36,205 nt of DNA from a virus. Positions 1 through 36,205 of this stretch are shown one piece after another. The notes under the pieces were generated by a model. It was given only the letters and a program-made list of their open reading frames with translations, was not told the origin of the DNA and searched no databases. A program made the position numbers and the translations under genes. The stretch covers positions 1 through 36,205 of IMG/VR virus record IMGVR_UViG_3300020725_000004; one strand, given 5' to 3'. Numbering within the stretch: the stretch's first letter is position 1; each line of letters begins with the position of its first letter.

Positions 1-242
1 AGATGGGCAAAGGTGTTTTATTTCAAAATGAGAAAAAACACGAAAAATCACCTGATTGGAAAGGCACTCTATTGCTTTCTGAGGACTACAAAGCAGGACA
101 AACACTCAAGATTGCTGGCTGGACTAAGCAAACCCCTAAAGGTAGTTTGATTAGCTTGTCTGAGGATAACTGGAAGCCTGATACTGGTGGCACTTATCCA
201 AAAGAAGTTAATCGAGTTCAAGACGGAGATGTACCCTTTTAA
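1..242 (+). repeat. Left copy of the end duplication (SSB-like gene part)
   Basis: Matches 35599-35843. The first 127 bases are identical; after that there are scattered, mostly synonymous substitutions and a divergent gene end. With the following rusA segment this makes the two window ends near-copies of one locus. Confidence 0.95.
3..242 (+). CDS. SSB-like ssDNA-binding protein, 5'-truncated copy
   Basis: This is the left-end allele of the gene that is complete at 35577-35843. The window begins inside it, so the first eight residues are missing and the ATG at 3 is an internal methionine. The visible 79 residues form a small, probably beta-rich domain and end in DGDVPF, which resembles the acidic C-terminal tip (DDDIPF) that bacterial SSB proteins use to recruit partners. 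The stop codon overlaps the rusA start (TAATG). Placement between recT and rusA supports a role in phage recombination. The ssDNA-binding function is inferred from tail and context; no OB-fold signature was proven. Confidence 0.75.
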   Translation: MGKGVLFQNEKKHEKSPDWKGTLLLSEDYKAGQTLKIAGWTKQTPKGSLISLSEDNWKPDTGGTYPKEVNRVQDGDVPF

Positions 243-464
243 TGGTTGTTTTAAATTTACCTTACCCTCCCAGTATCAATAACTACTGGATCGCTTCAGG
301 AAACAGACGGTTTATCTCTAAGCGGGGTAGGGAATTTAAAAATGCAGTCGCAGAGTATTGCGCTGAGTTCAGAGTTCCTAAATTTGGCGATAAACAAGTT
401 TGGGTAGATATTTTTCTCTATCCACGCTCTAAAAAGCTCATGGATGTTGATAACTGCATAAAAC
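242..464 (+). repeat. Left copy of the end duplication (rusA part)
   Basis: Matches 35983-36205 with only four substitutions that I can see, all between about 310 and 355. Positions 356-464 are identical to the last 109 bases of the window. The offset to the right copy is 143 bases larger than for the preceding segment, because a small gene is inserted there. Confidence 0.95.
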
Positions 465-625
465 CAATATTAGATGCCTTGCAAGATGCTGGTGTATTTG
501 ATGATGATGTTCAAGTTCACTGGGTTCGCATTGAGCGAGGTATGGTTAAAAAGAACGGTGGTTGTTTAGTCATGATTGATTATTTGGAAGAATCACCAGC
601 TCAAGGGGAATCTGGCGTGAATTAG
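242..625 (+). CDS. rusA: RusA-family Holliday junction resolvase
   Basis: A 127-residue protein of normal RusA length. RusA homodimers cut four-way DNA junctions, here probably to resolve recombination or replication intermediates before packaging. The N-terminus has the family PYPPSINNYW motif (7-16). The catalytic region is DVDNCIKPILDAL (68-80), with acidic residues D68, D70 and D78, K74, and a further DDD at 87-89. Its ATG overlaps the stop of the SSB-like gene by one base, so it is probably translationally coupled. The 3' end is followed by a hairpin at 641-676. A second allele starts at 35983. Confidence 0.93.
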   Translation: MVVLNLPYPPSINNYWIASGNRRFISKRGREFKNAVAEYCAEFRVPKFGDKQVWVDIFLYPRSKKLMDVDNCIKPILDALQDAGVFDDDVQVHWVRIERGMVKKNGGCLVMIDYLEESPAQGESGVN

Positions 626-640
626 CCAGGTAGTTAGGGG

Positions 641-676
641 TTGAGCCAGCCAACTTCTTGGGCAAGCTGGCACTCA
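641..676 (+). terminator. Hairpin after rusA, possible terminator
   Basis: GCCAGC (645-650) pairs with GCTGGC (666-671), and TGA/TCA extend the stem across a two-base bulge. The loop is 15 bases and there is only a weak T-containing tail (ATTTA), so termination would be partial at best. Confidence 0.4.
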
Positions 677-691
677 TTTAAGGGGATATTT

Positions 692-928
692 ATGAACAAT
701 AAACCAGTAGCGTGGATGAACGCACACACAGGGCATTTATGTAGTGGTGGTTTTTTGATGACCAAAATGCAAGATTACATTCCACTCTACACCCATCCAG
801 CAAAGACACTAACAGATGAGGAAATACTAAATATTGCCCATCAAATTCGTTTAATAGATAGGCAAACTGCTGATGATGGGCATTTATATTTTGCTAGAGC
901 AATACTAAGAAAGGCACAAGAGACATGA
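692..928 (+). CDS. Small PVAWM/PLYT-type phage protein, copy 1
   Basis: A 78-residue protein starting MNNKPVAWM and containing PLYTHPAKTLTDEE, a pattern seen in many small accessory phage proteins of unknown function. The start at 692 is preferred over upstream codons because AGGGGAT lies just before it. It ends with a four-base ATGA overlap with the next gene. It is paralogous to the gene at 1119-1361, sharing start, middle and end blocks while the core differs. No function can be assigned. Confidence 0.8.
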   Translation: MNNKPVAWMNAHTGHLCSGGFLMTKMQDYIPLYTHPAKTLTDEEILNIAHQIRLIDRQTADDGHLYFARAILRKAQET

Positions 929-1122
929 AACCTTTAATAGATAGATTGCAAATAGCACAAGGTAACAATAATGCGGATGAGTTAATTCCAGAGGTTATTG
1001 AAATGCTTTGCCAGCAACAAGCTGAAATAGAGGTGTTGAAAGCCAAGCTAAAGCAATATCATTTAAAAGAAGATTTAGATAGAAACCTAAATTTAATTTA
1101 TGGCAAGGAGTTTGTTAAATGA
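925..1122 (+). CDS. Small helical protein of unknown function
   Basis: A 65-residue protein rich in Glu, Gln, Leu and Lys, predicted alpha-helical. The stretch around residues 25-50 could form a short coiled coil. It is linked by ATGA overlaps to the genes on both sides and sits between two PVAWM paralogues. I recognise no family. Confidence 0.75.
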   Translation: MKPLIDRLQIAQGNNNADELIPEVIEMLCQQQAEIEVLKAKLKQYHLKEDLDRNLNLIYGKEFVK

Positions 1123-1361
1123 ACAATGAACCAGTAGCGTGGATGCTTAAAACAGGTCATGGCACAAAGATTGTAGAGAAGAAGCCTTATTGTGAAGTTG
1201 ATTATTGGAAACCACTTTACACACAGCCAACAAAGACACTAACAGATGCTGTAGTAAACGAATTGTGGGCAGAATCGCATGAAGATGGGATTGCTATGCA
1301 ACACGGATTTACTACGCAACAACATTATTTTGCCCATCTAATACTAAGAAAGGCACAATAA
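1119..1361 (+). CDS. Small PVAWM/PLYT-type phage protein, copy 2
   Basis: An 80-residue paralogue of 692-928. It shares the opening MNN(E/K)PVAWM, a central PLYT.P.KTLTD block and a closing YFA..ILRKAQ block, while the intervening residues differ. It starts in the stop of the preceding gene (ATGA), and its own stop overlaps the next ATG (TAATG). Function unknown. Confidence 0.8.
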   Translation: MNNEPVAWMLKTGHGTKIVEKKPYCEVDYWKPLYTQPTKTLTDAVVNELWAESHEDGIAMQHGFTTQQHYFAHLILRKAQ

Positions 1362-1453
1362 TGAAATTTTGGAAAAGAAAACAGATGAACGGCAAGACTT
1401 TTGAGATTGTGCAGATTTTAGGTGATCTCATCATTGTTAAAGAGTTCAAATAG
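1361..1453 (+). CDS. 30-residue micro-protein
   Basis: ATG at 1361 overlaps the stop of the previous gene (TAATG). The frame encodes a basic N-terminus (MKFWKRKQMNGK) followed by a hydrophobic beta-like segment (TFEIVQILGDLIIVKEFK), and the stop overlaps the GTG of the next gene. It fills an otherwise empty slot in a perfectly packed gene string, which is the main support. Function unknown. Confidence 0.6.
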   Translation: MKFWKRKQMNGKTFEIVQILGDLIIVKEFK

Positions 1454-1896
1454 TGAATGGATCAAACTCCTACGCAGAACGGCAAACCGTTGCTAACAAA
1501 GGTGAGGTTCTATTTCAGGAATGGTGTCAATTTAACGGCTATCAAGTCAGTAGGATTGGCTTTGATGAAAAGCATGGAAATGTGGCTAATTTTTTCAATT
1601 TGCCTTGTCTTTTACGCAATTTACCTGATTTTGTTATCAGTAGAGGTGATGAAACGATGGTGGTTAATGTCAAAGGAACAGCCAATTTTAAGGAAAAAGA
1701 AATAAAGATGATTCCGATGTTTCTGGAATGGTTTAGCAGTAAGAAAGCACCACTGGTTTATGCTTTTTGCTTTGAGGGTTGCGATCCCTTGTTTGTTTAT
1801 CCAGAGAAAATCATTTATCTGTATGAAAAAGCTACTAATCGCAAATGGAATGATGGAGTGATCTATCGCAACTTAAACTTTATGGAATTACTATGA
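1453..1896 (+). CDS. PD-(D/E)XK-like nuclease-fold protein
   Basis: A 147-residue protein starting at GTG 1453, which overlaps the previous stop (TAGTG). The segment LPDFVISRG followed 8-10 residues later by VVNVKGT resembles the PD...(D/E)xK core of restriction-like and resolvase-type nucleases. An N stands where the second acidic residue is usual, so catalysis is uncertain. The N-terminal helix with KGEVLFQEWCQ also fits such folds. It may process DNA with RusA and the exonuclease of this block, or be an inactive relative. Overlaps the HNH gene by four bases. Confidence 0.6.
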   Translation: MNGSNSYAERQTVANKGEVLFQEWCQFNGYQVSRIGFDEKHGNVANFFNLPCLLRNLPDFVISRGDETMVVNVKGTANFKEKEIKMIPMFLEWFSSKKAPLVYAFCFEGCDPLFVYPEKIIYLYEKATNRKWNDGVIYRNLNFMELL

Positions 1897-2345
1897 AAAT
1901 TACCAAAGACAGGATTGAAAACAAGGTAGAACTTGTTACTGAGTCTGGTTGTTGGATTTGGATGGGAACAACAACAACAAGGGGATACGGTCAAATAGAA
2001 AGCGATACCAAAAAATATTATGCTCATAGAGCCTCTTATCAGGCTTTTGTTGGTGAAATTCCTGAAGGCATGAATGTTTGTCATCGTTGCGACAATCGTT
2101 TTTGCGTTAATCCAAGTCATTTGTTTTTAGGAACTCAAAAAGACAATCTTCAGGACATGAAACGAAAAGGCAGATCAACAATAGGCGAAAAAAATGCCAG
2201 ATCTAAGTTAACGGAAAAACAGGTGCAACAAATAAAGAATGGCTTGAGATCTGGTCTTAAAGAAAAATATTTAGCAAATTTATACGGCGTATGCCGTCAA
2301 TCAATCAACAATATTAAAAATGGAAGGGTTTGGAATCATGTATGA
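1893..2345 (+). CDS. HNH endonuclease (homing type)
   Basis: A 150-residue free-standing HNH protein. The motif CHRCDNRFCVNPSHL (63-77) gives zinc or structural cysteines C63, C66 and C71 and the H/N/H catalytic pattern H64, N73, H76, followed by FLGTQKDNLQDM, typical of the HNH_3 group. The C-terminal third is a helix-turn-helix DNA-binding segment (TEKQVQQIK ... YGVCRQSINNIKNGR). Such proteins nick or cut DNA, usually as selfish elements that spread between phages. It overlaps the next gene's start, so it is embedded without a gap of its own. Confidence 0.92.
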   Translation: MKITKDRIENKVELVTESGCWIWMGTTTTRGYGQIESDTKKYYAHRASYQAFVGEIPEGMNVCHRCDNRFCVNPSHLFLGTQKDNLQDMKRKGRSTIGEKNARSKLTEKQVQQIKNGLRSGLKEKYLANLYGVCRQSINNIKNGRVWNHV

Positions 2346-3093
2346 CTTATCTAAAGTGAAATTGTTTATCAGTACGCCTATGTACGGAGGCATGTGCGCT
2401 GGTTATTACACTCAATCAGTGATGCAAGCTCAAATGGTGTTTTCTCACTACAAAATAAACAGCTCTTTTAGTTTTATGTTCAATGAGAGCCTAATTACCC
2501 GTGCCAGGAACGCTTTAACAGCAACTTTTCTCAAAGGTGAATATACGCACCTCATGTTTATAGATGCAGACATCAAGTTCAATCCTCACGACATTGTAAA
2601 AATGATTGAGGCTGATAAAGACATTATTTGCGGTATTTACCCTAAAAAAGAGATTAACTGGGATACAGTAAAGAACGCAATGGATGCTGGTGTGCCTAAT
2701 GATCGTTTAAAGCACCATACAGGCTCTTTTGTGGTCAATTTGGTAGATTACCAAGGAGAAGTCACTGTGCCTGTTGCAGAGCCTGTAGAGATCTTTAATG
2801 GCGGTACTGGCTATATGCTGATTAAGCGTGAAGTTTTTGAAAAGTTATCAGATCATGTGCCAACTTACTTTAATGATGTTTTAGACCTTGCTGGCACTGT
2901 TGGGCAGCGTGATGAGATTAAAGAGTTCTTTACTACTTCGATTGAGCCTGAAACTCAGCGCTTGTTGTCAGAGGATTACCACTTTTGCCGTATTTGGAGG
3001 CAAATTGGCGGTAAGGTTTATGCTGCTCCCTGGTGTGATCTCGCTCATATAGGTACTTACGCTTTTGAAGGTAAATTGATCCCTGCTGGTTAA
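2338..3093 (+). CDS. GT-A-fold glycosyltransferase
   Basis: A 251-residue protein with a Rossmann-like start (KLFISTPMYGG) and a DxD-type metal/sugar-nucleotide motif FIDADIKF (DAD at 76-78), then NGGTGYMLIKREVF, as in family 2-like glycosyltransferases that phages carry. ATG 2338 is chosen because GGAAGGG lies upstream; an in-frame ATG at 2320 is possible. It is the last plus-strand gene before the convergent junction. Substrate unknown: virion protein, phage DNA or host envelope are all possible. Confidence 0.82.
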   Translation: MYDLSKVKLFISTPMYGGMCAGYYTQSVMQAQMVFSHYKINSSFSFMFNESLITRARNALTATFLKGEYTHLMFIDADIKFNPHDIVKMIEADKDIICGIYPKKEINWDTVKNAMDAGVPNDRLKHHTGSFVVNLVDYQGEVTVPVAEPVEIFNGGTGYMLIKREVFEKLSDHVPTYFNDVLDLAGTVGQRDEIKEFFTTSIEPETQRLLSEDYHFCRIWRQIGGKVYAAPWCDLAHIGTYAFEGKLIPAG

Positions 3094-3123
3094 TGTTGCA
3101 GTGCAACAATTTAATTTTGTTTG
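3094..3123 (+). terminator. Probable terminator of the plus block
   Basis: Directly after the glycosyltransferase stop, TGTTGCA and TGCAACA form a 7-bp palindrome around one base, followed by a T-rich tail (AATTTAATTTTGTTT). The stem is short, so efficiency is uncertain. Location between convergent blocks fits. Confidence 0.5.
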
Positions 3124-3161
3124 GGGAGGAGAAGCCCCATTCATTCCTAGTACCCAGTGCA

Positions 3162-3362
3162 TCATAGTTTTATGTTTACCCAGATACGCTCATGTAGCCA
3201 ATACAGGGCTATCTTGGTAAATAGCTCTACAAAGGCAATTGAGAAGGCAAGGGAGGCATGACCAGTGATAATCCAAGACAAAACAAAGGTGTCAAGGCTA
3301 CCTGTCATGCGCCAAGTAACTGCTTTAGCTAAAGACTTGTAATGAGAGTCGATGATCCTAAC
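3162..3362 (-). CDS. DUF2061 family small membrane protein, no standard start codon
   Basis: The minus frame encodes a clear DUF2061-type protein: DSHYKSLAKAVTWR, TGSLDTFVLSW, TGHASLAFSIAFVE and a closing TKIALYWLHERIWVNIKL. Two hydrophobic helices are expected in the inner membrane. Function in the family is unknown. The odd point is the start. No ATG, GTG, TTG or CTG lies in frame upstream of the conserved region; the residue where the family start should be is GTT at 3360-3362. The only in-frame ATG is internal and would remove the conserved SLAKAVTWR part. The reading frame is +1 relative to the upstream basic gene, whose stop lies at this point, so frameshifting, a rare start codon or a strain mutation are options. 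Confidence 0.75.
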   Translation of the reverse strand, partial: VRIIDSHYKSLAKAVTWRMTGSLDTFVLSWIITGHASLAFSIAFVELFTKIALYWLHERIWVNIKL

Positions 3363-3510
3363 CCCTTTTACTTGCTCGCTTGGATCGTTTTGATTTACGC
3401 TTTTCTGATAGCGCTATTGCTACCGCTTGTTTTTGCTTTCGACCTTCTCCTATCAGCTTGCGGATGTTTGCTGACACAGTCTTATTTGTTACACCTTTAG
3501 CGAGTGGCAT
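3358..3510 (-). CDS. Small basic protein, DUF6496-like
   Basis: A 50-residue protein beginning MPLAKGVTNKTVSANIRK and containing QAVAIALSEKRK, the QA-AIALS pattern of small basic proteins (DUF6496-like) found in phages and bacteria. The tail is almost all Lys, Arg and Ser. Its ATG lies inside the last codons of the Rz gene (14-base overlap). Its stop overlaps the DUF2061 frame. A nucleic-acid-binding role is plausible from charge only. Confidence 0.75.
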   Translation of the reverse strand: MPLAKGVTNKTVSANIRKLIGEGRKQKQAVAIALSEKRKSKRSKRASKRG

Positions 3511-3922
3511 TGTTTACCTCATCATATTGTTTGTAACAGGCTTCTAGCGCTGTCCGCAGTCCGTCTGCTCTGGCAGCTTCCCTGTCAAGAAAAGCTGCAT
3601 CCTCGGCAGAAAGGGACAGCCCAGTTCCACCTTGTCCATTGTTGGCGCTGTACTGACTACGACTGGGTCTTGAGCGCAACTTGATAAGAGCATCAGCAAG
3701 CTGATTGTTGATAGCGTTAATTTGAGCATCTTTTTCTCTCCTAATCTGATCGGCTGCCTGTTGATTTTCTTTCTCTTTGGCTGCTATTGCTTGTTCCTGA
3801 GCTATCTTTTGAGCTGCTTCTTTCTTTTGATAGCGCCATCCGTTGACAGTCCAGCCAGCAGAAAATGTCAAGACTACTGCAACGATGTAAGCAATCAGTT
3901 TGAATTGGATGGAAGCGAACAC
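3497..3922 (-). CDS. Rz: Rz-type inner-membrane spanin
   Basis: A 141-residue i-spanin. An N-terminal membrane anchor (about residues 8-28) is followed by a long charged, Gln/Lys/Glu-rich coiled-coil region facing the periplasm. It would pair with the Rz1 lipoprotein to fuse inner and outer membranes in the last step of lysis. The start is GTG at 3922, overlapping the endolysin end by 28 bases. Rz1 is encoded entirely inside it in another frame, the classical nested arrangement. Confidence 0.93.
   Translation of the reverse strand: MFASIQFKLIAYIVAVVLTFSAGWTVNGWRYQKKEAAQKIAQEQAIAAKEKENQQAADQIRREKDAQINAINNQLADALIKLRSRPSRSQYSANNGQGGTGLSLSAEDAAFLDREAARADGLRTALEACYKQYDEVNNATR
3544..3729 (-). CDS. 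Rz1: Rz1-type outer-membrane lipoprotein spanin
   Basis: A 61-residue protein nested in a different frame within Rz. It has a basic start, hydrophobic h-region and lipobox LLSSC with the lipidated cysteine at position 18, giving a mature peptide of about 44 residues. Outer-membrane anchoring through the lipid and contact with Rz across the periplasm are the known family roles. It has two further cysteines (38 and 58) and fewer prolines than lambda Rz1. Presence of this gene argues for a Gram-negative host. Confidence 0.9.
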   Translation of the reverse strand: MLKLTLSTISLLMLLSSCAQDPVVVSTAPTMDKVELGCPFLPRMQLFLTGKLPEQTDCGQR

Positions 3923-4359
3923 TTTTCATATTCCTCTTGTCTGCGCTTTAAAAGCCCTGGCTCTACTTTACCGCCAGCAGTATCCCATTTCAACAACTCT
4001 TTGCAAGCACCTGCATAGTCCATGCTATTAAGTTTTTTATTAAGGGTTGAGTAGCAGAAAGCAGACACCCCAACATTGTAGGTAAAATCCAAATAAGCAT
4101 CGTATTCTCCTTGAGAAATAGGCACATGAATACACTTCACCATGCCTTTAGCGTGTTCATCAAGACTTTCTTCTAGCTTGACTAACGCTCTTACGGGATC
4201 TGTTTTATCACCCTTTTTGACACCGTCAGCTTGACCATAACCAACGGTATAAACACCGCCTACATCTTGGTAAGCAGTGCCACTATATCCTTCATGTACA
4301 GCAACTCCAACAAGCACCGCTGCGCTTGCAATTATGGCAGCAGCGGGCTTTCTATCCAT
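3895..4359 (-). CDS. Endolysin, GH24 lysozyme with signal-arrest-release anchor
   Basis: A 154-residue muramidase. The catalytic triad has the canonical E-8-D-5-T spacing: E23, D32 and T38 in HEGYSGTAYQDVGGVYTVGYG region. Residues 6-21 form a weakly hydrophobic Ala/Val-rich helix ahead of the catalytic Glu, as in phage 21-type SAR endolysins, which are exported by the host Sec system and activated when the membrane is depolarised. Later motifs (AYLDFTYNVGVSAFCYSTL) are family typical. Start overlaps the preceding stop (TAATG). It follows a holin-like gene in the same operon. Confidence 0.94.
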   Translation of the reverse strand: MDRKPAAAIIASAAVLVGVAVHEGYSGTAYQDVGGVYTVGYGQADGVKKGDKTDPVRALVKLEESLDEHAKGMVKCIHVPISQGEYDAYLDFTYNVGVSAFCYSTLNKKLNSMDYAGACKELLKWDTAGGKVEPGLLKRRQEEYEKCSLPSNSN

Positions 4360-4553
4360 TACTCGGCTGGAGTTTGCTCTACTGGTGTTACATCAGCGGG
4401 AGGAGCAACTTCAGGAGCTATTTCGGTAATTGCCTGTGCTTCCTCTTGTGGTTCAGCATGAACAGCAAAACGCTGTAATAGCTGATGAATAGCGCTACCC
4501 ATTTCAATACATTCTTTACTAACAAAAGATTCAATTTTATCTAATAAGCTCAT
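4359..4553 (-). CDS. Small acidic protein of unknown function
   Basis: A 64-residue protein: a helical N-terminal half (SLLDKIESFVSKECIEMG) and an Ala/Pro/Glu-rich, probably disordered tail. It is coupled by stop-start overlaps to both neighbours in the lysis cluster. No family recognised. Confidence 0.75.
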   Translation of the reverse strand: MSLLDKIESFVSKECIEMGSAIHQLLQRFAVHAEPQEEAQAITEIAPEVAPPADVTPVEQTPAE

Positions 4554-4900
4554 AATCCTTCTCCTGGGGTGATATAAACAGACGCATTGGCAGCATCGCC
4601 AATAATTCTTGCATACACATTGCCTGACTGACTTACTTGAGGTCCAGTAATTACTCTATAAGCGTATGGTGGCAAAGGAATGACATAATTAGGACCATTA
4701 TCTGGTAACGCCACATTAAAAGTATTGGTAGGGTTGATCCAAACATAAACAGCATTATTAACATCAGCATTAGAAATAAAATACTGGTTAACAGGGCTGT
4801 CTGCTGTGATGGTATATACATTGGACTGCGTGTTGGCAGCACCGTTAACGGCTACTTTTACCGTTTTTCCCATCGGTTGAAAAGCGATATTATTAGCCAT
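4550..4900 (-). CDS. Small beta-rich structural protein, paralogue 1
   Basis: A 116-residue protein with alternating hydrophobic and Asn/Val/Thr-rich strands and no lysine-rich or membrane segments. It has the same length and layout as 14041-14385: an opening F.P.G.TV, a central N.Y.I.NA and a C-terminal A..YI..G(E/D)G. Such proteins usually decorate phage heads or tails. Its place next to lysis genes rather than capsid genes is unusual. Assignment is by pattern only. Confidence 0.6.
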   Translation of the reverse strand: MANNIAFQPMGKTVKVAVNGAANTQSNVYTITADSPVNQYFISNADVNNAVYVWINPTNTFNVALPDNGPNYVIPLPPYAYRVITGPQVSQSGNVYARIIGDAANASVYITPGEGL

Positions 4901-5154
4901 TAGTAGATACTCTTTTTACCAGCGTTGCCTGGTTTAGTAGTAGCAGAATTTTTAGTATTTCTGTTATCTCCAAAGTTCCATACGGAAGTAAATCCCGCTG
5001 GTATCTTTCCAGTTAAGGTTGTGTTCAATCCACCAGCAGAGCCATCACGGGGTAACTGAGGGCGCACTGCTCTCGCTACTTGTTGGTTTGCTTCGGATGG
5101 TCTTTTGTGAGGTTCACCACCACTACTCCCCTGGGTTTTCGGTTTTAGGCTCAT
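4900..5154 (-). CDS. Hydrophilic small protein of unknown function
   Basis: An 84-residue, Gly/Ser/Asn/Lys-rich protein with little predicted core structure. Its start lies inside the end of the holin-like gene (32-base overlap), and its stop overlaps the next start (TAATG). Coupling supports expression; no family recognised. Confidence 0.65.
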   Translation of the reverse strand: MSLKPKTQGSSGGEPHKRPSEANQQVARAVRPQLPRDGSAGGLNTTLTGKIPAGFTSVWNFGDNRNTKNSATTKPGNAGKKSIY

Positions 5155-5347
5155 TTTTAATCCTTTCTTTTGTCTTGACTACAAGGTAGCAAAAAACTAC
5201 AAATATTGCTAGTGTTGTTACTCTTTCCCACATGGGATTCCACATTGTCCAACCGCACATAATGCTTGCTGCTATTAAACCTAAAATCGTTATCAAACGG
5301 TCTGTAATGACCCCTAACGCTAGGCGTACCAATGCTACTGCTTCCAT
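5123..5347 (-). CDS. Probable holin
   Basis: A 74-residue membrane protein with two hydrophobic helices (about residues 16-36 and 43-59) and a highly charged C-terminal tail (KTKERIKNEPKTENPGE), the layout of small class II-like holins that set lysis timing. It lies upstream of the endolysin and spanins in the same operon and has a strong AGGGGATA ribosome site. No specific family motif was recognised, so the call rests on topology and position. Confidence 0.7.
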   Translation of the reverse strand: MEAVALVRLALGVITDRLITILGLIAASIMCGWTMWNPMWERVTTLAIFVVFCYLVVKTKERIKNEPKTENPGE

Positions 5348-5387
5348 ATTTATCCCCTATGAACTTGTTAAAGATCACAGTTTAACC

Positions 5388-5594
5388 CTACTCATCAATA
5401 TCATCAATACTGCCAAAACCACTACCCCACTCATCGTCAGAAATCTTCTGCTTGAGCTTTTCAATGTTCACCATACGGTCAATCACCTTACATTTATCAG
5501 TAAGGGAAGCCATCTCATCTGCCATTACTTCTCTAAGCAGCTTGGCAACAGCATCTTCCAGGTCAGGATTCAATCCTTTTGATTTCTTGCTCAT
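5388..5594 (-). CDS. Small acidic helical protein
   Basis: A 68-residue protein (MSKKSKGLNPDLEDAVAKLL...) with helical middle and an acidic, Gly-containing tail. The ATG at 5594 overlaps the stop of the upstream internal-protein gene (ATGA), which decides against longer upstream starts. It resembles small virion-assembly accessory proteins in position only. Confidence 0.75.
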   Translation of the reverse strand: MSKKSKGLNPDLEDAVAKLLREVMADEMASLTDKCKVIDRMVNIEKLKQKISDDEWGSGFGSIDDIDE

Positions 5595-7384
5595 TTTCCT
5601 AAGTATCCCGATGCAATATGACCAGTGGTGTAAAGACCAGCACCGCCAAGAGCGATCTGAGTCCACTTCTTAATAGCTAATTTCTTTTGTTCAGCATTAA
5701 CAACGCTTTGAACTTCAGTCAAAAACTGATTTCTTTGCTCAATAGGCAGGTAATTAGCCAATTTTTGAGCTTGTTTGTTAATGTAATCAATCTTCTCTTT
5801 AGGGCTGGCAATCTTGTCTGCACGGTCAATATCTGACTGCAAAATACGCAATTCGCCTTCAAGTTTTCTTTGTTCATCAGCAGTTTTAGTTCTAGTTTTG
5901 CCACGCTCTAATGCGGTAGCTCCACGCTTTTCTGCTTGTTCTAATTGACGGACATAGTTATTAGCCATGTCGTAAGATCCCGTTTCCTTGAGCATTGCAC
6001 GAGTATTTCTGTCATCAATAAATTTTCTGGCTTCAGAAGCCTTTTTACCTTGTAATTGACCAGCAAAGTATTTCTGAGCTTCAGCTTGGGCTAGTTTTCT
6101 GTCACCGCCAATGGCATCAACAAAATTATCAAAGTTTTCTTTATTTTTGAATACTGCTTTAGGAATATCTTGAGCAGCAGTGGTGGCAATGGTTGTACCT
6201 TTTTGTTCACCTACTAAAGACTTACCAAGTTTGCTTTGGAAAGCCTGTAATGGAGCTGAATCTTGACGATATTGATTAATAAATTTATCAATTCTTTTTT
6301 CAGAAAAATCTGACATTACTTTTTCAACGGCTTTAGCTAGATCACCAGCTTTTTGTTGATTAATAGCGTCAAAACCTTCAGCAGGTAATCCATAAGAGCG
6401 ATCACGCAAGAATCTGCGTAATTCTTCCATACCTTTAAAACTAATAGGTCTGCCCATAACAATGCCTGTAGCCTCATCTACATAACGAGGATCAATAGCA
6501 CGCCTAATTTGCAATAAAGGATTCTTCATTGCATCTAAAGTGGACACTGCTAAACCTGTTTCTTTATCGTTCAAAAGGCTATCTATTTCATTTAATACAT
6601 CTTTATAAGCCTTTGTATTTTCTATTCTTTCTCCAGCCAACTCTTTTTGTTTGGCAAAATTAAAAGCGTCAGCTTTCAATCTTTCAGCATTAGCAGCTCT
6701 GGTTTCCCTTAATTTGTTATAAATTTGATCTGCTTTAGCTTTTAATCTTTGACCAATGGTTACATCGGCTTCAGCAATTTTATTTTCAACGCCAGGCAAT
6801 TGACCGTAAGCAGCCTCACCCTTGCCAGCTTCACGCTCCGCAATCTTTTCGGTAGCGCCAGCACGCTTCTCAGCAGTAGTGGCTTTCTTTTCGGCAGCAG
6901 CAATTTCTTCAGCAGTTTTACCAGCAGTAGCTGCCTGTAATTCAGCAGCAAGATCTTTACCACCGCCAATTAAACTTCCAATTTTCTTTCCAGCAGCTTT
7001 AACAGCAGCAGTTCCGCCTGTTGCAACTGCGGGCAAAAGACTAACTGCAAATTCTGTTTTTGGTCTGCGTGTTGGGGAAACCATGCCAGCTTGCTGCATT
7101 TTTTCACCAAACCATTCAGATCCGCCTACTGGTTTTTCACTTGCCCAATGTTGTTCTGGTGCAGTGCCAGTAGCCTTAGCCATTTTATTGGCAGCCCAAT
7201 CCACACCACTTAAAACCATATTGGCAGTATCAACAGGAGCGCCTAAAACGCTTCCTACAAGACCACGATTTAAAACATCGGTGGTAGCGCCCATCAAACT
7301 TGAATCTTTTACAGGTTTATCTGGTACAAACCGACTTTGTTTAGGTTCGGCAGGTTGAGGTGTTTGATCTGGTTGAAAGGGCAT
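5591..7384 (-). CDS. Large internal virion (ejection-type) protein
   Basis: A 597-residue, strongly helical, Ala/Lys/Glu/Gln-rich protein with long coiled-coil stretches and a hydrophobic segment at the very C-terminus (IALGGAGLYTTGHIASGYLG). The N-terminal part has a small Gly/Ala segment (LGAPVDTANMVLSGVDWAAN). Such proteins in short-tailed phages sit inside the capsid and are injected to form a DNA channel. ATG 7384 is chosen for its TAATG overlap with the preceding gene; a TTG nine bases upstream is possible. Confidence 0.65.
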   Translation of the reverse strand: MPFQPDQTPQPAEPKQSRFVPDKPVKDSSLMGATTDVLNRGLVGSVLGAPVDTANMVLSGVDWAANKMAKATGTAPEQHWASEKPVGGSEWFGEKMQQAGMVSPTRRPKTEFAVSLLPAVATGGTAAVKAAGKKIGSLIGGGKDLAAELQAATAGKTAEEIAAAEKKATTAEKRAGATEKIAEREAGKGEAAYGQLPGVENKIAEADVTIGQRLKAKADQIYNKLRETRAANAERLKADAFNFAKQKELAGERIENTKAYKDVLNEIDSLLNDKETGLAVSTLDAMKNPLLQIRRAIDPRYVDEATGIVMGRPISFKGMEELRRFLRDRSYGLPAEGFDAINQQKAGDLAKAVEKVMSDFSEKRIDKFINQYRQDSAPLQAFQSKLGKSLVGEQKGTTIATTAAQDIPKAVFKNKENFDNFVDAIGGDRKLAQAEAQKYFAGQLQGKKASEARKFIDDRNTRAMLKETGSYDMANNYVRQLEQAEKRGATALERGKTRTKTADEQRKLEGELRILQSDIDRADKIASPKEKIDYINKQAQKLANYLPIEQRNQFLTEVQSVVNAEQKKLAIKKWTQIALGGAGLYTTGHIASGYLGK

Positions 7385-8703
7385 TATTGCCAAGTTCCTG
7401 ATTGACCGTTAATAACAACTCTATCGCCACGATGGAGTTTTCCTTCTTTTTCAGCTTTTTCCGCTTCTTCTTCTGTAGCATAGTTTTTTACAGAAGCTGG
7501 ATTGGCAGATTCACTACGCTGAATAATGTTGCGACCTAACGCAGTCATGTTTTCACGAGTGATATTCTTGCTGTATGGAGTAGCTTGGGCAGAAAGTTCG
7601 CTAATCTGCTGATCCATCAACTGTAAAAAGCCAGCCACATTAAACTGATCTTGTTTTAACAAATCATTAAAGCGTTTTTGGAATTGAACAGTAAATCCTC
7701 TAGCGCCACCAGCCAAAGCTCTTTCGTAGCTAACAAGGTATGCAGCATACTTTTTAGCAAATACTAATGCTGGTTGACCTTTATCGTCTGGTTCAATTCC
7801 TTGTTTCCAAGAATCAATATAACGCTCAATTTGTTGATTAATTTGACCAGATCGACCAATAAGATCTGCATTTTGTCTAGCAAACTGTGCAAGATCATCG
7901 GCTTGACCAATAGATTTAGCAAGATTAGCCACTTCAGGTACAGCCTTTTTATCAAGAGAAGCACCTGTAAATTCTCTAATAAGTTGAGCTTGATCCGAAG
8001 CACCGCCTTTTCCAGCAAGACCCAATCTAGTTCTAGCTTCAGCCATCTTCATTAGCATTTCAGAATTGCTATGTGCGATATCCGCAGCTACTTTAGTGTC
8101 ACCAGCATTGATCTTGGCAGCAATAACGCCAGGATATTTAGCTGTAATCTCTCCAGCTTTAATTAATGCAGCTTCTTTGTCAGTGACTCTTAACTTGTTG
8201 TATTGCTCTAAATCTTTAATCAACTCATCATTATGAGCTTTCATGGAAGCCAATTCTTTGTCAAAAGTGGCTTGTTCTTTAGTAAACAAGTCTTTACGAC
8301 CTTGCTGATAACCTTTGAGCATACCGCCCATAGCGTTCATAGCATTTAATCCAGATAGCTTTCCTGATCCGCCTAAAGCAACACCCATAGTAGCGATCAT
8401 GCTAAATAACCCGCCAATATCAGCAGCATTGTCTTTAGTGGGCTTAAACTGAGGCTCTGGCATCATTTGCTTTTTAACATCTTCATAATGCGCTTTATCT
8501 TCAGCGCTGATGTTTTCTAACGCTTTTCTTTTTTCTTCAAGACCAACAGACTCCTCTAAAGCCTTTGCTTGAATATCGGCAGTGGAAGCAGCTTTCTTTG
8601 CAGTTGCCTCTTGCTTTAAAAATCCTGGCAGTTTATTAATATCAAAGCCTAATGAATCGCCCAAAGTAGAGCTATCTTGTGCTAGTGGTTGTGTATCAGC
8701 CAT
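7384..8703 (-). CDS. Helical internal virion protein
   Basis: A 439-residue, mostly helical protein with charged coiled-coil segments and a short hydrophobic Gly/Met-rich stretch (AADIGGLFSMIATMGVALGG, about residue 90-110). Both ends are coupled to neighbours by TAATG overlaps. Size, order and composition fit the second of a set of ejection proteins. No family motif recognised. Confidence 0.6.
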   Translation of the reverse strand: MADTQPLAQDSSTLGDSLGFDINKLPGFLKQEATAKKAASTADIQAKALEESVGLEEKRKALENISAEDKAHYEDVKKQMMPEPQFKPTKDNAADIGGLFSMIATMGVALGGSGKLSGLNAMNAMGGMLKGYQQGRKDLFTKEQATFDKELASMKAHNDELIKDLEQYNKLRVTDKEAALIKAGEITAKYPGVIAAKINAGDTKVAADIAHSNSEMLMKMAEARTRLGLAGKGGASDQAQLIREFTGASLDKKAVPEVANLAKSIGQADDLAQFARQNADLIGRSGQINQQIERYIDSWKQGIEPDDKGQPALVFAKKYAAYLVSYERALAGGARGFTVQFQKRFNDLLKQDQFNVAGFLQLMDQQISELSAQATPYSKNITRENMTALGRNIIQRSESANPASVKNYATEEEAEKAEKEGKLHRGDRVVINGQSGTWQ

Positions 8704-9776
8704 TATGGAGTCCTAGTTGCAGGTTGAGCAGAGCCAAAAGTAGCGGGAGAACCACCGACCATCTGAGCCAATTGACCATAGAAATTAGTGGTTGCTTGAT
8801 TGAGCTGTTGATCGAGTTGTAAACCAGTTTTAATAGCGCCAAGAGCAATATTGTCACCAATCTGCATAACTTGCAATCCGTATGTGTATTGATTGTTGAG
8901 CAATGTTTGATAAATTTGAGCTTCTTGATTTGCAGCTTGCTGAACTCCAACACCGCCACGATTAGCAATGCCTTGATTAATCTGAGCTTTAGCTGCTTGC
9001 AATGCTTGTTGGCTTGCAGGACTTAATTGACCAGCTTGAGCCTGATTAACTAATGTTTGACCTTGTGTCTGATAAGGCTGTGCTAGCGCTTGCTCTTGAC
9101 CTTGTGCAGCATTAACTTGACCAGCAGTCTTACGAGCTTGTGAAGCACCAAATAAACCTAATCCACCTGCTAAACCTAATTTAGCCAATGTATTCGGATT
9201 GGTTAATTGATTGACCACATTGCCGAAGAATCCAGATTGAGGAATTGTGGCTTGTTGGCTTGCAGAAGTTCCGCCTAAACCAGTAGCTCCAGCAGGACCT
9301 GTTGTATCAGCAATTTGTTGACCAATTGGAGTCGTTGCTGCTGGTTGCAATTGACCGTAAGTGCTTGGAGTAAAACTGCCGTAAGCCTGATTTAGATAAT
9401 CAGCAGTCTGACCAGCACCAGGAGCGCCAGTAAGGTCAGGAGTTGCGCTTTGTGCAGGTGCGCCAGTAGAAATGCCAAAGTTACCACCGCCTGTATCAGA
9501 GGTTGTGGGTGCAGGAGCAGCTTCAGCGGGAGCTGGTGCAGGTGCTTGTTCAACAGGGGCTGGCGCTTGCTCTACAGGAGTAAAGTCAAAGCCATCATCA
9601 AACTCAGGCAATCCTGTAGCAGGGTTGATACTGCCTCTACCGCCTCTACGCTTTAAAAGAGCAGCTTCTTGAGGAGTAATGTGAGCAAGAACGGAGTCTT
9701 TTCCACGACCTTTTGAACGCAATAATTTAGCTAAAGCAGCTAAATCCGTTCCTAGAGCTTTATTTAAGTTTGCCAT
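8703..9776 (-). CDS. Ala/Gln/Pro-rich internal virion protein
   Basis: A 357-residue protein. It has a basic N-terminal domain (to about 55), a repetitive VEQAPAPVEQAPAPAP linker (about 68-85), a Gly/Ser/Thr-rich middle and a Gln/Ala-rich helical C-terminal half, with a hydrophobic patch LAKLGLAGGLGLFGAS. Probably a structural or injected protein from its position between other such genes. Function is inferred. Confidence 0.6.
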   Translation of the reverse strand: MANLNKALGTDLAALAKLLRSKGRGKDSVLAHITPQEAALLKRRGGRGSINPATGLPEFDDGFDFTPVEQAPAPVEQAPAPAPAEAAPAPTTSDTGGGNFGISTGAPAQSATPDLTGAPGAGQTADYLNQAYGSFTPSTYGQLQPAATTPIGQQIADTTGPAGATGLGGTSASQQATIPQSGFFGNVVNQLTNPNTLAKLGLAGGLGLFGASQARKTAGQVNAAQGQEQALAQPYQTQGQTLVNQAQAGQLSPASQQALQAAKAQINQGIANRGGVGVQQAANQEAQIYQTLLNNQYTYGLQVMQIGDNIALGAIKTGLQLDQQLNQATTNFYGQLAQMVGGSPATFGSAQPATRTP

Positions 9777-11249
9777 TTATATTCCTAATGCTCCTCTTAA
9801 TGATTCCTCATTCCAAACATTTTTTCTCTGACCATATCCTAATTGGTCTTGAGATCCAGTGGCTTCGGCTGGGTTTACGGCTTGTGAGCTGCCTAATAAA
9901 GCAGATGACAATGCGCTTGATCCAGAACCAGAACCGCCTCCTGTAGAACTACCGCCTAAAATATTGGCAATAGTGGTCATAAATGGCGCTTTTGTGTAAT
10001 CGGTTTGATTATCACCTTCACCTGTACCGTCTCCAGTACCACCGCCACCAGTTCCGCCAGTACCGCTAGCGCCTGATCCAGTGCCACCACCGCCACCAGC
10101 TTTACCAGCGGAAACAGATTTAGCGCCTGTGCCGTCACCTGATTTAACTCCTGTGCCACCTGATAAGGTTGCAGTAGGAGCGGATGTTCCGTTGCCTAAA
10201 TTTGTTCCCAAGGCACTGCTTAAAGCATCTGTGGATGTGGGTGTAGATGTTGGCGTTCCTGAAGATGAGCTTCCAGAAGTTGATTGAGTTGTAGTGTTCG
10301 GTACAGTCGCAATCTGAGGTGCATTTGTAATGTCAGATGGCGTTGAAGTATTTGACGCAGTAGTTGACGGAGTCTGATATGTCGCATCCGCTGGCAATTG
10401 TGCGTTTGTATTGACTAAAGTATTGCTGGAGTCATATTGATAATATGAACCTTGACCATTATCAACATAGTAATTACCAGCTCCATCGGTCAATCTTGGC
10501 GATACTTGCTGAACAGTAACAGATCCAGTTGGCACAAGAGGCTCTGGAACATCGCTTGTGACAGTTGATGCAGTTGGTGCGTATGATGTTGTTGCAGCAG
10601 GAGTGCTTTGTAACGAACCTCCTACAGCATTGCCCAAACCTGAAGCTAATGCAGATTCAGCCACATTTTGACCACCTGTAGCAGCCTTAGCAGCACCGCC
10701 TAAAGCACCAGCAACAGAAGTGGGAGCGCCAGCTTCAGCAGCGCCAGTGCCTACAGCACCACCAACAGCGCCAGCAACAGGATTACCACCAGTAATGGCA
10801 GCCTGAGTAGCGCCAACAGCAGAGTTAGCAACAACGCTAGCAACATCACCTCCAACGGCAGGAGCAATCGCTTGAGCAACAGTAGATGCAGATGCGCCTA
10901 CAGCACCAGATGCAGCACCTTCAGCAGCAGCCGTAGCAATCTGATCTGCACTTCCGCCATTAGCAGCAACAACCACCGCATTAGTAGAAGCGCCTACAGC
11001 AGCAGCGCCAACAGCAGCAGTGGCAGCAGCAGAAGCGTCAGCAACTCCAGCAGCTTCCATGATTGCACCACCGACAATCGGACCAGCAACAACAGAAGCA
11101 GCAACTGCTATAACTGGGGTGGCAACAGCGACAATAGTTTGAATAGGTGACTTTCCGCCACCTCCGCCTTTGCCACCACCGCCTCCTCCACCGCCGTAGA
11201 GCATATATTGGTCAACAAAGAACCATTTAAGAGTGCTAAATAAACTCAT
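9777..11249 (-). CDS. Gly/Ala/Ser/Thr-rich virion-associated protein
   Basis: A 490-residue low-complexity protein. After a short aromatic N-terminus comes a poly-Gly/Lys tract (about 19-33). A long Ala/Val/Gly hydrophobic region (about 35-200) could insert in membranes, followed by Ser/Thr-rich and then Gly-rich tracts. It overlaps the upstream gene by four bases. The hydrophobic Ala/Gly region suggests a membrane-inserted ejection protein; no homologue is recognised. Confidence 0.6.
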   Translation of the reverse strand: MSLFSTLKWFFVDQYMLYGGGGGGGGKGGGGGKSPIQTIVAVATPVIAVAASVVAGPIVGGAIMEAAGVADASAAATAAVGAAAVGASTNAVVVAANGGSADQIATAAAEGAASGAVGASASTVAQAIAPAVGGDVASVVANSAVGATQAAITGGNPVAGAVGGAVGTGAAEAGAPTSVAGALGGAAKAATGGQNVAESALASGLGNAVGGSLQSTPAATTSYAPTASTVTSDVPEPLVPTGSVTVQQVSPRLTDGAGNYYVDNGQGSYYQYDSSNTLVNTNAQLPADATYQTPSTTASNTSTPSDITNAPQIATVPNTTTQSTSGSSSSGTPTSTPTSTDALSSALGTNLGNGTSAPTATLSGGTGVKSGDGTGAKSVSAGKAGGGGGTGSGASGTGGTGGGGTGDGTGEGDNQTDYTKAPFMTTIANILGGSSTGGGSGSGSSALSSALLGSSQAVNPAEATGSQDQLGYGQRKNVWNEESLRGALGI

Positions 11250-11650
11250 AAAACAATCTCCATCATTGTCGTTTTTCTAAGAACGCCAACTCTTTCATAT
11301 AGTCTTGCAACGGAATCCGTCACATATCCTTGAACCCTATCAGCGCCATATTCTTTTAGTAGTTGCATAAACTTTGCATAATTACTAGGTTTTATTAACC
11401 CTTTTCCACCAATACAAGTGACAAAAGCCACATGAGATCGTGGATACACTACAAAAGACACTACAGCACCACCAATTACTACTTCATTCTCAACAAAAGC
11501 AAATAACTTCCAATTACCTTTTGTTACATACAACTTCAAGTCGTTCAGTTCAAACTCAGCATCATGCCTATCCAAAGCCCTTTGAAAGTAAGGCTCTACT
11601 TGTGACCATACATAGTCAACAGCTTCAGCAGGAACGCAGTAAGCCTCCAT
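11246..11650 (-). CDS. GNAT-like acetyltransferase-fold virion protein
   Basis: A 134-residue protein whose middle (ENEVVIGGAVVSFVVYPRSHVAF then CIGGKGL) and C-terminal part (YGADRVQGYV....RLYERVGVLRKT) fit a GNAT N-acetyltransferase fold. Small GNAT-like proteins occur among the internal-protein genes of podoviruses, where an assembly role is thought likely. The acetyl-CoA loop is only weakly visible. Start overlaps preceding stop. Confidence 0.65.
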   Translation of the reverse strand: MEAYCVPAEAVDYVWSQVEPYFQRALDRHDAEFELNDLKLYVTKGNWKLFAFVENEVVIGGAVVSFVVYPRSHVAFVTCIGGKGLIKPSNYAKFMQLLKEYGADRVQGYVTDSVARLYERVGVLRKTTMMEIVL

Positions 11651-12021
11651 TAGATACCTTCTTCAACAAGTTGCTCCGTTAACTTTCCGACAGTAATTGC
11701 ATATCCTAAAATCTTGTAATTAATTCCCTGACCGACTTCCTGAGGGGTTGCTAATTTGTACTTTACAGCCATCTCCATTGCCATTTTGTAGGCAACAGGA
11801 TCACGCAAACCTCGTTGGGCAAGTTTTCCAGCCTGAATTAAGGTGTTCGGATCTAATTTGTATTGAACGATGTATTGGCGAATCTGCTCTTTTGCTTTTT
11901 CAACAACAGCGGGTTGTTTAGGTTTTCCCTTGTTTTTCAACAAATCCATTACTTCTGGGTTCATTTGTTGCGTTGCAACATTTGAATTTTGTTGGGGAGG
12001 GGAAGAAATAATATTTGACAT
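11650..12021 (-). CDS. Small helical protein in virion cluster
   Basis: A 123-residue protein. The start at 12021 (MSNIISSPPQQ) overlaps the upstream stop as TAATG, so the longer upstream frame is rejected. The first 30 residues are Gln/Asn/Pro-rich; the remainder is helical (VVEKAKEQIRQYIVQYKLD ...). The DNA encoding residues 6-17 resembles a non-coding stretch at 3094-3136. Function unknown. Confidence 0.75.
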   Translation of the reverse strand: MSNIISSPPQQNSNVATQQMNPEVMDLLKNKGKPKQPAVVEKAKEQIRQYIVQYKLDPNTLIQAGKLAQRGLRDPVAYKMAMEMAVKYKLATPQEVGQGINYKILGYAITVGKLTEQLVEEGI

Positions 12022-12362
12022 TAACTTAGTCCTAAAGCGGTAGCAATTTCCTGATGGATAGTGTAATGCGTTCCCACCCAATCGTAAAACTGTTCTTCGT
12101 TATTAAAGTCCACATCGAGCATATTAAAAGGGTTTTCAAGACCTAAAATCTCGGCTAAAGCCTGATGCTCTACTTGGTGAGCAAGAAGCCAATCATCCAA
12201 ATTAGCTGGATCAGCGTCTGTAATTGGCAATTTGCTGTATGTAATGTTGTTTTGGGCTAATTTGTTCCAAAATGTTTGATGTTCCAGTCCATTTTCAAAA
12301 AGAAAGTCATTTAATGATTCAATATCACCAAATTTGACAATGGATAATGTATCGAAATTCAT
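12021..12362 (-). CDS. Acidic protein of unknown function
   Basis: A 113-residue acidic protein with repeating short helices. FLFENGLEHQTFW, WLLAHQVEHQALA and WVGTHYTIHQEIA look like three copies of one helix unit with a conserved central H-Q, about 40-50 residues apart. It is coupled by one-base overlaps on both sides in the late operon. Confidence 0.75.
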   Translation of the reverse strand: MNFDTLSIVKFGDIESLNDFLFENGLEHQTFWNKLAQNNITYSKLPITDADPANLDDWLLAHQVEHQALAEILGLENPFNMLDVDFNNEEQFYDWVGTHYTIHQEIATALGLS

Positions 12363-12583
12363 TACTTATCCGCTTTACCATCTAGCCTATCAAAGATGCG
12401 GGCTAACATACCTTTAATATCGGCAATATCAATGCGGTAATCATCTTTCATTACATAGCCTCGTTCAATTTCTTTAACATCTTCTTTCAAGTCACGAATA
12501 GCATCCCAAAGGACTTTAAAAAGCCATCCAGCAATAGTTCCGACAATTGAAAGTGCAATATTGAAAAATAATTGAAAGTCCAT
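12362..12583 (-). CDS. Small membrane-anchored coiled-coil protein
   Basis: A 73-residue protein with one N-terminal transmembrane helix (about 5-25) and a charged helical remainder (RDLKEDVKEIERG ... IADIKGMLARIFDRLDGK). It could be an accessory holin/antiholin-type protein or a virion component; the main holin candidate is at 5123-5347. Sits after the tail-fibre gene. Confidence 0.65.
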   Translation of the reverse strand: MDFQLFFNIALSIVGTIAGWLFKVLWDAIRDLKEDVKEIERGYVMKDDYRIDIADIKGMLARIFDRLDGKADK

Positions 12584-12585
12584 GT

Positions 12586-14040
12586 TTATACCGAGTAATA
12601 AGGCACTTTAACAACAGTACCGTTAAGGTCAATTTCAAGAAATCCAGCAGGGACAAGCAATAAGCTAGATGTGGCGTAAGTAGCGTTACCAGTAGTAGTT
12701 GCTGTTAAGTTAGTGGCTTGCACATTAATCGTACCGCCTGTAATTGCTACATTATTGGCATTTTGAAACGCCATAGTGCCAAGACCGCTGACACCAATAG
12801 TGACATTAGCTTGACCAGTACCAGGACTGTCAGCCGTTGAAATCGTGATGTTTGCGCCAGGAATAAAGTTAATTGCTGGTTCAGATCCAACTAAAACGCC
12901 ATTGTTTTGAACGGTTACTTTTTGGTTTACAGAGTTGGCAGTGACCGATAAAGTCACATTGCCTGTCAATGCGCCACCGCCTGATAAACCTGATCCTGCC
13001 AATACATAAGTTGTGTTAGGTACTGCGCCTGATACAGCAGCTACACCAATTGCAATAGCCACATTTGCTGCGCTTGTAGCCCTGCCTTTAGCGTCAAAAG
13101 TAACTTGAGATACTTGTGAGGCTGTACCGTAAATACCTGCCGTAACACCACTTGTGTTCAAAGTAGGGTTAGGGTAAGTACCTGTTAAATCGCCACCAGC
13201 AGTACCACCTGGGGATGTTCCTGTGATGGTGACATTAGAAGCGGATGTAATACGACCTTTTGCATCTACAACAATTTGAGGAGATGCCGTTGCAGTACCG
13301 TAAGTACCTGCTGTAACGCCAGAAACATTAAGGCTGGGATTAGGATAGCTACCAGTAAGATCACCACCAGCAGTTCCTCCAGGAGTAGTGCCACTAATCG
13401 TAACATTGCTTGCATTGGTTATTCTTCCTTGTGCATCAACAGTAAATACACCGTTGATCGTGGCGTTTCCGTAAGTTCCCGCTGTAACAGCAGTATTGGC
13501 AAGGCTAATAGTTCCGCTAGTGGTGATTGGACCACCAGTTAAACCAATGCCAGTAGCAACGCTAGTAACAGAACCGTTCCCCGTTCCTGGGGTAAATCCA
13601 AGTGCGGTAACAATATCACCGCTAGCAAGAGTGACATTGCCTGTACGAGTGTTAAATGTAAGAACGCCAGCATTAGTTAAAGTTACATTTCCTGTTAATC
13701 TACCACCACCAGAAAGTCCAGTGCCAGCAATGACATAAGCAGTATTAGGTGTTGCGCCAACATCATTAGCGCCTAAAACAACAATACCTGTTTGACCGTT
13801 TACAGAGGTGACAGCGCCAGTCTGGTTATCTACTTTCTCCCAAACATTGCCGTCAAATACTGCCCAATCGCCTACTTTCCATGATGTAATACCGTTTAAA
13901 TTGGTACTACCAGCAACGGAAACAACATAATAAAAACCTTTAGTACCGACTGAACTTTGCAAAAATGGGTTGTTTGAGTTCGCATCCCAAGTAGATTGGT
14001 ATGTTAGTGATCCCGCAAAGTTGCCAGATACCTTGAGCAT
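12586..14040 (-). CDS. Tail fibre protein with beta repeats
   Basis: A 484-residue Gly/Thr/Asn/Val-rich protein. The N-terminal part has [16 protein letters not shown], the short domain often found near the base of phage fibres. Then come repeats of about 50 residues with [20 protein letters not shown] and [17 protein letters not shown] in at least three successive copies. These features are usual for trimeric tail fibres that bind host receptors. It is followed by small beta-rich genes and shares the late operon with a second spike gene. Confidence 0.85.
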
Positions 14041-14385
14041 TTACATTCCATCGCCATTGACAATGTACAAAGTTGCGCTGTTAGCAGCAGTAATGGCTGT
14101 GAACCACGCATTAGGAACAAAAGTAATGATTTCGTCTGTATTAGGCAATATGTACAAGGTAGTTGTACTGTTACCACCTGTAGGAATAACGCAATTTGCT
14201 TGCGCTACTGCTGCCGTTTGTGCATACGATAAAAAACATCCTTGAGTAGTAGATGCGTTAATAATGCGATATTGGTTGCCACCAAAGCTGCCGCTCGAAT
14301 TAACTTGAACGGCAGAAGGTGCAGAGGTAGCAGCCGTAATCACTACGGTGTTACCTAGTGGAGTGAAGGCTGCTGATACGCTCAT
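14041..14385 (-). CDS. Small beta-rich structural protein, paralogue 2
   Basis: A 114-residue protein resembling 4550-4900 in length, strand pattern and its start (FTPLGNTVVI versus FQPMGKTVKV) and end (SATLYIVNGDG versus NASVYITPGEG). It lies directly upstream of the tail fibre in the operon. Likely a virion decoration or fibre-associated protein; inference from pattern and position. Confidence 0.65.
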   Translation of the reverse strand: MSVSAAFTPLGNTVVITAATSAPSAVQVNSSGSFGGNQYRIINASTTQGCFLSYAQTAAVAQANCVIPTGGNSTTTLYILPNTDEIITFVPNAWFTAITAANSATLYIVNGDGM

Positions 14386-14552
14386 TGTACGGTTTCTTCC
14401 TGTGATGGAGCTTCTTCTTTTGAAGGAAGCTGTAAGTTGTATTGATCTGCCAATTTAGTAAACAAAGGTGCTGTACCAGAACTGTTCGGCAAACCACCAA
14501 TTTGATTAATAATAAATAAGGCTTCGTTATCTTCTAATGTAAAAGTTTTCAT
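14382..14552 (-). CDS. 56-residue protein, probable
   Basis: Begins MKTFTLEDNEALFIINQIGG and ends in a Glu/Pro/Gln-rich tail. It has a good AGGGGATA ribosome site seven bases upstream, and its stop overlaps the next ATG (ATGA). A gene here is strongly suggested by this coupling. Function unknown. Confidence 0.75.
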   Translation of the reverse strand: MKTFTLEDNEALFIINQIGGLPNSSGTAPLFTKLADQYNLQLPSKEEAPSQEETVQ

Positions 14553-14570
14553 AGTTATCCCCTAAAAAAG

Positions 14571-14792
14571 TTAAAGTTTTACTGCGTTCTCAAAAGGTGT
14601 TAAATCATTACTTCCGTAATACTCAGATCCCTTTTCAAGCTGAATCTTAAGATGGTCAATATTGCGTTGTTTGCAGTCTTGCCAATCTTCATCAGTCATA
14701 TCTTCAGGCTTGCCAGCGTTTAGCAGATTAACCGAATCCATCGCTGCCGAATATGCTCTTGCTACTTCTTGTTCAGGTGTTAGTTCTAACAT
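14571..14792 (-). CDS. Small acidic protein of unknown function
   Basis: A 73-residue protein with a helical N-terminus and the segment MTDEDWQDCKQRNIDHLKIQ, a pattern seen in small tail-region phage proteins next to spike genes. Ribosome site AAGGAAA precedes the ATG. No family assigned. Confidence 0.7.
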   Translation of the reverse strand: MLELTPEQEVARAYSAAMDSVNLLNAGKPEDMTDEDWQDCKQRNIDHLKIQLEKGSEYYGSNDLTPFENAVKL

Positions 14793-14793
14793 T

Positions 14794-14874
14794 TTATTTT
14801 CCTTTAAATGAATAATAGAGTTGAAGTGTTGCTAGTCCTGTAATCACTCCGCAAAAGAAACTATAAATATCCAT
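14794..14874 (-). CDS. 26-residue membrane micro-protein
   Basis: MDIYSFFCGVITGLATLQLY then YSFKGK: a single hydrophobic helix with a basic tail. The ATG overlaps the spike stop (TAATG), and the stop sits two bases before the next gene. It fills an 80-base slot between coupled genes. Expression is likely but unproven. Confidence 0.55.
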   Translation of the reverse strand: MDIYSFFCGVITGLATLQLYYSFKGK

Positions 14875-16415
14875 TATTTAGCCTGTAAAGTTGCGATTTC
14901 TACTGCTTGTGCTTCTAGTTTTGCGTTGAGTTCTTTTACTGCGTTAATTAAATGCCAAGTGATATTGCTTGCATCAACTGACATTACACCAGTAGATTCT
15001 GTTTTTACGCAGTCAGGCAATATTTCAATCAATTCTTGAGCAATTGCACCTAATTGAACGCCTTTAATGTCAATAGCGTTTTGTGGTTCTAATTCAGTTA
15101 CTTCATCTTTTGTGCGATATTCAAAGTTACGCACTTGAATTGCTATAATTTTATTTAAACCATCAAAATTATCAACAATGTTCTTTTTAAGGCGTTGGTC
15201 AGATGTAATAGACCAAAGAGTCGAATTGTTGCCTTGATATATACCACCAGCACCACCACCAGCAATAATATATCCAGTATTATTTCCTTTTCCAGTGATG
15301 TTATAAGAACCAATTACTATTTCATTTGTTGCTGTAGCTGAAGAAGCAAATAAATTGTTTCCTAAATGAATATTTCCACCATCTCCAGTAGAAACTGTTT
15401 GTCCAGTTAAATATCCTAAAAATACATTATAAGAAGATGTTGTTAAAGGATACCCAGCTTGGTATCCTACTGCTGTGTTGTAAGAGGCGGTGGTGTTGGA
15501 ATAAAGTGCATTATTACCCAATGCTGTGTTATACGAACCAGTGGTATTTGCAAATAAAGCAGCGTACCCAGATACAGTATTAAATCCACCTGTAGTTGTA
15601 TTTTTGCCAGAAAAAGAACCAAATAATGTATTTTGTGCACCAGAGGTATTTGCGTAACCTGATTGATGTCCAAATGCAGATAAAGAATTTCCTGTATTAC
15701 TATATCCAGCTTGATAGCCAAAAACATTAACCTCGACACCAGTAGTATTACTATACCCAGCTTGATAACCTACTGCTGTGTTGTTAGATGCGGTGGTGTT
15801 ATATGCAAGTGCAGATATACCAACAGCTGTGTTATAAGAACCAGAGGTATTAGTTTGCAAAGTTGCTGGGGTGACCCCAACATTTGCCCCACCAATAGCT
15901 GTATTTTGAATACCTGTTGAATTAAAATATAAAGTTCCATATCCAAAAGCAGTATTATTTGCACCAGAAGAATTGGAAGCTAAAGCGCTATTACCAACAA
16001 CTGTATTTCCTAAAACAGCATTATTGCCCTTACCAACAGTAAGACCTGATATAGAGGCGTCATTAGCTGTAGTAAGTGTTGTGCCGTTAAATGTTAGGTT
16101 GGCAGAGTCTGTTAATAGACCGCCAGTAGTTGCATAAGTGACACGACCAGAAGTAAGACCTGTGTCGGTTAGGCTTGTAAATGCTCCTGTAGAAGGCGTT
16201 GTGTTACCTATTGGGGTATTGTTGATCGTATCTAATGTTACTGACACATTTTGAATAGATCCGCCAGTAATGCTCACATTGGCAAGGGCTACAGTGCCGT
16301 TACCGATACCGTTTACGGCTGCGTAAATAGTGGCAAAGTCAGCATCAAGATTAGTCAGTGGAATGGATGATGTGACATTCCCAAATACATACGGAGGGGT
16401 GACTGGTAAACTCAT
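14874..16415 (-). CDS. Tail spike/fibre with S74 intramolecular chaperone
   Basis: A 513-residue protein. The central 150-370 region is a run of short repeats of the form NTAVGYQAGYSNTTG / NTALGNNALYSNTTG, like the left-handed beta-roll heads of trimeric adhesins. The C-terminus (about 400-513) begins SDQRLKKNI and contains NFEYRTKD and GVQLGAIAQELIEILPDCV. This is the endosialidase-type (peptidase S74) chaperone that trimerises the spike and then cuts itself off at the Ser; it ends in a coiled coil. It is probably a receptor-binding protein beside the second fibre gene. Confidence 0.93.
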   Translation of the reverse strand: MSLPVTPPYVFGNVTSSIPLTNLDADFATIYAAVNGIGNGTVALANVSITGGSIQNVSVTLDTINNTPIGNTTPSTGAFTSLTDTGLTSGRVTYATTGGLLTDSANLTFNGTTLTTANDASISGLTVGKGNNAVLGNTVVGNSALASNSSGANNTAFGYGTLYFNSTGIQNTAIGGANVGVTPATLQTNTSGSYNTAVGISALAYNTTASNNTAVGYQAGYSNTTGVEVNVFGYQAGYSNTGNSLSAFGHQSGYANTSGAQNTLFGSFSGKNTTTGGFNTVSGYAALFANTTGSYNTALGNNALYSNTTASYNTAVGYQAGYPLTTSSYNVFLGYLTGQTVSTGDGGNIHLGNNLFASSATATNEIVIGSYNITGKGNNTGYIIAGGGAGGIYQGNNSTLWSITSDQRLKKNIVDNFDGLNKIIAIQVRNFEYRTKDEVTELEPQNAIDIKGVQLGAIAQELIEILPDCVKTESTGVMSVDASNITWHLINAVKELNAKLEAQAVEIATLQAK

Positions 16416-16416
16416 T

Positions 16417-18408
16417 TTAGAACCTCGTTCTCAATTCTTGTTCAAATTCAAATGTATTGACCACGAAAGCAGCGGAATTGCTGGTCATGGTCAAGCCTAT
16501 ATACTTACCCCATTGTTGTGCATCCGACTTAAACAGAGCATAACCTGTATTGTATGTCCATGATATTACTTGAGAACTGTAATTTATCCAAGGGATAGTT
16601 GTTCCAGAAGTATTAAACCAAGTGACTGTATTTGTGAGGTAATAAGGAGGGCTTGATCCATATTCTGAATCAACCGTTACTTCAAAAGCAGCGCCATTAT
16701 TAAGCGTTGCCTCAATACCAAACTTCAGAGCTTGCTTAGTACGAATAGGATCAGTCATAGGCAATAATGCCGTCTGTATTCTGCTCGTAATTGCGCTATT
16801 GGGATCGGAATACAATTGATACAAAGTAGTGTTATCAACGCTAAAAAGCGTATCCACACCAGCTACAGGTACAGAAGTAATATATTTTAAATTATCACCT
16901 TGACTGGTCAGAAACCATTTTTTATCAAAAAATACCATTTGCATATACCGAGTGGTATTTGTAAATTCAGTATCGTTATACCGAATAGTGAATGCAGCGC
17001 ACAAAATGTTATTTAATAAAACTTGTCCTGAGGTGATTTCCTCAGTTGCAAAGTTAATATTAGGGAAAATACCATCTAAAGGGCTGGATAACTTGGTTGT
17101 TGTAGAGCCAACAAGCGCATAAACCCCGTAATTATTCATAAAAATCACTGAACGGAAGTACGGAATAATCGCATAAGGCTGCGCTGTACCAACAGAAGCA
17201 CTCACATTGGTATTGGTAAATAAAGTCTGTCCTGTGCTTGAAACTTGCACATTGGAAAACACATTGATGGAAGAATCACCAAAAATGTATAAAAAATCGT
17301 TAGCAGCTAAGATTTGTTGAATATCACCATGCAATGTAGAGTCGGTAAGTTCTAAAGATCCCGCTGAAACGCTTGTAAAGTCGCTGTAATCACCTGCTGC
17401 ACTGTAAGTAATAGTTCGACCTGACGCAATCCAAACACGCCCTGAGAAGCTCGATATACCCACATTTTCATTAGTATTTACTATAGCTTGCAAAGTAGCG
17501 TTACCAGTGACGGTAGCGACAATATTGGCTGAGTTTGTATAGCCAGTGCCAGGGTTAGTCATAATGACTTGAGTAATGGTATTCCCTGATATGACTGCTG
17601 TGCCAGCAGCGCCTGTGCCACCACCGCCTGTAATCGTTATTGGAGTTGTATTACCAGAATATCCAGCGCCACCATCGACTACATTGACCTGAACTGTTCC
17701 TTGGGCAAAAGTGCTGATCCCAGCAATTGCTGTAGCACCGTTACCGCCACCGCCTGATAGGGTAACAGTAAGATTTGCAGTGTTTGTGTATCCTGATCCA
17801 CCGTTCACTAAGACAATAGAGCCAACAGTATTACCACCAGATACCAAGGATGCAGTCGCATTAGCTTGCACACCGCCTGTTTGATCTGGTCCTGAGATTA
17901 CTACTGTAGGAGCTGTGTTGTAACCAGTGCCCGCATTGGTAATCGCAATGACTCCAACAGAACCAACGGTAACTGTATTATTGCCATCCCAAGTGAAATA
18001 ACCGTAATTCGGATCAAGAATTAAACATTCTGTGTTGTACCACTGACTAGAGTTCATCCCTTCAGAACCGCTAAAAGTGCCAGCAGGGGCTACCTGACCT
18101 CTAACTTGAGTCTGAATCTCATAATATTGAGCAGATCCATCAGCCAAAAAGAATAAAAGATAGTCGTTTACACCTAAATTTACTGAACTGAAATAAATAA
18201 TTTCAGAAGTTTGGATAACTGCATTACCGCCTGAATCTTTAACTAAAACACTTGTTGGAACAATATGCATATTGCCGTAACCAATTGGCTGGGCATTTTC
18301 AAGCCATGCAAACTCCTCGGTTTCAATAGCCGTGCGATTAGCTTGGGTGTTTATTCCCTTAAATTGCTTAATGACTTCATAGGACTTTTTCTGTTCTGCT
18401 GATGCCAT
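16417..18408 (-). CDS. Tail tubular/stabilisation-like protein with inserted beta repeats
   Basis: A 663-residue protein in the place of the podoviral tail-tube (gp12-like) gene, just after the adaptor. The N- and C-terminal parts (KQFKGINTQANRTAI, ...DFLYIFGDSSINVFSNV...) suit a beta-propeller-like nozzle. Between about 150 and 315 there are four to five repeats built on AGTGYNTAPTVVISG / GSGYTNTANLTVTLSGGGG, which resemble Ig-like or adhesive insertions. Assigned by position and pattern. Confidence 0.75.
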   Translation of the reverse strand: MASAEQKKSYEVIKQFKGINTQANRTAIETEEFAWLENAQPIGYGNMHIVPTSVLVKDSGGNAVIQTSEIIYFSSVNLGVNDYLLFFLADGSAQYYEIQTQVRGQVAPAGTFSGSEGMNSSQWYNTECLILDPNYGYFTWDGNNTVTVGSVGVIAITNAGTGYNTAPTVVISGPDQTGGVQANATASLVSGGNTVGSIVLVNGGSGYTNTANLTVTLSGGGGNGATAIAGISTFAQGTVQVNVVDGGAGYSGNTTPITITGGGGTGAAGTAVISGNTITQVIMTNPGTGYTNSANIVATVTGNATLQAIVNTNENVGISSFSGRVWIASGRTITYSAAGDYSDFTSVSAGSLELTDSTLHGDIQQILAANDFLYIFGDSSINVFSNVQVSSTGQTLFTNTNVSASVGTAQPYAIIPYFRSVIFMNNYGVYALVGSTTTKLSSPLDGIFPNINFATEEITSGQVLLNNILCAAFTIRYNDTEFTNTTRYMQMVFFDKKWFLTSQGDNLKYITSVPVAGVDTLFSVDNTTLYQLYSDPNSAITSRIQTALLPMTDPIRTKQALKFGIEATLNNGAAFEVTVDSEYGSSPPYYLTNTVTWFNTSGTTIPWINYSSQVISWTYNTGYALFKSDAQQWGKYIGLTMTSNSAAFVVNTFEFEQELRTRF

Positions 18409-18410
18409 GA

Positions 18411-19328
18411 TTAGTAAGGTGAGCTATATACGGAAGGTACTCTGCGGGTAAATACTGTGTTGAGTACAGACTGAGCGTGCTTGTTGTACTCTTGTTTATA
18501 AATCTCGGCTTCCCCATACGATTGCTCATAGTACTTAGCCAAATAAGCTGCGTAGAACTGTACAGGACTTGTATAAGGATCGTTAATGACATCGGTAGTG
18601 CTAGGTGAGCTTAGGCTCAACGGGTTAGGCAATACCACGCAATCAATCTCTAATTGATAGACTTGATCTGGTACTGGTCCGATGTAAATCTGTTGTTGAC
18701 CATAAATACTAAATGCCAATGGTCTGCCAATGTAATTTTGCCAAAATCTTAATCGTGCATTGAAATCACTCCAAGCTAAGTAATCCATCGGTACACGGGA
18801 GTTTCCCCAGTACAGGTTGATGTTAACAATATCTAGCACCGTATTGCCGTTAGATGGCGTTAAAGGTGATGTTCCCATCAAGTAGGTCAAGGCTGGATAG
18901 CTAATATTCTCGCAATTACCAACATAAGTTAATCCACAAGTGCCGTTTAAGAACTGACCGCTTGGTGGATAGTTGTTGTAATTGTTTTGAGTAGCTTGTG
19001 GATACGGAGGCGCTGTACCGCTAGTAGTACCAGATTGAGTTACTTGATAGATGTAGATATTGCTAAAAATGAATTGTCCAGCAGTGTAAGCAGTATTTGC
19101 TGCCCAGGCTGATGGATATTGTGGCGAAACTCCGCCAATGGTCGCTGTAGGAGCAACCATACATGGTGTTTGTGTAACAACGACTTCTCTTAACGCTCCA
19201 GTATCACGAACTGTTCTCTGACGAGCTTCGTTAATGTAATCCGTTAACTGTGAAGGAGAGTAGAAGTTATTGTTGGCATCATGAAGCAACCTTTGGACTT
19301 GCGTAAGGTATGAATTAAGTGTTGCCAC
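18411..19328 (-). CDS. Head-tail adaptor (tail tubular A-like)
   Basis: A 305-residue protein. The start MATLNSYLTQVQRLLHD and SPSQLTDYINEARQRTVRDTG fit the helical head-tail adaptor family that sits under the portal (P22 gp4 / T7 gp11-like). The middle is an extra beta-rich insert; the end has SPVQFYAAYLAKYYEQSYGEA. The start is GTG at 19328. It lies between small head genes and the tail-tube gene, as expected. Confidence 0.82.
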   Translation of the reverse strand: MATLNSYLTQVQRLLHDANNNFYSPSQLTDYINEARQRTVRDTGALREVVVTQTPCMVAPTATIGGVSPQYPSAWAANTAYTAGQFIFSNIYIYQVTQSGTTSGTAPPYPQATQNNYNNYPPSGQFLNGTCGLTYVGNCENISYPALTYLMGTSPLTPSNGNTVLDIVNINLYWGNSRVPMDYLAWSDFNARLRFWQNYIGRPLAFSIYGQQQIYIGPVPDQVYQLEIDCVVLPNPLSLSSPSTTDVINDPYTSPVQFYAAYLAKYYEQSYGEAEIYKQEYNKHAQSVLNTVFTRRVPSVYSSPY

Positions 19329-19345
19329 TGGTTACCTTTCATAAG

Positions 19346-19684
19346 TCATGCTACCGCCTGTAGGACTTTTCCCCTTGCCTTCCTTTCAGACGGCAGGGGT
19401 ACTCTTTCCACCAACGGGGATATAGATTGGTTCTTTTTTGGAGCTTCAGATGAAAAATCCCACTGAGAAAGAATTTCTAAACCTTTTTCAAGGTCATTAG
19501 ATGTAATGATCCATCCGAGTCTTGCCAAATACGGCTCTTTGTTCTCATCTCCATAACCAAAAATGTGACGAGCTACTTCAATAGGAAGCTCTACAGTTTC
19601 ACCTTTAGGAAAAGTGTAAAAGACTCCAGCGTAGCCATCTTTTAACTTTTTGTCAGAATTATTAGTTACGAAGATTGAGGACAT
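19346..19684 (-). CDS. Small head/tail-region protein
   Basis: A 112-residue protein with FPKGETVELPIEVARHIFGYGD and ARLGWI, a layout found in conserved small phage proteins encoded between capsid and adaptor genes. The C-terminus is Lys/Ser-rich. No molecular role is known to me. The ribosome site is weak, so it may depend on coupling to the gene upstream. Confidence 0.7.
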   Translation of the reverse strand: MSSIFVTNNSDKKLKDGYAGVFYTFPKGETVELPIEVARHIFGYGDENKEPYLARLGWIITSNDLEKGLEILSQWDFSSEAPKKNQSISPLVERVPLPSERKARGKVLQAVA

Positions 19685-19686
19685 AT

Positions 19687-20151
19687 TTAGAACTTTACAA
19701 CATCGCCATATACGCTAATTGTGGCAGTGTTAGTGTTACCACTAGCAGTGTTCACATTTACATATAAGGCTTGGGTTACATTGCCTGAAACAGGAACTGA
19801 GGCTGCATAAGGAGCTGCAATTGTTAAATCAGTGAACTTGTTTACACCGTTGATCTGAGTTAACGCCACATTCGCTACAACCACATTAGAACCTGCTGCA
19901 TCTGTTGAAATTGAAACATACGCAGAAGATACATCACCAGACGGGTTAGAAACCGTAATTCTACGGAGAATAACCGCACCTGATGTTGCAGTTGAACCTG
20001 ATTGTGTTAAGCCACCTCCAAGAATAGGCAATGTAATACCAGTAACGGTAGCATTGCCTACTGTATTGAAGGAAACATTTTGAGCTACAGCAATGCGACC
20101 ATTCCCGAAACTATCAAGGTAATACTGTGATACTGAATCTGGATTAGCCAT
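19687..20151 (-). CDS. Head decoration-type protein
   Basis: A 154-residue Thr/Val/Asn/Gly-rich, all-beta protein without charged clusters (SGAVILRRITVSNPSGDVSSAYVSIS...). It is encoded right after the capsid gene with a smaller similar protein, which is the typical place for capsid cement or fibre proteins. Function inferred. Confidence 0.65.
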   Translation of the reverse strand: MANPDSVSQYYLDSFGNGRIAVAQNVSFNTVGNATVTGITLPILGGGLTQSGSTATSGAVILRRITVSNPSGDVSSAYVSISTDAAGSNVVVANVALTQINGVNKFTDLTIAAPYAASVPVSGNVTQALYVNVNTASGNTNTATISVYGDVVKF

Positions 20152-20162
20152 TACTGATCTCC

Positions 20163-20504
20163 TTAGCTTGCGTTGAATGTACCACTGACTGGCAAGCCAC
20201 CGTTTACAGTAGCTAAAGTCAATGTTGCAGCAGTAGATGCGTTTGCAGCCACATTCACACCGTCAGCAGTAATCCAACCGCCAACGCCTGAAGCAATCAC
20301 AGTTGACCATGTTGCAGCGTTAGAAGTTGCGTTATAAGCTGATACAGCAGAAATGCTCACATTAGCTGTTGGGAACACGATGTAGTTACCAGCAGGGATT
20401 ACAACACCGCCTGTTGGAACTGACAAAGTAGTTAACTGCCAAAATGCGCCTGGTGTATTCGCATAAGTACCTGAAATCAGGATTTTATTATTACCTAGTG
20501 CCAT
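20163..20504 (-). CDS. Head decoration-type protein, small
   Basis: A 113-residue Ala/Thr/Asn/Val-rich beta protein (PAGNYIVFPTANVSISAVSAY) directly downstream of the capsid gene. Strong AAGGAG ribosome site. Like its neighbour it is probably a capsid-binding protein; 14041-14385 has a similar composition. Confidence 0.65.
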   Translation of the reverse strand: MALGNNKILISGTYANTPGAFWQLTTLSVPTGGVVIPAGNYIVFPTANVSISAVSAYNATSNAATWSTVIASGVGGWITADGVNVAANASTAATLTLATVNGGLPVSGTFNAS

Positions 20505-20516
20505 GTTATATGCTCC

Positions 20517-21527
20517 TTATAGTGAAATAGAGTTATAACCCTGCACACGGGTCATTGACTTAGGCTTGGTGCTTACCAATTCGGCAATCATCAAAACTGC
20601 GCCAACATAACCGATCTGCCAGTTAGGAAGTGTGGACTCAAAACCAGTAAATACGAATGAACCTTGATCGTGGATATAGAGGCTCATGTAGTTGCTGTTA
20701 ATGAAGTACAAAGTACCTTCTGGGCAATATGGGTCTGGATAGATTGGAACACCAGCAACCATCAAAGCACGGAAAGCTGCTTGAGGACCGTTGGAATCGC
20801 TATCAAAGCCGTGTCCTGGGGTAATTACATACTGTTCTTGACCAACATAGTCTTGTGCCAAGAGTGTCCATGTACCGAAACCGCAAACACCAAAAGTAGG
20901 TACTTCAGCACCTTTCTTAACTGTACCAGAAATGTATTGAAGTACATTTTGACGAGTTGGGTTTACAGAACCAGCGTTGTACACCTTAGACTGCCACCAT
21001 GTATAGGTAGAACGGTTGATGTTACCGTAAGTCTGCATATTTGTACCATCATCAATAGCGCCTGGCAAGCCAATGAACTGTTGAGTGTTGGTGTAGTTTG
21101 TGTAAAGTGCTGTAGCCATCGCATCCATCATCACATTGGTTGCATCGTTCATACGAGCTTCAATGAGAGGAATGATTGCGTAATCTTGCTGAACTGCACC
21201 TTCCATACCGAGGAACGGTACTGGGGCAATCATCAATTTCAAGTTGAACTCAGCATTAAAAGCACCTTGCTGAACTGCTGGCTGATTGAATGAACCAGAG
21301 TAGTCAGACCACTGTGCGTTAACAAACTGAGCGCCTTGAACTGGCACGGTTACTTGGGATACACCGCCTGAAGCAGATTGACTGTTAGCAATCAACGCAG
21401 CCATCAATGGTGTGCTGTTATAAAGTTGTACTACCAGCTTGGGGATAAACGCTCTACGAGTTACATAAGTAAGCTCATTGTATTGGCTTGATCCTGATGC
21501 TGGGACTATTCCGCCACCTATAGGCAT
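20517..21527 (-). CDS. Major capsid protein
   Basis: A 336-residue protein in the correct place after the scaffold. The start contains RRAFIPKLVVQLYNSTPLMAAL, and further blocks such as DYSGSFNQPAVQQGAFNAEF and QQDYAIIPLIEARMNDATNVMMD are as in HK97-fold capsid proteins of short-tailed phages. No separate protease is visible. It likely forms the icosahedral shell around a scaffold core. Codon use is clean and the ribosome site strong (GGAG). Confidence 0.88.
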   Translation of the reverse strand: MPIGGGIVPASGSSQYNELTYVTRRAFIPKLVVQLYNSTPLMAALIANSQSASGGVSQVTVPVQGAQFVNAQWSDYSGSFNQPAVQQGAFNAEFNLKLMIAPVPFLGMEGAVQQDYAIIPLIEARMNDATNVMMDAMATALYTNYTNTQQFIGLPGAIDDGTNMQTYGNINRSTYTWWQSKVYNAGSVNPTRQNVLQYISGTVKKGAEVPTFGVCGFGTWTLLAQDYVGQEQYVITPGHGFDSDSNGPQAAFRALMVAGVPIYPDPYCPEGTLYFINSNYMSLYIHDQGSFVFTGFESTLPNWQIGYVGAVLMIAELVSTKPKSMTRVQGYNSISL

Positions 21528-21569
21528 AATAATTCTCCGTTAAAAGTAAATATCCCCATTTACTGCTGT

Positions 21570-22094
21570 TTAAATACCAATTGGTCGAGTGTTTTTACGC
21601 AACTCTTGCAATGCTTTTGATGCCTCATCCCTTGCGCCCATCTGTGGGTTTTTCCAATACTTAGAAAGGTCAAACTTATTCAGTGCGCTTGGGTTATACC
21701 CCATTGCCGAATTAGGCGTTGGAGCTGCTGCTTGATTCATCCAATCGAAGTACTCGGCTGCTGTTTCATGATTGGTCATGCCTTTTTCAAGCATTACTTT
21801 TTCAATTTCAGCAATTTCTTTTTCAGAGCGATTTAACTTTGCTCTGCGTTTTTCAAGTTCTTCTCTTGCATCTCTATCACGCAATTGAGCCTCTAATCTC
21901 ATTACCCGTTCTTCAGCAGCGGTCACCTTTTTATTGGTGTAATCCTCAATCTCAAGTTCAGGAATGGACATTTCAGGCTTGACCTGTTTAGTCATGCGTA
22001 AAAATTCTTTGCGTGTTTGTGGGTTATCAGCTAATTGCTTAGCCAACATTGCCAACTCATCACGCTGTTCAAACGAAAGATCTTCTAAACTCAT
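21570..22094 (-). CDS. Scaffolding protein
   Basis: A 174-residue, highly charged helical protein with a coiled coil (about 50-100: TAAEERVMRLEAQLRDRDAR...) and a Pro/Asn-rich tail ending in KNTRPIGI. Its position just upstream of the capsid gene, size and composition fit phage scaffolding proteins that guide shell assembly. It carries AAGGGGATATGAA before the start. Confidence 0.75.
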   Translation of the reverse strand: MSLEDLSFEQRDELAMLAKQLADNPQTRKEFLRMTKQVKPEMSIPELEIEDYTNKKVTAAEERVMRLEAQLRDRDAREELEKRRAKLNRSEKEIAEIEKVMLEKGMTNHETAAEYFDWMNQAAAPTPNSAMGYNPSALNKFDLSKYWKNPQMGARDEASKALQELRKNTRPIGI

Positions 22095-22112
22095 TTCATA
22101 TCCCCTTATTTA

Positions 22113-22298
22113 TTAGATAACTTTCTTTGTGTCACCAGGATGGGACATCGACATCATATTCTTGTAACCGCCCTTGGTAGGACCAGTTAAGCCACCAAAA
22201 TCGGCAAAGCGTGGAGTGTTGATAACTTGACCGTTTTTCTGATTGTTGTCAGTTGGTCTGCGTGGAAGCGCAGCGCCACGAGGTTTAAATAATTCCAT
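22113..22298 (-). CDS. Small basic protein in capsid operon
   Basis: A 61-residue protein rich in Gly, Pro, Asn and Lys (MELFKPRGAALPRRPTDNNQ) with no obvious helices or membrane segments. It lies between the Pro/Gly-rich protein and the scaffold with short gaps. Function unknown. Confidence 0.7.
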   Translation of the reverse strand: MELFKPRGAALPRRPTDNNQKNGQVINTPRFADFGGLTGPTKGGYKNMMSMSHPGDTKKVI

Positions 22299-22307
22299 GA
22301 TAATTCC

Positions 22308-22844
22308 TTATTGTGGAGTTGCAGAAGGCATACCACCAGGCAAACCACCGCCAGGAGGAGGTGGCATACCACCGCCAGCACCAGAAGGAGCAGGTGGAGG
22401 AGGCATACCGCCAGGTGACATACCAGGGATTTTCGGAGCTTGTGCCATTGCTTTTCCTTCAGCCGTTGCTCCACCAGCTTGAGGTAATGTTTGCAACATC
22501 TGCATAATTTCAGTAGGTTGCAATTCATTTGTTTTGGATTTCTTAGGACCAATCACACGGTTAAGTGTATTGATCGCAGCTAAAATTTGCCTGCCTTCAT
22601 CAGAATCAGATCCTACAGCAGGTAAGGCTTGTTCTAACAAGTCTTGAGCCATCGAGAGATTAATCATCGAGGCTTCACGGTTACCCATCTTAGGTTCTGG
22701 GGTACTCATAGGAGATCCCATTGGAGCAGCGCTATTTTCGGACATTCCTACAGGCGCTTCAGGAGCTGGGGGAGTTCCACCAGGTGTAGCACCATCCCGT
22801 TGGCTTTTAATCATTTGCATCAGTTGGTCTGAAGGTACGCCCAT
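22308..22844 (-). CDS. Met/Pro/Gly-rich head-region protein
   Basis: A 178-residue protein. The N-terminal half has MGVPSDQLMQMIKSQRDG and helical ASMINLSMAQDLLEQALPAV; the last 45 residues are nearly all Pro, Gly, Ala and Met. It is the first gene after the promoter at 22871-22898 and probably the first of the capsid operon. It may be an assembly or scaffold-related factor. Confidence 0.7.
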   Translation of the reverse strand: MGVPSDQLMQMIKSQRDGATPGGTPPAPEAPVGMSENSAAPMGSPMSTPEPKMGNREASMINLSMAQDLLEQALPAVGSDSDEGRQILAAINTLNRVIGPKKSKTNELQPTEIMQMLQTLPQAGGATAEGKAMAQAPKIPGMSPGGMPPPPAPSGAGGGMPPPPGGGLPGGMPSATPQ

Positions 22845-22870
22845 AACTTTTTCCTATTAAGTTTCTCTGT

Positions 22871-22898
22871 ATCGTAATCTTAAACTATCAATTGTCAA
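22871..22898 (-). promoter_or_regulatory. Sigma-70-like promoter of the capsid operon
   Basis: On the minus strand a perfect TTGACA (22893-22898) is followed after 16 bases by TACGAT (22871-22876), four of six matches to TATAAT. It lies 27 bases before the first capsid-operon gene and after a structured gap, as expected for a late promoter. Confidence 0.6.
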
Positions 22899-22919
22899 GT
22901 GGGGGGATATATTTTGCTT

Positions 22920-22937
22920 CCCTCCCCCCAGGGAGGG
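22920..22937. other. GC-rich hairpin in the head-gene gap
   Basis: CCCTCCC and GGGAGGG form a perfect 7-bp stem with a four-base loop. On the plus strand it is followed by TTTT. It could block antisense read-through or act on the leader; its orientation relative to late genes makes a normal terminator less likely. Confidence 0.45.
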
Positions 22938-22952
22938 TTTTCGGTCTGTCCG

Positions 22953-22989
22953 AAGTAATCAGAGGGTTTTAGCCCTCATAAGATTACTT
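22953..22989 (-). terminator. Composite hairpin after the 13-residue peptide gene
   Basis: An outer 8-bp stem (AAGTAATC / GATTACTT) encloses an inner 5-bp stem (GAGGG/CCCTC). The peptide stop codon is inside the outer stem. There is no U-tract, so it may be a processing or stabilising element rather than an intrinsic terminator. Confidence 0.45.
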
Positions 22990-23025
22990 GCGAGCTTTAC
23001 GACCTTTGCGTGCTTTGCGTGCCAT
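22984..23025 (-). CDS. 13-residue polybasic peptide 2
   Basis: Encodes MARKARKGRKARK followed by TAA, with GGAG nine bases before the ATG. Eight of thirteen residues are Lys or Arg. It is in the same frame as, and a near-relative of, the 13-residue peptide at 23107-23148. Likely roles, by charge only, are DNA or RNA binding (for example packaged DNA condensation) or a regulatory leader. Confidence 0.55.
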   Translation of the reverse strand: MARKARKGRKARK

Positions 23026-23106
23026 GTGAGTATTCTCCAGTTAGCAGCGGTCACCTACTTTACAGGGGAGGCAGCCACACCCTTTCTTCCCGTGAAGGAA
23101 AACTTA

Positions 23107-23148
23107 TTAACGCTTAGACTTGCGTGATTTTTTGTGAGCTTTACGCAC
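23107..23148 (-). CDS. 13-residue polybasic peptide 1
   Basis: GTG start with a perfect AGGAG six bases upstream; encodes (M)RKAHKKSRKSKR and ends in tandem TAATAA. Nine residues are Lys, Arg or His apart from three serines/alanines. Located right after the portal-module gene 23169-23330. Paralogous in length and style to peptide 2. Confidence 0.55.
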   Translation of the reverse strand: MRKAHKKSRKSKR

Positions 23149-23168
23149 AATAATCTCCTAGTTATTAA

Positions 23169-23330
23169 CTATCCCCTAATTGCCCTGCCCATATTCCGAA
23201 CTTTCGGACTACGGTTAAAACTCGGACTGCTTTGAGTACGATACTCCAAACCTGGACCTTTATCACCTCTTTTTAAAGATTCAGTAGAAACTTTTGGCTG
23301 GTCAGCCTTAGGTGCGATTGATTGTGCCAT
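23169..23330 (-). CDS. 53-residue basic protein after the portal gene
   Basis: Begins MAQSIAPKADQPKVSTESLK and ends NMGRAIRG; Lys/Arg/Ser/Gly-rich and probably disordered. The ATG overlaps the portal stop (TAATG), which strongly supports translation. Function unknown, perhaps a small head-assembly protein. Confidence 0.75.
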   Translation of the reverse strand: MAQSIAPKADQPKVSTESLKRGDKGPGLEYRTQSSPSFNRSPKVRNMGRAIRG

Positions 23331-24967
23331 TAGCCTTCCTTTTTATGTTGCTTCTCTTTGGGAGCGCCAGCAGGAGGCTTCTCTTGACCTTCACCTTGAG
23401 CAGCAGCTTGCTTTTCACGCTTTTTTAATTTCTCTATGAGTAATTGTTTACCTGGAGCTTCCACCATGTCAAGTAAAGATTCTTTGTCAATTGCGCCAGC
23501 TTTAAATAAATTGAACGCCAATTGCTTTGTATCTTCAGTAAAGATTGGGCTGTTAGAGTGAGCATCAACTTTAACAACATAATCGTTAGTAAACTGCTCT
23601 GCAATAAACGGCACGCCTTCAGTATCTTTGTAATGTGTTGGGTCATAGGCTTGCATGAGCTTGAGATACAGTGTTGCTACCTTTTCCAAGCTATCTTCCA
23701 CAATCAAAGCCCGTTTTTTAGCTCTTGAAGAACCTAAACGAGCTAATTGGCTTGCATGACCAGCCGATCTTACACCAGACTCGCCTTTACCTTGCAATAC
23801 ATTGCCAATACCTGAAACTTCTTCAAACATTGCGCTAATTTCGTGGATAACCTCAAAAAGATCAGGTGGCATCTGCGGTGCAAGGCGTTCAGCCTTAGCG
23901 TTGGGCATATCTGAGCTTAAAAGACCACCAGGACGGTTTAATGCAAAGTTTTTCTCATCCAAGATGCCAGACCAGCCTGTCAACGCTATTGGAGGGCTAA
24001 CTTGCTTGGACAATAGATCCAAAATCTCTACCCAGCGCACATTGAGCAAAGTTTGAAGCTGCATGAGCTTTTGAACTTCCGATGCGCCCCAAAAATAGGT
24101 TGGCAATGGGTTTGGGCAGATCTGAACAAATGGACATTCGCCTTTAAGGAACAAGGATGCACCTGGTCGGTCATAAATAATAATTCCAGGAGCTGCGCTA
24201 GTTACCACTTGATAATCAGAAGTGTCATCATTCCACACCCACAACTCAGTCATCTCTACTGTATCTTCAGCTACTTGAGCTTTGTAGCGATTTACTCCAT
24301 ACAGATCAAGGTTGATGTTGCCATAGATAGTCGGATTGGTTTGACTCATCACAATACGATTTACTGCTTCAGGAATCTCTGATTCATTAACTCTTGTGCC
24401 AGTCGTGAGGCGCTTTACGATGTCATCACGCTTTGGATGGGAATACAGACGGGCATATAGCTCCGACTTTGTCATGTAGTAAGTTTGTACAATGGCTTCT
24501 TGCCTGTCTGTATAAGGGGTGTCCTCACGCAATATGCCGATAGAATCAGGCTCGATCAGGTAAGGATTAATGCCGTTGTTATAAACCAGCTTTACAAAGG
24601 TGGTGTTATAAACCAATGACCAAGTCAACGCAGTCGAAAATACTTGGTCTGCATTGGAGTTAAGCCACTCGTCATTGAGTGCTTGAGTCAATCGTGGTGT
24701 TTTGCGCTGCTCCATATCGTGGACTGAAGCGCCCAATTGTAAAGAGAAGCGGGTTGTTTCCGAGCTATAGAGGAAGCTAGTAAGCTGATCTAAGTGCGGA
24801 TTGATCTTGTTGAAATAGGCTGGTGGTTCTTCAGGTCCAGCGCCAAATAAATAATATGCCCGCTGAGTGGTGTAATCACCTTTGCGGGCATCTCTTGATA
24901 CCAGGCACTTAGCAATGATGTCTAAATAAAAATCTTCTCTTGCTTCGGGTGCGCTAGGTATTCTCAT
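23330..24967 (-). CDS. Portal protein
   Basis: A 545-residue protein in the order terminase-portal-scaffold-capsid. Characteristic stretches include YYLFGAGPEEPPAYFNKINP, a wing-like region, WVEILDLLSKQVSPPIAL, and GVRSAGHASQLARLGSSRAK in the C-terminal half, followed by a Lys/Gln-rich tail. Twelve copies form the ring through which DNA is packaged and released. Overlaps the zinc-ribbon gene by four bases. Confidence 0.88.
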   Translation of the reverse strand: MRIPSAPEAREDFYLDIIAKCLVSRDARKGDYTTQRAYYLFGAGPEEPPAYFNKINPHLDQLTSFLYSSETTRFSLQLGASVHDMEQRKTPRLTQALNDEWLNSNADQVFSTALTWSLVYNTTFVKLVYNNGINPYLIEPDSIGILREDTPYTDRQEAIVQTYYMTKSELYARLYSHPKRDDIVKRLTTGTRVNESEIPEAVNRIVMSQTNPTIYGNINLDLYGVNRYKAQVAEDTVEMTELWVWNDDTSDYQVVTSAAPGIIIYDRPGASLFLKGECPFVQICPNPLPTYFWGASEVQKLMQLQTLLNVRWVEILDLLSKQVSPPIALTGWSGILDEKNFALNRPGGLLSSDMPNAKAERLAPQMPPDLFEVIHEISAMFEEVSGIGNVLQGKGESGVRSAGHASQLARLGSSRAKKRALIVEDSLEKVATLYLKLMQAYDPTHYKDTEGVPFIAEQFTNDYVVKVDAHSNSPIFTEDTKQLAFNLFKAGAIDKESLLDMVEAPGKQLLIEKLKKREKQAAAQGEGQEKPPAGAPKEKQHKKEG

Positions 24968-25545
24968 TTTTTAATCTGTAAGTTTTCAGGATCTCGTAAT
25001 GTTGAAGATGGATCAACTCTAGGTCCTGAGTTTATACCAGCCTGAGATGGTGTCAAGCCCGCAGCCTCAGGTTCTTTACCTAGTAACGGTCCAACAGGTT
25101 TTGAGAATTGTCCAGCAAGAATAGATTGCATATTCATGCCTTTCATTCCGCCACCCCAGACCGCTGCGTCACCAGGGCGGGCTTCCCTTGGGGCTTCCGC
25201 TTGCGGGGTTGGGACTTGACGCTTGAGCTTGTCTTTGTCAACTCCTTTTTTACGGGTTGCGAACTTTTCGGCATCTGCGTATTCTTTTTCGGTGAACTTG
25301 TTTTTCTTGGCGAGGAAGCCTTCTTGGTGCTCGCCTTCACGGGTGGTTTTGATGTCTGACATTCCGAACTCCATTGCGAGTTGCTTGGTGGACTTGTCCG
25401 TAAATCTTGTTTTGGCGCTGACCAAGTTAGGAGCTTGCAAAAATACGACCATAACTTCTTCATTACATCCTTTCATGGGACATTTAGGAGTCCTCGATTC
25501 AAAATAACCGTGTTTAGCACAGTGAAAATCATTTACTACAGCCAT
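24964..25545 (-). CDS. Zinc-ribbon protein upstream of portal
   Basis: A 193-residue protein with an N-terminal zinc-binding site: C9 and H12 (FHCAKHGYF) with C22 and C27 (KCPMKGC). The rest is charged and partly disordered (Lys/Glu-rich to about 110, then Pro/Gly). Proteins like this are often encoded next to podoviral portal genes; their role is not established. AAGGGGATATAACA precedes the start. Confidence 0.75.
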   Translation of the reverse strand: MAVVNDFHCAKHGYFESRTPKCPMKGCNEEVMVVFLQAPNLVSAKTRFTDKSTKQLAMEFGMSDIKTTREGEHQEGFLAKKNKFTEKEYADAEKFATRKKGVDKDKLKRQVPTPQAEAPREARPGDAAVWGGGMKGMNMQSILAGQFSKPVGPLLGKEPEAAGLTPSQAGINSGPRVDPSSTLRDPENLQIKK

Positions 25546-25547
25546 TG

Positions 25548-25952
25548 TTATATCCCCTTCAATTGCTCGTCAAGTGTTAAATCAGAATAATCATACTTCG
25601 GTTTGATACCCATATTAATCTTAATCTCCCCGTTAATCAATGTCAATTTACTGGATTTATGAAGTATGGGCTTGGCTTCTTTGCGATATTGAACAAATAA
25701 TGAGGTGTCACGGTTCTGCATAATGGCTACTTCCCCATTAATCCATTCTTGATAGGCTTTTGACACCCTTCTTTGGACATATTCAGTCAATGGTTCACTC
25801 TCATTGATAAAAACATCCCGTATATGGGATGTAGATAACCCAGCAAGCTCTGCAAACAAAGGAATAGAGATTCCTCGGTTCTTATCCTTGAGAAATCTCT
25901 TAATAATCCTTCTAAGGTCAGTTCTACTGTGGATTACCAGTGGCATTACCAT
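25548..25952 (-). CDS. Helix-turn-helix DNA-binding protein
   Basis: A 134-residue basic protein with a clear HTH (GISIPLFAELAGLSTSHIRD, about residues 30-50). The C-terminal half is beta-like. ATG 25952 is chosen because AGGATAGG is well spaced upstream; a GTG at 25958 is possible. It overlaps the terminase end. It could be a late transcription regulator or a packaging-site binding protein; the usual small terminase has not been found elsewhere. Confidence 0.65.
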   Translation of the reverse strand: MVMPLVIHSRTDLRRIIKRFLKDKNRGISIPLFAELAGLSTSHIRDVFINESEPLTEYVQRRVSKAYQEWINGEVAIMQNRDTSLFVQYRKEAKPILHKSSKLTLINGEIKINMGIKPKYDYSDLTLDEQLKGI

Positions 25953-27705
25953 AAACACCTATCCTTTTAAGGTAATCGGACACATTTCGACCTACAGTGA
26001 GCTGTTCAGGGGTGAAATCATCCTGTACACGGGAAACTCTACGAGTGAGCTTCTGATTTATCAATCTTGGCTGTACTTGTTCGGCATAAGCAGCGCAAGC
26101 TAATGCTGTAGCGATAACACGGTCATCTTTGTTGCGACCAGATGCTTCAATTGAGCTGCCATCACGAATAGTGGTTTTCATTTCATCAATGGTATCCAAA
26201 TCGTAAATGTCTAACATCCCACGCTCAAAGTAATCCTTCATGTAGGTGAGCATCCTCTCTTTGGTAGCTGCCGTTGTCATCCAGCCAATCGAGTTAGACA
26301 AGCCACCCATCGTATCGTTCCTGCGCCAGATGTAGTTCTGCATATTGCCGTACACATCCATGAGGTCTTTACCCAAAGCTGTACCCATCGCAGCAGCTTG
26401 ACGCTTGAGGTTGCGTAGTTCATTGATGACCGCCTGACCTGGACCATTGATCTCAAGGTTAAGGGTAGAGTTTTTGTAAGCGCCAGCAAGGTGGGCGATC
26501 ACCCAGGCAAATTGGTAGGTGTTCATTTCAGAGGTGGCAAATGAAGCCACCTGCTCAAGCCCGTCTGCATATACCCGCAGCACCTGAATACAGAATCTAT
26601 CAGCCCAGTCGCTAGATCCATAAGCAGGATCAGCACCGATAACATAATAAGCAGTGTCCACAGGTTCTTCCCAAACCTTGAGCGTGGCAAGACGCTCAGT
26701 GGATTTAAGCACTTCCGTATCTTGAAAGTTAACTCCAAAAGAATATCTATAGGACTCATAGGGTACTTTCTTTAGTTTTTTCATGGCATCGGTACATCTT
26801 GCATTGGAGAAGAACGATGTGCCAGTCATCACAAAAGCGTAGTCCTCAGTAGGCGGAAACTCCTGATACATGAGAGAGTCATCCTTAATACCTTCTAGCA
26901 TCTTCCAGCGCCACCAGGCAATCTGACGGGAATTGATTTCAACACCGTAGAGCTTTTTGATGTCACGCACCCATTCTTTTTCTTCACCTGTGAGCTTGCC
27001 ATCCCAATAGACTTTGTAAGTCTGACCTTCAGGATCTAGGGAATACAGTTCATTACGCCACCAGCCACAAAAGATAGCCCGTTGTGTGCGAGCCTTCTTA
27101 GCAGTGGTGTACATATCGTGAAACATATTAAAGCCACGAGCTGTGGACTCAAAGGTGTACAGACGATCAGGATTGGTTTCCGCTAAAGACGCTAGCAAGG
27201 AAGCTAATCCTTCTTCATCTCCCCAGCTTGAGGTTTCCGTTCCATGAAGGTATGTAATAGCCTTACCACGACCCAGACTTCCTTTCGCTCTAAGCCCAGC
27301 GACTTGATAAAAGATACGGCTGCGGTTTTTGAGGGAAAGCTGATTTCGGTTGTGAGCAAGGATCGGGATTTTGAACTCTTTGGGCAAACCATCCATATAC
27401 ATGGCAAGGGTTGTTCGGAACATATCCCTATTTTCTTCCGTATCTGTTGTGAGTGTGCCTTGAAGCCCTGGGTGCATGAAGTGCCAGTAGAGGTCAAGTG
27501 CGAGGGAGATAGTCGTGATTCCAAGTTGCCTTCCTTTCAAGATAACAAAAAAGTGGATGTCCTCCTCCAATCCCTTTGCAATTTCATTCATCACATAGGT
27601 TTGACTACCAAGAAGGTTATCCATCTTGCGTAAGCCTTGCTCTTTAGTTTCAATCTTGAGCTGCTTACAAAAGTAGTAAAAATGCTGGAGGTTAAATTTA
27701 CTCAT
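25924..27705 (-). CDS. terL: Terminase large subunit
   Basis: A 593-residue packaging motor. The ATPase part has GRQLGITT (58-65) in place of the Walker A loop, with Ile where Lys is usual, and a Walker B-like AITYLHGTETSSW (149-161). The nuclease part has GADPAYG with D359, LEINGPG with E418 and KDDRVIA with D527/D528, the RNase H-like acidic set. EFPPTEDYAFVMTGTSFF is also typical. It docks on the portal and cuts concatemers. Start overlaps the glycosyltransferase end by eight bases. Confidence 0.95.
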   Translation of the reverse strand: MSKFNLQHFYYFCKQLKIETKEQGLRKMDNLLGSQTYVMNEIAKGLEEDIHFFVILKGRQLGITTISLALDLYWHFMHPGLQGTLTTDTEENRDMFRTTLAMYMDGLPKEFKIPILAHNRNQLSLKNRSRIFYQVAGLRAKGSLGRGKAITYLHGTETSSWGDEEGLASLLASLAETNPDRLYTFESTARGFNMFHDMYTTAKKARTQRAIFCGWWRNELYSLDPEGQTYKVYWDGKLTGEEKEWVRDIKKLYGVEINSRQIAWWRWKMLEGIKDDSLMYQEFPPTEDYAFVMTGTSFFSNARCTDAMKKLKKVPYESYRYSFGVNFQDTEVLKSTERLATLKVWEEPVDTAYYVIGADPAYGSSDWADRFCIQVLRVYADGLEQVASFATSEMNTYQFAWVIAHLAGAYKNSTLNLEINGPGQAVINELRNLKRQAAAMGTALGKDLMDVYGNMQNYIWRRNDTMGGLSNSIGWMTTAATKERMLTYMKDYFERGMLDIYDLDTIDEMKTTIRDGSSIEASGRNKDDRVIATALACAAYAEQVQPRLINQKLTRRVSRVQDDFTPEQLTVGRNVSDYLKRIGVYGNATGNPQ

Positions 27706-28414
27706 TGGTTAGCCAAGGTAATTTGTTGTTGTATTTCTCAAGCATGGTCTTATTTCCTTGTTCAAAGAAGTCACGACCTACTGAGTATTCGTTACCACCA
27801 AGCCTAAAACAAAAAGTGTTTTGTCCTGACCAAGCAAAGTTGGGATATACCTGAGTAGCTGCTGCGTAGAACTTACGGTCACCACCCCAGCCTGGCTGAG
27901 AAAGAATAATGGCTAAAGTCTTTAGGCACTCTGTTTTCATGCCCCACATACACCAATCCACAAAGCTATGACCTGGCGCTTGCCAGCAGTCGTGAAGGCT
28001 TCCAAGGGCTTCGCAGTTATCTTCACAGATAAATCGCCCTTCCTTCTCGTACACAGAGCGTAGGCAATAGACCCAATCATAATCTTCTTCCATTTTGGTC
28101 ATAATGGACTCTACATGATTAGGCTTGTACCAATCGTCATCGTTGCAAAAGAAAGTCACATCTTCATTTACAAGAAAAGCACTTGCAGCATAAAGCCTTC
28201 TGCCTTCTACATCTTTGCCCCCGACCTTACCATCCCAATAGCAGATCTTTAATTCTGGGTATAGCCTTCTTAGTTCTGCGTATTGATTAAAGCCTTCATC
28301 GCAAACAATGTAATGCACCACTGGATAAGTCTGGGCTTTTACACTAGCAATGCAGTTTGCTAACTCCCAGTGGCGCTTCCCGTTGGTAACTGTGACTACG
28401 GCTGCGGTTTTCAA
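27698..28414 (-). CDS. GT-A-fold glycosyltransferase, family 2-like
   Basis: A 238-residue protein beginning AVVTVTNGKRHWELANCI, the usual nucleotide-binding start, with FFCNDDDWY (DDD at 92-94) as the metal-binding DxD. The end contains WGGDRKFYAAATQ. It lies in the late operon directly upstream of the terminase. Acceptor unknown. It is one of three putative glycosyltransferases here. Confidence 0.85.
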   Translation of the reverse strand: MKTAAVVTVTNGKRHWELANCIASVKAQTYPVVHYIVCDEGFNQYAELRRLYPELKICYWDGKVGGKDVEGRRLYAASAFLVNEDVTFFCNDDDWYKPNHVESIMTKMEEDYDWVYCLRSVYEKEGRFICEDNCEALGSLHDCWQAPGHSFVDWCMWGMKTECLKTLAIILSQPGWGGDRKFYAAATQVYPNFAWSGQNTFCFRLGGNEYSVGRDFFEQGNKTMLEKYNNKLPWLTNE

Positions 28415-28662
28415 TTGTGTTTACCTAGTTTTTTGATTTCAAAGTTCGGTAAATCCCAATACGCCACCTTAAGCCTAGCGGTGTGATTCCTGGCTAGGTC
28501 AATCAAGGCGGTATAGGTCATGGGGCTAAACCGTTCCTTCCATTCTTTTGCTAATGCGATCTTTTGCTTCTTGGTTTTGCAAGACAAGGCTCTCATCATT
28601 TCTGTCTTGAACATCTGGCGTTCTTGACAGAGCCGTTCCCAATCAGTGGACGCAATCACCAT
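28411..28662 (-). CDS. Small basic protein upstream of the terminase block
   Basis: An 83-residue helical, Lys/Arg/Trp-rich protein (MVIASTDWERLCQERQMFK...). It overlaps the previous and next genes. Its size and position allow a small-terminase role but no motif proves that. Confidence 0.7.
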   Translation of the reverse strand: MVIASTDWERLCQERQMFKTEMMRALSCKTKKQKIALAKEWKERFSPMTYTALIDLARNHTARLKVAYWDLPNFEIKKLGKHN

Positions 28663-28873
28663 CTTCAGGCTCTAGCAATTTCTTTAAGTGCAAGATCTCC
28701 GCTTCAGCCATCATGAGCAGTTCAGAGGACTTGGCATGAACCCGCATCAACTCATGGAAGATGTCATCTTTAGTCATAGCCCATATTCTGGTCATGTATT
28801 CCTTCTTAGCAATGTCACCAGCCTTCTCAATGTACTGCTGGACTGATATTGCGTCTTTTATTCCGTTCTCCAT
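28643..28873 (-). CDS. Small helical protein of unknown function
   Basis: A 76-residue protein with two probable helices (MTKDDIFHELMRVHAKSSEL then LMMAEAEILHLKKLLEPEDG) that could form a coiled coil. It overlaps its neighbours on both sides. Another candidate for a small terminase-like protein by position only. Confidence 0.7.
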   Translation of the reverse strand: MENGIKDAISVQQYIEKAGDIAKKEYMTRIWAMTKDDIFHELMRVHAKSSELLMMAEAEILHLKKLLEPEDGDCVH

Positions 28874-29073
28874 ACTCTTATTCCTTCTCCGTCTTTTCTA
28901 GCAATAAACTTCCGATTCAATTGTTTGCCTGTTCTGTAGTTTGCATTACAGACAATTTGCAGCTTCCCCGCTGGTACAAAGAATGATTCACCGATCTCCA
29001 TAATCCTATATGGGTACACATTGCGCTTTTTCTCAGGGGGTATGGGAATATTTTTTTCTACTTCAATAGTCAT
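28858..29073 (-). CDS. Small conserved phage-type protein, first gene of late block
   Basis: A 71-residue protein (MTIEVEKNIPIPPEKKR) with YRIMEIGESFFVPAGK and a C-terminal RKDGEGIRVWRTE. Short phage proteins of this form occur beside replication or packaging genes. Start 29073 is chosen because AAGGAG lies just upstream; a longer frame to 29127 runs through that site. It is divergent to the plus gene at 29111. Confidence 0.8.
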   Translation of the reverse strand: MTIEVEKNIPIPPEKKRNVYPYRIMEIGESFFVPAGKLQIVCNANYRTGKQLNRKFIARKDGEGIRVWRTE

Positions 29074-29110
29074 GCTATTCTCCTTATAACTTAACTCATC
29101 ATACACTACC

Positions 29111-29836
29111 ATGATACACACATACAACGAATATCATCTAGGCGATAACCTTATTCATCTGAACTATTTGCGTAAAGTTTGTGAGCAAGATAGTGACATG
29201 GACTTTGTTCACCATTGCCATCCGCAGTATCACAGCCAGCTACAACCCTTATGTGAGGGGGTTAGCATCCTCTTAGCAGATCTATCCATCCCACCAGGCT
29301 CTATTAACGCTTGGATTGGCAGGGATAACTACTTTCACAACCATCCTCTTAGACGGCAGTGGGCGCAATTTCACATGGAATGGTTCGATCACCTATCAGA
29401 CCTGTTAGAAGTTTCCTCGCCTATTGATTGCAAGGAAGATCTCTTGTTCGAGTATCCTGCTCTAAGAGAGCAGTCTAGGTATGAGTTTGACCTCCTAGTC
29501 ATTAACGCTCCCCCACAGTCAGGGCAATTACCAGACTTTAATGCGGATTTCTTTAAAAAACGGGTCATGGAATTAACAAATGAGGGGTTAAAAGTCATTA
29601 CTACCCATCCTACAGGCATCGTTCCTAGCACTCTTGAGAGCCATTACACGGTCACTGACATCGGTGTGCTTAGCAAAGGCGTGCAGTTAATCGAGGGTGT
29701 GGATACTGGTCCAATGTGGACTACCCACAATATCTTCAATCAAGACAAGGTGTTATCACGCCTGATCTACACCAACGCCTCTGATTCATTCGATCTGTCA
29801 AAGAATGTCATCGTTAAGCAAAGTCTAAAAAACTAG
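29111..29836 (+). CDS. GT-B-like (heptosyltransferase-like) glycosyltransferase
   Basis: A 241-residue protein. HLGDNLIHLNYLRKV at the start is the GDxI/L motif of GT9-type enzymes, and ITTHPTGIVPSTL....DIGVLSKGVQLIEGVDTGPMW is in the place of their C-terminal sugar-nucleotide site. It is shorter than full family members (about 330-350), so the fold may be minimal. It lacks a clear ribosome site and begins 38 bases from the divergent gene. Confidence 0.65.
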   Translation: MIHTYNEYHLGDNLIHLNYLRKVCEQDSDMDFVHHCHPQYHSQLQPLCEGVSILLADLSIPPGSINAWIGRDNYFHNHPLRRQWAQFHMEWFDHLSDLLEVSSPIDCKEDLLFEYPALREQSRYEFDLLVINAPPQSGQLPDFNADFFKKRVMELTNEGLKVITTHPTGIVPSTLESHYTVTDIGVLSKGVQLIEGVDTGPMWTTHNIFNQDKVLSRLIYTNASDSFDLSKNVIVKQSLKN

Positions 29837-29852
29837 AATTTTTTTTGGGGTG

Positions 29853-29895
29853 GAATGGGAGAGGGGTACGCTCTCCATCAAGTCCAGTCCCATTC
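29853..29895 (+). repeat. Inverted repeat with alternative inner hairpin
   Basis: GAATGGGA (29853-29860) pairs with TCCCATTC (29888-29895), extended by GTG/CAC around a bulge. GGAGAG/CTCTCC (29858-29876) is an overlapping, mutually exclusive hairpin. It follows the stop of the glycosyltransferase gene and might stop transcription or switch. Confidence 0.5.
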
Positions 29896-30118
29896 ACTTG
29901 GGCGGATTCAGTCAACGATCTAGCAACAATCAACGGGTAACCATTACCAGTTACGCCTATAGATACTATATAAGGCATTGAGCTAGTGATGACAGGGATA
30001 CCCTTTAGGAATTATGTAAAACAACAGAGGGCGGAGAGTTGATTACCTTTCCCCACTTCATTCTTACCTACTTCCCATATATGTAACTATCTACTAACTT
30101 ACATAATTACTATATAAA

Positions 30119-30190
30119 TATAGAAACTATAGAAGTCTATGACTTATAGAAAATAGACTATAGACCTATAGATTATAGAAGATAGACTAT
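30119..30190 (+). repeat. TATAGA repeat array
   Basis: Six TATAGA copies at 30119, 30128, 30145, 30159, 30167 and 30174 within 61 bases, plus TAGACTAT near 30154 and 30183. Spacing is irregular (7-17 bases). Such arrays occur in origins and operator regions. Confidence 0.6.
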
Positions 30191-30258
30191 GCACCTGGAT
30201 CATAGCATAAGACTATTGACAATTAAACAACAATTAAAAAATACAATCAAAATACTTG

Positions 30259-30286
30259 TTGACAGTAATCATTCTATGCTTATAAT
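30259..30286 (+). promoter_or_regulatory. Consensus sigma-70 promoter of the ArdC gene
   Basis: TTGACA (30259-30264), a 16-base spacer and TATAAT (30281-30286) match consensus fully. TCTATGC occurs twice, at 30273-30279 in the spacer and 30291-30297 just after the -10 element, and may be an operator. The expected start is about 30293. Confidence 0.85.
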
Positions 30287-30316
30287 CATATCTATGCAGT
30301 AAAGCATTACACTTAA

Positions 30317-30326
30317 AACCTAACTA
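30317..30326 (+). promoter_or_regulatory. AACCTAACTA box 1
   Basis: Exact copy, 15 bases before the ATG of the ArdC-like gene; the ribosome site GAGG lies between box and start. Confidence 0.75.
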
Positions 30327-30341
30327 CTAAGAGGATATACC

Positions 30342-31217
30342 ATGCAAAATACTACAAGCCGTATCAGCGTATATGACAGCGTTACTAATAAGATCATCTC
30401 TCAACTTGAGAGCGGGATAGCACCTTGGATCAAACCTTGGAAATCTGGTCAAGCTGGCGGAGCTGATCGCAATATCGTATCTAAAAAAGAGTATTCAGGC
30501 GTTAACCGCTTGATCTTAGGGATGAGCGGTTATTCATCACCTATTTGGGGATCATTCAAACAATGGCAGGATCAGGGCGCTACAGTTAAAAAGGGAGAGC
30601 ATGGCACTCAAATAGTTTTCTATTCTCAAGTAACTAAAAAAGAGATTAAGCCTAACGATCCTAACCCTGAAAATGGCACTTATGCCATGCTAAAGGCTTA
30701 CTATGTTTTCAATATAGATCAGGTAGAGGGTATTGAGATTGAGCAGCCAGCTCCAGTGATCACTGAATTTAATCCAGTGCCAGCGCTTGAAGATCGGATC
30801 ATTAAGACTGGAGCGAATATTAAGCATGGCGGAGGTAGGGCATTTTATCGCCCTGGTACTGACAGCATTACCTTACCTGAGAAATCTACATTCTTGAGTG
30901 AGGCACATTACTATGCCACTGTATTGCATGAGTTAACTCACTGGTCAGGTGCTGAGCATCGTTTAGATCGCACTAAAGGAAAGCGCTTTGCTGATACCGC
31001 TTATGCCTTTGAGGAATTAGTAGCGGAAATGGGTGCAGCATTTTTGTGCGCTGATTATCAAATTGAGGGTGAGCTGCAGCATGCTGATTACATCGGTAAT
31101 TGGCTTACTTGCTTAAAAGCTGATAACAAAGCAATTTTTAACGCTGCAGCATTAGCTCAAAAGGCTGCCACTTATATCAATGAATTAGACGCAATAACGA
31201 ATCAAGCTGCAGCCTAG
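30342..31217 (+). CDS. ArdC-like antirestriction protein with zincin domain
   Basis: A 291-residue protein. The N-terminal domain (1-130) has the ArdC/TraC-type ssDNA-binding features: WIKPWKSG, EYSGVNRLIL, FKQWQDQGATVKKGEHGTQI. The C-terminal domain has the metallopeptidase HELTHW (196-201) with a third ligand in FEELVAEMG (about 223-231). In plasmids, ArdC-type proteins shield incoming ssDNA and counter type I and other restriction systems; phage forms are less studied. It is the first gene after the strongest promoter in the window. Confidence 0.9.
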   Translation: MQNTTSRISVYDSVTNKIISQLESGIAPWIKPWKSGQAGGADRNIVSKKEYSGVNRLILGMSGYSSPIWGSFKQWQDQGATVKKGEHGTQIVFYSQVTKKEIKPNDPNPENGTYAMLKAYYVFNIDQVEGIEIEQPAPVITEFNPVPALEDRIIKTGANIKHGGGRAFYRPGTDSITLPEKSTFLSEAHYYATVLHELTHWSGAEHRLDRTKGKRFADTAYAFEELVAEMGAAFLCADYQIEGELQHADYIGNWLTCLKADNKAIFNAAALAQKAATYINELDAITNQAAA

Positions 31218-31223
31218 TGCAAT

Positions 31224-31256
31224 CTTATAGATCCTTGTTTATCAGGGATCTATAGG
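31224..31256 (+). terminator. Hairpin after the ArdC-like gene
   Basis: TATAGATCC (31226-31234) pairs perfectly with GGATCTATA (31246-31254), extended by two more pairs. It is followed by GGGTTTGC, so T content is modest; termination or processing is likely partial. Confidence 0.55.
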
Positions 31257-31274
31257 GTTTGCATTGCAAGCCAT

Positions 31275-31284
31275 AACCTAACTA
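31275..31284 (+). promoter_or_regulatory. AACCTAACTA box 2
   Basis: Exact copy, 13 bases before the ATG at 31298 with TTGGAG between. Confidence 0.75.
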
Positions 31285-31297
31285 TTGGAGCAATATT

Positions 31298-31504
31298 ATG
31301 AAGCTAGAGGGAATGTACTTATCTGTAGCAAAAGAAGGATTAACCTTGATTTATCAGGGTTTGCCATTGTGCAATTACAAAACGAGGATGGATGAGATCT
31401 ATTTAGTTTTAAAAATGTATAAGCAAGAGTTACCAGAGGTTTGCTGGAACGGTGATAGGGGTGAGTGGGTGACTACAAGCACAATTGAGGAGCTAATAGC
31501 ATGA
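31298..31504 (+). CDS. Small early protein of unknown function
   Basis: A 68-residue protein (MKLEGMYLSVAKEGLTLIYQ...) with mixed beta and helix and a Trp-containing middle (VCWNGDRGEWVTT). Ribosome site TTGGAG and a box lie upstream. It overlaps the next gene by four bases. Possibly anti-defence or takeover by position; no homologue recognised. Confidence 0.75.
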   Translation: MKLEGMYLSVAKEGLTLIYQGLPLCNYKTRMDEIYLVLKMYKQELPEVCWNGDRGEWVTTSTIEELIA

Positions 31505-31704
31505 GAAAGCATACTACTAAACAATCTAAAAACCCTGGTAATAAGTGTTTAATAAGCACTGATAAGGGTAGATTTTATCTACACTTGCCATTTTCTATTG
31601 GTAGATCATTTTCAATCGGGAATGTAACCTTTACTAATAACGGTACTTATTACAGTGCAGATAGATCTATCCCTGATTCATGGCTTATAGACTTGAGCGC
31701 CTAA
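31501..31704 (+). CDS. Small basic early protein of unknown function
   Basis: A 67-residue protein with a basic N-terminus (MRKHTTKQSKNPGNK) and a beta-rich, Ser/Gly/Tyr-containing remainder (GRFYLHLPFSIGRSFSIGNV). ATGA overlap with the previous gene implies coupling. Followed by a strong hairpin. Confidence 0.75.
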   Translation: MRKHTTKQSKNPGNKCLISTDKGRFYLHLPFSIGRSFSIGNVTFTNNGTYYSADRSIPDSWLIDLSA

Positions 31705-31714
31705 ATAGTGATAC

Positions 31715-31746
31715 CTAGTAAGCGCTTAGTGATAGGCGCTTACTGG
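31715..31746 (+). terminator. Hairpin between early genes
   Basis: AGTAAGCGC (31717-31725) pairs perfectly with GCGCTTACT (31736-31744), loop ten bases, plus T-G and C-G closing pairs. A second hairpin GATTGT/ACAATC (31746-31763) follows immediately, just before box 3. No T-tract, so possibly an RNA-processing or stabilising structure. Confidence 0.55.
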
Positions 31747-31765
31747 ATTGTCATTAGACAATCAA

Positions 31766-31775
31766 AACCTAACTA
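31766..31775 (+). promoter_or_regulatory. AACCTAACTA box 3
   Basis: Exact copy, 14 bases before the ATG at 31790 with ACGGAG between. Confidence 0.75.
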
Positions 31776-31789
31776 ACGGAGCGTTAAAC

Positions 31790-31966
31790 ATGAGAAAAGA
31801 CATCAAGTTATCAAGTGGCAGAGTAGTTTATTTTGAAGATCTAAACGGGATCACTATTCCATCTATTAGATGGTATGAGATGACAGATAGTGAGTGGTCT
31901 AGCTATTGTCAGCAAACTAGCGGGTTTACGCCTTGTTTCCCTATTCTAGATGAGGTAAGGGTATGA
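31790..31966 (+). CDS. Small early protein of unknown function
   Basis: A 58-residue protein (MRKDIKLSSGRVVYFEDLNG...). The ATG at 31790 is preferred because box 3 and GGAG precede it; an in-frame ATG at 31748 lies inside the upstream hairpins. Contains WYEMTDSEWSSYCQQ. It ends in a four-base overlap with the next gene. Confidence 0.75.
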   Translation: MRKDIKLSSGRVVYFEDLNGITIPSIRWYEMTDSEWSSYCQQTSGFTPCFPILDEVRV

Positions 31967-32139
31967 GCCTAATTCAAGAGATGCAAAAACATGGTTTAGC
32001 AGATTGTGCTTATAACCGTCAATTCTTTACACTTGATGAGCTGTATAGATCATATTGCTATAGAGCTGCTAAACAAGGGTTTCAGGCGTTATCGTTTAAT
32101 TCGTGGCGATACTGTCATAAAGCAAATATCACGCTGTAG
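31963..32139 (+). CDS. Small Tyr/Cys-rich early protein
   Basis: A 58-residue protein beginning MSLIQEMQKHGLADCAYNR and ending SWRYCHKANITL, with several Tyr, Arg and Cys residues. Translational coupling (ATGA) supports it. Function unknown. Confidence 0.7.
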   Translation: MSLIQEMQKHGLADCAYNRQFFTLDELYRSYCYRAAKQGFQALSFNSWRYCHKANITL

Positions 32140-32155
32140 AGCGATTAAAGGGTTT

Positions 32156-32175
32156 AGTGGTACTTAGGTATCACT
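32156..32175 (+). terminator. Hairpin between early genes
   Basis: AGTGGTAC pairs with GTATCACT (one G-U pair) around TTAG, and GGGT/ACCC may extend the stem. Followed by TTATTTAT, a moderate T-rich tail. Confidence 0.5.
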
Positions 32176-32243
32176 TACCCTTATTTATCGCCTTGGCGCT
32201 TGTTTTAAAGTGTTTTAAAGGTATTTAATAGTTTTATCTTACT

Positions 32244-32253
32244 AACCTAACTA
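32244..32253 (+). promoter_or_regulatory. AACCTAACTA box 4
   Basis: Exact copy, 15 bases before the ATG at 32269 with CGAGG between. Confidence 0.75.
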
Positions 32254-32268
32254 ATTTTCGAGGTATTT

Positions 32269-32439
32269 ATGAGAAATAATGATATTTATACTATTCAACG
32301 CAAAATCTTTATAAACAAAGTGCCATTACGCATGAGCGTATTAGGCGTGCTGCGCACACACATACGCACGCACATGGTGATTGACTGTTTATCGGCTATT
32401 GGTTTGCTGGCTTTAGTAGTTTTGGCTCTGGCATCGTAG
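32269..32439 (+). CDS. 56-residue membrane protein
   Basis: A basic N-terminal two thirds (MRNNDIYTIQRKIFINKVPL) with a C-terminal hydrophobic helix (LSAIGLLALVVLALAS). This suggests a tail-anchored inner-membrane protein. The box and ribosome site CGAGG support the start. Role unknown. Confidence 0.7.
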   Translation: MRNNDIYTIQRKIFINKVPLRMSVLGVLRTHIRTHMVIDCLSAIGLLALVVLALAS

Positions 32440-32768
32440 GAAGTCCCCAAGTGAAAACCCCAAGAGCTAAGCACCAAACCCGCTTAGCGGGTAATCTCAA
32501 AAAAGAGAGTATCTATCGTTTATCTAAGTGCTTAACTAAAGGGGTGCGGTCCTGTAAGAGTCCCCCAGATACTAGCCACTATGTTTATTCCCTTTGGCGA
32601 TACACCATGCGGGAGGGGTGGGTCATGCCCCCGTGTAGTTTGCTTTAGAGGTGATTTTGTACAGGAGGCTTTGAATTGTCAAAGGTAACCAGCCGATGAC
32701 AGCCACAAAACCACCACTAAAACAAACTTAATCGGATTAGATCATACTTTTTAAAGGAGTGCAACAAA
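32440..32768 (+). other. Structured stretch without a firm gene
   Basis: Contains ACCCGC/GCGGGT (around 32479-32493), GGGG...CCCC pairs near 32540-32568 and GGGG...CCCC near 32613-32634. The only open frame is the weak one above. Possible small RNA or leader; no tRNA pattern was found. Confidence 0.4.
32451..32648 (+). CDS. Possible small basic protein, uncertain
   Basis: An open frame of 65 codons from GTG 32451, with GGAAG upstream. It is basic (KTPRAKHQTRL ... YRLSKCLTKGVRS) and ends WRYTMREGWVM, faintly like a small winged helix. The DNA also forms several GC-rich hairpins, so this could instead be a structured non-coding stretch. No box precedes it. Confidence 0.3.
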   Translation: MKTPRAKHQTRLAGNLKKESIYRLSKCLTKGVRSCKSPPDTSHYVYSLWRYTMREGWVMPPCSLL

Positions 32769-32927
32769 ATGAACAAAGCAGATAAAGATGCGCAGAAGTG
32801 GCAAGAGATGAATCAAGCAGCTCAGTACCGAGAATGGATCAGAGCAACGGAAACAGGTACGCCTTATTACATCAATCCTCAAGGCGATGTAGTGACTGAA
32901 GATAAAAAAACAACACCTAACAAATAA
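32769..32927 (+). CDS. 52-residue hydrophilic protein
   Basis: Begins MNKADKDAQKWQEMNQAAQY and contains YYINPQGDVV; highly charged. A strong AAAGGAG site precedes the ATG. No AACCTAACTA box is present at this gene. Function unknown. Confidence 0.7.
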   Translation: MNKADKDAQKWQEMNQAAQYREWIRATETGTPYYINPQGDVVTEDKKTTPNK

Positions 32928-32976
32928 ATTGCACTAATCGTAGTAATGTAGTAATGTTCTAACTGTAGTACATCAA

Positions 32977-32986
32977 AGCCTAACTA
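32977..32986 (+). promoter_or_regulatory. AACCTAACTA box 5 (one mismatch)
   Basis: AGCCTAACTA, 15 bases before the ATG at 33002, with AAAGGA between. Confidence 0.65.
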
Positions 32987-33001
32987 TATAAAGGAAATAT
33001 C

Positions 33002-33220
33002 ATGGAATATTGCGTTAATTGCAAACACCTAGACCAAAGCACTATGCAGTGCTTGTCACCCCAACGCCCTCACGATATGGTGACGGGACTTCAAAAGAAA
33101 ATGACAGCAAACAATAGCCGTAACTTACCCATAAGCGGATGCGGGGAAGATGCGAAGTGGTTTGCTTTTATTGAAGTAGAGGATCTTGACGATCTTTCAG
33201 CAATCCCTTTTGGTCGATAA
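33002..33220 (+). CDS. Small Cys-rich, probably zinc-binding protein
   Basis: A 72-residue protein with C4, C7 (YCVNCKHL) and C17 (MQCLSP), and a later GCGEDAKWF. This resembles small phage zinc-binding proteins. Its stop codon lies within box 6. Function unknown. Confidence 0.75.
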   Translation: MEYCVNCKHLDQSTMQCLSPQRPHDMVTGLQKKMTANNSRNLPISGCGEDAKWFAFIEVEDLDDLSAIPFGR

Positions 33221-33228
33221 CCTAACTA
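33219..33228 (+). promoter_or_regulatory. AACCTAACTA box 6
   Basis: Exact copy overlapping the previous stop codon, 12 bases before the ATG at 33241 with ATGGAG between. Confidence 0.75.
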
Positions 33229-33240
33229 ATGGAGTTAATC

Positions 33241-33504
33241 ATGGCAAAAACACCAAGTAGCAAGAATGAACCTAAGTTTCCAGTAAATAAAGTTGATAAG
33301 AAGATCAATGATGCTTACACCAAAAAAGAGGTGGATCGTCTTAAAAACCTAGTCGCAAGGCAAGATGACCTCATAGCTCAGATGCTAGATGAGTTAAAGC
33401 AAGAGCAAAATAAAACAGGCAAGTTAGGTCAAGAGTTAGAAGATCTGGAAGATGAGATCGACAGTTGGAAAGAGATTGTTAAGACCATTATGGAGGTGGT
33501 ATGA
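33241..33504 (+). CDS. Coiled-coil protein upstream of the exonuclease
   Basis: An 87-residue protein (MAKTPSSKNEPKF...) with a strong heptad region from about 25 to the end (YTKKEVDRLKNLVARQDDLI ... EDEIDSWKEIVKTIMEVV). The ATG at 33241 is chosen over 33229, since GGAG lies between them. ATGA overlap with the exonuclease suggests it is made together with it; perhaps an accessory or inhibitor. Confidence 0.75.
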   Translation: MAKTPSSKNEPKFPVNKVDKKINDAYTKKEVDRLKNLVARQDDLIAQMLDELKQEQNKTGKLGQELEDLEDEIDSWKEIVKTIMEVV

Positions 33505-34400
33505 ACGATCAAGCAGATTTTGCACCAGAGATAAGGCGTTCCGCCATATGGTCAGGTGATAGCCGTAAGGTCGCTAATGGCAAGATGGTAGATGTCATCC
33601 TAGAAAAGCAAGGTAAGAAGGAGTTAAAAGATCTCTCAGGCGTGGAAGCAGTGCAGATGGGTCATGTCATGCAACCTTTGATTGGAAAGCTGGCTCAAGA
33701 TCGTTTAAAGATGGAGTTAAAAGATGCTGATTACTCGATTACCCATTCAAAGCATACTTGGTTTAAATCTCATTTTGATTTCATTAGTGCTGATGGTGGT
33801 GTGCTTGTTGAAGCTAAAAACTACAACGCAGCAGTTCGCTCTAAGTTTGATCCCGACACTAATCGGATTCCTGATGCTGATTACGCACAACTTGTCCACG
33901 AAGCTGCTTGCCACAATGTTAATCGGATCTTTTTGGCTGTTTTATTTGGTGGTCAAGAGTTTCATACATTTGAGTTCTTTATTTCAGATCAGGAAAAAGA
34001 TGATCTCATACAGAAAATGGCTACAGTTTGGGGTCATTGCCAAGCGGGTACGCTTCCGCCAGCAGAAACCATTGAGCAAACTAAGATCATTTACCCGTCA
34101 TCCTCTACTGCGGTGGTTACGGCTACACAGCAAGTTGAGTTGGCTATCGCTCAGTTACGGGATGTCAAGAATCAGATTAAACACCTTGAAGCTACTGAGG
34201 AGCAAATTGAAGTCGCTGTCCGTAATCTTATGGGAGAGTGCCAGGAGATTAGAACAGTGGATGGACAGACATTAGTTTCTTGGAAGTCCTCTAAAAGCTC
34301 TAAGAAGTTCTCAGCATCACTGTTTCAGAGTGCCATGCCTGATATTTACGATCAGTTCGTAGTAGAAACAATGGGCAGTAGGAGGTTCTTAGTCAAATGA
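33501..34400 (+). CDS. YqaJ-family viral exonuclease
   Basis: A 299-residue protein with the YqaJ recombinase layout. AVQMGHVMQPLIGKLAQDR (50-68) carries the first conserved region, HFDFISADGGVLVEAKNYN (91-109) the catalytic D93, E104 and K106 (DxxE-x-K type). The middle has YAQLVHEAACHNV. The C-terminus is a coiled coil plus a short basic domain. It would resect DNA 5' ends for RecT annealing. It has the usual partner recT four genes downstream. Confidence 0.9.
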   Translation: MNDQADFAPEIRRSAIWSGDSRKVANGKMVDVILEKQGKKELKDLSGVEAVQMGHVMQPLIGKLAQDRLKMELKDADYSITHSKHTWFKSHFDFISADGGVLVEAKNYNAAVRSKFDPDTNRIPDADYAQLVHEAACHNVNRIFLAVLFGGQEFHTFEFFISDQEKDDLIQKMATVWGHCQAGTLPPAETIEQTKIIYPSSSTAVVTATQQVELAIAQLRDVKNQIKHLEATEEQIEVAVRNLMGECQEIRTVDGQTLVSWKSSKSSKKFSASLFQSAMPDIYDQFVVETMGSRRFLVK

Positions 34401-34522
34401 ATAATTTAGATAAATTTATTGAAGCTGGTTCTTTACTAGGAATATTTATTTCAGTTTGGTTAGCTATTTTTGTATTAAGTGTTGTTTTAATCAAACTTAT
34501 TATAGGAGTGCCTATTAAATGA
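34397..34522 (+). CDS. 41-residue membrane protein
   Basis: MNNLDKFIEAGSLLGIFISV then a hydrophobic helix (WLAIFVLSVVLIKLIIGVP). Coupled at both ends by ATGA overlaps. Function unknown. Confidence 0.6.
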   Translation: MNNLDKFIEAGSLLGIFISVWLAIFVLSVVLIKLIIGVPIK

Positions 34523-34680
34523 ACTCGATTGAAATGTTAAAAGAAGTAATTAACGGTCTTGACAATGTTATTACAGATACCGAAAAAAATGATGGTCTGG
34601 TTTGGCTTGCCAAAGAGGTTAAAAAGGATTTATTAAATGTTATTAAATCCATTCAGCGTGAACAAGGAAGAATCGCATGA
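34519..34680 (+). CDS. 53-residue helical protein
   Basis: Begins MNSIEMLKEVINGLDNVITD and ends IKSIQREQGRIA; amphipathic helices and many Lys/Glu. Coupled by ATGA on both sides. Function unknown. Confidence 0.65.
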   Translation: MNSIEMLKEVINGLDNVITDTEKNDGLVWLAKEVKKDLLNVIKSIQREQGRIA

Positions 34681-34763
34681 ATCAAATTGATATAGCAATA
34701 TATGTAATGGCTGCATCCTCAGTCATCGACACAATCCTAACTTTAGCGGAGAAATTTACATGA
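34677..34763 (+). CDS. 28-residue micro-protein upstream of recT
   Basis: MNQIDIAIYVMAASSVIDTI then LTLAEKFT: one possible amphipathic or membrane helix. Its end holds the CCTAACT element and the ribosome site for recT, so it may act mainly as a translational leader. Coupled at both ends. Confidence 0.5.
   Translation: MNQIDIAIYVMAASSVIDTILTLAEKFT
34734..34743 (+). promoter_or_regulatory. AACCTAACTA box 7 (degenerate)
   Basis: ATCCTAACTT, two mismatches from the box, 16 bases before the recT ATG, with AGCGGAG between; it lies inside the 28-residue frame. Confidence 0.5.
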
Positions 34764-35584
34764 GCAATATCGTTAGTTTTAACGAGATGGAGCAGATGGC
34801 ACAAGCAATAGCCAAGTCTGGTCTATTTGGTATGAAGGACACCAACAGCGTTCTAGCGTTGATGGCGGTAGCACAGGCGGAAGGTTTACATCCTGCAACT
34901 GCAGCTCGTGACTTTCACATCATCCAGGGCAGACCAGCATTAAAAGCTGATGCGATGCTTGCCCGTTTCCAAAATGCAGGTGGCAAAGTCGAATGGAAGG
35001 AATACACAGATGAGCAAGTTACAGGAGTTTTTTCACATCCCAACGGGGGTAACCTTGCGGTTACATGGACCATTGGACAAGCTACCAAAATTGGTCTTGT
35101 TAAACCAGGAAGCGGATGGCAAAAGTTTCCCAGAGCGATGCTCAGAAGCCGTTGTATTTCAGAGGGGATTAGATCAGTTTTCCCTGGATCTGTTACGGGG
35201 TTCTACTCGCCAGATGAAGTCGAAAACTTCGAAACCCAGACCGTCAAGCCTACCGTATTAAAAGACATGGGATCAGTCATTCCTAGCGTAGTGGATCTTT
35301 CCGCTATTCCTGATGACATCCCAGATATGGCATTGCCGATGTATGTTCCTGGTAATGATGTTCCGTATGCGCATTATGTTTGTAAAGATGATTGGATTGA
35401 TGGTTTCGCAGAGATGCACGCCAAGATCCATGAATCTACCAAGATGACAGCAGAGGAAAAATTCACCAAGATAAAGGCGTTTAGAGATGTCAATGAAGCC
35501 TATACAAAAACATTTGACGGCAATACTACAGCAAAGTTTTTATCAAAACTCCAAGCAATTAGAAAGGAAATCAACAATGGCTAA
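34760..35584 (+). CDS. recT: RecT-family ssDNA annealing protein
   Basis: A 274-residue protein. GLHPATAARDFHIIQGRPAL and KADAMLARFQNAGG (about 40-75) are the core RecT motif, followed by KFPRAMLRSRCISEGIRSVF (about 120-140). It anneals complementary ssDNA made by the YqaJ exonuclease, supporting replication-linked recombination. The C-terminal third is charged and variable. The next gene starts in its last codons. Confidence 0.92.
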   Translation: MSNIVSFNEMEQMAQAIAKSGLFGMKDTNSVLALMAVAQAEGLHPATAARDFHIIQGRPALKADAMLARFQNAGGKVEWKEYTDEQVTGVFSHPNGGNLAVTWTIGQATKIGLVKPGSGWQKFPRAMLRSRCISEGIRSVFPGSVTGFYSPDEVENFETQTVKPTVLKDMGSVIPSVVDLSAIPDDIPDMALPMYVPGNDVPYAHYVCKDDWIDGFAEMHAKIHESTKMTAEEKFTKIKAFRDVNEAYTKTFDGNTTAKFLSKLQAIRKEINNG

Positions 35585-35843
35585 TGGTCATATCGCCCAG
35601 ATGGGCAAAGGTGTTTTATTTCAAAATGAGAAAAAACACGAAAAATCACCTGATTGGAAAGGCACTCTATTGCTTTCTGAGGACTACAAAGCAGGACAAA
35701 CACTCAAGATTGCTGGCTGGACTAAACAAACTCCAAAAGGCAGCTTAATTAGCTTGTCTGAGGATAACTGGAAGCCTGATACAGGTGGCGCTTATCCAAA
35801 AGAAGTGAATAAGCGTGTTGATGACGGGGAAGTGCCATTTTGA
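35577..35843 (+). CDS. SSB-like ssDNA-binding protein with acidic PF tail
   Basis: An 88-residue protein from ATG 35577, overlapping recT by eight bases and chosen over upstream methionines for its AGAAAGGAAA site. The central part (GTLLLSEDYKAGQTLKIAGW) is beta-like. It ends VDDGEVPF, similar to the DDDIPF tip of SSB. It lies between recT and rusA. It is the complete form of the left-end gene; the two versions share the tail character despite sequence changes. Confidence 0.75.
   Translation: MANGHIAQMGKGVLFQNEKKHEKSPDWKGTLLLSEDYKAGQTLKIAGWTKQTPKGSLISLSEDNWKPDTGGAYPKEVNKRVDDGEVPF
35599..35843 (+). repeat. Right copy of the end duplication (SSB-like gene part)
   Basis: Corresponds to 1-242. 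Positions 35599-35725 are identical to 1-127. Confidence 0.95.
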
Positions 35844-35983
35844 AATCACTAATCGCTATTACACTGGTTTTATTTTTATCAACTAGCTACGCAGTGACTA
35901 AATGCGCTCCAGATGGTCGTGGTGGTCTTTGCTGTTGGGACACTGACACAGATGGTCCTTTTAAACCAATGAGCTGCTATTGA
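35840..35983 (+). CDS. 47-residue secreted Cys-rich micro-protein
   Basis: TTG start at 35840 overlapping the previous stop (TTGA), with GGGGAAG seven bases upstream. Residues 1-18 are a typical signal peptide (MKSLIAITLVLFLSTSYA), probably cleaved at A18. The mature 29 residues contain C22, C31, C32 and C46, with GRGGLCCWDTDTDGPF. Absent between the same two genes at the left end, where they overlap directly. Export to the periplasm is likely; role unknown. Confidence 0.65.
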   Translation: MKSLIAITLVLFLSTSYAVTKCAPDGRGGLCCWDTDTDGPFKPMSCY

Positions 35984-36205
35984 TGGTTGTTTTAAATTTA
36001 CCTTACCCTCCCAGTATCAATAACTACTGGATCGCTTCAGGAAACAGACGATTTATTTCTAAGCGGGGTAGGGAATTTAAAAATGCAGTTGCAGATTATT
36101 GCGCTGAGTTCAGAGTTCCTAAATTTGGCGATAAACAAGTTTGGGTAGATATTTTTCTCTATCCACGCTCTAAAAAGCTCATGGATGTTGATAACTGCAT
36201 AAAAC
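35983..36205 (+). CDS. rusA: RusA-family resolvase, right-end copy, 3'-truncated
   Basis: The window stops after 74 codons, just past the catalytic DVDNC. The DNA differs from the left copy at only a few positions, giving the change EYC to DYC near residue 38. The ATG overlaps the stop of the micro-protein (TGATG). Confidence 0.9.
   Translation, partial: MVVLNLPYPPSINNYWIASGNRRFISKRGREFKNAVADYCAEFRVPKFGDKQVWVDIFLYPRSKKLMDVDNCIK
35983..36205 (+). repeat. Right copy of the end duplication (rusA part)
   Basis: Corresponds to 242-464. The last 109 bases are identical. Confidence 0.95.

Follow-up and report, generated by a model that had tools for sequence, protein, structure and literature searches.

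Conserved tiny polybasic genes in the head module of a tailed-phage lineage and two covarying RNA pseudoknots that bracket one of them

The DNA analysed here (the window) is the 36,205-nucleotide IMG/VR virus record IMGVR_UViG_3300020725_000004. The only long non-coding gap of its late gene block, 22845-23168, lies on the head side of the portal gene and holds two 13-codon genes, termed pepA and pepB. The features of the gap and its surroundings, all on the minus strand, are as follows.

23169..23330, minus: 53-aa ORF, basic, the upstream neighbour, outside the peptide family
23155..23159, minus: Shine-Dalgarno sequence AGGAG of pepB
23107..23148, minus: pepB, 13-codon gene with GTG start, MRKAHKKSRKSKR followed by a stop
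23086..23102, minus: P1, small stem-loop just 3′ of the pepB stop, of the TTTTCC-TTCAC-GGGAA type, seen by eye in the alignment
23049..23083, minus: PK1, H-type RNA pseudoknot 5′ of the pepA ribosome site, identified by covariation and linkage to pepA
23035..23038, minus: Shine-Dalgarno sequence GGAG of pepA
22984..23025, minus: pepA, 13-codon gene with ATG start, MARKARKGRKARK followed by a stop
22900..22937, minus: PK2, H-type RNA pseudoknot 3′ of pepA, identified by register fitting and compensatory helices
22871..22898, minus: promoter-like site TTGACA-16-TACGAT, 5′ of the 178-aa gene
22308..22844, minus: 178-aa proline-rich ORF, the downstream neighbour in most members
21527-20517, minus: major capsid gene, starting about 1.3 kb beyond the gap

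The products of pepA and pepB each contain eight K/R and no D/E among 13 residues, and the Shine-Dalgarno spacing to the start is ordinary for both. Both strands of the whole 36-kb window were scanned for ORFs of 9-24 codons with a net charge of at least +6 and a Shine-Dalgarno sequence, and pepA and pepB were the sole matches. Markov shuffles of the window gave 0.05 tiny basic ORFs with a Shine-Dalgarno sequence per window, and none with a charge of at least +8 and a length of at most 14. The two 13-residue polybasic peptides with good ribosome sites described in an earlier note on this DNA are therefore present, as ORFs preceded by AGGAG and GGAG. Its placement of them between the portal and capsid operons needs a small correction: the gap is bounded by the portal gene plus the 53-aa ORF on one side and by the 178-aa ORF on the other, and the capsid gene lies farther off.

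Relatives were retrieved through the portal (80 IMG/VR loci, 77-100% identity). At least one tiny basic ORF was present in all 65 portal-matched relatives having at least 600 nt downstream of the portal gene, and two or three in 63 of these 65. A blind scan of 2.9 million viral contigs was also carried out with a degenerate DNA pattern that encodes MARKxxKGRKxxK, without regard to neighbouring genes. The pattern matched at least 119 contigs, and all loci checked lay between a portal relative and a relative of the 178-aa ORF, or at the equivalent site of a truncated or divergent contig. A match in a Bacteroidetes MAG (L196) was rejected as a chance GCACGCAAAGG repeat lacking both a Shine-Dalgarno sequence and phage genes. 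The corresponding scan with a pepB-type pattern, in which the 7-nt spacing was held fixed, was too rigid and gave no matches. In 113 distinct gaps, a set partly ascertained via pepA itself, the 5′-3′ order was BA (91), CBA (11), A (10) or CA (1), C being a third peptide type. In the portal-derived set, ascertained independently of pepA, the distinct gaps were BA (33), CBA (11) and A (1). A Shine-Dalgarno sequence was scored in 112 of 113 pepA copies and 100 of 102 pepB copies. The earlier note named disappearance of the ribosome sites or reading frames among close relatives as evidence against its claim; this check was made and did not refute the claim.

The most distant member, L188, has a portal 51% identical to that of the window, and a search from L188 reached phages with portals down to 38% identity to its own. 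Every distant relative with a readable flank carried one to three tiny basic ORFs, including MARKHKRAKRK and MARHMRRSRRK in L220 and L223, and MYKSVKRGRRKGCR and MRRKGRKARR in L211. Across the lineage found, the genes are 10-15 codons long and number one to three per member. For the genomes compared, these results establish tiny polybasic genes as an obligatory component of the head module in this portal/capsid lineage, with the C-B-A order fixed.

Selection on the peptides was assessed over the last 11 codons with an omega-like ratio, in which non-synonymous and synonymous single-base codon differences are compared with the neutral expectation. The ratio was 0.032 for pepA and 0.039 for pepB in frame, 4.6 and 120 (pepA) and 2.8 and 7.2 (pepB) in the wrong frames, and 0.75-1.06 in the PK1 spacer adjoining pepA; because the pairwise counts are not independent, these values describe the size of an effect and should not be read as P values. 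The K/R positions were kept basic, and the Ala, Ser, Gly, Thr and Met residues in between drifted. Conserved RNA structure does occur in this region and the ORFs are below the length that gene callers accept, as would be expected if they were chance, untranslated ORFs within structured RNA. However, synonymous variation is frame-specific (0.03 in frame versus more than 2.8 out of frame), the Shine-Dalgarno sequence, start, stop and C-terminal register are conserved, and such ORFs are absent in shuffles; an artefact of this kind is extremely improbable and in practice refuted by the frame test. The frame dependence leaves little doubt that the peptides are products of translated genes under strict protein-level selection. 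Short as these genes are, sequence comparison on its own is decisive evidence of such selection. They fall under gene-caller length cut-offs and below the range of at least one large survey of small ORFs, which covered 15-70 codons (PMC11188072).

The share of CGY among arginine codons was 99.6% for pepA (CGT/CGC in 265 of 266), 81% for pepB, 78% for the major capsid protein (MCP), 56% for the portal and 52% for TerL. The codon bias of pepA suggests strong expression. A further ORF in the spacer within PK1 (MAAFPLK-like, in some members) was rejected as a gene, its frame and stop not being kept and its substitutions being non-coding in pattern. In database records, "hypothetical proteins" have been deposited antisense over the tiny genes (UOF82412.1, UOF81572.1 and UOF81573.1; L081 5779-6039 and L082 4740-5038; MW202825.1, MW202753.1), and these three protein entries are probably spurious calls.

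All main peptide types have the core (K/R)(G/S/T)RKxx(K/R) in common. Type C, the third, reads MARKxKKGRKSCK; its cysteine is conserved, and it bridges A and B. In L214, both copies carry an identical insertion (MRKARKAGRKTRR, MARKARKAGRKGRK). Together with the fixed C-B-A order, these features speak for the paralogy proposed in the earlier note, but 13 residues limit the support that any alignment can give, and homology of A, B and C over this length is suggestive, not provable. Another tiny basic cysteine-bearing ORF, MACGSRNKRRYR or MACGSRKKRKYR, was observed about 120 nt 5′ of pepA in L173, L199 and L217, with an SD-like AAGG, and is possibly the counterpart of type C. In L202-L205, a 28-residue histone-H1-like peptide, MATKHAKVAAKKAAMKKAVKKTLKPKVR, is encoded in the head gene block, 1072 or 1537 nt past the portal match.

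The earlier note did not include the two RNA elements, PK1 and PK2, that bracket pepA and extend its observation. PK1 was found by aligning the B-A spacer; 125 of 131 loci were anchored and yielded 69 distinct cores. It consists of a 4-pair S1, a 3-nt loop and an 8-pair S2 (GGCUGNNU with ANNUGGCC), and ends about 10 nt 5′ of the pepA Shine-Dalgarno sequence. In the window, S1 is AGGG/CCCT and S2 is GGCUGCCU/AGGUGACC with one C.A mismatch. S1 was complete and S2 had at least seven of eight pairs in 55 of the 69 cores, and six further cores had 3 and 8 pairs. Mean pairing over all 69 cores was 3.70 of 4 and 7.46 of 8, compared with 2.99 and 6.71 when the partners were permuted. In 33 chosen distinct cores, 97.7% of cells paired, a percentage made somewhat favourable by drawing these cores from well-fitting ones, and two-sided changes were seen at 8 of 12 pairs. 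For the same 33 cores the covariation score was 0.433 versus 0.128 in shuffles (reached in 0 of 500), and slid registers were at most 63% paired. The tandem U.G/G.U step of S2 is nearly invariant, a pattern that would be expected if PK1 works as RNA and not as DNA. The middle base of loop 1 and pair 3 of S2 also seem to covary, UGU occurring with C.A and mostly UAU, UCU or UUU with C-G; these are possibly two alternative ways of closing S2.

When all viral contigs were scanned with a PK1 pattern, 37 matches at new loci combined a complete S1 with a portal or capsid related to those of this lineage. A pepA-type ORF lay directly downstream in 36 of them, and the remaining contig ends inside the ORF. 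Other matches, in which S1 pairing or phage context was missing, look like chance. The P1 stem-loop, on the 5′ side of PK1, varies in sequence between relatives.

PK2 was counted by register fitting because MAFFT alignment misplaces its short S1 stem. In the window, S1 is CCCU/AGGG and S2 is UGGGGGG/CCCCCCA, with an A-rich loop. Relatives likewise have a short S1, an S2 that is usually G-rich/C-rich and an A-rich loop (UUUAAAUAUA or AACUAAAUAAA), followed by AC-TTGACA. As the fit optimises register, shuffles and not raw pairing served as the control. PK2 fitted 87 of 91 distinct regions with a mean score of 10.2, versus 4.1 in shuffles, and a score of 10 was reached by 76% of real regions and by no shuffle. 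Compensatory helices were found for both S2 (GGCAGTT/AACTGCC, GGACGGC/GCCGTCC, GGACGTT/AACGTCC) and S1 (CTTC/GAAG, TGTC/GACA, TCCA/TGGA). A PK2 pattern matched 35 contigs; in 34 of them a tiny basic ORF lies immediately 5′ of PK2, and the other contig is truncated. In the regions compared, base pairing and covariation establish that most members have an H-type RNA pseudoknot on each side of pepA: PK1 precedes its ribosome site and PK2 follows its stop. An intrinsic minus-strand terminator 3′ of pepA was considered and rejected: PK2 has no U-run, and the terminator-like match (22920-22937) belongs solely to the plus strand.

Searches of Rfam returned nothing better than E=1.4 over window positions 22600-23500, all hits being far below gathering scores, and no PK1 or PK2 match in six relatives. 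A search of the open-access literature on polybasic phage microproteins, small ORFs of freshwater phages and RNA motifs of this kind found no description of these elements among the titles listed. PK1 and PK2 are apparently undescribed RNA elements, found at the pepA locus only.

Strict linkage of both pseudoknots to pepA, together with the near-invariant U.G/G.U step, is what would be expected of autogenous control, in which the arginine-rich peptides bind PK1, and perhaps PK2, as a self-regulating switch at the boundary of the portal and capsid operons. T4 gene 32 provides a precedent (PMC535899). Unusual PK1 stems were observed together with unusual 12-residue pepA peptides in L007, L064, L069 and L075 (MRKARKGRKARK, MRTKRKGRKARK, MRKSRKGRKARK, MRGRKKGRKARK), and this pairing, also in line with autogenous control, could reflect either coevolution or linkage. 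However, the PK1/pepA correlation as a whole may simply reflect linkage over a short DNA segment, and no separate pseudoknot is obvious for pepB or pepC. Furthermore, PK1 is not recognisable in the most divergent members (L210, L214, L216, L220, L222), in which the peptides remain, indicating that the function of the peptide does not depend on the pseudoknots. Autogenous control is the main rival explanation, and we regard it as unlikely.

The gene order of the main clade is portal, 53-aa ORF, (C), B, P1, PK1, A, PK2, TTGACA site, 178-aa ORF, 61-aa ORF, 174-aa ORF and capsid. The promoter-like site matches 10 of 12 consensus positions, and such matches are no commoner than in shuffles; TTGACA/T lies within 95 nt of the 178-aa gene in 85 of 91 distinct relatives. 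In L198 and L197, B is missing, PK1 is kept and the TTGACA element is 112 nt upstream of pepA. The gene 3′ of pepA in L188, L197 and L198 is gp154-like (133-134 aa in L198 and L197) and not the 178-aa ORF. The peptide, PK1 and the downstream gene are thus separable, and the peptide is the part that persists.

This arrangement bears on the suggestion of the earlier note that the peptides could act as leaders. In a cis-acting role of this sort only the act of translation would matter, for example by opening the RNA or delaying the ribosome before the capsid operon. The operon boundary with its structured RNA is a suitable location, and basic nascent chains can slow ribosomes. On the other hand, pepA is letter-identical in L198 and L197 though the next gene is gp154-like and structural, and in the main clade PK2 and the TTGACA site intervene between pepA and the next gene, both of which disfavour a leader role for one downstream gene. 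There are up to three copies, the codons are frequent and not rare (CGY 99.6%), and the residues are under selection along their full length. A cis-acting leader or coupling role is accordingly very unlikely.

The portal matches Pfam SU10_portal (PF23899), TerL matches Terminase_6C and the capsid protein matches phrog_9953; the neighbouring 53-, 61-, 174-, 178- and 193-aa products matched no Pfam or PHROG family. The lineage consists mostly of freshwater, uncultured tailed phages. No cultured relative was found through the portal or the distant portal, and through the MCP only at about 22-27% identity; Hydrogenobaculum phage 1 was rejected as a relative, its match being at TerL only. Phage contigs of this lineage were binned in a beta-proteobacterial (L195, CAITMU010000022.1) and a Saccharibacteria (L197, CAIUOC010000024.1) MAG, and host assignment from these bins is uncertain. 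In the window, overlapping Rz/Rz1-like spanin genes (3497-3929, minus strand; judged from translation) lie beside a lysozyme-like endolysin gene (3895-4359), which suggests a Gram-negative host. The proteins encoded at the two ends of the window, positions 3-242 and 35487-35843 (MGKGVLFQNEKKHEKSPDWKG...), differ only slightly, which would fit a phage genome that is circular or terminally redundant, or a duplicated gene pair.

We favour, with moderate confidence, a reading in which the peptides are abundant trans-acting nucleic-acid-binding products for head assembly or DNA packaging, with expression controlled by the pseudoknots. The preference is based on a charge unaccompanied by other chemistry, the head location, shared inheritance with portal and capsid, the codon bias and the number of copies. 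The tiny-gene cassette would make peptides of 12-14 residues and a charge of about +8 late in infection. Near-exclusive CGY codons for arginine, strong Shine-Dalgarno sequences and UTR structures of a type that can stabilise or control mRNA point to abundant synthesis, although codon bias speaks to abundance only indirectly. Thirteen-residue peptides are easily degraded in the cell, which counts against this reading. The peptides would act in trans, binding nucleic acid by charge, and the likeliest substrate would be phage DNA during packaging or the surrounding head-assembly complex, making the peptide a peptide-sized counterpart of polyamines or of microvirus J/VP8. PK1 may control translation of pepA or act to stabilise it, and PK2 may be a 3′-end or operon-boundary element separating the portal-side transcript from the capsid operon.

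Neutralisation of packaged DNA in the manner of J, as proposed in the earlier note, would fit the charge, the position among head genes, the codon bias and the strict conservation of the peptides. In tailed phages this task is generally ascribed to Mg2+ and polyamines, so a dedicated DNA-neutralising peptide would be unusual. A more specific version, an obligatory array of protamine-like 12-14-residue products of which many copies are used or packaged with the DNA, with a mini-cistron bracketed by two new pseudoknot families, can be offered only tentatively. If true, it would represent a dsDNA tailed phage lineage with its own genome-condensing micropeptides. Packaged peptides would mean that tailed phages have a protamine-like answer of their own to DNA charge; peptides that bind the flanking pseudoknots would form a minimal RNA-peptide control circuit. 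The charge would also permit late, very basic peptides to act on the host by disturbing its nucleic acid, ribosomes, polyphosphate or membranes, and many small phage proteins are directed at the host (review PMC11323111). However, the genes sit in the head module, are co-inherited with portal and capsid and not with early genes, and are conserved over a broad lineage, and the hydrophobic residues needed for membrane action are missing. A host-directed role is therefore quite unlikely.

Among known systems, Kuravirus SU10 represents the nearest Pfam portal family (PF23899), and its portal, small ORF, scaffold and capsid genes are similarly ordered. In contrast, cultured SU10 has no gap between portal and scaffold, so that neither tiny basic ORFs nor pseudoknots could fit there. 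The J protein of phiX174 and VP8 of SpV4 resemble the peptides in being very short, very basic phage-coded proteins with a proposed role at the DNA-capsid interface. Both are larger (38 aa in SpV4 VP8), and the phenylalanine at the C-terminus is embedded in the coat protein shell (PMC11281519). The peptides here have 12-14 aa, occur in two or three tandem copies and lack a hydrophobic anchor: the C-terminal residue is K or R in all listed variants and aromatic in none. Moreover, J and VP8 belong to ssDNA microviruses, whereas this genome has TerL, an SU10/P22-like portal and a tailed-phage major head protein. In the favoured reading, the pepA and pepB products would work like J/VP8 or adenovirus mu, J-like in idea and not J by descent; homology cannot be shown.

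Two virion peptides that are short and rich in arginine, the adenovirus core peptide mu and baculovirus p6.9, condense dsDNA. Mu is released from a precursor by cleavage, p6.9 is longer and made up of arginine and serine, and both are from eukaryotic viruses, unrelated to the phages studied here and with no sequence relation to pepA and pepB. Lambda N combines an arginine-rich RNA-binding motif with further segments for NusA and RNA polymerase; a short basic segment and structured RNA nearby are common to both systems, but the entire product here is 13 residues. T4 gp32 represses its own mRNA via a leader pseudoknot (PMC535899). Gene 32 of T4 and RB69 and pepA both have an H-type pseudoknot 5′ of the ribosome site, and the T4 product binds nucleic acid, as the pepA product is proposed to do. 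The stems and loops differ, no homologue of gp32 takes part, and the UUAAA/UAAA repeats of the T4 gene 32 type are missing from the PK1-pepA spacer, which is about 10 nt plus the Shine-Dalgarno sequence. In contrast to gene 32, the cistron in these phages is 13 codons long and has a second pseudoknot on its 3′ side.
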